48,882 nt of DNA from positions 1 to 48,882 of the forward strand of contig QHWJ01000250.1 in assembly GCA_003222535.1 (NCBI GenBank), written 5' to 3'. The notes beneath the pieces are model-generated. The model did not search any database, was not told the origin of the DNA, and saw only the letters and a list, made by a program, of their open reading frames with translations. Within the stretch, counting starts at the first letter, position 1; every line of letters begins with the position of its first letter. This DNA comes from Acidobacteriota bacterium. Its GTDB lineage: Bacteria > Acidobacteriota > Vicinamibacteria > Vicinamibacterales > CAVVIG01. Below, piece by piece: positions 1-48,882 of this stretch. The translations under genes and the position numbers were made by a program.

Positions 1-481
1 CGGCCTTCGGTGTGATGCCCGCCAGCGCTTCGAACCCGGCAGGCTGCAGCGCGCCGGTCAGGCGGCCCGGCGCGGCGGGCGCGCTGGTTGCGAGCGACAA
101 GGCTTCGAGAGTGCGCGCGAGCGCGTCCGGGCTCGGCTTCGATCCAGCGGGCGCCGCGAGGCGCTCCGCTTCGGCGACCGCGTCCGCGATCGCGCGTCGA
201 TGCGCCTCGCTCGCCGCGCGGACGTCCGCCGGCCGTCCTTCGAGCGCGGCGATCTGCGCCGTCAGGAGCCGCTCGCCGCTCTTCATCAACCGATCGTAGG
301 CGGCGCGGGCGCGCCAGTACACCTGATTCACCGCCCACGGCACGATCGTCGGCTTGGCCAGCGCGCGGACCCGCTGCGCGTCGGCTCCGGTCAGGGATTT
401 CGCCAGCGCGTTGCGCGCGCTCGTGAAATCGTTGAGCGGCTGCCGATACAGGTCGTCAATTTTCGCCTCGAGTGCAGACAT
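1..481 (-). CDS. conserved hypothetical protein, 3' end beyond the window
   Basis: The minus strand is open from an ATG at 479-481 to the window edge, so only the first 160 residues are visible. They begin MSALEAKIDDLYRQPLNDFT and are rich in Ala, Arg and Leu, with long amphipathic helices such as RRAIADAVAEAERLA. I do not recognise a catalytic motif and see no signal peptide or membrane segment. An NxVYWRARAAYDRL stretch near residue 55 looks conserved in character. The plus-strand readings of this region look like antisense noise. The function is unknown; the evidence is the long open frame and sensible protein composition. Confidence 0.6.
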   Translation of the reverse strand, partial: MSALEAKIDDLYRQPLNDFTSARNALAKSLTGADAQRVRALAKPTIVPWAVNQVYWRARAAYDRLMKSGERLLTAQIAALEGRPADVRAASEAHRRAIADAVAEAERLAAPAGSKPSPDALARTLEALSLATSAPAAPGRLTGALQPAGFEALAGITPKA

Positions 482-496
482 CGCTCGGAACCCTGG

Positions 497-562
497 CAGT
501 AACGAAGCTTCACCTCAAACCGCCGAGCAGTGCCGAGCGGTCGGTACGCGAATCTTCGTTAC
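497..562. repeat. imperfect inverted repeat in a gene-free spacer (482-651)
   Basis: TAACGAAGCTTC at 498-509 pairs with GAATCTTCGTTA at 549-560, 11 of 12 positions, enclosing about 40 nt. It lies between the start of the left-edge gene and the 3' end of the lipoprotein gene, both on the minus strand. It could be a transcription stop for the lipoprotein, but there is no U-tract. Nothing else is recognisable in this spacer. Confidence 0.35.
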
Positions 563-651
563 CAGGCAGCCGTGCGGCCGCTAAGACAGCTTCTAAAGCC
601 TCACCGGCAAAAGCTTGCGTCATTTCGTCAGAACGCGGCTTTCGAAGATGT

Positions 652-1077
652 CTAGGGATGCGAAACCGTCACCGTGTAATTCTCAGAAGCCGACAGCGGG
701 CTCGCAGCCGATTCGTACACCGCGATGCAGTACTTGCCCGAGATGATCTGGCCCGATATCGCCGGCAGGTTGAGCTGAGCGAAATTGTTCTGCTGGAGAA
801 AATTGAGGTTCCCCGTGCAGCTCCCGTTGCTCGGGTCCTGCGCCCAGAGGACACCGAGGAAGACGGAAGAAGCAGGTGCAAGCGCCGTTAACTTCACCGA
901 GATCTCGCCGGTCTTCGAGGACGAGAACGGGTGATAGGTCGCAGCACCCGTCCCGGGGTTTATGGTTCCGCTGAAGGTCTCGACCTGGTTTTTCGACGGG
1001 TCGACGATGCCACCGCAGCTGATGGACAGGACGCCGGCGGCCGCGAGTGCAACAGCAGCGGAAAACCGGGCACGCAT
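652..1077 (-). CDS. small secreted lipoprotein, hypothetical
   Basis: A 141-residue protein. It opens with a basic residue pair, a hydrophobic stretch and a lipobox-like LSISC ending at Cys21, so it is probably exported by Sec and lipidated at that Cys. The mature part is rich in Ser, Thr and Gly. It ends in a beta-type segment (ENYTVTVSHP), and two internal Cys could form a disulfide. The pattern resembles small beta-sandwich (pre-peptidase C-terminal-like) domains, but no family is certain. The ATG at 1075-1077 has no good Shine-Dalgarno. A TAGAAT box lies about 8 nt upstream, so a near-leaderless transcript is possible. A 7-mer repeat array (1101-1200) begins just upstream of the gene. Confidence 0.65.
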   Translation of the reverse strand: MRARFSAAVALAAAGVLSISCGGIVDPSKNQVETFSGTINPGTGAATYHPFSSSKTGEISVKLTALAPASSVFLGVLWAQDPSNGSCTGNLNFLQQNNFAQLNLPAISGQIISGKYCIAVYESAASPLSASENYTVTVSHP

Positions 1078-1100
1078 GCCAAGGATTCTACACCGAGGAT

Positions 1101-1200
1101 GGCTAATGGCTGATGGCTGATGGCTGATGGCTAATGGCTGATGGCTGATGGCTGATGGCTAATGGTTGATGGCTAATGGCTGATGGCTGATGGCTGATGG
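1101..1200. repeat. 7-bp tandem array, GGCTGAT/GGCTAAT words
   Basis: Fourteen head-to-tail 7-mers in one orientation. Most are GGCTGAT; GGCTAAT recurs at units 1, 5, 9 and 11, and one unit is GGTTGAT. The order suggests a 28-bp higher unit of one GGCTAAT followed by three GGCTGAT. There is no inverted arm here, unlike the same word at 22300 and 26578. Confidence 0.9.
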
Positions 1201-1404
1201 AAGGCTAAGGGCGGAGGCGCGGGTCTTTCGTCGGCGTGGGGCGGGAAGGCTCGAGCAGCCGGAGACGGCCACCATCAGGCGGTCCGCCTGGCTCGCCAGC
1301 GACGCCGAGAGGATCGCATGGCACTCCGCGTCGCGCGCCAACTGCTGGGCCAGGGCAATCAACTCCCGTCCGTTCGGCGACGTACTCCGATCTTCTGATG
1401 TGGG
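1159..1404 (-). CDS. doubtful small hypothetical protein
   Basis: From an ATG at 1402-1404 the minus strand encodes about 81 residues. The central part (NGRELIALAQQLARDAECHA) looks like a real alpha-helical protein. The last dozen residues are simply the 7-mer array translated. The stretch may be a remnant of an older gene whose 3' end was replaced by the array. No family is recognised, and the plus-strand overlap reads equally open. Otherwise 1203-1565 holds only the leader of the next gene. Confidence 0.25.
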   Translation of the reverse strand, partial: PTSEDRSTSPNGRELIALAQQLARDAECHAILSASLASQADRLMVAVSGCSSLPAPRRRKTRASALSLPSAISHQPLAINH

Positions 1405-1565
1405 CATGAAGTCCGACCTGATCGCGCAAACGACGCCTGTTGGCAGCCTCATCCTCGTCCGGATTAATGAAATCCGCCTATAATCCGGCAGCCATGAACC
1501 GTACGTTGAGAGTATGGACGCGAACTCGACCTCTACTGGCTTGCCCTTCAGATGAAGGAGATCCC

Positions 1566-2531
1566 ATGAACACGCTGTCTGCCCGTCGATCGCTGTTAGT
1601 GGGGGCCTGTGTCGCCGCCCTCGCGGTCTCGTCGTCCGTCGTTCGCGCCCAGGAGACGCCGTTGGCGTGGGCGGCCCGGCTGGAAAACACTTATCGCATT
1701 CTGCCGAATGTGACGTATCTGACGGCGAGCAACTGGGAAGCCAGGCTGGATCTCTTCGTGACGCGCACGCCGGAGACGCCGCTGCCCACGCTGATCTTCA
1801 TCCACGGCGGAGGCTGGACCGGAGGCGCGAAGGAGGGACGCGACCTGGCCATTCTGCCGTATCTCGACATGGGCATGAACGTGGTCAACGTCGAGTACAG
1901 GCTCGCCCGGGTAGCGCTGGCGCCGGCGGCCGTCGAGGACTGCCGCTGCGCGCTGCGGTGGGTGATCCAGCACGCGAAGGAATACGGCGTCGACACCAGC
2001 CGCATCGTGGTTGCCGGCGATTCAGCAGGCGGACATCTGGCGATGACCACGGGGATGCTTCCCGCGTCGGCGGGCCTCGATCGGCAATGTCCGGGCCCCG
2101 ACAATCTGAAAGTGGCCGCCATCGTCAATTGGTACGGCATTTCGGACGTGAACGATCTCCTCGACGGTCCGAACATGAAAGCCTATGCGGTGGCATGGCT
2201 CGGAAGCGCGCCGGACCGCGAGCAAATCGCCAAACGGCTGTCACCGCTCACCTACGTTCGCCCGGGCCTGCCACCCGTGCTGACCATTCACGGAGACGCC
2301 GACCCGACGGTCCCCTATGCGCAATCGGTGCGGTTGCACAAAGCGCTCGGCGACGCCGGAGTCCCGAACGAGCTGATGACGATTCCCGGCGGCAAGCACG
2401 GCTTCGATTGCTGCAATCTGACGCAGCGGATCAACGCCTACGCGAAGATTCGCGAGTTCCTGACGCGCCATCGGCTCCTCGACGCGTCGAAGCCGCCGTC
2501 GACGGCGCCAGCCCGGCCGCAGGGATGGTGA
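1566..2531 (+). CDS. secreted alpha/beta hydrolase (HSL/esterase type)
   Basis: A 321-residue protein. It starts at an ATG preceded by AAGGAG at good spacing, and has a Sec signal peptide (residues 1-29, ending VVRAQ). The hormone-sensitive-lipase-type oxyanion motif HGGGW is at 80-84 and the nucleophile elbow GDSAGG at 151-156 (Ser153). The acid is in GDADPTVP (about 244-246) and the catalytic His is in GGKHGF (278). Such enzymes hydrolyse carboxyl esters or acyl peptides; the substrate cannot be read from the sequence. It is exported to the periplasm. Cys126 and Cys128 and a Cys-Cys pair near the end could form disulfides. The next gene overlaps its stop codon by 7 nt, so the two are probably co-transcribed. 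Confidence 0.88.
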   Translation: MNTLSARRSLLVGACVAALAVSSSVVRAQETPLAWAARLENTYRILPNVTYLTASNWEARLDLFVTRTPETPLPTLIFIHGGGWTGGAKEGRDLAILPYLDMGMNVVNVEYRLARVALAPAAVEDCRCALRWVIQHAKEYGVDTSRIVVAGDSAGGHLAMTTGMLPASAGLDRQCPGPDNLKVAAIVNWYGISDVNDLLDGPNMKAYAVAWLGSAPDREQIAKRLSPLTYVRPGLPPVLTIHGDADPTVPYAQSVRLHKALGDAGVPNELMTIPGGKHGFDCCNLTQRINAYAKIREFLTRHRLLDASKPPSTAPARPQGW

Positions 2532-3172
2532 AGCGCTGGCTCTCGCGCGCGGCGATCGTGGTCGCGATTCTCGCGGCGTTCACGCTCGCGTTTGCGCTGA
2601 CGCCGCCCCGTGGTCCCCGCTCCATGCGAGAGTTCGACGCTGCGCGCGTGGCCGATCTCGAGGTCCGCATGTGGCAGGCCTACTACGGCAAGGAGCGGGC
2701 GCGCCTCTTCGGGCTGCTCGTGAAGCTCCTGCATGAGCAATACCACTATTCGTGGGCGACGGCGACCGTCGAAGGGCTCCACCTCGCGCGCGCGGCCGCG
2801 ACGTTCGGCGATCTCAAGGAGAACTACGACGTCGTGCTGCCGGATCTCGAGACCGCCTATGCCAGGCTCCGATCGTGGACCCGCGGCGGGTTCGATCCGC
2901 GTGCGGTCGCGCGGGCCGAGCTCGCCTGGTGGGTGGCCCGGCGGATTCCAGGGCAGAACAGTCCCGAGCAGGTGGGACGGTTGATCGCTGAAGAATACGC
3001 GCTGCTGTACGAAACGTCGCGCGAACGCGTCGCGGAGGCCGCGCTCCTGCGCGCCGAGGCAGCGGCGCTTCGCGATGCGCACGCGACGACTCCCGACTGG
3101 AACGCCATCGCCCGGCTGCTGCAACAGTCCTACCGCGAGCTGCTGCTGGTGGTCGCCAGCGCCAACGTATAG
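2525..3172 (+). CDS. membrane-anchored hypothetical protein
   Basis: A 215-residue protein with an N-terminal membrane segment at about residues 7-26 after an MVKRW start. The rest is helical and rich in Ala, Arg and Glu (for example RVAEAALLRAEAAALRDAHA). It probably sits in the inner membrane with its helical domain outside. The ATG at 2525 overlaps the stop of the hydrolase, and a GTG one codon later is an alternative start. No catalytic motif is visible. The overlap with the hydrolase and the MFS gene 9 nt downstream suggest an operon; its role is unknown. Confidence 0.75.
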   Translation: MVKRWLSRAAIVVAILAAFTLAFALTPPRGPRSMREFDAARVADLEVRMWQAYYGKERARLFGLLVKLLHEQYHYSWATATVEGLHLARAAATFGDLKENYDVVLPDLETAYARLRSWTRGGFDPRAVARAELAWWVARRIPGQNSPEQVGRLIAEEYALLYETSRERVAEAALLRAEAAALRDAHATTPDWNAIARLLQQSYRELLLVVASANV

Positions 3173-3181
3173 TGGATCGCC

Positions 3182-4426
3182 ATGGCCACGCCCGCCGCGA
3201 CCGCTCCACCTGTGCCGATGACCTTCCGCGACGTGCTGCGGATCGACGTGCTGCGGCGCGTCTGGTACGCGCAGGTCGTCAGCCTGTTCGGCGATTTTCT
3301 CGCCCTCTTCGCCGTCATCGCCGTGGTGTCGTTTCGCATGCATGGCACGGCCTCGCAGCTCACGGGGGTGCAGATTGCCTACATGCTGCCGATCGTGTTC
3401 GTCGGACCGGTCGCGGGCGTGTTCGTCGATCGCTGGCCGCTCAAGCCGACGCTCGTCTCGAGCGATCTGATTCGCGCGGCGCTCGCGCTGCTGCTGATTC
3501 CTTCGACCGCCATCTGGCACGTTTACGTTGTGCTCGCGGCGCTCAGTTGCGTGTCTGCGTTCTTCGGTCCGGCCCAGACGGTGACGATCCGCTCTCACGT
3601 GCCGGTGGCCGGCCTGATGTCCGCGAACGCGCTGATGCAGATCGCCTTCATGGGCAGCCGCGTCGTCGGTCCCGCCGCGGCCGGCGCCATCGTGGCGTCG
3701 TTTTCGCCGAACGTCTGCTATGCGATCGACGTGATCAGCTTTCTCGTGTCGGCGAGCCTGATCGGATCGGTCGCCATCAGGCGGCCCGCCTCGCTGCGGC
3801 CGCCGGCTGAATCGTCCGGCAACCGCATCCACGCGATCTGGATCGACATGGTGGCCGGCATGCGGTTCATCCTGCACCACGCCACGATCTTGTTCTTCGT
3901 GCTGGCGATGGCGGCGGCTTTGTTCGTTCTCGGGTGCTTCGGTCCGCTGATCTCAATTTTCGTGCGCGACACGCTGCATGCGAGCGCCGGCCTGTTCGGG
4001 ATGGTGAGTGGAATGGTCGGCGTCGGGCTGCTCGTCGGCACGCAGATCGTCCGTCAACTCGCGCGCCGGTTTTCGGATACCGGGCTGGTCTTGTCGGGCC
4101 TCCTGGGCATCGGCGCCGGGGTCCTGCTGCTTGGCGCGCTTCCTCACATCGCGGCGACCCTCACCGCCACGTTCACCATCGGGTTCGCGTTCGGCGCGGT
4201 CATCGTGCCCGCAGGGACGCTGATCCAGCGCGAGACGCCGCACGACATGCTCGGCCGGGTCGGGAGCACGAACGCGTCGGTGATCTTCCTCGGACAGATT
4301 TTCGGGCTGGCGATCTCCGGCGTCCTTGCCGAGCTCGTGGGCGTGCGCATGGTGTTCTTCCTGTGCGCCGCGCTGTCAGTCGCCCTCTCGGCGGGAGGCC
4401 GAATGCTCCTGCGCTCGAATCGCTGA
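3182..4426 (+). CDS. major facilitator superfamily transporter (EntS/MFS_3-like)
   Basis: A 414-residue protein with about 12 hydrophobic helices. It carries the typical loop 2-3 motif (VAGVFVDRWPLKP) and a long central loop between the two halves. The arrangement resembles the MFS_3 group, which includes the enterobactin exporter EntS and macrolide efflux proteins, so it is probably a proton-driven exporter in the inner membrane. The substrate is unknown. The ATG at 3182 follows the previous stop by 9 nt without a strong Shine-Dalgarno, as expected for a coupled operon gene. After it comes a 445-bp gene-free, convergent spacer filled mainly with repeats. Confidence 0.85.
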   Translation: MATPAATAPPVPMTFRDVLRIDVLRRVWYAQVVSLFGDFLALFAVIAVVSFRMHGTASQLTGVQIAYMLPIVFVGPVAGVFVDRWPLKPTLVSSDLIRAALALLLIPSTAIWHVYVVLAALSCVSAFFGPAQTVTIRSHVPVAGLMSANALMQIAFMGSRVVGPAAAGAIVASFSPNVCYAIDVISFLVSASLIGSVAIRRPASLRPPAESSGNRIHAIWIDMVAGMRFILHHATILFFVLAMAAALFVLGCFGPLISIFVRDTLHASAGLFGMVSGMVGVGLLVGTQIVRQLARRFSDTGLVLSGLLGIGAGVLLLGALPHIAATLTATFTIGFAFGAVIVPAGTLIQRETPHDMLGRVGSTNASVIFLGQIFGLAISGVLAELVGVRMVFFLCAALSVALSAGGRMLLRSNR

Positions 4427-4601
4427 CCCTTCACCAGGCCGCTCATCGAGTACCGGTGGATACACGGCGCGACAAACGCGCACCGCCGTGGCGCCGCCGA
4501 ACACCGTGGTCGCGGCGGGGAGGAGGCCGTCTCCGCCCTCGACGCGCTCGACCCAGCCATCACGTGCGTGCCGTCCGATCGCTGCGACGGGTGTTCGAGC
4601 C

Positions 4602-4653
4602 CGTCATCGCGAAGCTCCGGCGAGGGTCCTCAGTACAGCATTTCGTAATGACG
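4602..4653. repeat. dispersed-type inverted repeat with CGTCATCGCGAA ends
   Basis: CGTCATCGCGAA at 4602-4613 and TTCGTAATGACG at 4642-4653 are imperfect inverted repeats (10 of 12) around a 28-nt middle. The pattern resembles the GTCATTnCGA palindromes scattered in many bacterial genomes. It lies in the spacer between the convergent MFS and PRC-barrel genes. Confidence 0.5.
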
Positions 4654-4674
4654 CGACGCATTGTTTTGGACAAG

Positions 4675-4784
4675 CCACCGAGACACTGAGACACAGAGGC
4701 GCTCGACGCGGTCGGCCTGCACCGCAGGCCGAGCCGTGAGGCGCGCGTGTTTCTTCCCTGTGTCTTTGTGTCTTCTATGTGGCC
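4675..4784. repeat. inverted short-word array, GACACAGAG family
   Basis: The left arm (4675-4701) is built from CACCGAGACACTGAGACACA-type words. The right arm (4746-4784) is their approximate reverse complement (CTGTGTCTTTGTGTCTTC). The centre is a tight hairpin, CGGCCTGC-ACC-GCAGGCCG, at 4713-4731. The array sits where the MFS and PRC-barrel genes converge and could stop transcription from both sides. Confidence 0.75.
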
Positions 4785-4871
4785 AAATAGGTCGTCGTCT
4801 TTCTGAAATAGGGCACCGATCGGCGTCACGAAATACGTCACCTTAATGTGAGATCGAGTACTAAATGTCGA

Positions 4872-5264
4872 TTACGCGGGTTGCGCGTCGTGGTCCGAGG
4901 ATCTCGGAAACAGCGCGGCGATCAGATCGTCGTCCGAGAAGCGGTGGAACGCGGCCGGTTCAAACTCTTTGCAGCGCATGAGATCGGTTTTATGAGCATC
5001 CACGCACAGGGCGTGACGCTCCATGTCGATGCGCGCCGGCCGGAACGGCAGAAGATACCGGCGACGCCGGAAGGTCCCGCCGGTGGCGACGACGAGGTAG
5101 TGGACATGGCGCGTTTCTGCGTCGAGGACGATGCCGTCGAGCTGTCCGATCTTCCCGTCCACGTCGTTCCACACATCGACATCGGCACATGTTGGAAAGG
5201 GCCCCGCAACGCTCGCTGCGTCCAGGTAACACAGCCGCGATCGGTCGAATCCTTCCGTGGTCAT
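4872..5264 (-). CDS. PRC-barrel domain protein
   Basis: A 130-residue protein from an ATG at 5262-5264. Residues 10-85 (RLCYLDAASVAG, DGKIGQLDGIVLDAE, RHVHYLVVATGG, RYLLPF) match the PRC-barrel beta-barrel fold. That fold occurs in RimM, photosynthetic reaction-centre H subunits and many small stress-related proteins. The C-terminal part (SDDDLIAALF) is helical. The frame stays open upstream through a tRNA and a repeat, so longer versions are artefacts. The start codon is directly preceded by the structured repeat at 5265-5431, which would form its leader. Its function is unknown, perhaps RNA or protein binding. Confidence 0.75.
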   Translation of the reverse strand: MTTEGFDRSRLCYLDAASVAGPFPTCADVDVWNDVDGKIGQLDGIVLDAETRHVHYLVVATGGTFRRRRYLLPFRPARIDMERHALCVDAHKTDLMRCKEFEPAAFHRFSDDDLIAALFPRSSDHDAQPA

Positions 5265-5431
5265 ACGCCCGTGCTTCCGCAAGCCTTGTGCCAGCGGACA
5301 CGTCCGGAACAGCAGGTTAGCCACCCCACCGCGCAAACCACGCGCGCCGGGGGCCCCGGTTCTCGGTCGTCGCGCCTTGCCATCGGGGCGCCTCGCCGGC
5401 CTCGGTGCGACGCCGGGACTTTCACCACGGG
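5265..5431 (-). ncRNA. structured repeat copy B, possible HEARO/omega-RNA-like RNA
   Basis: Read on the minus strand it starts CCCGTGGTGAAAGTC (5417-5431). It shares several blocks with the element at 40413-40715: GTGAAAGTC, CGCACCGAGGC, CGATGGCAAGGCGCGAC, GACCGAGAACCGGGGCCCCC (5349-5368) and GCGCGTGGTTTGCGCGGTGG (5326-5345). The other copy carries extra hairpins between these blocks, which is typical of a structured RNA with variable loops. Its 3' limit is uncertain; I set it at the PRC-barrel start codon. HEARO identity is inference from block architecture and the GTGA left end. It could equally be a cis-acting leader. Confidence 0.45.
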
Positions 5432-5608
5432 CTGTTAGGCGGGCTTGCTCGATCTGAACTGATCGCCACCGCGACCAGCTACCAGAATCGACCAACGGCT
5501 TACAGAGTCGGCAGCGGTCGTCCTTTCGGCCGTCGGGCGAGCGCACGAAAGGAAAGAAGCCCACACAGAGCTGGTGACGCTCATCTCCGCCGGACGCGAC
5601 GGAGTGGT

Positions 5609-5683
5609 TGGTGCGCCTGGTTGGAATTGAACCAACGGCCATTCGATTAAAAGTCGAATGCTCTACCACTGAGCTACAGGCGC
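5609..5683 (-). tRNA. tRNA-Lys (anticodon TTT)
   Basis: On the minus strand a complete cloverleaf is visible. The acceptor stem is GCGCCTG/CAGGCGC. The D arm contains GCTCAGTGGTAGAGC. The anticodon stem TTCGA/TCGAA has loop CTTTTAA with anticodon TTT. The T arm is GTTGG-TTCAATT-CCAAC. The discriminator is A, and CCA is encoded at 5609-5611. It reads AAA/AAG lysine codons. tRNA-Lys(UUU) is a classic substrate for 2-thiolation by the mnmA/iscS pair encoded at 37961-40301. Confidence 0.97.
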
Positions 5684-5735
5684 GGGAGGAATGGAGCGTC
5701 ATTCTACTACGGTGAACGGCGCCGATCAGTTGCAC

Positions 5736-5759
5736 GCCTCCCCGCATGATCGGGGAGGC
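5736..5759. other. perfect 8-bp GC hairpin
   Basis: GCCTCCCC and GGGGAGGC flank an 8-nt loop. It lies in the divergent gap upstream of both the tRNA-Lys gene (minus) and the response regulator (plus). No U-tract follows on either strand, so a regulatory or operator role is as likely as termination. Confidence 0.4.
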
Positions 5760-5854
5760 CGGTGATTTCGTGCGGGGTGACGCGGCGGGTCAGGCGCGCC
5801 TCGCGAGAGGGCCTTTCACGCTATACTGGTCGGGCAGACAATCGGGAAAGGCAG

Positions 5855-6250
5855 ATGGATCTGATGAGCAAAGATGGTGCACGCCTTGTGCTGGTGGTCG
5901 AAGACGACGTCTCCGTCCGCCGCCCGCTCGTAAAGTTTCTCGAGATGCACGGCTTCGGCGTCGTGACCGCGGAGACGTCCGACGAAGGGCTCGACGCGCT
6001 GCGGAAGAATCGGCTTGCGGCGGCGGTCGTCGACCTGCGGCTGCGCCGCGGATCCGGGCGCGACGTCGTCGTCTCGACCCCGGCCGACGTACCGGTGATT
6101 ATCTTCTCCGGCGTGCCGTCGGAATCGGCCGAGCTCGAGCGGCTGCGCCCGCGCACCCGTCTCATCGAGAAACCGTACTCGCTCGTGCTGCTCGTCGAAA
6201 CCCTCGAAGAGATGCTCGCCGAGACCAGCTCACAGAATCTTCATCCCTAG
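5855..6250 (+). CDS. single-domain response regulator (CheY-like)
   Basis: A 131-residue receiver domain with no output domain. The acidic triad is Glu16-Asp17-Asp18 (VVEDD), the phospho-acceptor Asp60 (AVVDLRL), the switch Ser85 (IIFSG) and the conserved Lys106 in LIEKPY. It would be phosphorylated by a histidine kinase not encoded nearby and act by binding a partner. The ATG at 5855 follows a GGGAAAGG sequence; a second in-frame ATG lies at 5864. A TATACT box is at 5822-5827 but I see no good -35. The 3' end overlaps the convergent arginase gene by 21 bp, so antisense interference is possible. Confidence 0.85.
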   Translation: MDLMSKDGARLVLVVEDDVSVRRPLVKFLEMHGFGVVTAETSDEGLDALRKNRLAAAVVDLRLRRGSGRDVVVSTPADVPVIIFSGVPSESAELERLRPRTRLIEKPYSLVLLVETLEEMLAETSSQNLHP

Positions 6251-7141
6251 CGCCGACAGGGCGAGCTCGGACCCGAGCTGCGCCGTCGTGTTCCTCACGT
6301 CGAGCGTCGGATTCACTTCCACGAGATCGAGCGAGGTGAGCAGCGCCGAATCGGCGACCATTTCCATCACCATGTGGGCCTCCCGGTAGTCGAGCCCGCC
6401 CTTGACTGGCGTACCGACGCCGGGCGCGATCAGCGGATCGCACACGTCCATGTCGAACGAGACGTGGATGCCGGCGGTGCCGTTGCCCGCCAGGTTCACC
6501 GCCTGCTCGACGATCGACGCGATCCCCTGACGGTCGATGTCCTTCATCGTGAAGACCCGGACGTGCGAGTCGCGCACCGCCACTTTTTCGCGCTCGTCGA
6601 GATTCCTGATGCCGACGAGCACGGTGTGCGCGGGCAGGACTTTCGGGGAGAATGTGCCTATTTTCGAGAGCTCGGAGGGTTCCGGCCCGAGCAGCGCCGC
6701 CAGGGGCATTCCGTGCACGTTGCCGGACAGCGAGGTCGCGGGCGTGTTCATATCGCCGTGTGCGTCCAGCCAGAGGAGGCCGATCGGGAGATTCCTGGTC
6801 TTGCGGGCCCAGTCGGCCACGGCCGCCACCGAACCCGCTGCGAGGCTGTGGTCGCCGCCCAGCACGATCGGCATCGCGCCGTCGTCGAGCGAGGCCAGCG
6901 ACGTCTGATACACCTTCTGACAGACCTTCGCGATGTCGCGGATGTACTTCTTGCGCTCGTCGCGCTGTTCCTGCGTTTCGGGTATCGGCGTCGGAAGGTC
7001 GCCCTTGTCGACCACCGAATGGCCGAGCGCGGCCAGACGTTCGCCGATCCCCGCGATCCGAAGGGCGGACGGCCCCATGTCGACACCGCGGCGGCCACCG
7101 CCCAGGTCCAGGGGCACGCCAATGATATGGACAGGCTTCAT
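6230..7141 (-). CDS. rocF: arginase (ureohydrolase family)
   Basis: A 303-residue enzyme of the arginase/agmatinase family that hydrolyses L-arginine to ornithine and urea with a Mn2+ pair. All metal ligands are present: His98 in GGDHS; Asp126, His128 and Asp130 in DAHGD; Asp230 and Asp232 in SFDMDVCDP. The early GVPLDLGGGRRGVDMGPSALR and the SGNVHGMPLAALLG segment favour arginase over agmatinase. The ATG at 7139-7141 overlaps the hemG stop as ATGA, which fixes the start and implies translational coupling. It is the last gene of the heme operon, an unusual partner. It converges on, and overlaps, the response regulator gene at 6250. Confidence 0.9.
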   Translation of the reverse strand: MKPVHIIGVPLDLGGGRRGVDMGPSALRIAGIGERLAALGHSVVDKGDLPTPIPETQEQRDERKKYIRDIAKVCQKVYQTSLASLDDGAMPIVLGGDHSLAAGSVAAVADWARKTRNLPIGLLWLDAHGDMNTPATSLSGNVHGMPLAALLGPEPSELSKIGTFSPKVLPAHTVLVGIRNLDEREKVAVRDSHVRVFTMKDIDRQGIASIVEQAVNLAGNGTAGIHVSFDMDVCDPLIAPGVGTPVKGGLDYREAHMVMEMVADSALLTSLDLVEVNPTLDVRNTTAQLGSELALSALGMKIL

Positions 7142-8574
7142 CGAGTGAGAAGTTGCAGGTTCCTGTCCTGGAGCCATGCCGCCACGCGTTTCGCCGTGGC
7201 GCGGCCGTCTGCGACGCAGTCCGGAATACCGACGCCGCGGAACCCGCTGCCGGTCACGAACAGACCGGGATGGCGCGCGAGCGCACGGTCGATGGCGGCC
7301 ATCCGCGCGAGATGACCGACGTCGTGCTGGGCGTTGCCGCGCTCCCAGCGATAGACGCGCGCCAACAGCGGCTCGCCGCGGACGCCGATGAGCGGCAGCA
7401 GGGCGCCGATCGAGCGCGAGATCAGCTCCTTGTCCGACCGCTCGAGTGCCCGAGGATCGCGCGCGCCGCCGACGAACGTCCGCAACAGGACACGGTCATC
7501 GGGCGCGCGATCCGGCCACTTGGAGGAGAGCCACGACGCCGCAAGAATGCCCGTGTGCTCGACGCGCGGGACGACGAAGCCGGAGCCGTTGAGCGGGTGG
7601 GCGATCGAGCCGCGCGTAAACGCGAGGGCCACGGTCGCGGCAGAGGCGTACTCGATCTCGCCCGACAGGCGGGAGATCTCTTCGTCGCGGTCGCGGGTGA
7701 GCGCGCTGGTCACGTACGCCGGCGTCGCCAGCACAACGGAGCGGGCTTCGATGGCTTCACCCGTCGACAGTCGCACGAGGAACGGGCCGCGGCCGGTGAT
7801 GGCGGAGACGGCCGAGTCCAGCCGGACGCTCGCTTCGCCGAGCTTCCCGACGAGCGCGTTCACCATCTCGCTCAGGCCGCCGGGCAACGATTTGAACGCG
7901 CCCTCGACGGCTCCCGCCGCGGCCGTCGTCCCGCTCGCCTTCAGGCGGGCGTCGCGAGCTCCGCGGTGAAACGCGCGCAGCAGGCTGCCGAACCGGCGTT
8001 CGGCGTCGACGAAGCGAGGGAACAGCGCCTGCACCGAGAGCCGGTTGACGTCGCCGGCGTGAATGCCGGCGAGCAGCGGCTCGGCCAGATAGGTCGTCGC
8101 CTCCGAGCCGAAGCGCCTCGTCATGAAGGCGCCGATCGACTCATCGTCCTCGTTGCGACGGGGCGGCACGAAGAGCTCGGCGCCCATTCGCAGCTTCCCG
8201 GCCCACGAAAAGAGTCGCGTTCGGGCGAACGGACCGATTCGCGTGGGGATGCCGAGCATCGACCCGGCCGGCAGGGCGTGAAGCCGTCCGCCGCGCTGGA
8301 TGTACGCGAGACGCGGCGGCCTGGTGGTGACCAGCCGATCGCCGAGGCCGATTTCCTCGCAGAGCGCGATCGCCGCCGGTTTCTGGATGAGCAGCGAGTC
8401 CGGTCCGCCGTCGATCGTGTAGCCGTCGAGCGTGTCGCTGAGGATCACGCCGCCGGCGCGCGAGGCGCGTTCGAGCACGACGAACGAGGCGCCGTGACGC
8501 GAAAGCTCGTATGCCGTTGCGAGGCCGGCGATCCCGGCGCCGACGACGACCACGTCGACGGTGGACGCGCTCAT
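7138..8574 (-). CDS. hemG: protoporphyrinogen/coproporphyrinogen oxidase, HemY type
   Basis: A 478-residue FAD enzyme that performs the six-electron, oxygen-dependent oxidation of a porphyrinogen to a porphyrin. The N-terminal dinucleotide-binding motif GAGIAG starts near residue 12. A further FAD segment (LERASRAGG) follows, and the C-terminal FAD-binding GSGFRGVGIPDCVADG is typical of the monoamine-oxidase/HemY fold. Whether the substrate is protoporphyrinogen IX or coproporphyrinogen III cannot be decided here. The ATG at 8572-8574 overlaps the hemH stop as ATGA, and its own stop overlaps the arginase start in the same way. It probably lies at the inner face of the membrane. Confidence 0.92.
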   Translation of the reverse strand: MSASTVDVVVVGAGIAGLATAYELSRHGASFVVLERASRAGGVILSDTLDGYTIDGGPDSLLIQKPAAIALCEEIGLGDRLVTTRPPRLAYIQRGGRLHALPAGSMLGIPTRIGPFARTRLFSWAGKLRMGAELFVPPRRNEDDESIGAFMTRRFGSEATTYLAEPLLAGIHAGDVNRLSVQALFPRFVDAERRFGSLLRAFHRGARDARLKASGTTAAAGAVEGAFKSLPGGLSEMVNALVGKLGEASVRLDSAVSAITGRGPFLVRLSTGEAIEARSVVLATPAYVTSALTRDRDEEISRLSGEIEYASAATVALAFTRGSIAHPLNGSGFVVPRVEHTGILAASWLSSKWPDRAPDDRVLLRTFVGGARDPRALERSDKELISRSIGALLPLIGVRGEPLLARVYRWERGNAQHDVGHLARMAAIDRALARHPGLFVTGSGFRGVGIPDCVADGRATAKRVAAWLQDRNLQLLTR

Positions 8575-9446
8575 AGCCTCTGCTTGACGAGATCCTCGAG
8601 CATCGCCATGAACAGCGGCGACGTGTTCAGCGATTCCGTCCGGCGCAGTGAGGTGGCGAACTCGCGGGCGATGCGTGCCGCCTGCACGTCGATGTCGAAA
8701 AGAATCTCCGTGTGGTCGCAGACGAAGCCGATGGGCACCACGAGGAACTTGCGAATGGTGACCGAGCGATTGTCGATCACCTGGGCGAGCTCCGGCCCAA
8801 TCCACGGCTCGGGCGTTCGGCCGGCGCTTTGATACGCGCAGTCGAAGCGTGTGATGCCCGCACGCTCGGCGACGCCGCGCGCCGTCTCGGCGACCTGGTC
8901 GGCGTACCGATCGCCCGACTCGATGACGCGGACGGGCAGGCTGTGCGCCGTGAAGACGACAAGCTCGTCCGGTTGGGGATTCGCCGCGCGGACGCGCTCG
9001 GCGAATGCGTCGAGCAGCAGCGGATGCGTGTGGAAGGACTCGACCGCCTCGAACTGCATGCCCTCCGGCAGCGCCGCCATCGCCGCGTCGATGTATTTCT
9101 GCACGCTCAGCGTGGAGAACTGCGGCGCCATCGGGATCCCGATGACCCGGGTGGCCCCGGCGGCTGCCAGATCGACGAGCGCATCCTTGATGAACGGCCG
9201 CCAGTTTCGCATGCCGGCGGCCACGGGAATCGCCGGGCCGAGCCGCACGCGCAAGGCCTCCGCCTGCGCGTCCGTGATCTCGGTCAACGGCGATCGTCCG
9301 CCGATCGCCGCATAGTTCTCCCGCATTTCGGCCACGAGCTCGTCGGACGCAGGGCGTCCGCCGCGAACGAGCCGCAGATACTCCGGCATCTCCTCGAGGG
9401 AGGACGGTGTGCCGTGGGCCATCAACAAGACGCCTGCTCGGGACAT
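8571..9446 (-). CDS. hemH: ferrochelatase
   Basis: A 291-residue chelatase that inserts Fe2+ into a porphyrin, either protoporphyrin IX or coproporphyrin III. The conserved His168 in FTAHSLP and Glu247 in CDHTEILFDID match the metal-binding pair of bacterial ferrochelatases. The YAAIGGRSPL segment near residue 45 is also typical. The protein is slightly shorter than many homologues, with no C-terminal 2Fe-2S extension and no membrane segment. It is soluble. The ATG at 9446 lies 43 nt after hemE, and a GGTTCA-type hairpin (9453-9487) fills that gap. The hemG start overlaps its stop. Confidence 0.93.
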   Translation of the reverse strand: MSRAGVLLMAHGTPSSLEEMPEYLRLVRGGRPASDELVAEMRENYAAIGGRSPLTEITDAQAEALRVRLGPAIPVAAGMRNWRPFIKDALVDLAAAGATRVIGIPMAPQFSTLSVQKYIDAAMAALPEGMQFEAVESFHTHPLLLDAFAERVRAANPQPDELVVFTAHSLPVRVIESGDRYADQVAETARGVAERAGITRFDCAYQSAGRTPEPWIGPELAQVIDNRSVTIRKFLVVPIGFVCDHTEILFDIDVQAARIAREFATSLRRTESLNTSPLFMAMLEDLVKQRL

Positions 9447-9452
9447 TGTCGT

Positions 9453-9487
9453 CAGGGTTCAGAGTTCAGGGTTTGAACCCTGAACCC
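9453..9487. repeat. inverted short-word array (GGGTTCA words) inside the heme operon
   Basis: TTCAGGGTT at 9465-9473 and AACCCTGAA at 9476-9484 form a perfect 9-bp stem with a 2-nt loop. A further GGGTTCAGAGTT word lies on the left. It fills almost the whole 43-nt hemE-hemH gap, so it could reduce read-through or protect the upstream mRNA. The same word recurs at 24721-24740. Confidence 0.75.
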
Positions 9488-9489
9488 GA

Positions 9490-10557
9490 TCATTGTCGTG
9501 TCTTCTGATGCACATATCTCGCGAGAGCCTGAACGTGTTCCAGCGGCGTCGTGGGCAGGATGCCATGCCCGAGGTTGAAGATATGCCCGGCCCGTCCGTC
9601 CGCGCGCGCCAGCACGTCGTCGGTGGCGGCGAAGACGCGATCGAGCGGCCCGAGCAGGAGGGTCGGGTCGAGATTGCCCTGGATGGCGCGATCGGCCCCG
9701 ATGCGCTCCCACGCGACGTCGAGCGGCGTGCGCCAGTCGGCGCCGATGACGTCGCCGCCCGCGTCACGCAGATCGCCGAGAATCGAGCCGGTGCCAACGC
9801 CGAAATGAATCGTCGGCACGCCGGGCCCGCCTTCGCCTGCGGCTCCGGCGCGGCAGGCGGCGACGTGATCGAAAATCTTCTTCGTGTGCGGGAGGATGAA
9901 CTCGCGATAGTCCGAGGTGTTCAGCGCGCCGACCCATGAATCGAAGACCTGCACGACGTCGACGCCCGCTTCGATTTGCGCGACGAGGTAGTCGCCGATG
10001 ACGTCGGCCAGGGTGTCGCAGAAGCGATGCCACGCCGCGGGGTGGCCGTACATCAGCGATTTGGTGTGCGCGAATGAGGTCGAATGCCCGCCTTCGATCG
10101 CATAAGAGGCAAGCGTGAACGGCGCGCCGGCGAACCCGATGAGCGGGACACGTCCCGCGAGCGCCCCTTTGATCTGCCGGATAGCCTCGAGCACATACCC
10201 CAGCTCCGCGCGGGGCTCGAAGCGCCTGATGCCCGCCAGGTCCGCCTCGCTGCGCAGGGGGTTGTCGATTGCGGGCCCCTCGCCTTTGATGAAATCAAAG
10301 CGAATGCCCAGCGGCTCGAGTGGCAGCAGCAGGTCGGAAAAAAGGATCGCGGCATCGACCTCGATGCGGCGGATTGGCTGGAGCGTCACTTCGGTGGCAA
10401 GATCGGGCGTTCGACAGAGATCGAGCAGCGAATGGCGCTCGCGCAGGCTGCGGTACTCGCTCATGTACCGGCCCGCCTGGCGCATGAACCAGACTGGCGT
10501 GGCGTCGACCGGTTGCCGTCGGCAGGCCTGGAGGAATCGGCTCCCTGCGTCCGTCAG
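9490..10557 (-). CDS. hemE: uroporphyrinogen decarboxylase, probable CTG start
   Basis: A 355-residue enzyme that decarboxylates the four acetate chains of uroporphyrinogen III to give coproporphyrinogen III. The signature PVWFMRQAGRYMSEYR spans residues 21-36. The catalytic Asp lies in LFSDLLLPLE, and the substrate-binding Tyr region is in FAGAPFTLASYAIEGG. The first in-frame ATG is inside the signature and would delete substrate-binding residues, so it cannot be the real start. A CTG at 10555-10557 restores the expected N-terminus. It overlaps the previous stop as CTGA and has GAAGGTG five bases upstream. No ATG, GTG or TTG lies in a useful position. Confidence 0.9.
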   Translation of the reverse strand: MTDAGSRFLQACRRQPVDATPVWFMRQAGRYMSEYRSLRERHSLLDLCRTPDLATEVTLQPIRRIEVDAAILFSDLLLPLEPLGIRFDFIKGEGPAIDNPLRSEADLAGIRRFEPRAELGYVLEAIRQIKGALAGRVPLIGFAGAPFTLASYAIEGGHSTSFAHTKSLMYGHPAAWHRFCDTLADVIGDYLVAQIEAGVDVVQVFDSWVGALNTSDYREFILPHTKKIFDHVAACRAGAAGEGGPGVPTIHFGVGTGSILGDLRDAGGDVIGADWRTPLDVAWERIGADRAIQGNLDPTLLLGPLDRVFAATDDVLARADGRAGHIFNLGHGILPTTPLEHVQALARYVHQKTRQ

Positions 10558-10928
10558 TGCGTCACCTTCAGAAGATTGCGTGCGAGGCCGACGAGATCCT
10601 CGAGCCAGAGCGGTTTGAAACGCAGTTGGGCCCCCAACTCACGAAGCTCGGTCGAGACCGAGTCCTCGAGGAAATAGTCCCCGGTAACGATCGCAACCGG
10701 GGTAGAGCGTTGACCATCCCGAGCGCGGAGCCGGCGCAGGAATCCGAGACCATCGACCAGCGGCATCCGCAGGTCGAGAATGATCGCGTCGGGTCGGCTG
10801 AGATCGGCTTCCTGCAGGCCCTTTTCGGCGTTGACCGCCGTACGCACCTGGTAGCCCTCGAGGCGCAGCATTCGAGCGAACGTCTGCGTGACGCCTTCAT
10901 CATCGTCGACAATCAGGATTCTCGACAT
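10554..10928 (-). CDS. single-domain response regulator, first gene of the heme operon
   Basis: A 124-residue receiver domain. It starts MSRILIVDDDEGVTQTF with the acidic cluster, then the phospho-acceptor Asp in IILDLRMPLVDG, the switch Thr in AIVTGD and the Lys in RFKPLWLEDL. No DNA-binding or enzymatic output domain follows, and no kinase is nearby. A GTG 27 nt upstream could add nine residues, but the domain begins naturally at this ATG. Its TGA overlaps the hemE CTG start, so it is co-translated with heme biosynthesis genes. A signalling input to heme synthesis or a passive position in the operon are both possible. Confidence 0.85.
   Translation of the reverse strand: MSRILIVDDDEGVTQTFARMLRLEGYQVRTAVNAEKGLQEADLSRPDAIILDLRMPLVDGLGFLRRLRARDGQRSTPVAIVTGDYFLEDSVSTELRELGAQLRFKPLWLEDLVGLARNLLKVTH
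10555..10569 (-). promoter_or_regulatory. Shine-Dalgarno plus CTG start codon of hemE
   Basis: On the minus strand GAAGGTG (10563-10569), a 5-nt ACGCA spacer and CTG (10555-10557) form a well-spaced initiation site. It is embedded in the last codons of the response regulator gene. It decides the hemE start, because the next ATG is too far downstream to give a complete enzyme. Confidence 0.65.
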
Positions 10929-11077
10929 GCTCGGCCCGGAGGTCAGGAGCGACACCCGGGCATTGTAACCTACAGAGGCTCAACGGCATTCCTCAGTGGG
11001 TAAGGCCGAGCTTGACAAATCCATGTTAAACTTTCCGGTTTGATCCACGTGCCAATTGAACGGTGTGGAGGCGCTCA

Positions 11078-11704
11078 GTGAGCCCGATTCTGGTCCGGCC
11101 AGTCCGCGAGCAACTGGAGCACGACCGCATCATTCGCCTGCTGCATGGAAAGTTTCGCCGCCGGTACGAAGCCGGCATGAACCCGGGGGCCGAACAGAAT
11201 GCGGCCGTTGGCGCCGGGCCCTCAGCACTCTATCCCGATCTCGTTCTTCTGTCACAGGACCGAGGACATCGCCTCCAGATCGTCGTCGAGATCGAGACGG
11301 GGGAGTCGGTCAATCACCTCGAGGCGCTCGCCCAGTGGGCTCATTACGCGAAGACGCGCGCCACGTTCCACCTTTACGTACCCTCGAGCATGGTTGACGT
11401 GGCGCGCCGGCTCTGCGAAGACAACCACATCCACGTCGCCGAGATTTGGAGCTACCACGTCGTCGGTGACGAGCCGCGCTTTACGCTGGTGCACCGCAGC
11501 CGCGAAGCGGCGCCGGTCGCGCGTCCCCACACAACGGGGCGTTCCGTCGGCACTCCGTCCAAGGGGGCTGTTCCGGGCCGCAAGCCGGCTCGACGGGTGG
11601 CCAAACCTCCGCGCGTCGCGAAGCCCAGGGCGCCGAAAGCCAGGACGGCGCGACCCGCAGCCGCGACCGCCAGGAAGTCCGCCGCAAAGAGCAAAAGGAA
11701 GTAA
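11078..11704 (+). CDS. hypothetical protein: possible PD-(D/E)XK-like core with a histone-like basic tail
   Basis: A 208-residue protein. The GTG at 11078 is preceded by GGAGG at 6-nt spacing, better than an upstream GTG at 11063. Residues about 50-85 contain YPDLVLLSQDRG and IVVEIETGES, a pattern reminiscent of the PD...(D/E)x(K/other) strand pair of restriction-endonuclease-like folds. Conserved-looking helices follow (NHLEALAQWAHYAKT). The last 60 or so residues are an Ala/Lys/Arg/Pro tail (VAKPRAPKARTARPA) like histone H1 or AlgP-type nucleic-acid binders. The canonical Lys is not visible, so activity is uncertain. The next gene starts 8 nt downstream; the two form a pair. Confidence 0.7.
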   Translation: MSPILVRPVREQLEHDRIIRLLHGKFRRRYEAGMNPGAEQNAAVGAGPSALYPDLVLLSQDRGHRLQIVVEIETGESVNHLEALAQWAHYAKTRATFHLYVPSSMVDVARRLCEDNHIHVAEIWSYHVVGDEPRFTLVHRSREAAPVARPHTTGRSVGTPSKGAVPGRKPARRVAKPPRVAKPRAPKARTARPAAATARKSAAKSKRK

Positions 11705-11712
11705 GGAAGCAG

Positions 11713-12354
11713 TTGGCGTTCTTCAGGTTCTCGCGCGACAGGCGTGGCTACGAGCACTTCTCTCTCGTGCAGCCGACGACGAACCGGCGCGGGAAAGTGC
11801 GGCAGCACGTGCTCTACTGGTTTCGGACGCCACCGAACGTGCGGGTCGGGCGCGAACCGTTCGACGAAGCGGTCCGCCGGGAACTCGAAGCGCAGAACCC
11901 TGACGTCACATTCGACTGGCCCCGGATTCTCGACGCGCCAATCCCGTCGGCGGACGCCGACAACTGGCGCGAGCGCCGTCGCGTTGAACGCGCCGCTCGA
12001 CACGCCGCCGCCGTCGAGGACCAATTCGCCGAGGCGGTCGCGGGCGACCTCAACGGCGAGGCAGAGGATCCGGCGCCTCAGCCTGCTGCCAGTCCGGAGG
12101 CTCGCGGTGTATTGACCGCGGAGCCGGGCTCCACGGAAGGTGTCGCGACCGCGTCCGGTCCGTTGGCGCCGGGCGCCGCCGATGCCTCGCGCAGACGACG
12201 ACGGAGACGGCGAGGCAGGCGGGGCGGACCTCAGGCACAGCCAGCACAATCGACAGATCCGGGGGCGCCGGACGGGCCGCGCGACCCGAACGTACCCGGC
12301 GACACCGGAGAACCCGACGACCCCGGCGAATCCGGCGAGTCCGCTGGAGACTGA
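11713..12354 (+). CDS. hypothetical protein with an arginine tract and an acidic tail
   Basis: A 213-residue protein starting at a TTG with AAGGA upstream, directly after the basic-tailed gene. Residues 1-75 form a compact conserved-looking domain (FFRFSRDRRGYEHFSLVQ, HVLYWFRTPPNVRVG). A low-complexity linker follows. Near residue 158 is a run of eight or more Arg (SRRRRRRRRGRRGG). The protein ends in an acidic Gly/Pro/Asp tail. The Arg tract suggests RNA or DNA binding. I do not recognise the family. Its pairing with a nuclease-like gene suggests a shared nucleic-acid function, which is inference. Confidence 0.7.
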   Translation: MAFFRFSRDRRGYEHFSLVQPTTNRRGKVRQHVLYWFRTPPNVRVGREPFDEAVRRELEAQNPDVTFDWPRILDAPIPSADADNWRERRRVERAARHAAAVEDQFAEAVAGDLNGEAEDPAPQPAASPEARGVLTAEPGSTEGVATASGPLAPGAADASRRRRRRRRGRRGGPQAQPAQSTDPGAPDGPRDPNVPGDTGEPDDPGESGESAGD

Positions 12355-12518
12355 TCGCACTGAACCACGCTCGGCGCATTCAGTCGGACGCTGCGGCCGT
12401 GCCGCTGCTCGTATGGTTACGCGGTGCTGCCTGGCGGCTCCCTGGCGACGCTCGCTGCAACAGCCGTGGCAACACGGACGGCCCGCCGGGCGCTCGGCGA
12501 TGTATAATTCCCGGCATA

Positions 12519-13838
12519 ATGAGTTTGAAAATGAACGGTTTCTGGTCCACTGCTTTTCTCGTGGCCCTGACGGCTGGGCTGTCCTCTCAGACGCCCGCCA
12601 AGCCGGCCAGCCCCGCCCCTGCGCCGCAAGAGAGGCCGACCTTCAAAGTCCAGGTGGATCTCGTCACGAACGACATCATCGTGCGCGACGAGAAAGGCAA
12701 CTTCATTCCGGACCTGAAAAAGGACGAGTTCGAGATCTTCGAGGACGGCGTGAAGCAGGATATCTCGTCGATGACCGTGGTCACCGGTGGTCGCGTCACG
12801 AATGTGCTCGCGCCGCCGCCGCCGCCGCCGCCCGAGGGCATCATTCTGCCGCCCAGCCGTCCGAAGACCGACGTCTCGGGACGGATCTTCCTGTTCTTCG
12901 TCGACGACCTCCATCTGCAGTTCCACAACACGGGGCGCGTGCGCGATCTGTTCAAGAGGATCTCGAAAGAGCTCGTGCACGACGGCGACATGTTCGGCAT
13001 CGTGTCGAGCGGACCGTCCTCGATCGCGATCGACATGACGTACGACAAGACGCGGCTTGACGAGGCCATCAAGAAGATCGCCGGCAGCGAGCTGAAGCCG
13101 ACCGATATCATCAACGGACCGTCGGGCGCGGAGGGCCCCAGCGAAGTGCGCTATCGCGCGCACGTCGCGTTCTCGACCGTCAACGATCTGTTGAACAATC
13201 TCGATTCGGTGCACAACCGGCGCAAGGCGCTCGTCTACGTGAGCGACGGGTACGACTTCAATCCGTTCCAGGATGCGCGCCTCGGCCTGATGGATCCGAA
13301 TTCGCCCTTCGCGCAAAACGAGTTCGCACGGACCCAGAACCAGAACCAGAACTCTGACGGCACCACGAGCAGCGGAACAGATCCCCTCACGTCGCAGCAG
13401 AAACAGAGCGAGACGTTCGCCGACGCCGATCTGGCGCGGGAGCTCGGCGAGCTGACACGCCAGGCGAATCGATCGAACGTCACGATGTACACAATCGATC
13501 CGCGCGGGCTGGTCGGGATGGGCGACATCGACGAGCAGGTCGATCCGCAGCAGTGGAGCGAGTTCGTTCGCAAGTCGCAGGACAGTCTGCGGGTCATCGC
13601 CGAGGAGACCGGTGGCATCGCCGTCGTCAACCAGAACGACTTCAGCAAAGCGCTCAAGCGGATCGACGCCGAGACGAGCGACTACTACGTGCTGGGGTAT
13701 TACTCGAAGAACCCGGATGCCATGAAGCGGCGCCGTCAGGTCGAGGTGAAAGTCGCGCGCAAAGGTGCGTCCGCGTGGTTCCGCAAAGAGTACGTGCTCA
13801 AGCCTCCGCCGGCGCCGGTTTCGTCTTCGAAGAAGTAG
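12519..13838 (+). CDS. secreted VWFA-related domain protein
   Basis: A 439-residue exported protein with a signal peptide (residues 1-24). A conserved beta segment (FKVQVDLVTNDIIVRDEKGN then DLKKDEFEIFEDGVKQ) is typical of the VWFA-related domain abundant in Acidobacteriota. A Pro run and then a von Willebrand A-like fold follow (FLFFVDDLHL, KALVYVSDGYDF). The canonical MIDAS DxSxS is replaced by DDLHL, as in that family. The function is probably protein interaction at the cell surface. The ATG at 12519 is chosen because upstream codons give no signal peptide. TATAAT lies only 12 nt upstream at 12502-12507 without a clear -35. A repeat array follows the stop. Confidence 0.85.
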   Translation: MSLKMNGFWSTAFLVALTAGLSSQTPAKPASPAPAPQERPTFKVQVDLVTNDIIVRDEKGNFIPDLKKDEFEIFEDGVKQDISSMTVVTGGRVTNVLAPPPPPPPEGIILPPSRPKTDVSGRIFLFFVDDLHLQFHNTGRVRDLFKRISKELVHDGDMFGIVSSGPSSIAIDMTYDKTRLDEAIKKIAGSELKPTDIINGPSGAEGPSEVRYRAHVAFSTVNDLLNNLDSVHNRRKALVYVSDGYDFNPFQDARLGLMDPNSPFAQNEFARTQNQNQNSDGTTSSGTDPLTSQQKQSETFADADLARELGELTRQANRSNVTMYTIDPRGLVGMGDIDEQVDPQQWSEFVRKSQDSLRVIAEETGGIAVVNQNDFSKALKRIDAETSDYYVLGYYSKNPDAMKRRRQVEVKVARKGASAWFRKEYVLKPPPAPVSSSKK

Positions 13839-13845
13839 GCGCAGA

Positions 13846-14100
13846 TAGGTCCAGTAGGTCTAGTAGGTCCAGTAGGTCGGGTAGGTCGGGTAGGTCTAGT
13901 AGGTCAGGTAGGTCAGGTAAACGATCAGGCGCTGTTAGTTAGTCCCACGAGACCCACCAGCCCGACGCTGACCTGCGCGACCTACCAAACCTACGCGACC
14001 TACCAGACCCGCGAGACCTACTCCTGACGCTCGGCTGAAGCCTTCGCGCTCCGGTGCCGGACCCACCCAACCCACCTGACCTACCTGACCCATCAGGCCC
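13846..14100. repeat. inverted short-word array, TAGGTCnnG family
   Basis: Eight consecutive 9-mers TAGGTCnnG at 13846-13917 are followed, after a short loop, by CGACCTACC- and GAGACCTAC-type words in the opposite orientation up to 14100. The second arm is split by a 30-bp segment (14027-14056). That segment is an exact reverse complement of one at 27775-27804. The array sits between the convergent VWFA and lipoprotein genes. Confidence 0.85.
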
Positions 14101-14213
14101 GAGGTTGGACGCCGGAATTCGTTTGGAAATGACGAAAACGTTAGAAGTTAGAGGCGGGCCGGACGTGCGACGGATTCAAAACGGGCTGTGGCCCGACGGT
14201 CACATTGCCCGTG

Positions 14214-14432
14214 TCAGGACGGGTTGCTGGTGAGCGTCACCACGCCGGCCGGGGGCGCGACGGCGAGCCGCTCGGCGGTGATCGTGTGATTTCGCCGATG
14301 GCCATGGCTGCCGCAGGACTGGCCTTTTTCTTCGACGTAGACGACTTCGCGGCTGGTGCCCACGTCGCGATAGCGGCCGACGACGCATCCGCAGGCGAGC
14401 GTCGTGAAGCCGAGAAGTCGAACGAGACTCAT
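14214..14432 (-). CDS. very small lipoprotein, hypothetical
   Basis: A 72-residue product from an ATG at 14430-14432 with GGAGGA about 8 nt upstream. The N-terminus MSLVRLLGFTTLACG is a short signal sequence ending in a lipobox (LACG), so Cys14 is probably lipidated. The mature part has a Val/Tyr stretch (SREVVYVEEKGQ), a His/Arg patch (SHGHRRNH) and a Cys that could bind metal. No family is recognised. The longer reading upstream in the same frame lacks a plausible start. An AT-rich TATATAT stretch around 14461-14468 may be part of its promoter. Confidence 0.6.
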   Translation of the reverse strand: MSLVRLLGFTTLACGCVVGRYRDVGTSREVVYVEEKGQSCGSHGHRRNHTITAERLAVAPPAGVVTLTSNPS

Positions 14433-14814
14433 CACCCGGTCCTCCGCGCAATCGCGGAGCAATATATATGCCGCGGAAATCTCCCTCCCTTGCGCCGAGT
14501 GCTGCCGCGCAGAGCGGCGTGAAACGCGGATTAACACAGGGCGATCACATGACGCCTGTGCCATTTCGTCACTACACGACACCATTACACTCTTCAGATC
14601 TTTGAAGTCGAGAACGTCAGCGTGGATTCGGCAACGAAGAATTCCTTTTGAGGATGTGTCTCTGCGGACTCTGCGGGCTTGCGTTCCACGTCGCGGGTCG
14701 CGACGCGAGCCACAGCGCGCGCCCGGCCGCGCGGAGGTTCAACGCAACGGCGGGCACGCGTCGCGCGCAGACCGATCGCTGGGGCTGTGTTCTAACCGAG
14801 CCTCGACGGCGGCC
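14433..14814. other. gene-free spacer, 382 bp
   Basis: I see no convincing gene or RNA here. It contains the leader of the small lipoprotein and a stretch downstream of the TonB receptor gene without an obvious terminator hairpin. The short plus-strand frames crossing it have random-looking composition. Confidence 0.5.
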
Positions 14815-17670
14815 TTACCAATCGACTTTGCCGCCGATACGCAACACGCGCGGCGGCACGATCGCGAGGGGACGCAGGAACGAGCTGCCCGAGCTCCAGC
14901 TCGTGTTCTGAATCGGATTCGCGTTGGTCAGGTTGTAGATGTCGAGGAACGGCGAGACCCGAGCCTTTCCGGCGCGCGTCACCCGTTCGATCCTCAGATC
15001 CAACAGCGACACGTCGTCCTGGCGCCGCGCATTCAGGGGCTCGGCGGGAATGCGTACGTTGCCGTAGTTGAGCGACCCGACAATCGTACGGCCGAAATTC
15101 TGCCCGGCCTGGAACCGGTAGACCGGGCTGAGCTTCAGCCCCCACACGCCTTCCCATGAGGCGGTCACCTTTGCCGCGAAGTCGGACGACTTCTCCTGTC
15201 CGTTCGACAACGTGTTGATCAAATCGTTGGGCGTCACCGGAAGCGTGTTCTGCCTGAAATTGGTATCGAACAGGACATTCGCCTGGGCGTAGCTGGTCGT
15301 GTGCGCGAGCGAAGCGATTGCGGACCAGCCGCGGCTCATCCGCTTGGTGGCGGTGAGCTCCCAGGTGTAGAAGTTCGTTCTGGCGTCCGGCACGTTGGCG
15401 AGCACGTTGCGGACCGGAAGCGCCAGATACTGAGGCGCCAGGTTCCACGCCGCGATCGCGGGCCCATCGTCGCTCGTGCCGGTGATGCCGTCGGGACCCG
15501 GGTCGGGAACAGTGGCGGGCACACTGAACGCCGAGAACGGCTGGTTGGCATTCAACAGCTGAGAGAGCTGGCGCTCGGTTCGCCACACGAATCCGCCTCG
15601 GATGCCAAGGTTCGCCGCCAGCTCGCGCTCGAGCCATGTGGCGATCTCTTCCGTGCGCGTGTCCTCGAGGTCCGGAGCGATCGTCGAAGTGGCCCCGCCG
15701 CCGAGCGCCGAGATCAACCGGCCTTCTTCACCAGGCTGCCACAGACGATCGCCGTTCAGATCGGTCCAGACGTGTCGCCGCTGCCAGATCGGCGGATTGG
15801 GATTGACCGTCGTGCTCAGCTCGGCACCGGGGTTCCACCAGTAGCGGCCATAGTTGCCCTTGAGCATCGTCTTGCCATCGCCCGACAGGTCGAAGGTCGC
15901 TCCGATTCGCGGCGCAAGCGTGTTCCAGACGTTCAGGTCGTCGACGGCGGGAAAAGTCGCCGCGACCGCATTGAATCGGCCCGCCGCGTGGACCTGCTCG
16001 GGCAGGAAGCTCCGGTATCGATCGAACCTCAGTCCCAGGTTGAGGCTCAGACGCCGCGTGGCGCGCCACGAGTCGGACGCATAAGCCCCGTAGGTCCACA
16101 GACCATTCACCGACTGCGTCGGGTTGCCGAGCAGATACACTTCGAACGGCACGCCCTGACGCAGGATATGGACCACGTCGCCATAGGATCCGGCGGGGTC
16201 GCTTTGCGCGGTCGTGTCGCGGAGAATCTCCCAGCCGAGCTTGAGATTGTGATCGCCCAGCCTGCCGTGCTTGAAATAGCTGACCGAACCGAGCGCCTGA
16301 TTGCGGCGGATGTCGAGCTCGCGAATGCGCGACGCGCCCGAGACGAGATTGTTGCCGAGGTCTTCGTAACGCGGCGCCGAGGTGTAATTGGCGTCGGGCC
16401 AGTCGAAACCGTACTGCCCCGCACGGACTTCGACGAACATCGCGTCGCCTATCACCGTATCCCATTCGCCCTTGTATAAGCGGGGCGACAAATGCTGATC
16501 GAACGACGCGTCTTCCGAAGCATAGATTCCCGTCAATCCGAGCGCGAAGGCGTCGAGCCGGTTGGGCTGATGTTTGGCGTTGCGCGACACGTAGCCGACG
16601 AGTTTGTTGTTCCGCGTCAGCGTATAGGTGACTTTCGCGGTGTAGCTCGTGAGCCGCGTGGCGAACGGCTTGACCTGGAAGTTGGTCAGCCGCGCCTCGG
16701 TTTCCAGATCGCGTACCCCCGCGTACCACCAGAGCCGATCCTTCACGACATATCCTCCGAGGTCCGCGCTCGTGTCGCGGAATTTGTGAAGGCGGTTCAC
16801 GTCGCGCGGCGCCAACCCGCCGCCGCCGCTCGTCCCTCGTGCGATTTGAGGGCCGTCGATGTTGAACGACTGCCACGGTTCGTTCTCGTAGTGGGCAACG
16901 AGCGAGCCGTGGTAGGCGTTGCCGCCCGATTTGCTGATGAAGACCATCTGGATACCCGGCACCGCCATCTCAGCGGTGTGGGCCGCCGCGTTGACCGCAA
17001 TTTCGTCGAACGATCCCATGTCCACGTAGTTGCCGAACCGTTCGGTGCCTTGCGTCGAGTTGATGCCTTCGATCATCGGGCGGTTCTGCCCTGTCGTCCC
17101 GTAGGCGTAGTAGTTCGACTGCGAGCCGGCGGAGCTGCCGCCGACGTCGATGCGTGTCAGCTTCAATGCGGGCGTCTCGGAGAGCACCGACCAGTAGTCC
17201 CGGCTGCCGCTCGGCAGGCTCGCCAGCATCGGTGCGTCGAAGGTCGTCGTGATCTTGGAGGATGCCGTGTCGACGACCGGTGACGCGCCGGTGACCGTGA
17301 CGTTTTCCGAAACGCCGCTGAGCGCCATCTGGACGTTGAGCGTCACGGTAAACCCGAGATCGACGCGAATCTGGGTGCGCTTGAGTGGCGCGAAGCCGCT
17401 GAGCTCGAAGACGATCGTGTAGTCGCCGGGTGGGACCGCGACGATCCGATAAGCGCCCTGCTCGTTCGTGGTGGCGACGCGCGCACCCATCAGCGCGGCA
17501 CCGCTGATGGTCACCGTGACGCCGGGCAGAACAGCGTTGGTGTTGTCGGTCACGCGGCCGTCGATCGCGCCCATCGTCGCGCTGACGGTTTGCGCGGCAG
17601 CGCGGCCGGCGATCAAATGGCCGACGAACACGAGCAGAACAGGGAAGATCCGGAAGCGAAGACGTGTCAC
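14815..17670 (-). CDS. TonB-dependent receptor, Oar-like
   Basis: A 951-residue outer-membrane receptor. The GTG at 17668-17670 is chosen over an upstream ATG because AGGAGGT lies 7 nt before it. A signal peptide ends near AAAQ. Residues about 30-115 are a carboxypeptidase-regulatory-like beta-sandwich (GAIDGRVTDNTNAVLPGVTV). A plug follows (GQNRPMIEGINSTQG, FISKSGGNAYHGS), then a large beta-barrel with repeated aromatic strands. The C-terminus, VLRIGGKVDW, ends on the aromatic residue needed for barrel insertion. Such receptors import large ligands with TonB energy; the ligand is unknown. The initiation region is nearly identical to that of the broken receptor at 20820, so the two may descend from a duplication or share a conserved leader. 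Confidence 0.9.
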   Translation of the reverse strand: MTRLRFRIFPVLLVFVGHLIAGRAAAQTVSATMGAIDGRVTDNTNAVLPGVTVTISGAALMGARVATTNEQGAYRIVAVPPGDYTIVFELSGFAPLKRTQIRVDLGFTVTLNVQMALSGVSENVTVTGASPVVDTASSKITTTFDAPMLASLPSGSRDYWSVLSETPALKLTRIDVGGSSAGSQSNYYAYGTTGQNRPMIEGINSTQGTERFGNYVDMGSFDEIAVNAAAHTAEMAVPGIQMVFISKSGGNAYHGSLVAHYENEPWQSFNIDGPQIARGTSGGGGLAPRDVNRLHKFRDTSADLGGYVVKDRLWWYAGVRDLETEARLTNFQVKPFATRLTSYTAKVTYTLTRNNKLVGYVSRNAKHQPNRLDAFALGLTGIYASEDASFDQHLSPRLYKGEWDTVIGDAMFVEVRAGQYGFDWPDANYTSAPRYEDLGNNLVSGASRIRELDIRRNQALGSVSYFKHGRLGDHNLKLGWEILRDTTAQSDPAGSYGDVVHILRQGVPFEVYLLGNPTQSVNGLWTYGAYASDSWRATRRLSLNLGLRFDRYRSFLPEQVHAAGRFNAVAATFPAVDDLNVWNTLAPRIGATFDLSGDGKTMLKGNYGRYWWNPGAELSTTVNPNPPIWQRRHVWTDLNGDRLWQPGEEGRLISALGGGATSTIAPDLEDTRTEEIATWLERELAANLGIRGGFVWRTERQLSQLLNANQPFSAFSVPATVPDPGPDGITGTSDDGPAIAAWNLAPQYLALPVRNVLANVPDARTNFYTWELTATKRMSRGWSAIASLAHTTSYAQANVLFDTNFRQNTLPVTPNDLINTLSNGQEKSSDFAAKVTASWEGVWGLKLSPVYRFQAGQNFGRTIVGSLNYGNVRIPAEPLNARRQDDVSLLDLRIERVTRAGKARVSPFLDIYNLTNANPIQNTSWSSGSSFLRPLAIVPPRVLRIGGKVDW

Positions 17671-17796
17671 AGCTGACCTCCTGGCAGAACCGATCCTCCT
17701 GAACTCCAACCGGGATACGCCAGTGCCGGAGAGGATATTGATTCATAAGGATTTTGTCGAGCAGATGGTGGCCTGCCGTGGAGAAAGAAAGGCGTC

Positions 17797-17836
17797 CAAA
17801 AAACAAACCGGCGCCCGGGTCTCCCCGGGCGCCGGC
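17797..17836 (-). terminator. rho-independent terminator after the broken TonB receptor gene
   Basis: On the minus strand CCGGCGCCCGGG, a GAGA loop and CCCGGGCGCCGG form a perfect 12-bp stem followed by TTTGTTTTTT. It lies about 120 nt past the stop codon at 17957, with a CAAC/CAAT array in between. This is the best intrinsic terminator in the window. Confidence 0.9.
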
Positions 17837-17837
17837 T

Positions 17838-17950
17838 CAATCATCATTCAACCAATCAATCAGTCAACCAACCAACCAACCAACCAACCAGTCAGTCAAC
17901 CAATCAACCAATCAATTACCAGATTACCAGATTACCCGATTACCCGATTC
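17838..17950. repeat. short-word array, CAAC/CAAT then ATTACCAG words
   Basis: A run of 4-mers (CAAC, CAAT, CAGT) changes into 8-mers ATTACCAG and ATTACCCG. All are in one orientation. The 33 bp at 17912-17944 are identical to 36884-36916 in front of trxB. The array lies in the 3' untranslated region of the broken TonB gene, just before its terminator. Confidence 0.85.
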
Positions 17951-17956
17951 GTAGAT

Positions 17957-20820
17957 CTAGAAGTCGAGCTTCAACCCGATCTTCAGCACGCGCGGAGCCA
18001 CGATCTCCTGTACGCGGCCGAAGTAGGAGACGGTCAGCCTGGCCGCATCGAACGCGGCCTGACTCGCGTTGCCGCGGGTGACCGTTCCGTAGCCGACCTG
18101 GCCCGCGCTGGAGTTGAGCGCGTTATGCAGCTCGACGATGAACGACGCTCGACGCGCGCCGTTGATCTGGAAGCTCTTGTCCGCGCGCAGTGACAGGAGA
18201 CTCAGGTTATCCGCGCGATACGTGCCGCGCGGCTCAACGCGAGTATTGGCCGTGCCCTGCGCGAAAGCAACGCTCAGGTTCCGATCCCGCGGTAGACCGC
18301 TCAGTGCCTGGTAATTCGCGCCGACGGTGATCCCGAACGGCGCCTGGTAGCTGCCGAGCAACTTGAAGGCATGCGGCTGATCCGGCGACGTGGTGTTGCC
18401 ACCCGTTGCCGTGGCACCCTTTCCGACGAAATCAATCAGGTTGTTCGGGTTCGTGTAGTCGAGCCAGAGGTCGCCGTCAAGCCGCGACCATACGTACGAT
18501 CCCTGCATCTGCCAGCGATTGGACATGCGCTTGCCCACGCTGAGCTCCGCCGCTTTGTAGCGCTGTGTGCAGCTGACCGACACGTTGTTGCCGCAGTTCG
18601 TGTGCAAGAAGGTGTCTTTTCCGAGGTATTCAGGTTTGACATCGTAGAACGTGAGCTGGCGATCGTCGCCCGTGCCGCGGATGTTATCGGGTCCGAAGTC
18701 CGTGACGACGCGCGTAGGCGCGTAGGCGGTGGTCGCCACGGTGTTGCACGGCAAACCGTAGCAGTCCTGGTTGATGGTCTGGTCCTTGAACCAGCGCTGG
18801 ATCCAGTCGATGCTCAACGACCAGTTGCTGGCGAGCTCACGCTGGAACGCGAACATGATCTCGTCGTTCTTCGGATCCCTCAGATTCGGGTCTATCGTGT
18901 TGGACTTCGGGATGAACTGGCGCTTCAAGTTCCCCAGCTCGTTTGCGTCCACGATGCCGTTGCCGTTCCGATCACCATTCCATGCGTACACGACAGGGAT
19001 GTTGGCGTCGAGGGTGTCGATGATGTTCGGGTTGATGCTGCTGAACTCCGTCATGTACATCACTTCGTAGTACCGGCTGTAGCTCGCCTTCGCCACGTTT
19101 CTGCCGTCCTCGGTGAGTTTGATCACGACGCCGGTTCGCGGCGCAAGCGTGTTCCATTTGTATCCGGGGTCGATTTCAGGATAGTTCGCGACGGGGAACC
19201 AGCGGCCGCCGCCGCCGGTCTGGGCGGGAATCTTCCCGTCGTAATAGGACCACCGCAGGCCGAGGTTGACCGTTGCACGCCCGTAGCTGGCGCGGTCCTG
19301 CACGAAGGCCGCAAAGTTCCGCATCTTCTGTTTCTGCGTCAGCGGCGTGGCCCATCCGTAGACTTCCGACGGCACCAGGTTCGTGCCGTCCGGGTTACTG
19401 GTGTACCGCAGCCGGGTGTCGTTGAAGATATTGAAGACTTCTTGACCCCAGCCGTACCAGTTCTCGAACCCGGTCTTCAACTGGTGGCTCGCGCCGAGCC
19501 AGCCGTCGATGTAGCGCGTCAGACCGATGTTCTGCTGCTGCCGGTACGAGTCGCGGAAATGCGTTCCGTCTTTGTCAGGACCGTCGAGGTAGATGCCGGT
19601 CGTGATGTTGAACGTCGTCGAATGCTGCTGCGATGCCGGAAGCGCCTTGAACTCGTCGGACAAGTCGCTCGGAAAGTGCATGTGGAAGTACGTGGACGAC
19701 ACTTCCAGGAACGTGTTCTGGCCCATCACCGACGTCCAGTTGCCGTTGAACAGGTTCTTCGGCGACTGCTGATTGATCGTATTGATCGGATTGGGCTGCG
19801 TGACGCCCGCGGCCCGGTGGGGCTGAAGTTTCTTGTTATATGTCCAGAAGCCCGAGAGCTGGTTGTTCTTGTTGATCTGGTACTTGCCGCTCGCCGTGTA
19901 ATTCCGGAGGTTCGACAGAAACGGGTTCGTGAGGCTCCCGTCGGAATTCACGACCGTGTACCCAGGCGTCGCCTCGATCGTTCGGTAATTGCGGAACGAA
20001 CCGAACCACCAGAGCCGGTCCTTCACCAATGGGCCGCCGGCGTTCGCGTTGAAGTCCTGCAGGCCTCTCAGCGTGGGGTCGGTGATGCCCTGTGCACGCA
20101 GATCGTCGGTGATGTTGTTGCCGGTGAAGTCGTCCCAGTAACCCTTGCCCGTCACGTTGTAGATCGCTTCGCCCTTCAGGGTGTTGCTGCCCGACTTCGG
20201 GATCAGGACGGCGTGTCGGCCGTGACGCCGTAATAGTTCAAGTTGTAGTTTTGGGAGCCGTGCGCCACCATGCCGGTCGACGTTGCCGCGGTCAACCCAC
20301 CCGGATCCTGACGGCCCATCGTCATGCCGGGAAGCACCGTGGTCGACCCGAAGATCGTGCGCGACGTCGGCACCGCCGTGAGGATCTCGTGATCCAGTCG
20401 CGCGCCCACTTTCGTGTTCTCGACGTCGACGGTCGGCGAGGCGCCGCTGACCGTGACCGTTTCCTGCAGCGAGGCCAGCTTCAGCGAGCTGTCGACCGTG
20501 ATCGTCTGCCGCACGGGAACGACGATCCCCTCGCGCACCATCGGCGAGAAGCCAGCCAGCTCGAATTTCAAGCTATAAGTTCCGGAGTTGACCGCCGGGA
20601 ACCGATATTGTCCGGTTGCGCCGGTGACTGCCGTCGGCGAGCCCATGACGGCCGAGCCCGTCAACGTGACGGTGACGCCGGGCAGCACGCCGCCCTGGGC
20701 GTCGGTAACCTTGCCTACCAGCTCGCCGAATGTCTGGCCCGTTTGAGCCGCGGCCGGTGCGAGACCGAGCGCTGAAACTATCGCCAGAGCAGCGAGAACC
20801 CGAAGGATCGCGCGTGTCAC
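17957..20820 (-). pseudogene. TonB-dependent receptor, broken in the plug domain
   Basis: Two frames on the same strand make one receptor. The upstream part (to 20203) has a GTG start with AGGAGGT, a signal peptide, the carboxypeptidase-regulatory domain (GKVTDAQGGVLPGVTV) and the start of the plug (SQNYNLNYYGVTADT). It then stops. The downstream part resumes with LIPKSGSNTLKGEAIYN in another frame and continues to a normal end, VLKIGLKLDF. Compared with the other two receptors here, about 45 plug residues are missing at the junction. This is an out-of-frame deletion near 20200-20220 rather than a single-base slip. It may be real decay or an assembly error. The barrel remains intact. Confidence 0.8.
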
Positions 20821-21013
20821 AGGTGACCTCCTCATGTGTAGAATTCAAATGTAAATCGTGCCGAAAAGGATACGCGGGATCGTCACGGTTTGGTCGACAA
20901 AAAACTCGCATTCCACCGGCAAACTCGGCCAGTAATCCGGGTATTTGGATTGTGCCGCCCGGTTGCCCGCTGCGTTACCATCTCTGCGGGATTTCTCTCG
21001 GACGGAGGTGTGT

Positions 21014-22294
21014 GTGCGTCTACGCGTTGTTGTTGTGCGTGGAACATTGATTGGCTTGGTCTCTGTGATGGCCCTGGCGATCGCCGGCGGGGCTCAGGCC
21101 CCCGGCGTATCGCCGACGCCCGCGGATCTGCTGAAAGATCCAGCCGTGCATGCGGCGCTCGACGCCGCGAAGGCCAGCGAGCGGCAAACCGTCGAGGACC
21201 AGATCCGCTTCTGCGAGATTCCCGCGCCGTCATTCAAGGAAGAAGCGCGCGGCAGGGAGCTGCAGCGCGTGTTCCAGCAGCTGGGGCTGCAGAACGTGAC
21301 GGTCGACCGGGCCGGCAACGTGCTCGGCCATCATCCCGGCGCCGCGCCGCGGCCGCACGTCGTCATCGCCGCGCACCTCGACACGGTGTTCCCCGAGGGG
21401 ACGAACGTGAAGGTGAAGCGCGAGGGCAGCGTCCTCCACGGACCCGGCATCGGCGACGACTGCCGCGGGCTCGCGGTGCTCGTGGCGATCGTGCGTGAGA
21501 TGAAGAACGCGAAGGTGCAGACGCCCGGCTCGATCACGTTCGTCGCGAACGTCGGCGAGGAAGGGCTCGGCGATCTGCGCGGCGTGAAGGAGCTGTTCAA
21601 CAACACGCTCAAGGATCAGATCGATCGCTTCGTCTCGATTGACGGCACCGGCGTGCACGTCACCAACGTGGCGGTGGGGAGCCATCGCTACCGCGTCACG
21701 TTCAAGGGTCCGGGGGGCCACAGCTTCGGCGCGTTCGGCATGGCCAATCCGATGGGGGCGATGGGACGCGCGATCGCCAGGATTCAGGAGGTTCAGGTTC
21801 CCCGGCAACCGAAGACCACGTTCAACGTAGGCCGTATCGGCGGCGGCACATCGGTGAACTCGATTCCGTCCGAAGGCTGGATGGAGCTGGACATGCGCTC
21901 GTCGGATCCGGCGTCGCTCTCCGCCGTCGACGCGAACATCCAGAAGGCGATCGATGCCGCGGTGACGGAGGAAAATGCGCGCTGGGGCAAGCCGGGCACG
22001 ATCACCGTCGCGAAGGAGCTCGTCGGCGATCGTCCCGCCGGATCGACGCCGGAGAGCTCGCCGATCGTCAGAAGCGCTCTCGCCGCGGCGACGGTGCTCG
22101 GGTTCACCGCGAACCTCGGCGAAGGATCGACCGATTCCAACATTCCGATGAGCCTGAAGGTGCCAGCGGTCACGATCGGCGGCGGCGGGCGCGGGCGCGA
22201 TGCGCACGCCCTCACCGAGTCGTTCGACACGACCGACGCCTGGATGGGGACTCAACATGCCCTGTTGCTGACGGTTGCCCTCGCGCAACCCTGA
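21014..22294 (+). CDS. secreted M20-family metallopeptidase
   Basis: A 426-residue protein with a signal peptide (residues 1-29). The GTG at 21014 has GGAGG 5 nt upstream. It has the two-zinc peptidase motifs: His121/Asp123 in HLDTVFP, the bridging Asp in GIGDDCRG (148-149), Glu182-Glu183 in VGEEGLGD, Asp in SIDGTG and the final His398 in GRDAHALTE. The lid-domain motif GPGGHSFG is also present. It resembles PepT-like tripeptide aminopeptidases and related M20 carboxypeptidases, here exported. It probably trims small peptides in the periplasm. The exact specificity is unknown. Confidence 0.88.
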   Translation: MRLRVVVVRGTLIGLVSVMALAIAGGAQAPGVSPTPADLLKDPAVHAALDAAKASERQTVEDQIRFCEIPAPSFKEEARGRELQRVFQQLGLQNVTVDRAGNVLGHHPGAAPRPHVVIAAHLDTVFPEGTNVKVKREGSVLHGPGIGDDCRGLAVLVAIVREMKNAKVQTPGSITFVANVGEEGLGDLRGVKELFNNTLKDQIDRFVSIDGTGVHVTNVAVGSHRYRVTFKGPGGHSFGAFGMANPMGAMGRAIARIQEVQVPRQPKTTFNVGRIGGGTSVNSIPSEGWMELDMRSSDPASLSAVDANIQKAIDAAVTEENARWGKPGTITVAKELVGDRPAGSTPESSPIVRSALAAATVLGFTANLGEGSTDSNIPMSLKVPAVTIGGGGRGRDAHALTESFDTTDAWMGTQHALLLTVALAQP

Positions 22295-22299
22295 ACAAC

Positions 22300-22383
22300 C
22301 GTCATGGCTGATGGCTTATGGCTCATGGCATATGGAAGAGGGTCCATGAATATGCCATCAGCCCTCAGCCGTCAGCCATGACG
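22300..22383. repeat. inverted short-word array, GGCTGAT family
   Basis: CGTCATGGCTGA at 22300-22311 and TCAGCCATGACG at 22372-22383 are perfect 12-bp inverted repeats. Between them lie more ATGGC words and their complements. The right end coincides with the point at which homology of the following sulfatase-like gene begins. Confidence 0.9.
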
Positions 22384-22811
22384 CGTTTTGTGGCGCTGGC
22401 CGGCGCTCTGCACTCGGCAGCTACGGCGGCCCCGCCGCGACGCCGGCCCTCGATCGGCTGGCGGGCGAAGGGGTCCGCTTCGACTTCGCGCACGCGCACG
22501 CCGTCGTCACGCTCACGTCACATGCGAGCATCCTCACCGGCACGTATCCGTTTCAGCATGGCATTCGCGACAACAGCGGCTATCGGCTGCCCGCCGGCGC
22601 GCGAACCGCCGGGACGTTGCTCAAGCAGGCCGGCTACGCGACCGCGGCGTTCGTCGGTGCGTTCCCCGTCCACTCGCGATTCGGCCTGAATCAGGGCTTC
22701 GATCTGTACGACGATCGCTTCGGCGACACGCGCGCGCCGGACGAGTTCGCGATGCCCGAGCGCACGGCGTCCGCAGTCGTTCCGCTTGCTCGCCAGTGGA
22801 TCGCGGACCAC

Positions 22812-22996
22812 GGGGCGCGCGGGTCGAGTAGGTCGGGTAGGTCAGACGGGTCGCGTGGGTCAGGCTTGCCCGCCGTAGCTCGCATCGAAGAGGCGCGAGC
22901 GAAGGTGGGCGGGCCAGGCAGGTCGGGTGGGTCAGGCTTGCCCGCCGTAGCTCGCATCGAAGAGGCGCGAGCGAAGGTGGGTGGGTTGGGAGGTCA
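22812..22996 (+). repeat. repeat insertion inside a coding gene: TAGGTC words plus a duplicated 72-bp unit
   Basis: The segment opens with GTAGGTCGGG-type words like those of the intergenic arrays. It then has two copies of a unit offset by exactly 72 bp; 22855-22909 and 22927-22981 are identical over 55 bp. The unit contains GCCCGCCGTAGCTCGC and GCGAGCGAAGGTGGGC, which pair imperfectly. In the gene's frame each copy reads SGLPAVARIEEARAKVGG. The intact paralogue has no such residues between its two conserved flanks. Confidence 0.85.
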
Positions 22997-23303
22997 GCCG
23001 TGGTTCGTGTGGGTGCACCTGTTCGACCCGCACGCACCGTATCGCCCGCCGGCTCCGTTCGACGCGCAGTATGCCGGCCGACCGTATTACGGCGAAGTCG
23101 CGGCGACCGACGCGGCTCTCGCGCCGCTGCTCGACGATGTGCGCGCAGCGAATCACCCGACGCTCATCATCGTGACCGGCGACCATGGCGAAGGGCTTGG
23201 CGATCACGGCGAGCAGTCCCACGGCCTGTTCGCTTATGAGTCCACGCTCCACGTCCCGCTGATCCTTGCGGAGGTCGGTGGTGGAACGCGAAGCGCCGGT
23301 AGT

Positions 23304-23321
23304 GTCCGGCTTCAGCCGGAC
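23304..23321 (+). repeat. short palindrome GTCCGGC-TTCA-GCCGGAC inside a coding gene
   Basis: A perfect 7-bp stem with a 4-nt loop. It is read in frame as SVRLQPD and is absent from the corresponding loop of the intact paralogue. From memory, such SVRLQPD or VRLKPDTT peptides recur in proteins of related bacteria, suggesting a mobile palindrome of REP type. Only one copy is present in this window. Confidence 0.6.
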
Positions 23322-24605
23322 GATCGCGGCGAAGTCTCGCCGGTTCTCGCGCGCCACGTCGACATCCTGCCAACGATCCTCGACGCCGTGGGTCAACAGG
23401 TGCCCTCGGATCTGCCGGGGCGAACGCTGTTGCCGGCCTCGGAGCGCCGCAAGCGATCGATGCCGCGGCCGATGTACTTCGAAGCGATGTCGGCGATGCT
23501 CAATCGCGGGTGGGCGCCGCTCACGGGCGTGCTCGTCGATCGGGACAAGTACATCGATCTGCCGCTGGCGGAGCGGTACGATCTCACGCGCGATCCGGCC
23601 GAGCGCGTCAACCGGTTCGGCCGCGATTCGGAGCGCGACCGGGGGCTGGCGGCCGCGCTCGGCGGCTTCAACGCCGCGGCGCCCGGTTCGCGCCACACCG
23701 AGGATCCCGAGGCAGTCGCGCGGCTGCGCGCGCTCGGCTACGTCACCGGCAGCGCCCTCGCGAAAGCGCGCTACACCGGCGCTGACGATCCCAAGACCCT
23801 CGTCGAGCTCGATCGGGCGGTGCACGGCGCCGTGGAGGCGTTCGGCGCGGGCCGCGCCGCGGATGCCGTGCAGATCTATCAGCGTGTGATCGCCGACCGT
23901 CCCGATATGGCGATCGCCTATCGGCACCTGGCGTTCATCGACTGGCAGCGCGGCGACCCGGCGAGCGCGATCGATGTCCTGCAGCGTGCAATCAAAGCCG
24001 GCGTAACAGATCCGCGCGCGGTCGGGCAGCTCGCCGGCTACCTGACCGAGACCGGTCGCCTCGCCGAGGGCATCCGCCTGCTCGAGCCGCTCGTGAAGGA
24101 TCCGAACGTCGACCTCGAGTCGCTCAACGCACTCGGCATCGCGTACGCGCAGGCCGGCCGCGCCAGCGACGCGCGCGCGATCTTCGAGCGGGTGCTGACG
24201 ATCAACCCGGCGAGCAGTGTGCCACTCGAGAATCTCGGGCTGCTCGCGCTCGAGCGCGGCGACGTCGTGGCGGCGGGCGCGCATTTCGCGCTCGCGGTGG
24301 AGGCCGATCCGCGGTCCTCGCGCGCGCACGCGGGACTGGGAAACGTGGCGCTGAAAAGGGGCGACCGGAAAGGTGCGATTGACGCCTGGAAGCGTGCAGT
24401 ACAGCTCGATCCGCGAAACTTCGACGCGCTCTATAACCTCGGCGCCGCTCTGGTGCGCGAGGGCGACATGAACGGGGCGCGCCCGTACCTCGAGCAGTTT
24501 CTTCGTACCGCTCCGCCGGCGTTCCACGGGAAAGATCTTCGGGACGTAACGCGGCTGCTGCACGAGGGATCGCGTTAACGGCTAAGTTACGAAGTCGCGC
24601 AATAG

Positions 24606-24745
24606 AACCAACCACAAAGACACCGAGACAACAGAGGTGCGTCGCACGACCGGCCGGCAAAGCCGGCCGCCGCAAAGCGGCGGCGTGCGAGTGTTTTTCG
24701 TGTCCTCGTCCTTTCGCGGCCAGGTTCAGGGTTCAGGGTTCGCCC
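24606..24745. repeat. inverted short-word array with two AAA-loop hairpins
   Basis: The left arm (24609-24636) has ACAAAGACACCGAGACA-type words. The right arm (24690-24711) has their rough complement (GTGTTTTTCGTGTCC). The centre holds CGGCCGGC-AAA-GCCGGCCG (24651-24669) and an adjoining GCCGC-AAA-GCGGC hairpin. A GGTTCAGGGTTCAGGGTT run follows at 24723-24740. The array sits where the truncated sulfatase-like gene and a membrane protein gene converge. Confidence 0.8.
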
Positions 24746-25281
24746 GATGCTTCACGTTTCAGCTGCCGGAACCGCTCGAGATCGATCGCACGCTGTTTGG
24801 CCGCCGAGTCGCGGGCGACGGCCAGGCGCAGCACGAAGAGCGCGTGGGCGCCGCCGACGAAGACCAGCTCCGCGCGTGTCGGATCGGCGACGAGCAGGGG
24901 AGCGACGTTGAACGCTGCCGCCAGCAGAAATGGCACCGCAAACAGTGCGTCGATGCTCGCCGCACCTTTGGGCCGGCCGAACGCCATCGCCGTCTGCTCC
25001 CAGCTCGACGCGTCGTCGGTTTCATGAAACACTTGAAGGTAGCGCCCCACTCGCTCGACGCCGACGTGAAGCGCGAACACGGCCTCGAACACGGAGCCGA
25101 GCACGAGCAGCGGGAGAAGAGTCGCCACCGGAGTAGATGCCAGCGCCGCGGTGGCGACGGCGAGCGCCGCCCACGCCACGATGCCGCCCGCAAACACCCA
25201 GACGCGGGTCGTCCCGCGCTCGCGGATCGTGGCCCGCAGCGCGATGTATTCCTCGTGTGCACGTCCTGGCATCATTGTCAT
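24733..25281 (-). CDS. integral membrane protein, hypothetical
   Basis: A 182-residue protein with about four hydrophobic helices: TRVWVFAGGIVAWAALAVA, LLPLLVLGSVFEAVFALHV, DALFAVPFLLAAAFNVAPLL and LVFVGGAHALFVLRLAVA. The N- and C-terminal tails are charged, and the tail KQRAIDLERFRQLKREASGE is helical. The ATG at 25281 is used; another ATG pair lies two codons on. No family is recognised. It is divergent from the carboxypeptidase gene at 25506, and no promoter motif between them is convincing. Its last codons overlap the end of a GGTTCA repeat run. Confidence 0.7.
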   Translation of the reverse strand: MTMMPGRAHEEYIALRATIRERGTTRVWVFAGGIVAWAALAVATAALASTPVATLLPLLVLGSVFEAVFALHVGVERVGRYLQVFHETDDASSWEQTAMAFGRPKGAASIDALFAVPFLLAAAFNVAPLLVADPTRAELVFVGGAHALFVLRLAVARDSAAKQRAIDLERFRQLKREASGEP

Positions 25282-25505
25282 CGCAGGTTCCAACTATTGG
25301 AGATCGAGGTTGACGCCGATAACCTGGGAAATGGGCACCCTGGTCGGGCGGGCATGAGTTACACAAATGTTGTTCAAGCCTGAAGCGCAGCGCTTATCCG
25401 TTTGGGGTTTTGTGTCATCGTAGCGATAATCCCCTTGTAGTCTACGAATTCTTTGTTACACTACCGCTCGTCACCTCGCTAAACCACAGGTCCGGGGCAC
25501 TCTAC

Positions 25506-26558
25506 GTGAACAGAAAAACAGGTTTCTGGATCGGTCCTCTTGCGCTCGCGGCAATGGTCAGTTTCGGCGTCGTGCCCGCTGACGCGGCGACGAAAGGTCG
25601 CGCCAAATCCACAAAACCTGCGACGGCCGGCCAGGCGCCGGGCAAGCGGGCCGTTTACTCGGCGGCGCGCTCGCAATCGCGGAAGTTGACGCTGGCTCGT
25701 GCGCGCGCAGTCGCGATGGCGCGCGAGATGGCCGACACGGTCCTGCCACGCTACAAGGTCGACGCGAGCGGTGATCTCGTGCCTGATGTCCGTGCCGCCG
25801 CGGCGATCATCTATAACCCTGAAACGAATCAGATCCTCTGGGAAGAGAACGCGCAGAGCCAGCGCTCGATTGCCAGCATCACCAAGGTGATGACGGCGAC
25901 GGTATTCCTCGAGAACGACCCGGATCTGACCGAGCAGGTCACCGTCGCGCGCAGCGATGTGTTTCAGGCCTCGACGACCCATCTTCACGCCAACGACAAG
26001 GTGACGGCTGACGACCTGCTGCACCTTTTGTTGATCGCATCGGACAATGCCGCGGCGCGGGCGCTCGCGCGCGTGTCGCCATACGGCTCAGAAGGCTTCA
26101 TCCGCCGCATGAACGAGAAGTCGGCCGAGCTCGGGCTGGAAAGTACGCACTACGCGGATCCATCCGGCCTGTTGTCCGAAAACATGTCTTCGGCATACGA
26201 CATGGCGCGGCTGATCACGCATGCTTCGCAGGACGAGCGCATTTCGTCGATCATGCGGATGTCCGAATACACCGTCTTCAGCGGCAAGCGCCCGATCTCG
26301 TTCCACAGCACGAACCACCTGCTGGGCCGTACCGATGTCGACGTGCGGGCGGGGAAGACCGGGTTCATTTCGAAGGCCGGCTACTGCCTGGCCACCGTCC
26401 TGCGCCTTCCGCAGACTGGTCAGAACGTCGCGGTCGTCGTCTTCGGCGCACGCTCCAACGCGGGCCGCTTCATGGAGTCGCGGAACCTCCTCACTTGGGT
26501 CTCCTCGAAGGCCTCGACGCTCTTCGCCGCCAAACCGGCACCGACTCCTCAGCAGTAG
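25506..26558 (+). CDS. dacA: D-alanyl-D-alanine carboxypeptidase (peptidase S11, PBP5/6-like)
   Basis: A 350-residue protein that removes the terminal D-Ala from peptidoglycan pentapeptides in the periplasm. A signal peptide (ending PADA) and a basic linker precede the domain. The three active-site motifs of the penicillin-binding fold are present: SITK at 124-127, SDN at 179-181 and KTG at 284-286. The C-terminal beta domain and amphipathic anchor of E. coli PBP5 are absent, as in shorter S11 members. The GTG at 25506 is chosen for the signal peptide; the Shine-Dalgarno is weak. It is followed by a convergent GGCTGAT/GGCTAAT array. Confidence 0.88.
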   Translation: MNRKTGFWIGPLALAAMVSFGVVPADAATKGRAKSTKPATAGQAPGKRAVYSAARSQSRKLTLARARAVAMAREMADTVLPRYKVDASGDLVPDVRAAAAIIYNPETNQILWEENAQSQRSIASITKVMTATVFLENDPDLTEQVTVARSDVFQASTTHLHANDKVTADDLLHLLLIASDNAAARALARVSPYGSEGFIRRMNEKSAELGLESTHYADPSGLLSENMSSAYDMARLITHASQDERISSIMRMSEYTVFSGKRPISFHSTNHLLGRTDVDVRAGKTGFISKAGYCLATVLRLPQTGQNVAVVVFGARSNAGRFMESRNLLTWVSSKASTLFAAKPAPTPQQ

Positions 26559-26577
26559 CAGTAATAAGCTTCGCCCG

Positions 26578-26661
26578 TCATGGCTGAGGGCTAATGGCTA
26601 ATGGCTAAGGCCTGATGGTTGATGCCGCCCATCAGCCATCAGCCATCAGCCATTAGCCATC
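26578..26661. repeat. inverted short-word array, GGCTAAT/GGCTGAT family
   Basis: ATGGCTAATGGCT at 26594-26606 and AGCCATTAGCCAT at 26648-26660 are perfect 13-bp inverted repeats, surrounded by further 7-mer words. It shares its GTCATGGCTGA left edge with the array at 22300. It fills the convergent gap between dacA and the FdhE-like gene. Confidence 0.9.
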
Positions 26662-26664
26662 TCT

Positions 26665-27534
26665 CTACCCCACATAACCCCGTTGCATCGCGGCGGCGTC
26701 CAGCGGCAGAGTGGCGATCGTGTCCACGGCGACCATGACCGCCCGCTCGGTCCGGCGGCCGTCGTAGGCCTTCAGGTAGCGCCGGCAGACGTCGCACGCG
26801 TACACACGGTAGCGGCCGTCGCGTGTCGCGAACGACGTGATGAGCGCGCGATCGTCGTTCGAGCAGAAGGGGCACGTCAGCGCTGCGAAGCTCCACTGCG
26901 CGACGCAGCGCCCGCAGAAGAGCCGGCGCTCGGCGCTCGGCGTGATGACTGCGAAGTCTGGCTCCCACCCGCAGATCGGGCAGTGCCCGTGATTCCAGTT
27001 TCCGAGATCGATGCGCTGCGTCAGGGCTTCGGCGCAGCGCGCCAGGAATGGCCGCAGCGCCAGGACGAGCACCTGGTCCAGACCGGGCGGCGCTTCTGAC
27101 GCCGCACGCTTCTTCGGGTCCGTCCCCGCCTCGACGCCAGAGGTCGCCTCGTACCATCCGCTGACCAGCGGTTCGAGGGCGTTGCCGTCCCGTCCGAGCG
27201 CCAGGATCTTCTCGTGGTCCGTCCGCTCGATCGCTTCGAAGCGCTGAAGGATGTCGGCCGTCTGGCGGAACGTCAGGCGGAAGTCGCTCCATTCGAGCGG
27301 GATGTCGCGAAAACGTACGAGCGGCCGGCCGGCCGCCTGTTGCAGGCGCATCCATTCGGGATCCAGCTGGATCCACGGCAGGGGCACGCGCCCCTGGACG
27401 CGCCGCTGCATGTCGACGAGCGCGATTTGCATGTCGATTGCCGACTCGAGCTCCGGCTGGTCAACTCGCAGCTGCTTGAGTGCGACGATGTCGCGCGTTT
27501 CGGCGCGGGGCGGGCGCGGGGGACGATCAACCAC
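26665..27534 (-). CDS. fdhE: FdhE-like zinc-ribbon protein
   Basis: About 289 residues from a GTG at 27532-27534. The C-terminal half has repeated Cys-x2-Cys motifs (HCPICGWEP, FCGRCVAQW, TCPFCSNDD, ACDVCRRYLKAYDGR) and ends as FdhE proteins do. FdhE promotes maturation of formate dehydrogenase, probably by binding it through rubredoxin-like zinc or iron sites in the cytoplasm. The same frame is open for 240 nt further upstream, but there it only translates a TAGGTC array into PDLPDLPDP repeats, so I exclude that part. The start is uncertain because no good Shine-Dalgarno is visible. No formate dehydrogenase gene is nearby. Confidence 0.8.
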   Translation of the reverse strand: MVDRPPRPPRAETRDIVALKQLRVDQPELESAIDMQIALVDMQRRVQGRVPLPWIQLDPEWMRLQQAAGRPLVRFRDIPLEWSDFRLTFRQTADILQRFEAIERTDHEKILALGRDGNALEPLVSGWYEATSGVEAGTDPKKRAASEAPPGLDQVLVLALRPFLARCAEALTQRIDLGNWNHGHCPICGWEPDFAVITPSAERRLFCGRCVAQWSFAALTCPFCSNDDRALITSFATRDGRYRVYACDVCRRYLKAYDGRRTERAVMVAVDTIATLPLDAAAMQRGYVG

Positions 27535-27555
27535 TGGTGACGATTGTAGGGCAGG

Positions 27556-27804
27556 AAGGGCGCGTAGGTCAGGTAGGTCGGGTGGGTTGGGTAGGTCAGG
27601 TGGGTCCGATACCGGAGCGCGAAGGCTTCCGCCGAGCGTCAACTCGGGTGGGTCGCGGAGGTCGGGCGGGTCGCGTAGGTCAGGTGGGCAGGTAGGTAAG
27701 GGTGGGTCAGGTGGGTTGGATAGGTCAGATGGGTCGGGTAGGTCAGGTAGGTCAGGTAGGTCAGGTTGGGCCGACACCGGAGCGCGAAGGCTTCAGCCGA
27801 GCGT
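27556..27804. repeat. short-word array, TAGGTC family, with two embedded 30-bp elements
   Basis: About 20 words of the type GTAGGTCAGG, GTGGGTCGG and GTGGGTTGG run in one orientation. Two near-identical segments interrupt or end them (27611-27640 and 27775-27804, ACCGGAGCGCGAAGGCTTC...). The second is an exact reverse complement of 14027-14056. The array separates the FdhE-like gene from the third TonB receptor. Confidence 0.85.
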
Positions 27805-27810
27805 GACGTC

Positions 27811-27838
27811 AAGAAAGCGGGAAGGTTTCCCTTCCCGC
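27811..27838 (-). terminator. rho-independent terminator of the third TonB receptor gene
   Basis: On the minus strand GCGGGAAGG, a GAAA loop and CCTTCCCGC form a 9-bp stem followed by TTTCTT. It starts 11 nt past the stop codon. The U-tract is short, but position and stem are good. Confidence 0.8.
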
Positions 27839-27848
27839 CCTGCCATCC

Positions 27849-30578
27849 CTAGAAGGTCACCCGGAACCCCAGCCGCGCGAGACGCGGGCTGATCCAGACG
27901 TTCGGGTTGCCAAACGTCGTGCTCGACGATTCGATGACGCCTGTGCTCGAACCGTTGTCGATCACCCCCCGGTTGTTCAGGTTGAAGATGTCGAGAAACA
28001 CGCCCACCTGGTGTGACGCATCGCCCAGCGGGAAGGTCTTTTCGACGCGGAAGTCGAGGGTGCTGACCGGGTCGGTCCGCCTGGTGCCGACGGGCTCGAT
28101 GCGAACCGTTTCGCTTCCCTGCGCCAGCCCCCTGATCGACGCGGTCCGACCCCACGCCAGACCGGTCGTGTAGTTGTACACGCCGCTGACGTTGAACCCG
28201 CCGAATATGGGCACGCGGTATGTCCCCTCCAGCTTCACCGAGTTGGTGGGATCGAACCGCATGTCCCCCTCGATATTGATGGTGTGATTCGGGTCCGCGA
28301 AGCCACCTGTCTGGCCGAGTCCCTGCGTGCCGCCACCGCCGGAATTTGTGAAGCTGCGATTACTGACGGTGCCTCGTGCGTGCGACCAGGTGTAGGACAC
28401 GTTCGCCTGCCAATTGCGCGAGTACCGCTTGGTGCCAATCAGCTGGAACCCGTCGTAATCGCGGAACGCATTGGGCGGATTCGTGAACAGCTTGAATTCC
28501 TTCCCGGGGTTCGTCAGGTTGTACACCGTGATGAGCTGCCCGTCGTCGGCCGTGCTCGTTCTGCCGTCCGGGCCCGGATCCGGTCTCTGCGTCGTGCTGT
28601 ACACCGACCCGGTGTCGATGAATCCCATGAAGTCACGGAAATTCCGCCGGATGTACTGAGCGGTGATGGACAAGTCTCCCGCGATCTGCCGTTCGAGGCC
28701 CACCAGGAACTGGTCGAGGCGCGACTGGCGGATATTCGGATCGATGCCGAGGTTGTTGGCCGGAGTGGTTCGCGTCAATTCGCGAAAGCGATTCGGTCCC
28801 AGGACCTCTGCCGTGATATGGGGCGTCTGCTGGCTGAGGTCCATGAACTCGAACTGGCCGCCGAACAGGGAGTCGTAATACCGGCCGTAGTGCGCGCGCA
28901 GGACGGTCCGGTGATCGCCCATCAGGTCGTACGCGAGGCCGACGCGAGGGGCCAGCCCGTGATTACTGAGCACCGTGCCGGTGGGCACAGACCCGCGATT
29001 GACATCGAGGCGCAGACCGAGGTTCAGCGTCAGGCGATCGGTCGCCGTCCACGTGTCTTGCGCGTACACCGACGACCGTTTCAAGGTCGCGTTCGTTACG
29101 TAGCCGTCCCACAGGTACACTTCATAGGGACCGCCGTAGTCGTAGTAGTACCGCCCGCCCGGGTAGCCCGACTCGTTGCGAACCTTCGACCGCTCGAACT
29201 CGAAGCCGAACTTGAACTCGTGGCTCTTGCCGGCGAAGTTGTCGGCGTAGCGGGTGAGCGTCGCCGCCGTCACGTTGCGGGTGCGATCGAACTGCCCGAA
29301 CGTCACAATATTCTTGGTGTGAAGCTGTGTGAGGCCGTCGACGTGCGGGTAGGGACCCGAGCGGCTTGCCGGCGGCGTCGGCTCGATCGGGAAATACCCT
29401 GTGTACCCGCCGTTGCGGACGTTGAGCATCGTCTTCGAGTCGATCGTCCATGTGATCTGCCCGTTCCAGTTCCACTCCGGCGACAGCTCGATGGCGGTCA
29501 CGTCGGCCGTCGGGTGCGTGGCGTTGGCGCCGCGCCCTCTGACGTTGAACTGGTCATACTCGACGAAGCCTTCCGCTCGGACGTTGGGCGAGACCGCCCA
29601 CGTCAGCTTGTTCATCGAGCGCGGGTCTTTTTCGGTCGTGAAGTCGCCGGTGTATCCGGCGGGCCGATCGGCCTTGTTGAAGTACTGCACGCCCGAGAAG
29701 AAGAACAGTTTGTCCTTGACGATCGGGCCGCCGACCTGCCCGCTCGTGTCCCAGTAGGTCTTGATCTCGCGCGGCGTGAACGTCTTGCGGAGGTCGGCCG
29801 ACAGCGACGTGGTGTTGTCGGCAACCCAGTTCTTGCGCTCGAAGAGGTATTCGCCGAGGCCCGTCCACTTGTTGCTGCCGGAGCGGATGATGCTGTTGGC
29901 CGCGACGCCCGTGAACTCGCCGTACTCGGCGTTCGCGCCGAGCGACACGATCTGGACTTCCTGCACCCAGTTGTAGTTGAAGAACGACCAGGGAGTGCCG
30001 CCTTCGGGATCGCTCACGTCCACGCCGTCCATCAACAGGGCGTTCGTGCTCTGGGTCGCGCCGAACGCGACGTTGCTGTTCACGCCCGGCGCCAGGTTGA
30101 TGATGCTCGGCTGGAAACGGCCGGTGGGGAGATTCTGGAGCATGGCGTCCGTCAACTGCGTGTTCGACGACGAGCTCTTGACGTCGATAACCGGCGCCTC
30201 CGCGACGACCTGCACGGTTTCGCTGACGGACGCGAGCGACAACGTGACGTCGATCGTGGTGGTGGTGCCGAGCGGTAACACGATATCGGCGCGCTTGACG
30301 GTCCTGAAGCCCGACAGCGTGGCCTCCATCTCGAACACGCCCGGGTGAAGCGCCGGGAAGCGGTAGATCCCCTGGGAGTCCGTGACGTTGGTCTGCACGC
30401 CGCCCACCTGCGACGGGCTCGAGATGTTGACCGTGACACCAGGCAGCACGGCGCCAGTGGCGTCCTTGATGGTGCCGGTCAGCGCCGATGTTTGAACGGC
30501 TTGCCCAAGCAGTGGGGTGCCAGTGCCGACGAGTGCGCAGACGAAGGCGGCCAGGCGGACCGCCCGTTTCCACGTCAT
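27849..30578 (-). CDS. TonB-dependent receptor, Oar-like
   Basis: A 909-residue outer-membrane receptor with an ATG at 30578 behind GAGGGAGAG. The signal peptide ends near LLGQ. The carboxypeptidase-regulatory domain (LTGTIKDATGAVLPGVTV) spans about 30-115. The plug (NALLMDGVDVSDPEGG, SIIRSGSNKWTGLG) and a long barrel follow, ending LGFRVTF with the terminal Phe. Unlike the copy at 17957-20820 its plug is complete. It probably takes up a large substrate powered by TonB/ExbBD, which are not encoded here. A possible operator lies just upstream (30593-30615) and a terminator just downstream. The sulfatase-like gene at 30829 is divergent. Confidence 0.9.
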   Translation of the reverse strand: MTWKRAVRLAAFVCALVGTGTPLLGQAVQTSALTGTIKDATGAVLPGVTVNISSPSQVGGVQTNVTDSQGIYRFPALHPGVFEMEATLSGFRTVKRADIVLPLGTTTTIDVTLSLASVSETVQVVAEAPVIDVKSSSSNTQLTDAMLQNLPTGRFQPSIINLAPGVNSNVAFGATQSTNALLMDGVDVSDPEGGTPWSFFNYNWVQEVQIVSLGANAEYGEFTGVAANSIIRSGSNKWTGLGEYLFERKNWVADNTTSLSADLRKTFTPREIKTYWDTSGQVGGPIVKDKLFFFSGVQYFNKADRPAGYTGDFTTEKDPRSMNKLTWAVSPNVRAEGFVEYDQFNVRGRGANATHPTADVTAIELSPEWNWNGQITWTIDSKTMLNVRNGGYTGYFPIEPTPPASRSGPYPHVDGLTQLHTKNIVTFGQFDRTRNVTAATLTRYADNFAGKSHEFKFGFEFERSKVRNESGYPGGRYYYDYGGPYEVYLWDGYVTNATLKRSSVYAQDTWTATDRLTLNLGLRLDVNRGSVPTGTVLSNHGLAPRVGLAYDLMGDHRTVLRAHYGRYYDSLFGGQFEFMDLSQQTPHITAEVLGPNRFRELTRTTPANNLGIDPNIRQSRLDQFLVGLERQIAGDLSITAQYIRRNFRDFMGFIDTGSVYSTTQRPDPGPDGRTSTADDGQLITVYNLTNPGKEFKLFTNPPNAFRDYDGFQLIGTKRYSRNWQANVSYTWSHARGTVSNRSFTNSGGGGTQGLGQTGGFADPNHTINIEGDMRFDPTNSVKLEGTYRVPIFGGFNVSGVYNYTTGLAWGRTASIRGLAQGSETVRIEPVGTRRTDPVSTLDFRVEKTFPLGDASHQVGVFLDIFNLNNRGVIDNGSSTGVIESSSTTFGNPNVWISPRLARLGFRVTF

Positions 30579-30592
30579 GCTCTCCCTCCTGG

Positions 30593-30615
30593 CGCGAGAG
30601 TATACACTTCTCGCG
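30593..30615. promoter_or_regulatory. possible operator, 7-bp inverted repeat
   Basis: CGCGAGA and TCTCGCG flank a 9-nt centre GTATACACT in the divergent gap between the TonB receptor (minus) and the sulfatase-like gene (plus). The size and symmetry suit a dimeric repressor site, but no regulator gene is nearby. The rest of 30579-30828 holds nothing I recognise. Confidence 0.35.
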
Positions 30616-30828
30616 AACGCCGTCCATTCATGGAAAGTATTCGCGTCTTGGCCACTTTCCCGGCCGGCTCGGCCGCTCTCGTGTTCACCATTGTGTCACG
30701 CGGAGGGCCCACGGTCGCGCCGGCGCGGGCGCGCGCCACGGCGCCGGCGGAAGACCGCCTCGCGATCGATGGTGGCTCGACGTGACCGGGTCGCGCCGTG
30801 CCTCTGTCCGCGTGGGGTCCCGGAGTCG

Positions 30829-33231
30829 ATGACGCCGCGCTTCAACAGGAACACACTTCCGGTGCCCGTGCGCCGCACGCGGCGTGCCGTCTTCGCCGCC
30901 GCCGGCCTGGCCGCCGCGGCGCTTGTCGCGGCCGTGTTCTGGCTCCGCTCCGTTCCGCGCGCGGTGACGTCGGTGAATGGCGAACCCCTCGGGCATCTGC
31001 CGGCCGGCGTCGGGACCGCGGATCTCAATCTCCTGCTCGTCACGCTCGACACGACGCGCGCCGACCGGATTCACGCCTACGGTTTCGACGGCATCGAGAC
31101 GCCAAATCTGGATCGGCTCGCCCGCGAGGGCGTGTTGTTCGAGCAGGCGGTTTCACCCGCGCCGCTGACGCTCCCGGCGCATTCGTCGATCTTCACCGGC
31201 AAGCTGCCGCCGGCGCACGGCGTTCGCGACAACGGCGGCTTCTTTCTCGATGAGCGCGAGACCACGCTGGCCGAGCGCCTGCAGTCGCTCGGCTTCACGA
31301 CGGGCGGATTCGTCGGCGCGTACGTCCTCGACCACAAGTGGGGCATCTCGCAGGGTTTCCAGACCTATTTCGACGACTTCGATCTCAGCAAGTACCAGTC
31401 GCTCTCGCTCGGCAGCATCGACCGTCCCGGCAATGAGGTCGCCGATAAGGCGCTCGCATGGCTCGATCGCCTCGGCTCCTCGCGCTTCTTCGGGTGGGTG
31501 CATTTCTACGACGCGCACTCGCCGTACGATCCGCCGGAGCCGTTCAAGTCTCGATACGCGGGGCATCCGTACGTCGGCGAGATTGCCTTCGTGGACTCCC
31601 AGGTGGGCCGCCTGCTGTCGTATCTCGACGCCCACGATCTCATGCGCAACACCGTCATCGTGGTCATGGGCGATCACGGCGAGAGCCTTGGCGAGCATGG
31701 TGAGGGCACGCACGGGTTCTTCGTCTACCAGGCGACGATGCACGTGCCGCTGCTGATTCGGGCGCCGTACGACGTGACAGCGGGACGCCGCGTGTCCGAC
31801 ACCGTGCGGAGCGTGGACATCCTGCCGACCGCGCTGGAACTGCTGGGCGTGAAGGCGCCCGACAAGCTGGAGGGCTCGAGCCTCGTCCCCCTGATGACGG
31901 GCGCGAAGAAAGAGCTCGGCCTCGCGGCGTACTCGGAAGCGATCTACCCGCGCTTTCATTTCGGCTGGAGCGATCTGCGCGCGCTGACCGCCGGACGTTA
32001 CAAGTTCGTTGCCGCGCCGCGTCCGGAGCTGTACGACCTGCAGCAGGATCCGACCGAGTCCAGGAACATCTATCCGGAGCGGCAGGCGCTCGGCGACCGG
32101 CTGAATCAGGAGCTGATCGCGCTCGAGCGCGGCATGTCGGCCGACGCGCCGCCGCCGCGGGCGGCCGTGGAGGTGGATCCCGACGCGCGGGCACGTCTCG
32201 CCGCGCTGGGGTATGTCGGTACGTTCGTGAGTGGGGCGACGCCCGATCGCGCCGGGCTGGCCGATCCCAAAGACAAGATTCAGCTCTTCAACCTGATGAC
32301 GAAGGCGCGCGAAACGGCGCGGCACGACAAGGAATCCGACGAGGGGCTGCACGCGCTCGAGCGGGTGATCGAACAGGATCCCAGGGTGATCGATGCCTGG
32401 TTCATGCTCGGCAACGAGTACTATCGGCGTCATGCCTACCTTCGCGCCATCGACCAATACAAGCGCGCGCTGGAACTGAAGCCGGACTACGACCTCGTCG
32501 TCATCAACATGGCGAACGCGTACCGGGCGCTCGGGCGCGATCAGGAAGCGATGGCCGGCTACCGCCGTTTCATGGAGCTCGATCCCGGGAACGCGCAGAT
32601 CCGGTACGAAGCGGCGCAGATTCTGATCGACAACGGGAAGCTCGCGGACGCGCAGGCGCAGTTGACACGCGCGCTCGAGCTGGAGCCGAAGCTGGCCGCG
32701 GCGCGAAACGCGCTCGGCGTGCTGGCGCTCAAGCGCGGCGATCTGGCCGGCGCGGACCGGGAGATACGCGCCGCGATTGCGGAAAAGCCGGACGTCCGGC
32801 TTGCTCATTACAACCTGGCGCTCCTGGCCGAGCAGCAGGGCGACCTGCAGCGTGCGATCGCCGAGTACAAGAAGGAGATCGATCTCCACGCCAACAGCTA
32901 CAAAGCCGCATTCAATCTCGGGCGGCTCTACGAGCGCGTTGGCGATCGGAGCGGTCAGATCGACGCCTACGGCCGCGCCATCGGGATGAATCCGAGCTTC
33001 GCCGAGGGACATCTGTTTCTGGCAAAGCTCTATCTCGACCTCGAGCAGAACTTCGACGAAGCCGTCCGACTCGCGCGCAAGGGGCTCGAGCTCGCGCCAG
33101 ATTCCGAGTACGCGCCGCTCGGGCACTACGTGATCGCCGACATCTATTCAAGGCGCGGGCGCCGGGCGGAAGCTGAGCACGAAGCCGCGCGCGGCCGCGC
33201 GCTCGAGCACCCGCAAAAACCTCGTCATTAG
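30829..33231 (+). CDS. membrane-anchored sulfatase-like hydrolase with TPR repeats
   Basis: An 800-residue protein. The chosen ATG gives an RRTRRAVFAAAGLAAAA-type membrane anchor at about 19-38. The alkaline-phosphatase-superfamily domain begins NLLLVTLDTTRADRI (metal ligand Asp74). It continues with PLTLPAHSSIFTG, FFGWVHFYDAHSPYDPP and VIVVMGDHGESLGEHGEGTHG. The sulfatase formylglycine Cys is absent; a Thr or Ser stands there. Phosphodiester or phosphoglycerol transfer is therefore as likely as sulfatase action. From about residue 500 several TPR repeats follow (YYRRHAYLRAIDQYKRALELKP), suited to protein contacts. It is the intact paralogue of the damaged gene at 22383. Confidence 0.85.
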   Translation: MTPRFNRNTLPVPVRRTRRAVFAAAGLAAAALVAAVFWLRSVPRAVTSVNGEPLGHLPAGVGTADLNLLLVTLDTTRADRIHAYGFDGIETPNLDRLAREGVLFEQAVSPAPLTLPAHSSIFTGKLPPAHGVRDNGGFFLDERETTLAERLQSLGFTTGGFVGAYVLDHKWGISQGFQTYFDDFDLSKYQSLSLGSIDRPGNEVADKALAWLDRLGSSRFFGWVHFYDAHSPYDPPEPFKSRYAGHPYVGEIAFVDSQVGRLLSYLDAHDLMRNTVIVVMGDHGESLGEHGEGTHGFFVYQATMHVPLLIRAPYDVTAGRRVSDTVRSVDILPTALELLGVKAPDKLEGSSLVPLMTGAKKELGLAAYSEAIYPRFHFGWSDLRALTAGRYKFVAAPRPELYDLQQDPTESRNIYPERQALGDRLNQELIALERGMSADAPPPRAAVEVDPDARARLAALGYVGTFVSGATPDRAGLADPKDKIQLFNLMTKARETARHDKESDEGLHALERVIEQDPRVIDAWFMLGNEYYRRHAYLRAIDQYKRALELKPDYDLVVINMANAYRALGRDQEAMAGYRRFMELDPGNAQIRYEAAQILIDNGKLADAQAQLTRALELEPKLAAARNALGVLALKRGDLAGADREIRAAIAEKPDVRLAHYNLALLAEQQGDLQRAIAEYKKEIDLHANSYKAAFNLGRLYERVGDRSGQIDAYGRAIGMNPSFAEGHLFLAKLYLDLEQNFDEAVRLARKGLELAPDSEYAPLGHYVIADIYSRRGRRAEAEHEAARGRALEHPQKPRH

Positions 33232-33325
33232 GGTTCGGCTTTTGTGGATGTCATCCAAACGTGACAGAATGACGGTCGCATAAAATGACCGGTAAAGAGC
33301 CTGACGGAATGATTCAGGAGCGCGA

Positions 33326-34855
33326 ATGAAGGTTCACCTTGTCAACCCCAGTGCGCTGTCTTTCGGGATTGGGGTGATAACGCCGCGGTGGCTGTTCGTG
33401 CTCGCCGCCGCGACGCCCGAGTCGTACGGCGACCCAGTCATTACCGACGAAACGCTCGAGCGGTGGGATCCCGATACCGTCGCGCCTGGCGATGTCGTCG
33501 GCATTGGCATTCACACCGGCAATGCGGTGCAGGGCTACGAAATCGGCCAGAAAGCGCGCGCGCGCGGCGCCTACGTCGTGTTCGGCGGCATTCACGCCAC
33601 GCTCTATCCTGAAGAGGCGGCGACGCTCGGCGCCGCGCACGCGGTGGTCAAGGGCGACGGCGACCTCGTCTGGGCGCGCGTGCTCGCGGATTGCGAGCGC
33701 AATGCGCCGCTCGCGATGTACGACGGCGGCAAAGTCGACGGCGGCGACTTCAAGCCGGCGCGCTGGTCGCTGGTTCCCCGCGGCAAGTACATGTGGGCGT
33801 CGGTCCAGACCGTTCGCGGCTGCCCGAAGCATTGTTCGTTCTGTTCGGTGTGGAAGACCGACGGGCAGCGTCCGCGGCAGCGCACGGTGGACGCGGTGGT
33901 CGATGAGGTCGTCGATCTGCGGCGCCGCGGCTTCCGCTTCATCGCGCTGGCCGACGACAACTTCTATCCCGTCACGCTCGAGGATCTCGCGATGGCGTCG
34001 CGGCGGCAGGACAAGAGCCGGCTCGAAGAGCTCACGGCGATGCGCGCCGAACGCTTCGAGCTGATGGAAGGGCTCGCCCGACTGCCCGACGACATGGTGT
34101 TCTACACGCAGATCACGATGGAAGCCGCCGAGGATCCGCAGTTTCTCGAGGCGATGAGCAGGGCGCGCATCAAGGGCGCGCTGGTCGGCGTGGAGGCGGT
34201 CACGCCCGAGGGGCTCAAGGACGTCTACAAGGACTTCAACGTGAGCGGCGAGCGGCTCGTCGATCGCCTGCGCGCATTTCGTCATCACGACATCCACGTG
34301 CTGGGGTCGTTCATCTTCGGCCTGCCGAGCGATCGGCCGGAAACGTTCGAGCTGACCGCGGATCTCGCCGAAAGGTCCGGCGTGACGTTCGCGCAGTTCG
34401 TCATGCTGACGCCGTTTCCCGGGACCGTCGATTTCGCAGCCTGGGAAAAGATGATGGAATCGGATCCCACGCGCATCGAAGGGATTCCGCTCACGCGGCA
34501 CTGGCTGATTCCGAAGGGGCTTCAACCCAAGGTGTACGTGCCCCATCCGGTGATGTCGGCGGACGAGATCCGCGCGCGGACTCAGGCCGTCTGGGATCGC
34601 TTCTACAGCTGGCGCAACATCTGGGCGCGCTCATCCTGCGTCCAGACGCTCAAGTCACGGATCGCGTTCGTGTTGATCTCCAAGCTCTATCGACAAATGT
34701 ACGCCAATACCGGCATTGCCACCGATAGCGCACGCATCAACCGGTCGGCGGCCTGGGCGCGCATGATCGCGAAACCCTGCCAGAAGCTCTTCGCCGCGCG
34801 GCCGATGCCCGACCTGGAGGTTGCTCCCAGCCTGTCGGAGATCCACGGGGTTTAG
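33326..34855 (+). CDS. radical SAM protein with B12-binding-like domain
   Basis: A 509-residue protein. The ATG at 33326 has AGGAG upstream. Residues 1-150 resemble a cobalamin-binding Rossmann domain (MKVHLVNPSA, YVVFGGIHATLYPEEA). The radical SAM core begins with the 4Fe-4S motif Cys166-x3-Cys170-x2-Cys173 (RGCPKHCSFCSVWK), then DDNFYP and GVEAVTPEGLKDVYKDFN. The protein belongs to the large class-B-like group that includes hopanoid and chlorophyll enzymes such as HpnP and BchE; the substrate is not deducible. The C-terminus (RFYSWRNIWARSS) is basic and helical. It precedes glgA by 23 nt and may be co-transcribed. Confidence 0.88.
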   Translation: MKVHLVNPSALSFGIGVITPRWLFVLAAATPESYGDPVITDETLERWDPDTVAPGDVVGIGIHTGNAVQGYEIGQKARARGAYVVFGGIHATLYPEEAATLGAAHAVVKGDGDLVWARVLADCERNAPLAMYDGGKVDGGDFKPARWSLVPRGKYMWASVQTVRGCPKHCSFCSVWKTDGQRPRQRTVDAVVDEVVDLRRRGFRFIALADDNFYPVTLEDLAMASRRQDKSRLEELTAMRAERFELMEGLARLPDDMVFYTQITMEAAEDPQFLEAMSRARIKGALVGVEAVTPEGLKDVYKDFNVSGERLVDRLRAFRHHDIHVLGSFIFGLPSDRPETFELTADLAERSGVTFAQFVMLTPFPGTVDFAAWEKMMESDPTRIEGIPLTRHWLIPKGLQPKVYVPHPVMSADEIRARTQAVWDRFYSWRNIWARSSCVQTLKSRIAFVLISKLYRQMYANTGIATDSARINRSAAWARMIAKPCQKLFAARPMPDLEVAPSLSEIHGV

Positions 34856-34878
34856 TCCGTCCGAGAGGCCCGGCGCAC

Positions 34879-36492
34879 ATGCCGAAGCAAGAGGGCGCGC
34901 CAGCAGCGCAGCCGCGTGGCAGAGATCCCCGGAGCCGGCCGGCGCCGGACAAGGCCCCCCCGAGCGGGAAACGTCCCTCGACTCTGATTATCGGCTCCGA
35001 GGTGCAGCCGTTCGCGAAAACCGGCGGGCTGGCAGACGTGCTCGGTGCTCTGCCGCCCGCCCTCGATCGTCTCGGTTGGGACGCCACCGTCGCGCTCCCC
35101 CGATACCGCGGCGTCACGGCCGGTGCCCTCGTCGACGCATTTCCAGTCACCGTCGGCGGCTACACGCGCGACGCGGGGTTCTTCGAGACGCCGCTCGCCG
35201 GACACGCGCGCGCGCTGCTGGTCGACTGTCCCGACCTCTACGATCGCGAGGCGCTGTACGGTGTCGACGCGGGCGATTACCCGGACAACCCGCGGCGCTA
35301 CGCGTTTCTCGCGCGCGCGGCGCTCGAGTTCGCCGCGCGCCGGGGCACCGTCCCCTCGATCGTTCACGCGCACGACTGGCAGGCGGGCCTCGCGCCGGTC
35401 TATCTGCGAACGCTGTACGCCGCCCATCCGATGCTCGGCGGCATGCCGAGCGTGTTGACGATTCACAACCTCGCCTATCAGGGCGTCTTCGCCGCAGACT
35501 GGCTGCCGGCGCTGGACCTCGGGTGGGAGCTGTTCACGATCGATCGGCTCGAATACTGGGGCCGCATCAGTTTCCTGAAGGGCGGGGTCCTCGAGGCCGA
35601 CTTCATCACCACCGTCAGCCCGCGGTACGCCGAAGAAATCCAGACGCCGGAGCTCGGGTTCGGCTTCGACGGCATCCTTCGCTCGCGTCGTGCGGATCTG
35701 CGCGGCATCCTGAACGGCATCGACACGCGGGAATGGGATCCCCCGCACGATCCCTTCCTGCCGGCGCCGTTCGACGTGAAGGATCTCTCGGGGAAGAGGG
35801 ATGCGAAGATCGCGCTGCTGAAACGGTACGGGCTCGCGGCAGACACCGGCGCGCCGGCGCGACCCCTTGTGGGCATCGTCTCGCGCATGATCGATCAGAA
35901 AGGCTTCGACCTGATCGCCGCGCTCGTCGACGACCTGCCGCGCCTGGACGCGTCGTTCGTGGTCCTCGGCACCGGCGAGGCGCGTTACCAGGATCTCTGG
36001 AAGGCGCTCGCGGCCCGGTATCCCGACCGTATCGGCGCGCATATCGGCTTCGACGAATCGCTGGCCCACTTGATCGAAGGGGGGGCGGACATCTTCCTGA
36101 TGCCGTCGCGATTCGAGCCGTGCGGCCTCAACCAGATGTACAGCATGCGGTACGGCACTGTTCCCGTGGTCCACGCGGTTGGCGGCCTTGCCGACACCGT
36201 GCACGACTACGGGCTGGCCGCGCCGGGGCCAGGCAACGGCGGGCCTGGCGACTCGAGAGCGACCGGGTTCGTCTTCCACGAGTATTCGCCCGCGGCGATG
36301 CTCGGCGCGCTCACACGGGCGCTTACGCTTTTCGCCGACGGCAGGAGATGGCACGCGCTTCAGGTGGCCGGGATGCAGCAGGATTTTTCGTGGGACCGTT
36401 CGGCGCGGGAGTACGTCAAAATATACGAACGGGCGATAGGGCAAAGGGCCGCGAAGGCTGACGCAACAAGTAAAGGCAAGGGCGATAAATGA
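34879..36492 (+). CDS. glgA: glycogen synthase
   Basis: A 537-residue GT-B glycosyltransferase (family GT5) that adds glucose from ADP-glucose to the growing alpha-1,4-glucan. The substrate-binding KTGGLADV is at residues 47-54. The N-domain has HAHDWQAGLAP and TIHNLAYQGVF. The C-domain has the nucleotide-binding GIVSRMIDQKGFDL and the catalytic-region PSRFEPCGLNQMYSMRYG. A Pro/Lys-rich extension of some 30 residues precedes the catalytic domain, so a later start is possible. A Gly/Pro insert lies near LAAPGPGNGGPGD. Its stop overlaps the trxA start as ATGA. Confidence 0.93.
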   Translation: MPKQEGAPAAQPRGRDPRSRPAPDKAPPSGKRPSTLIIGSEVQPFAKTGGLADVLGALPPALDRLGWDATVALPRYRGVTAGALVDAFPVTVGGYTRDAGFFETPLAGHARALLVDCPDLYDREALYGVDAGDYPDNPRRYAFLARAALEFAARRGTVPSIVHAHDWQAGLAPVYLRTLYAAHPMLGGMPSVLTIHNLAYQGVFAADWLPALDLGWELFTIDRLEYWGRISFLKGGVLEADFITTVSPRYAEEIQTPELGFGFDGILRSRRADLRGILNGIDTREWDPPHDPFLPAPFDVKDLSGKRDAKIALLKRYGLAADTGAPARPLVGIVSRMIDQKGFDLIAALVDDLPRLDASFVVLGTGEARYQDLWKALAARYPDRIGAHIGFDESLAHLIEGGADIFLMPSRFEPCGLNQMYSMRYGTVPVVHAVGGLADTVHDYGLAAPGPGNGGPGDSRATGFVFHEYSPAAMLGALTRALTLFADGRRWHALQVAGMQQDFSWDRSAREYVKIYERAIGQRAAKADATSKGKGDK

Positions 36493-36821
36493 TGGCAGCC
36501 GAAAACGTGCAGACTTTTACGGATGGAAATTTCGACGACGACGTGCTGAAGTCCGGCGCGATGGTCCTCGTGGACTTTTGGGCGCCGTGGTGCGGCCCGT
36601 GCAAACGCCTGGGCCCCACGGTGGACGCGCTGGCCACCGAGTATGCAGGGAAGGTCACCGTCGGCAAGCTCAACGTGGATGAGAACCCCAACGTCTCCTT
36701 CAAGTTCCAAATCCGCGGCATCCCGACCATCCTGATCTTCAAGGGTGGACAGGTCGTCGAGTCGGTGGTCGGGGTCGCGCAACCGGAAGATCTGAAGAAG
36801 GTCATCGACAGACACATCTGA
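36489..36821 (+). CDS. trxA: thioredoxin
   Basis: A 110-residue cytosolic disulfide reductase. The active site WCGPC is at 34-38 and the cis-Pro is in RGIPTILIF. The length and fold are those of classical thioredoxin. The start codon overlaps the glgA stop, so translation is probably coupled; a second ATG is the next codon. The trxB gene for its reductase follows after a 105-bp spacer filled by a strong inverted repeat. Confidence 0.95.
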   Translation: MMAAENVQTFTDGNFDDDVLKSGAMVLVDFWAPWCGPCKRLGPTVDALATEYAGKVTVGKLNVDENPNVSFKFQIRGIPTILIFKGGQVVESVVGVAQPEDLKKVIDRHI

Positions 36822-36828
36822 TCAACGA

Positions 36829-36928
36829 ATCGGGTAATTGAGTAATCTGGTAATCGGGTAATTGGATTGCTAAATCATCCAATTCAATTACCAGATTACC
36901 AGATTACCCGATTACCAGATTACTCAAT
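36829..36928. repeat. inverted short-word array, ATTACCAG family, with 26-bp perfect arms
   Basis: The 26 bp at 36837-36862 are the exact reverse complement of 36903-36928. An inner stem AATTGGAT (36860-36867)/ATCCAATT (36877-36884) lies inside. The right arm ends on the first two bases of the trxB start codon (36927-36929). The words are 8-mers such as ATTACCAG and ATTACCCG. As RNA this would fold into a long hairpin between trxA and trxB. Confidence 0.95.
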
Positions 36929-37874
36929 GCCCTCCCCGCGCAACGTCATCATCATCGGTTCTGGCCCTGCCGGTCTGACAGCCGCTCTTTACGCCGCTCG
37001 CGCGAACATGCAGCCGCTGCTGATTGAGGGCATCGAAGCCGGCGGGCAGCTGATGCTCACGACGATGGTGGAGAACTTTCCGGGCTACCGCGACGGGATC
37101 ATGGGTCCCGATCTGATGGAGGAGATGCGAACGCAGGCGGCGAAGTTCGGCACCGAGACCATCAAGGGCGATGTCGTCAAGGTCGATGTCTGCAGCCGGC
37201 CGATCATCGTGAAGACCGCGGACGCGGAGTACACGGCGACGACCCTCATCATCGCGACGGGCGCGTCGGCGAGGCTGCTCGGCCTGCCCTCGGAGCGGAC
37301 GCTGATGGGCCACGGCGTCTCGACGTGCGCGACCTGCGACGGGTACTTCTTCCGCGGTCAGGAAATCGCGGTCGTCGGCGGCGGCGACTCGGCGATGGAA
37401 GAAGCGGTGTTCCTCACGCGCTTTGCGTCGAAGGTCACGATCGTGCATCGCCGCGACATGCTGCGCGCGTCGAAGATCATGCAGGACAAGGCGCGCGCGA
37501 ACGCCAGGATCGAATGGCTCCTCGACCACGAGGTCGAAGAGATCAAGGACACCGGCAAGGGTGAGGTCACCGCGATGGTCGTCCGCTCGAACAAGACCGG
37601 TGCGCGCAGGGAGGTCCCGGTGCACGGCGTGTTCGTGGCGATCGGCCATACGCCGAACACGGCGCTCTTCCGAGGCCAGATCGATCTGGATCAGAACGGC
37701 TACATCGTGACGCACGACGGCGCGAAGACGAGCGTCGCGGCGGTGTTTGCGTGTGGGGACGTGCAGGATCACATCTACCGGCAGGCGATCACCGCGGCCG
37801 GCTCGGGCTGCATGGCCGCGATCGACGCCGAGCACTACATCGACAAACTGCCCGAACATCTCGCCGCGGTGTAA
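36927..37874 (+). CDS. trxB: thioredoxin reductase
   Basis: A 315-residue FAD/NADPH flavoprotein that reduces thioredoxin. The FAD-binding GSGPAG is at 11-16. The redox pair Cys134-Cys137 lies in STCATCDGYF. The NADPH-binding VVGGGDSAMEEA follows at about 150, and the C-terminal FAD motif is ACGDVQDHIYRQAITAAGSGC. The ATG at 36927 is the only sensible start, because upstream codons in frame just read the repeat (LPDYQITRLPDY). It has no Shine-Dalgarno, and its first two bases are part of a 26-bp perfect inverted repeat. Initiation must therefore occur on a leaderless mRNA or from the foot of a hairpin. Confidence 0.95.
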   Translation: MPSPRNVIIIGSGPAGLTAALYAARANMQPLLIEGIEAGGQLMLTTMVENFPGYRDGIMGPDLMEEMRTQAAKFGTETIKGDVVKVDVCSRPIIVKTADAEYTATTLIIATGASARLLGLPSERTLMGHGVSTCATCDGYFFRGQEIAVVGGGDSAMEEAVFLTRFASKVTIVHRRDMLRASKIMQDKARANARIEWLLDHEVEEIKDTGKGEVTAMVVRSNKTGARREVPVHGVFVAIGHTPNTALFRGQIDLDQNGYIVTHDGAKTSVAAVFACGDVQDHIYRQAITAAGSGCMAAIDAEHYIDKLPEHLAAV

Positions 37875-37875
37875 T

Positions 37876-37952
37876 TAGGTAAGAATTGGTGAATTGGTGA
37901 ATGGGTAAGTTGGTGAATTACCAATTTACCAATTTACCCATTTACCAAATCA
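37876..37952. repeat. inverted short-word array, AATTGGTG/AATTTACC words
   Basis: GGTGAATTGGTGAATGGGTAA-type words (8-mers) on the left are followed by TTACCAATTTACCAATTTACC-type words on the right, forming an imperfect hairpin. It fills the gap between the convergent trxB and mnmA genes, where a two-way terminator would be expected. Confidence 0.85.
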
Positions 37953-37960
37953 CATCGGAC

Positions 37961-39028
37961 TCAGTCGATCCAGCCGCCGCCGACGACCGTGTCCCCATCG
38001 TAGAAGACGACCGCCTGGCCCGGCGTGATCGCGGTTTGTGGCGCGTCGAAGACGACTTCCGCGCGCCCATCGCCGAGCGATCGGACGGCCGCCGGCGCCG
38101 CCTTGTGGCGATGCCGGATCTGCGCGGCGGCTCGAAGCGGCTGGTTCGGCTCGGCGAGAATCCAGTTCACGTCTGAGGCCGTCAGCGTCGTCCGCTCGAG
38201 CGACGACTTCGGGCCGACGATCACCTGTTGATCGGCCGCCCGCAGCGCCAGCACGTACATCGGTGTGCCGGTCGGAGAGGCCAGCCCGAGCCCCTTGCGC
38301 TGGCCGACAGTGAAACGGTGGATCCCCTCGTGGGTGCCGAGGACGTCGCCGTGCTCGTCGACGAATACGCCCACACGAGCCGCCTCCGGCGCTCTGCGGG
38401 TCACGAACGACCGGTAGTCGTGACCCGGAATGAAGCAGATCTCCTGGCTGTCGGGCTTGTTCGCGACCGGCAACCGACGCCGGCGCGCATAGTCGCGGAC
38501 CGTTTCTTTCGGCCGATCGCCGACCGGAAACAGGGCCGACGCGAGCTGCTCCTGCGTGAGGGAGAACAGAAAGTACGACTGGTCCTTGCCGGAATCGACG
38601 CCGCGCTTCAACAGATAACGGCCGCTCGCCTCCGCGCGCTCGACGCGCGCATAGTGTCCGGTCGCGACCGCGTCGGCCCCCAATCCGCGCGCGCGGTCGG
38701 CGAGCGTCGCGAACTTGAGGTCGCTGTTGCAGCGGGCGCACGGGAGCGGCGTGCGGCCGGCGACGTACTCCTGCACGAAGTTCGAGATCACCTGCTGGTC
38801 GAACTGCTTCTCGAAGTTCAGGATGTAGTGCGGGATGTGGATGGCCGCCGCGACGCGCCGCGCGTCGTGCAGATCGTCGATGGAGCAGCAGCTCCCGAAC
38901 GAGGTGTGCCCCTCGCTCTGGTCATACAGCTGCATCGACAGACCGATGACGTCGTGGCCCTGCTCGGCGAGCAGCGCCGCGGCGACCGACGAATCCACGC
39001 CGCCTGACATGGCTACGACGATTCGCAT
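37961..39028 (-). CDS. mnmA: tRNA 2-thiouridylase
   Basis: A 355-residue enzyme that installs 2-thiouridine at the wobble position of tRNA-Lys, -Glu and -Gln using ATP and sulfur relayed from IscS. The PP-loop SGGVDSS is at 8-14. The catalytic Cys are probably Cys100 (CNSDLKF) and Cys198 (SQEICFIPG). The tRNA-binding GKDQSYFLFSL follows at about 147-157. The ATG at 39026-39028 matches the normal N-terminus; longer frames are artefacts. It lies 94 nt after iscS on the same strand, separated by a repeat array. The operon pairs sulfur donor with acceptor. Confidence 0.95.
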   Translation of the reverse strand: MRIVVAMSGGVDSSVAAALLAEQGHDVIGLSMQLYDQSEGHTSFGSCCSIDDLHDARRVAAAIHIPHYILNFEKQFDQQVISNFVQEYVAGRTPLPCARCNSDLKFATLADRARGLGADAVATGHYARVERAEASGRYLLKRGVDSGKDQSYFLFSLTQEQLASALFPVGDRPKETVRDYARRRRLPVANKPDSQEICFIPGHDYRSFVTRRAPEAARVGVFVDEHGDVLGTHEGIHRFTVGQRKGLGLASPTGTPMYVLALRAADQQVIVGPKSSLERTTLTASDVNWILAEPNQPLRAAAQIRHRHKAAPAAVRSLGDGRAEVVFDAPQTAITPGQAVVFYDGDTVVGGGWID

Positions 39029-39036
39029 GTCAAAAA

Positions 39037-39121
39037 CGTGCCGGGACCACGAAGACACGAAAAAGAAAAATCATTCCTCTTCTTCGTGTTCTTCTTCGTC
39101 GTTTCGTGTTTTCGTGGTCGC
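39037..39121. repeat. inverted short-word array, GACACGAA family
   Basis: GACCACGAAGACACGAAA (39045-39062) pairs with TTTCGTGTTTTCGTGGTC (39102-39119), 17 of 18. The loop is made of TCTTCTTCGTGT words. It occupies nearly the whole iscS-mnmA gap and belongs to the same word family as the arrays at 4675 and 24606. Confidence 0.9.
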
Positions 39122-39122
39122 A

Positions 39123-40301
39123 TTAAGCGGGCACTGTCTTCCGAGTCAAGCCGCGAAGCTTCTCGACGAGTCGCGGCAGCACCTCGATCACGCGGTCCAC
39201 TTCTTCTTCCGTCGAAAACATGCCGAGGCTGAAGCGGAGCGAGCTCTGCGTCCGGTGCGCCGCCAGTCCCATTGCCCGCAGCACGTGCGACGGCTCGAGC
39301 GTGCCGGAAGAACAGGCGGACCCTGTGGACACCGCCACGCCCTCGAGATCGAGCGCGATCAGCAGACTCTCCGCCTCGACCCGTTCGAAGCTGATGTTCG
39401 TCGTGTTTGGCACGCGCGATTCCGGCGCGCCGTTCACCGCCGTGCCGGGCACGGCGCGGAGAATGCCCGCTTCGAGGCGATCCCGAAGAGCGGCGACGCG
39501 TGGCGCTTCGACGGACAGCTTTCCAGCCGCCAGCCGCGCGGCGACGCCGAGGCCGGCGATGGCCGGCACGTTTTCCGTCCCGGCGCGGCGGTTCCGTTCG
39601 TGCTTGCCCCCGGTCAGCACCGGCTGCATCCGCGTGCCGCGTTTGATCCACAACACGCCGGCGCCTTTGGGTCCGTTGAATTTATGCGCCGACATGGACA
39701 GCAGATCCACACCCAGGGCACGGACGTCGACCGGAATCTTGCCGGCCGACTGCACCGCGTCAGTGTGCATCAGCGCGCCGTGCTCGTGTGCGATGGCGGC
39801 GAGCGCCGCGATCGGCTGAATCGTGCCGATTTCGTTGTTGGCCTGCATCACCGACACCACCGCGGTGTCGGTGCCGATAGCGTCGCGCAGCCGATCGGGC
39901 GACACGATTCCAGACTGATCGACCGAAAGCAGTGTCGTACGCCATCCCCGGCGCGCGAGCGCTTTGAGGGTGTTCAACACCGCCTCGTGTTCAATGGCGC
40001 TCGCGATGAGGTGACGACGGCCAGTGGGCTCGAGGGCCTCCGCGGCGCCGCGAATCGCGAAGTTGTCGGATTCGGTGCCCCCGCTCGTGAAGACAATCTC
40101 GGACAGATCGGCGTTGAGGAGCGTGGCAACCGCCGATCGCGCGGCGTCCATCGTCGCCTTCGCCTGCTGGCCGAAATGATGCACGCTCGACGCGTTGCCG
40201 AACACATCTCGGGTCGCGCGGACGACGGCGTCGGTCACGTCCTCGGCGAGGGGAGAGGTCGCGTTGTAGTCGAAGTAGACACGCATGGGTGAAACGTTCA
40301 T
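39123..40301 (-). CDS. iscS: cysteine desulfurase
   Basis: A 392-residue PLP enzyme that takes sulfur from cysteine as a persulfide. The N-terminus YFDYNATSPL and TSGGTESDN are typical. The PLP Lys207 lies in SAHKFNGPKG and the persulfide-carrying Cys330 in STGSACSSGTLEPSHVL, as in the IscS/NifS group I. The ATG at 40301 is preferred over one at 40286 because GGGAG lies a few bases upstream. It is followed by mnmA, which uses its sulfur. No iscU or other Fe-S assembly genes are present here, so this copy may serve mainly tRNA thiolation. Confidence 0.93.
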   Translation of the reverse strand: MNVSPMRVYFDYNATSPLAEDVTDAVVRATRDVFGNASSVHHFGQQAKATMDAARSAVATLLNADLSEIVFTSGGTESDNFAIRGAAEALEPTGRRHLIASAIEHEAVLNTLKALARRGWRTTLLSVDQSGIVSPDRLRDAIGTDTAVVSVMQANNEIGTIQPIAALAAIAHEHGALMHTDAVQSAGKIPVDVRALGVDLLSMSAHKFNGPKGAGVLWIKRGTRMQPVLTGGKHERNRRAGTENVPAIAGLGVAARLAAGKLSVEAPRVAALRDRLEAGILRAVPGTAVNGAPESRVPNTTNISFERVEAESLLIALDLEGVAVSTGSACSSGTLEPSHVLRAMGLAAHRTQSSLRFSLGMFSTEEEVDRVIEVLPRLVEKLRGLTRKTVPA

Positions 40302-40336
40302 TGTAACACTCCCGCTAACCATTGATACAAAAGGAC

Positions 40337-40366
40337 TAGACAACGTTTAGACGCGTCCCCTATACT
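40337..40366 (+). promoter_or_regulatory. sigma-70-type promoter ahead of the structured repeat and bactofilin gene
   Basis: TAGACA (40337-40342, one mismatch to TTGACA), an 18-bp spacer and TATACT (40361-40366, one mismatch to TATAAT). Transcription would start near 40373. That is about 40 nt before the structured element at 40413 and 380 nt before the bactofilin ATG. It lies in the divergent gap with iscS. Confidence 0.6.
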
Positions 40367-40412
40367 GGCGGAACCTGGCTCCGGCGCCTCGACGGCAGAC
40401 ACTCTAGAGAGT

Positions 40413-40715
40413 CCCGTCGTGAAAGTCACGGCCTCGCACCGAGGCTCGCGGGCGCCTCGATGGCAGGGCGCGACCCGCCTCCGCCAAGGCTTCGGCGAGG
40501 TTTCGCCCAAGTTCGCGGCTGCGAGAGTGTCCCGCGAACGAAGACGGACGACCGAGAACCGGGGCCCCCCGCGCGCGTGGTTTGCGCGGTGGCAATATCG
40601 GGAATCTCTGAGGGAGGAGCAACGCAGCCAGCCCCGCGTCCCCCAACGCGGTAGCCGCGTTGGCGTGGAGTGGGGATGCATCGCCGGCCGAACGGGGCCG
40701 GACTTTCACCACGGG
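40413..40715 (+). ncRNA. structured repeat copy A, possible HEARO/omega-RNA-like RNA
   Basis: A 303-bp element with imperfect 15-bp inverted ends, CCCGTCGTGAAAGTC and GACTTTCACCACGGG (14 of 15). Inside are many hairpins: GCCTCG-CAC-CGAGGC, GTTCGCGG...CCGCGAAC, CCAACGCGG-TAG-CCGCGTTGG and others. It shares at least five sequence blocks with the element at 5265-5431, among them GACCGAGAACCGGGGCCCCC (40550-40569). It contains no protein-coding frame of note and no IscB or transposase lies nearby. A promoter is placed right in front. HEARO/omega RNA is my best guess from memory. A mobile MITE-like element or a long 5' leader of the bactofilin gene are alternatives. Confidence 0.5.
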
Positions 40716-40751
40716 CTGCCTGCCCCGTCATGACGACAGGCGGAGGATGAC

Positions 40752-41312
40752 ATGTGGAAACGCGATGAAGCAGTCCGACCGGCCAGCGGACAACCGACGG
40801 CTGCTCCCCAGCCGCCCGCACCAGCTCAAGTGGGGGCTGCTGTCCCGCGTCCGGCCGAGACGGGAAATCGACTGGAGACGGGGAGTCGACTGGAGAAGGA
40901 TATCGTGAACATTGGGAAGTCGGTCGTCATCAAGGGCGAACTGAACGGCAGCGAGGATCTGACGATCGAGGGCCATGTCGAAGGGACCATTCAGCTGCGC
41001 GACAACGTGCTCACGATCGGCCCCAACGGTCGCATCAAGGCGCAGGTCTTCGCAAAAGCCGTCATCGTGCTGGGCGAGGTCACCGGGAACGTCACGGCGA
41101 GCGACAAGGTCGACATCCGCGACAACGGATCAGTCGACGGCGATATTGTCTCGCCTCGCGTCGCGATTGCCGAGGGGGCGCATTTCCGCGGGAGCGTCGA
41201 CATGCAGCGCAAGGGCGGGTCCGAAAAAGGGCCCAAGCAGGCGGCGTCGCAGGGGGCCGCGTCACAGCAACAGCCGCAACCAGCAGGCGCCCCGCAGCGC
41301 GTCGGGGCCTGA
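40752..41312 (+). CDS. bactofilin
   Basis: A 186-residue cytoskeletal protein. The central residues about 50-145 form the bactofilin right-handed beta-helix, with short repeated strands (VVIKGELNGSEDLTIEGHVEG, VLTIGPNGRIKAQV, VIVLGEVTGNVTASDKVDI). The tails are disordered, Pro/Gln/Ala-rich. It would polymerise without nucleotides into filaments that organise cell shape or polarity, often at the membrane. The ATG has GGAGG at good spacing. The long leader with the structured element at 40413 is unusual. The methyltransferase-like gene follows 65 nt downstream. Confidence 0.9.
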   Translation: MWKRDEAVRPASGQPTAAPQPPAPAQVGAAVPRPAETGNRLETGSRLEKDIVNIGKSVVIKGELNGSEDLTIEGHVEGTIQLRDNVLTIGPNGRIKAQVFAKAVIVLGEVTGNVTASDKVDIRDNGSVDGDIVSPRVAIAEGAHFRGSVDMQRKGGSEKGPKQAASQGAASQQQPQPAGAPQRVGA

Positions 41313-41377
41313 CCACGTTACAGGGTTCACCGTTCGACCGCATTTGGGAGCGCGGCCCGGTTCGAAAACGCTGAGCG

Positions 41378-42058
41378 TTGAACGGAGAACGTGAGCCCCT
41401 CTTTCCGTCCGTGGGCCTGCTAGACCGCCTCGCCCCGCGTAAAAGCGAGACCGACGCCCCTGTACCGGGACCGTCGGCCCCCGCCGTCGATCCCGTCTTT
41501 GGCACCAAAGCGCTGCGTAAGTTTCTCTCCTGCCTGACGTCGCGCGAGTTGCCGGTGCTGATCGACGTCGGGCCGGTCGTCGGCAGCAACGTCACGTTTT
41601 TCGGGGAGCAGCTCGGCTGCAAGATTTTCGTCGAGGACATCTTCGCCGACGTCGATCGTCACGTCCGCGACGGCAAGCTCGCCGCGCTGCCTGCGTTTCT
41701 GAAGAAGCGCTTCCCACAAGGGAGCGGCGGCGTCGACGGCATCCTGTGTTGGGATCTCGTCGACTACCTCGATCGTCCGGCCGCGCAGGAGTTGGCCGCC
41801 GAGTTGACTCGCGTCCTCCGGCCCGAAGGCGCGCTGCTGGGATTCTTCGGGACGGCGCAGCCGCGCGACACCAGGTACACCAAGTTCATCATCGTCGACG
41901 AAATGAACTTGAAGCACCGCAGCTATCCCGCGGCGCGGGGACGTCAGGCGATCCTGCTCAACCGGGACATCATCCGGCTCTTTGCGGGGCTTCGCGTCAC
42001 CGATTCATTTCTCCTCCAGAACAACCTGCGCGAGATCCTCTTCAGGAAGCCCGCCTAG
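41378..42058 (+). CDS. class I SAM-dependent methyltransferase-like protein
   Basis: About 226 residues. A Rossmann-type start (LPVLIDVGPVVGSNVTFF), an acidic strand end (CKIFVEDIFAD), then WDLVDYLDRPAAQELAAELTRVLRPEGALLGFF are the order of motifs I to post-III of class I methyltransferases. Motif I is poor in Gly (DVGPVVGSN), so SAM binding is not certain. The TTG at 41378 is the longest reading; a GTG at 41411 (GLLDRLAPRK) is an equally good start, and neither has a clear Shine-Dalgarno. It lies downstream of the bactofilin gene, so a role in cell envelope or polarity is possible but unproven. Confidence 0.7.
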   Translation: MNGEREPLFPSVGLLDRLAPRKSETDAPVPGPSAPAVDPVFGTKALRKFLSCLTSRELPVLIDVGPVVGSNVTFFGEQLGCKIFVEDIFADVDRHVRDGKLAALPAFLKKRFPQGSGGVDGILCWDLVDYLDRPAAQELAAELTRVLRPEGALLGFFGTAQPRDTRYTKFIIVDEMNLKHRSYPAARGRQAILLNRDIIRLFAGLRVTDSFLLQNNLREILFRKPA

Positions 42059-42086
42059 CAGAATTGGAGAATCGCAGAATTGCAGG
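42059..42086. repeat. mini short-word array, AGAATTGC/AGAATCGC
   Basis: Three 8-mer words (AGAATTGG, AGAATCGC, AGAATTGC) follow directly after the methyltransferase stop, in the 79-bp gap before the SAM hydrolase gene. It looks like a small or nascent member of the array class. Confidence 0.55.
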
Positions 42087-42137
42087 AAGGAAAGGCTCGA
42101 GGGAGTGCAATCCGGCAAATTTCGTTAAGCTACACGG

Positions 42138-42929
42138 ATGGCCCGGCCGGTCATCGCCCTGCTCACCGACTTTGGCACGCGCGACCACTACGCCGGCACG
42201 ATGAAAGGGGTCGCGCTGGGCATCTGTCCCGACGCGACGCTCGTCGACATCTCTCACGAGGTGCCGGCACACGACGTCGTCGGCGGCGCCCTCGAGCTGG
42301 CGGCCGCATATCGTTACTTTCCGGCCGGCACGATCTTCCTCGTCGTCGTGGATCCGGGCGTCGGCTCCACGCGCCGCGGCATCGCCGCGGAGGCGGGCGA
42401 GTACAAGTTCGTCGCGCCCGACAATGGGGTGCTCACCGCCGTGCTCGACGAGCATCCGCCGAAGCGCGTCGTCGAGCTGACCGAGCGACGGTACGCGCGC
42501 CCGACCGTGAGCCGGACCTTCGAGGGGCGCGATCGCTTCGCACCGGCGGCGGCCTGGCTGGCCAAAGGCATCGATCTCGCCGCGCTTGGCAGACCCGCCG
42601 GCGCCGTGCAACACGTCGCCATCCCGCAGCCACAAATCGGGACCGATCGGATCGAGGGGCAGGTCGTGCGCGTCGATCGATTCGGCAACCTGATAACCAA
42701 CATCGATCGCAAGACGTTCGAGAAGCTGGCCGACGGTCCACTCGACATCCGGGCCGGAACACATCAGGTGTCGAGGGTCGTGTCCACATACGCGGATGCG
42801 TCGCCCGGCGACGTCTTCGCCCTCTTCGGCAGTACCGACCACCTCGAGATTGTGGCGAACGGCGCGAGCGCCGCCGCCGCACTCGATTTGGGTCGCGGCG
42901 CGTCCGTGCACGTCGCGCGCCGCGCGTGA
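42138..42929 (+). CDS. S-adenosyl-L-methionine hydrolase (SAM hydroxide adenosyltransferase, DUF62)
   Basis: A 263-residue protein of the DUF62 family, related to chlorinase and fluorinase but using water: SAM is converted to adenosine and methionine. The N-terminal LLTDFGTRDHYAGTMKG, DPGVGSTRRG, APDNGVLTAVL and the C-domain RVDRFGNLITNI are the family motifs. It probably controls SAM levels; the in vivo role of the family is poorly defined. The ATG has no strong Shine-Dalgarno. A TAGGTC-type array separates it from the acyl-CoA dehydrogenase gene. Confidence 0.9.
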   Translation: MARPVIALLTDFGTRDHYAGTMKGVALGICPDATLVDISHEVPAHDVVGGALELAAAYRYFPAGTIFLVVVDPGVGSTRRGIAAEAGEYKFVAPDNGVLTAVLDEHPPKRVVELTERRYARPTVSRTFEGRDRFAPAAAWLAKGIDLAALGRPAGAVQHVAIPQPQIGTDRIEGQVVRVDRFGNLITNIDRKTFEKLADGPLDIRAGTHQVSRVVSTYADASPGDVFALFGSTDHLEIVANGASAAAALDLGRGASVHVARRA

Positions 42930-42951
42930 TAGGATTTGCCGCTTCTATTCG

Positions 42952-43054
42952 GTCGTGTAAGTCGCGTGGGTTGCGTAGGTAGGGCGCGCACGTCCTGACC
43001 TACCGGGCCTACCCAACCCACGCGACCCACGAGACCTACGAGACCTACGAGACC
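42952..43054. repeat. inverted short-word array, TAGGTC/GAGACCTAC family
   Basis: GTCGCGTGGGTT (42961-42972) and AACCCACGCGAC (43015-43026) are perfect 12-bp inverted repeats. The right side continues with GAGACCTAC words up to the ATG of the next gene. No Shine-Dalgarno remains between the array and that start codon. Confidence 0.9.
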
Positions 43055-44278
43055 ATGATTGATTTCAGCCTGTCGGAAGAACACCACCTCCTCGAGCAGT
43101 CGATCCGCGAATGGGGCGCGCGCGAGGTGACGCCGTTCATCAGGGAGAACGATCGCCGGCACCATTTCGATCGCGAGCGCATTCTCGGCGGGATGGCGGC
43201 GCTTGGCCTGCTCGGCATCTCGGTGCCGCAACAGTACGGAGGCGCCGGGATGGACTACATCTCTCTGGGTGTTGCGAGCGAGGAGCTCGAGTATCTGGAC
43301 ACGTCGCTTCGCGTGATCATGTCGGTGCATGCAGGCCTGAACTGCCTGTCGCTGCTCACGTGGGGCACCGAGGACCAGAAACGGCGCTATCTGGTGCCGC
43401 AGGCTCAGGGGAAGAAACTCTCCGGCTACGGCCTCACCGAGCCCGGCGCCGGCAGCGACGCCCGCGCCATCCAGACGACGGCGATCAAGAAGGGCGATCG
43501 ATATGTGCTGAACGGCGAGAAAAGCTGGATCTCGCTGGCGGACGTCGCCGACAACTTCATGGTCATTGCGTGGACGGATCTCGAGAAAAAGAAGCAGGGC
43601 GATCCGTCCGGCATGACCGCCTTCATCGTCGAGCGCACGTTCAAGGGCTTTTCGAGCGGCCCGATGAAGGAGAAGTGGGGCATCCTCGCGGGCAACACCG
43701 GCTTCTTCAAGATGGACGATGTCGACGTGCCGGAAGAGAACGTGCTCGGCCGCGTCGGCGAGGGGTTCAAGATTGCGATGTTCGCGCTCGATCAGGGACG
43801 CTTCACCGTGGCTGCGGGCGCGACCGGGCTGATTCGCGCGTGCCGGGACGCCAGCGTGAAGTACGCGAAGGAGCGCAAGACCTTCGGCGTCGAGATCGGC
43901 CGGCACCAGCTCGTGAAGGAAATGATCGCGCAGATGGAGTCCGACTATCAGTCGGCGCGGCTCCTCTGGCTGCGGTCCGGATGGCTCAAGAACCACGGCA
44001 TGCGGAACACGCGCGAGACCGGGCTCGCCAAGTGGTTCGCCACCGTGGCCTCCGAGCGCGCGGCAGGCGACGCGGTGCAGATTCACGGTGCGAACGGCTA
44101 CTCGGACGAGTACCCGGTCGGCCGCTTCTACCGGAACTGCAAGGGCGCGGTCATCTACGAAGGCACGCGCGAGATTCACAAGGTGATGCAGGCGGACTAC
44201 CTGCTCGGCTACCGGGTGGACCGGCCGACCCGTTGCGAGTTGCCAGCTTACAGTGAAATGACCAAGTCTAAAGTTTGA
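43055..44278 (+). CDS. acyl-CoA dehydrogenase
   Basis: A 407-residue FAD enzyme that introduces the alpha,beta double bond into an acyl-CoA. The three-domain family pattern is clear: the helical N-domain (FSLSEEHHLLEQSIREW), the middle beta-domain with YGLTEPGAGSDA and NGEKSWIS, and the C-domain with the catalytic Glu369 in YEGTREI. Glutaryl-, isovaleryl- or short-chain substrates are possible. The ATG follows the GAGACCTAC array directly, without a Shine-Dalgarno. The last few residues (EMTKSKV) are encoded by the start of the next array, so its natural C-terminus may have been altered. Confidence 0.93.
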   Translation: MIDFSLSEEHHLLEQSIREWGAREVTPFIRENDRRHHFDRERILGGMAALGLLGISVPQQYGGAGMDYISLGVASEELEYLDTSLRVIMSVHAGLNCLSLLTWGTEDQKRRYLVPQAQGKKLSGYGLTEPGAGSDARAIQTTAIKKGDRYVLNGEKSWISLADVADNFMVIAWTDLEKKKQGDPSGMTAFIVERTFKGFSSGPMKEKWGILAGNTGFFKMDDVDVPEENVLGRVGEGFKIAMFALDQGRFTVAAGATGLIRACRDASVKYAKERKTFGVEIGRHQLVKEMIAQMESDYQSARLLWLRSGWLKNHGMRNTRETGLAKWFATVASERAAGDAVQIHGANGYSDEYPVGRFYRNCKGAVIYEGTREIHKVMQADYLLGYRVDRPTRCELPAYSEMTKSKV

Positions 44279-44316
44279 AGTCTGAAGTCAGACTTCCGAC
44301 TTCGGACTTCAGACTT
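44264..44316. repeat. inverted short-word array, AAGTCTG family
   Basis: AAGTCTGAAGTC (44278-44289) and GACTTCAGACTT (44305-44316) are perfect 12-bp inverted repeats with a 15-nt loop that also contains the word. The left edge forms the last codons of the acyl-CoA dehydrogenase gene. The right edge lies 2 nt before the glpX ATG. Confidence 0.92.
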
Positions 44317-44318
44317 AT

Positions 44319-45317
44319 ATGGATTCAGATCTTTCGCTCGAGTTCTTGAGAGTGGTCGAACAGGCGGCCATCGCGTGCGCGCACACGATGGGGCAGGGCG
44401 ATCGTCACAAATCCGACCAGGCCGCCGTCGAGGCGATGCGCCGGGTGATGGACACCGTGCCAATCGATGGCACCATCGTGATCGGCGAAGGGGAGCGCGA
44501 CGAGGCGCCGATGCTCTATATCGGCGAGAAGGTCGGCATGGTCAACGCGAAGGACATCGCGGGAACGAGGCCCATCCGCTTCACCGAGGTCGACATCGCA
44601 GTCGATCCGCTCGAGGGAACGAACCTGTGCGCCACCGGGGCAGCCAACGCGATTGCGGTTCTTGCGGCGTCGAACCGGGGGGGATTGCTGCACGCTCCCG
44701 ACCTCTACATGGAGAAGCTCGTCGTCGGTCCCAGCTCGAAGGGCATCGTGAGCCTGGACGCGCCGGTTCACGAAAACCTGAGGGCGATCGCCGGCTCTCT
44801 GGGCCGCCGCGTCGAGGACCTCGTGGTCGTCGTCCTCGATCGGGAACGTCATGAAAAGCTGATCGCCGACATCCGCGCCACGGGCGCCCGCATTCGATTG
44901 ATCGGCGATGGCGATCTGTCAGCCGGGATCGCCGCCGCGGTCGTCGGCTCCGGCGTCCACGCGGTGATGGGCATCGGCGGCGCGCCCGAGGGCGTGCTCA
45001 CCGCGGCCGCGATGCGCTGCTTGAACGGCGAGATCTTCGCGCGCCTGGTCGTCAGCAAGCCGGAGCACGAGGAACGCTGCCGCGCGATGGGCATCACCGA
45101 TTTCAAGAAGGTGTACCGCTCGAAGGATCTCGCGCCAGGAGAGCAGATCATCTTCGCGGCGACCGGCGTCACCGACGGCGCGCTGATGCGCGGTGTCCGC
45201 TTCTTCGGCGACGGCATCCGCACCGGCTCGGTGATCATGCAGAACGAGCCGCACCAGATCCGCTTCATCGACAGCATTCACGTCGCGTCCGCGACCGACG
45301 TCAAGATACATTTCTGA
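44319..45317 (+). CDS. glpX: fructose-1,6-bisphosphatase, class II
   Basis: A 332-residue metal-dependent phosphatase of gluconeogenesis that converts fructose 1,6-bisphosphate to fructose 6-phosphate. The family motifs [31 protein letters not shown] and [15 protein letters not shown] are present in the usual order. The length is normal for GlpX. The ATG is 2 nt after the right arm of an inverted array, so no Shine-Dalgarno is available. With glgA in the window it fits storage-polysaccharide and sugar synthesis, though the genes are not adjacent. Confidence 0.94.
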
Positions 45318-45368
45318 CGGACTCCACAATCCGCAATCGAATCCGGAATCCGCAATCCGCAACGCGCA
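45318..45368. repeat. short-word array, AATCCGC words
   Basis: Seven-mer words AATCCGC, AATCGA, ATCCGGA and AACGCGC run in one orientation right after the glpX stop. The reading frame of the next gene is open through the whole array, so the array may encode its first residues. Confidence 0.75.
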
Positions 45369-45394
45369 AGACGAGTGACGCCTGGCGGCGCAAC

Positions 45395-46567
45395 GTGTAC
45401 GCCGTCACGGCGGCGAGCTTCCTGGGCTACACCGGCTTCACGCTGGTGATGCCGTTTCTTCCGCTCTTCATCGGCCAGCTCGGGGTGACCGACGTCGGTC
45501 GCATCGCCATGTGGACCGGTCTGAGCCTCGGCGTGACGCCGGGGCTCACGGCGCTGCTCGCGCCCGCGTGGGGGCGGCTGGGCGATCGCTACGGCCGCAA
45601 GATCATGGTGGAGCGATCGATGATCAGCTTCGTCGTGCTGATGGCGGCGATGGCCTTCGTGACGCGCGCGTGGCACGTGCTCGCGCTGCGCGCCGTGCAG
45701 GGGCTCTTCGCCGGATACGGATCGTTGTCGGTGGCGATGGCGGCGGAGTCGGCGCCGCGGGATCGCATGCCGTCGGCGATTGGCGCCGTGCAGACCGCCC
45801 AGCGGATCGGGCCGGCGGTCGGCCCGCTGATCGGCGGCGTGCTGGCGGGGCTCGCCGGCTTGCGTCGCGCGTTCGTCGCCACGGCCATGTTCTACGCCGC
45901 AGGGCTCGTGCTCGTCCACCTCATGTACGATGAGCGGGCGACGCATGCTCAACCCGCGGATGCACCCGAGACCGGCCGCGTGGGGTTGCGCAACGTCCTC
46001 GCGTTTCAGAACTTCATCCTGATGCTGGGCGTTATCTTCGGGCTGCAGTTCGTCGATCGCAGCTTCGGACCGGTGCTGCCGCTGTACGTGGAACAGGTGG
46101 GCGTGACGCACGCGCGCGTACCCCTCGTCTCCGGCGCGCTCTTCTCGATCATGGCGCTCACAGGCGCACTGGGTCACCACTTCTGCGGCAAACTGCTGAA
46201 GCGCTGCTCGAGCCGCATCGTCATCAGCGGCGGCGCAGCGCTCGCAGCCGCAGGCTCGGGTCTCCTCGGTCTGTCAGGGCACTTCTGGATCATGGGCGCC
46301 GCGGCGGTGCTGCTCGGCATCGGGATCGGCGCCGCAATGACCGCGTCCTTCAGTGCCGCCGGCTCCGTCATCCCTCCCGCGGCGCACGGTGCGGGCTTCG
46401 GCGTGCTCACGAGCGCGTCGCTGGTGGGGATGGCCAGCAGCCCGTTCGTCGCGGGGTGCCTCGGCGGCACCTCGATCCGGATCGTGTTCGCGGTCGACAT
46501 CGCGATGATGGCGCTGCTCGCGGCGGTGGTGTATCGAACGATGACCGAAACGGTCCCTGGTCCTTAG
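45395..46567 (+). CDS. major facilitator superfamily transporter, start uncertain
   Basis: At least 390 residues with about 12 membrane helices. The loop 2-3 motif is present (GRLGDRYGRKIMVER), as are a helix-5-like motif (GPAVGPLIGG) and a central loop (DERATHAQPADAPETG). It is probably a drug or metabolite exporter. The GTG at 45395 falls at the beginning of the first helix and omits the usual AWRRN lead-in, which is encoded just upstream. No ATG, GTG or TTG precedes it; the frame is open back to a CTG that overlaps the glpX stop (CTGA at 45314-45317). The true start therefore probably lies in or before the array. The last codons (TVPGP) are array sequence too. Confidence 0.85.
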   Translation: MYAVTAASFLGYTGFTLVMPFLPLFIGQLGVTDVGRIAMWTGLSLGVTPGLTALLAPAWGRLGDRYGRKIMVERSMISFVVLMAAMAFVTRAWHVLALRAVQGLFAGYGSLSVAMAAESAPRDRMPSAIGAVQTAQRIGPAVGPLIGGVLAGLAGLRRAFVATAMFYAAGLVLVHLMYDERATHAQPADAPETGRVGLRNVLAFQNFILMLGVIFGLQFVDRSFGPVLPLYVEQVGVTHARVPLVSGALFSIMALTGALGHHFCGKLLKRCSSRIVISGGAALAAAGSGLLGLSGHFWIMGAAAVLLGIGIGAAMTASFSAAGSVIPPAAHGAGFGVLTSASLVGMASSPFVAGCLGGTSIRIVFAVDIAMMALLAAVVYRTMTETVPGP

Positions 46568-46799
46568 TGCTTGGTTAACGGTCCCTGGTCCTTAGTGCTT
46601 GGTTCCTGGTCCGTCCCTGGTCCTTGGTCCGTCCCTGGTCCTTGGTCCGTCCCTGGTCCAACGTCCGTCCTTGGGTCCCGTGTCCCGTCCCTGCGCCCCG
46701 GTTCCCAGGTCGTCCGGGGTCCCAGGCCGCCCACGGACCAAGGACGAAGGCCCGAGGACGGACCAAGTACCAAGCACCAAGCACCAGGGACCATCGATA
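46552..46799. repeat. inverted short-word array, GGTCCCTGGTCCTT family (248 bp)
   Basis: The array starts inside the last codons of the MFS gene. The segment 46552-46575 is repeated exactly at 46580-46603, an offset of 28 bp. Many GTCCCTGGTCCTTG words follow. From about 46735 the complement appears (GGACCAAGGAC, CAAGCACCAAGCACCAGG). The array ends 8 nt before the tsaC ATG. It is one of the longest arrays here. Confidence 0.92.
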
Positions 46800-46807
46800 A
46801 TGTCCCG

Positions 46808-47470
46808 ATGCGCCGTGTCTCAGTGGATCCGCAGTCACCGCAGCGCGATGCGATTCAGGAAGCCGCCAAATGGATTCTGGCCGGCGGCATCGTGGCGCTA
46901 CCGACCGATACGCTGTACGGCCTCGCCGCCGATCCGTGTTCCGCCGAGGCCGTCGCGCGCGTCTTCGCGGTGAAGGGACGCGTCGCCGAACGGGCGCTGC
47001 CGCTCATCGCCGCCGATGCGACACAAGTCGCGACGCATCTGGGCCGGCTGCCCGCAAGGGCGCACTCTCTCGCGGAACGATTCTGGCCGGGACCGTTGAC
47101 GCTGCTTGTGGCGGCGCCGCCCGGTCTGGCACGAGCCGTCACCGGCGGGACCGGCAAAGTCGGCGTGCGCGTGCCACGGGATCATGTCGCGCGGGAAATC
47201 TGCCGGGCGTGCGGCCGCCCGATCACGGCGACCAGCGCGAACGTGAGCGGAGAGCCGGCGACCTCGGATCCCGATTGCGTTGAGCGGACACTCGGCGATC
47301 GGATCGATTTGTTGATCGACGCCGGACCGACGCCGGGAGGCGCCGCGTCGACGATCGTCGACGTGGCGGGCGCCGAGCCGGTGCTGGTGCGCGGCGGCGC
47401 CATTTCGTGGGATGAGATTCAGGCATGGCTGGACAGCGATTACCGGGAACATCGGGCCGGCCGGGCGTAG
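46808..47470 (+). CDS. tsaC: threonylcarbamoyl-AMP synthase (YrdC/YwlC/Sua5 family)
   Basis: A 220-residue enzyme that makes threonylcarbamoyl-AMP from threonine, bicarbonate and ATP for the t6A37 modification of tRNAs reading ANN codons. The motifs GGIVALPTDTLYGLAADP (with the KGR that follows at about 60), WPGPLTLLV, GVRVPRD and TSANVSGEPA are those of the family. The C-terminal Sua5 domain is absent. The ATG at 46808 is chosen because upstream sequence is repeat; no properly spaced Shine-Dalgarno is seen. It overlaps hflX by 46 bp. Confidence 0.93.
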   Translation: MRRVSVDPQSPQRDAIQEAAKWILAGGIVALPTDTLYGLAADPCSAEAVARVFAVKGRVAERALPLIAADATQVATHLGRLPARAHSLAERFWPGPLTLLVAAPPGLARAVTGGTGKVGVRVPRDHVAREICRACGRPITATSANVSGEPATSDPDCVERTLGDRIDLLIDAGPTPGGAASTIVDVAGAEPVLVRGGAISWDEIQAWLDSDYREHRAGRA

Positions 47471-48717
47471 CCCGACGGGAGCGGGCCGCGCTGGTCGGCC
47501 TGATTGCCGGCCGTGCCCGGCGGCTCGACGCGGATCGATCGCTCGACGAGCTCGCCGGCCTCGCGCAGGCGGCGGGGGGCGACATCGTGCTGCGCGTGCT
47601 GCAGGAGCGGCCGAAGCCGGATCCGTCGACTTTTCTGGGCGCCGGCAAGATTCAGATGCTCGCGGCGTCGGCCGCCGAGACCGACGTCGACGTGGTCATC
47701 TTCGACAACGAGCTGACGCCGGCGCAGCTCCGGCAGGTCGAAGAAAAAGTCGGCCGCAAGGTCGTCGACCGGACTCAGCTCATCCTCGATATCTTCGCGC
47801 GCCGCGCCCGGACGCGCGAGGGCAAGCTGCAGGTGGAGCTGGCACAGCTGAAATATCTGCTGCCGCGCCTCGTCGGCGCCAGCACGGCGCTGTCGCGGCT
47901 CGGCGGCGGCATCGGCACACGCGGGCCCGGCGAAACCAAGCTCGAAACCGACCGCCGGCGCATTCGCACGCGCATTCACGCCGTCTCGGAGGATATCGAG
48001 CACGTCCGGAAGCGCCGCGCCCAGTCGCGCGAGCGCCGGCACAAGGCTTCGGTGCCCACGGTGGCGCTCGTCGGCTACACCAACGCGGGCAAGACGACGC
48101 TCTTCAACGTGCTGACGCGCGCCGACGCGGAGGCCTCGGACGCGCTCTTCGTGACGCTGGATCCGCTCATCCGACCGGTGCGCCTTCCCGACAGCCGGGA
48201 ACTGCTCGTCGCCGACACGGTCGGCTTCATCGATCGGCTGCCGCACGCGCTGGTGGCGGCATTTCGGGCGACGCTCGAGGAGACCGTTGACGCCGACCTT
48301 GCGCTGCACATCATTGACGCCGCCGCTCCGGATCGCGACCGACGGATGAGCGCCGTCCGTCAAGTGCTCGAGGAGGTCGGCGCCGTCAACCTTCCGCTCC
48401 TCGACGTCTACAACAAGTGCGACGCGCTGACCTTCGACGAGCGGCGCCGCCTGCAGGATCAGGACCCGTCTGCGCTGTGCGTCTCGGCGCTCAACGGCCA
48501 GGGAATTGACGAGCTGGTCGAAACCATGACGTCCCGCCTGGCGCTCGACGTTCAACGGGTGACGTTGACGTTCGACCCTGACAGCGCCTCTGATCGCGAT
48601 CGGATCGCCCGCGTCTACCGCCATGCCCGCGTCGCGCTGCACGAAACGCGTGACGGACAGGTGTCGATCGTGGCGGACGTGCCGCGCCGGCTTCTCGGTC
48701 GTCTCGGCCATGTTTAG
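47425..48717 (+). CDS. hflX: ribosome-splitting GTPase HflX
   Basis: A 430-residue GTPase that binds the 50S subunit and splits stalled ribosomes. The HflX N-domain ends with the signature GGIGTRGPGETKLE (161-174) and a coiled-coil stretch. The G domain has G1 GYTNAGKT (217-224), G3 DTVGFIDRLPH and G4 NKCD; G5 is probably VSALNG. The ATG at 47425 lies within the tsaC gene (46-bp overlap), so translation is probably coupled. The C-terminal extension (about 60 residues) is as in longer HflX proteins. Confidence 0.94.
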   Translation: MAGQRLPGTSGRPGVARRERAALVGLIAGRARRLDADRSLDELAGLAQAAGGDIVLRVLQERPKPDPSTFLGAGKIQMLAASAAETDVDVVIFDNELTPAQLRQVEEKVGRKVVDRTQLILDIFARRARTREGKLQVELAQLKYLLPRLVGASTALSRLGGGIGTRGPGETKLETDRRRIRTRIHAVSEDIEHVRKRRAQSRERRHKASVPTVALVGYTNAGKTTLFNVLTRADAEASDALFVTLDPLIRPVRLPDSRELLVADTVGFIDRLPHALVAAFRATLEETVDADLALHIIDAAAPDRDRRMSAVRQVLEEVGAVNLPLLDVYNKCDALTFDERRRLQDQDPSALCVSALNGQGIDELVETMTSRLALDVQRVTLTFDPDSASDRDRIARVYRHARVALHETRDGQVSIVADVPRRLLGRLGHV

Positions 48718-48718
48718 T

Positions 48719-48882
48719 CCCTGGTTCCCGGTCCTTCGTGCCTGGTCCGTCCAGGGTCCTTTGTGCGCTGATCAAGGAACAGGCACAAGAACGGACCGTG
48801 GACTTGGAACGGACCAAGGACCAAGGACCAAGGAGGGACCAAGGACCAAGGACGGATCAAGCACCAAGCACCAAGAACAAAG
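48719..48882. repeat. inverted short-word array, GGTCCCTGGTCC family, cut by window end
   Basis: Starting at the hflX stop codon, GTCCCTGGTTCCCGGTCCTT-type words are followed from about 48776 by complementary words (AACGGACC, ACCAAGGACCAAGGACC, AGCACCAAGCACCAAG). It has the same word family and arm order as the array at 46552. Its right end lies beyond the window. Confidence 0.9.

Follow-up and report, generated by a model that had tools for sequence, protein, structure and literature searches.

Two decayed palindromic elements in an Acidobacteriota genome belong to a MITE family with IS1182/IS5-type ends and a conserved core hairpin

Two look-alike, hairpin-rich elements lie in a 48,882-nt stretch of DNA (the window; contig QHWJ01000250.1 of assembly GCA_003222535.1) from a member of the Vicinamibacterales in the phylum Acidobacteriota, and raise the question of whether they are structured RNAs, regulatory leaders or mobile DNA. 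A preliminary description placed them at 40413-40715 (plus strand) and 5265-5431 (minus strand), and regarded them as HEARO/omega RNAs that lack their protein or as cis-regulatory leaders. The reading developed here is that of a non-autonomous palindromic element (MITE).

Both elements exist, and the blocks that they share align in the same order, as had been observed. Their limits, set by comparison with other copies of the family, are revised to 40410-40718 and 5320-5434, with positions 5265-5319 excluded from the second element since homology to other copies ends at 5320. The common start GTGAAAGTC proved to be the inner half of an 18-bp terminal inverted repeat, CAGCCCGTGGTGAAAGTC, of which the window holds two exact matches and one with three mismatches, compared with 0.02 expected. 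Copy 1 (40410-40718, plus strand, 309 bp) is a type-A MITE with nested palindromic insertions that begins with a mutated terminal repeat, AGTCCCGTCGTGAAAGTC, at 40410-40427 (plus strand) and ends with an exact CAGCCCGTGGTGAAAGTC at 40701-40718 (minus strand), bearing out the inverted ends described for it; its flanks (AGAG/CCTG) now carry no target duplication. The variable hairpins reported between the shared blocks are indeed present, as GC-rich palindromic insertions nested inside the element. In copy 1, on the plus strand, these are an insertion of about 75 bp that contains hairpins of its own, as read from the sequence (40475-40549; also present in L023, L024 and L028), a palindrome that splits the core hairpin (40559-40594, CCGGGGCCC...GCGCGGTGG) and a further palindrome containing CCCCCAACGCGGTAGCCGCGTTGG (40634-40670); the conserved right strand of the core, GAGGAGCAACGCAGCC, lies at 40614-40629 (plus strand). 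Copy 2 (5320-5434, minus strand, 115 bp) is the left half of a type-A MITE that has lost its right arm and right end. Its terminal repeat is exact (5417-5434, minus strand) and is preceded by a target-like CTAA (5435-5438), and the left strand of the core, GCGAGGCGCCCCGATGGCAAGGCGCGACGACCGAGAA, occupies 5360-5396 (minus strand). A target duplication is visible at neither window copy, copy 2 being without a right end. Both copies look dead, copy 1 through mutation of its ends and copy 2 through deletion of half the element, and they would now be inert passengers. Elsewhere in the window, 25 bp at 4673-4698 match a degenerate MITE-like stretch of L061 at 96%.

The description of two copies was a large undercount. 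With up to three mismatches and each strand counted separately, the CAGCCCGTGGTGAAAGTC end was matched 102 + 102 times genome-wide, compared with 18 + 17 for the reversed sequence as control, and about 100 copies of the element are dispersed singly in the 8-Mb genome. A 99-nt query found 45 places in the own genome as well as matches in relatives, those in distant relatives that are weak being partly chance. The copies read are near-perfect palindromes bounded by the terminal inverted repeats CAGCCCGTGGTGAAAGTC...GACTTTCACCACGGGCTG, and the modal length is 158 bp (41 of the 137 elements with paired 18-bp ends in all genomes). Further length classes of the type-A MITE are spaced about 39 bp apart, and the steps between them are GC-rich palindromes, CCCCARCGCGGCWGCCGCGYTGGGG, with 93 sites in the own genome and none in the control; almost all of those read lie within MITE copies and few outside. 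These palindromes of about 39 bp enter the MITE at three or four fixed places, and by eye the junctions show direct repeats of 3-4 nt (CGAA, AGC). The 158-bp element has no match in plasmid and phage collections, and a literature search on miniature inverted-repeat elements in Acidobacteria, judged by titles and abstracts, turned up no apparent description of such elements.

The ends of intact copies carry the signature of transposition. Exact 4-bp direct repeats outside CAG...CTG were found at 18 of 53 own-genome elements when 4.2 were expected from shuffling of partners (maximum 12 in 2000 shuffles), and at 58 of the 137 elements from all genomes when 16.5 were expected (maximum 31 in 5000 shuffles). 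Agreement at five base pairs is seen in only one of the 137 elements, giving a duplication length of 4. The duplicated sequence is YTAR-like, and YTAR is the target of IS5 (PMC10359306). The family is thus short, high in copy number and without a transposase gene, and it has terminal inverted repeats, a duplication of fixed length and an autonomous partner with the same ends. It is this anatomy that establishes the MITE: the window elements are, with high confidence, decayed copies of a non-autonomous palindromic element that shares its 18-bp ends with an IS1182/IS5-type insertion sequence and that, where intact, is found at YTAR flanked by a 4-bp duplication.

The partner came to light in a search of relatives for DUF772 transposases, which led in sister genera to elements of 1.40-1.48 kb bounded by the MITE's own ends. 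Autonomous elements of this kind are present in G012 (L129, 1460 bp, CTAA/CTAA), G011 (L130) and G025 (L139; L141, TTAA/TTAA), and a decayed element with these ends is present in G009 (L137). Two complete copies of 1457 bp, flanked by CTAC/CTAC and CTAG/CTAG, are found in the closed Vicinamibacterales chromosome OY282382.1, and a 1936-bp copy with the same ends and CTAG/CTAG is found on a Myxococcales contig. Among the matches listed for named genomes, the exact 18-mer occurs mostly in Acidobacteriota, and also in Myxococcota, Syntrophobacter, Rokubacteria and Planctomycetales. The partner transposase combines the Pfam domains DUF772 and DDE_Tnp_1, and its best NCBIfam family is IS1182 (164-168 bits) followed by IS5; since these scores lie below the curated cut-offs, which for IS1182 is 270, the family label is approximate. 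The partner elements resemble IS5 and IS1182 in these domains and in their 4-bp YTAR duplication, whereas the MITE is gene-less and has nothing but the 18-bp ends in common with them. As the ends and the target choice are identical, we infer mobilisation in trans by the DDE transposase, in which the enzyme supplied by a full insertion sequence would cut at CAG...CTG and paste the short element.

In the own assembly, which is 95.5% complete, no intact partner transposase was found, the only traces being two fragments of about 40 amino acids. Insertion sequences are, however, common break points of MAG contigs. Two candidate mobilisers were set aside: IS701 (DDE_5, PF13546) has no match in the own genome, and the IS1182 and DDE_Tnp_1 matches there are fragments or other elements that lack the MITE's ends. 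In Syntrophobacter sp. SbD2 many contigs (L153, L171, L199, L205 and L216) break off some 125 bp from a copy of the MITE's 18-bp end, and L153 has by eye a transposase-like start (MAMGKRKHEEQRGMWVAV) near it, which suggests a multi-copy insertion sequence of the IS1182/IS5-type partner family outside Acidobacteriota.

HEARO copies without a protein exist, and a structured, multi-copy element with GTGA could be the RNA left by an IscB-type element after loss of its nuclease gene. For neither window element did the HEARO covariance model give a match at E ≤ 10, and Rfam at that threshold returned no plausible family of any kind for them; the only Rfam match in the window is a tRNA. GTGA, which had been taken for an adjacent target site, sits inside the terminal repeat instead, and a search for the RRXRR (IscB-type) domain found no match in the own genome, with control genomes equally silent. 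The elements are like HEARO/omega RNAs of IscB (PMC9755519) in being structured, linked to mobile elements and capable of lacking a protein, and to that extent the earlier reading holds for this multi-copy family. Its HEARO/omega identity does not survive the inverted ends, the 4-bp YTAR duplications and the matching DDE insertion sequence, mobility features of another kind that go with another structure, and it is extremely improbable. An integron origin, with the elements as attC-like recombination sites scattered singly, is equally improbable. Integron attC ends carry the motifs RYYYAAC/GTTRRRY, which the TAAC...GTTA ends of these palindromes recall. The ends are nevertheless true inverted repeats, the copies are dispersed singly with 4-bp direct duplications on both sides, and a DDE transposase gene is bounded by the same ends; the cassette arrays and lack of target duplication that mark attC sites were not found.

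A role as the RNA leader of the downstream gene drew on two observations, both of which are borne out. Each window copy precedes a co-directional gene, one encoding a bactofilin and the other a PRC-barrel protein, and a single promoter-like site, against about 0 in shuffles, lies before copy 1 (40337-40366, plus strand, TAGACA-18-TATACT). The site, identified by its match to consensus, is situated between divergent genes, beyond the limits of the element, and may be no more than the promoter of the bactofilin gene. For 54 own-genome elements, with crude gene calling, neighbours showed no preferred direction (downstream, 12 co-directional and 9 opposite; upstream, 10 and 8), which makes a leader role unlikely. 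The two window neighbours are moreover unrelated genes and the two copies are differently damaged, and the leader reading is accordingly very improbable.

What sets the MITE apart is its core, an inner hairpin of about 83 nt in which three conserved tandem G.A/A.G steps are split by covarying pairs. Forty divergent cores align almost gap-free, and the check for covariation that had been proposed for collected copies did reveal compensatory changes. A hand-drawn structure is paired in 92.7% of cells in these 40 sequences (81.3% in shuffles), 99 cells have double changes (30.4 in shuffles) spread over 14 pairs, and the covariation score of 0.310 (0.122 shuffled) was reached in none of 500 shuffles; sliding the structure along the alignment lowers pairing to 26-46%. 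The apparent internal loop of the core consists of the G.A steps, which are present in 37-39 of the 40 sequences at five of the six positions and in 32 of 40 at the sixth, and the pairs between them change from C-G to G-C among sequences. A kink-turn interpretation was dropped, the bulge being on the wrong side. Part of the covariation could stem from template switching between the palindrome arms, but this is not a full account of the core because the G.A mismatches would not be preserved by it.

The core is not tied to one set of ends. Its covariance model matches 67 of 396 Acidobacteriota genomes in a patchy pattern and often in many copies, at most 11 places per genome having been scored so that copy numbers are lower bounds. 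The scores of the window copies are low (19.1 bits, E 0.12; 14.4 bits, E 0.95), as truncation and interruption by insertions would lead one to expect. Positions 9959-10048 of the window also give a weak match (13.0 bits, E 1.7), probably by chance. Across Acidobacteriota the core is found in MITEs of about ten end types. In the own genome, palindromes with the core have the other ends GTGGYCCGYCGCGTAATTACGGC, TGTCCCGTAACAGTGATTCGTTGC (at least 12 copies), GGTCCGTCACGGAATAAGTG, TGGCCTGTGTCGGTTGAACG and TGTTCCGAGTGCGAAGTAGC, and additional ends occur with it in other Acidobacteriota; TGTCCCGTAACAGTGA, TGGTCCGTCGCGTAAT and TCCTCTGGAAACGTGA are among the end types other than CAGCCCGTGGTGAAAGTC. 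The core-bearing palindromes with other ends lie mostly at YTAR-type sites. Since the outermost 8 nt of the different types look related (roughly YRKYCYGT), they probably belong to different members of a single transposase family. Conversely, the autonomous elements have no core, the 18-bp ends being all that they share with the MITE, and MITEs of Polyangia and Kofleriaceae that have these ends gave no core-model match at E ≤ 1. Each of the two parts, ends and core, can thus occur without the other. The mixing may reflect repeated capture of the core, or ends that diverged around it. Among the other types, MITEs with TGTCCCGTAACAGTGATTCGTTGC ends and the same core occupy CTAG sites (L275, L276, L278, L279, L281-L286, L288, L289), and their near identity indicates recent spread. 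At L029:1220-1600, two adjoining MITEs with unlike ends and the same core have one TTAG in common.

Any function of the core, as a cis-acting transposition structure or as an RNA, is a matter of inference. Since individual copies decay, as the two in the window have done, conservation must act on copies that are still moving; the retention of the core across lineages during such decay points to a cis-acting part in mobility. As a hairpin, in extruded DNA or in a transcript, the core might, for example, bring the ends together or recruit a host factor, and that it assists mobility in cis in some such way is quite possible, if short of probable. A functional RNA of a new structured class, carried by the MITEs and transcribed from a fixed strand, would account for the strong covariation, for the tandem G.A steps and two fixed G.U pairs conserved across about ten end types, and for the patchy presence in Acidobacteriota genomes. 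The wobble pairs do not settle the choice between RNA and DNA for the core because the excess of G.U is limited to a few fixed positions. G.U outnumbers A.C by 128 to 23 in the type-A alignment (73 to 23 without one fixed pair), and the 40 diverse cores show an excess at the two fixed pairs alone, with 22 against 19 elsewhere. The lack of direction bias relative to genes also speaks against an RNA, as does the fact that the core strand folds well as single-stranded DNA (z -8.9), and the RNA reading is rather unlikely. It is conceivable, though less likely than not, that the core is a new portable structured module, of RNA or folded single-stranded DNA, which would be needed for MITE spread and would have been combined with about ten transposon ends and used with several transposases.

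Dispersed extragenic palindromes are also typical of REP/BIME sequences with their RAYT transposases, from which the MITE described here differs in its true inverted ends, its duplications and its DDE partner; REPs are 20-40 bp long (PMC3733652). Closer counterparts are the Correia/NEMIS, ERIC and RUP MITEs, which are likewise intergenic, 100-200 bp long and high in copy number, with terminal inverted repeats and target duplications; their transcripts are predicted to form long hairpins, and in RUP the ends provide a link to an insertion sequence (PMC2229807). Unlike these, the present MITE is GC-rich, has a 4-bp YTAR target and nested palindromes, and carries a core hairpin common to elements with different ends. 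The element is therefore ordinary in kind, being a MITE with an identified partner, and its unusual feature is the conserved, portable core. It is possible to misread repeats of this kind as HEARO RNAs or leaders. What began as a puzzling pair of hairpins is thus a large family of MITEs whose transposase partner has been identified, in a phylum where mobile DNA is little studied, and the conservation of the core amid different ends offers a testable case that a folded nucleic acid, besides the ends, decides the success of a MITE.
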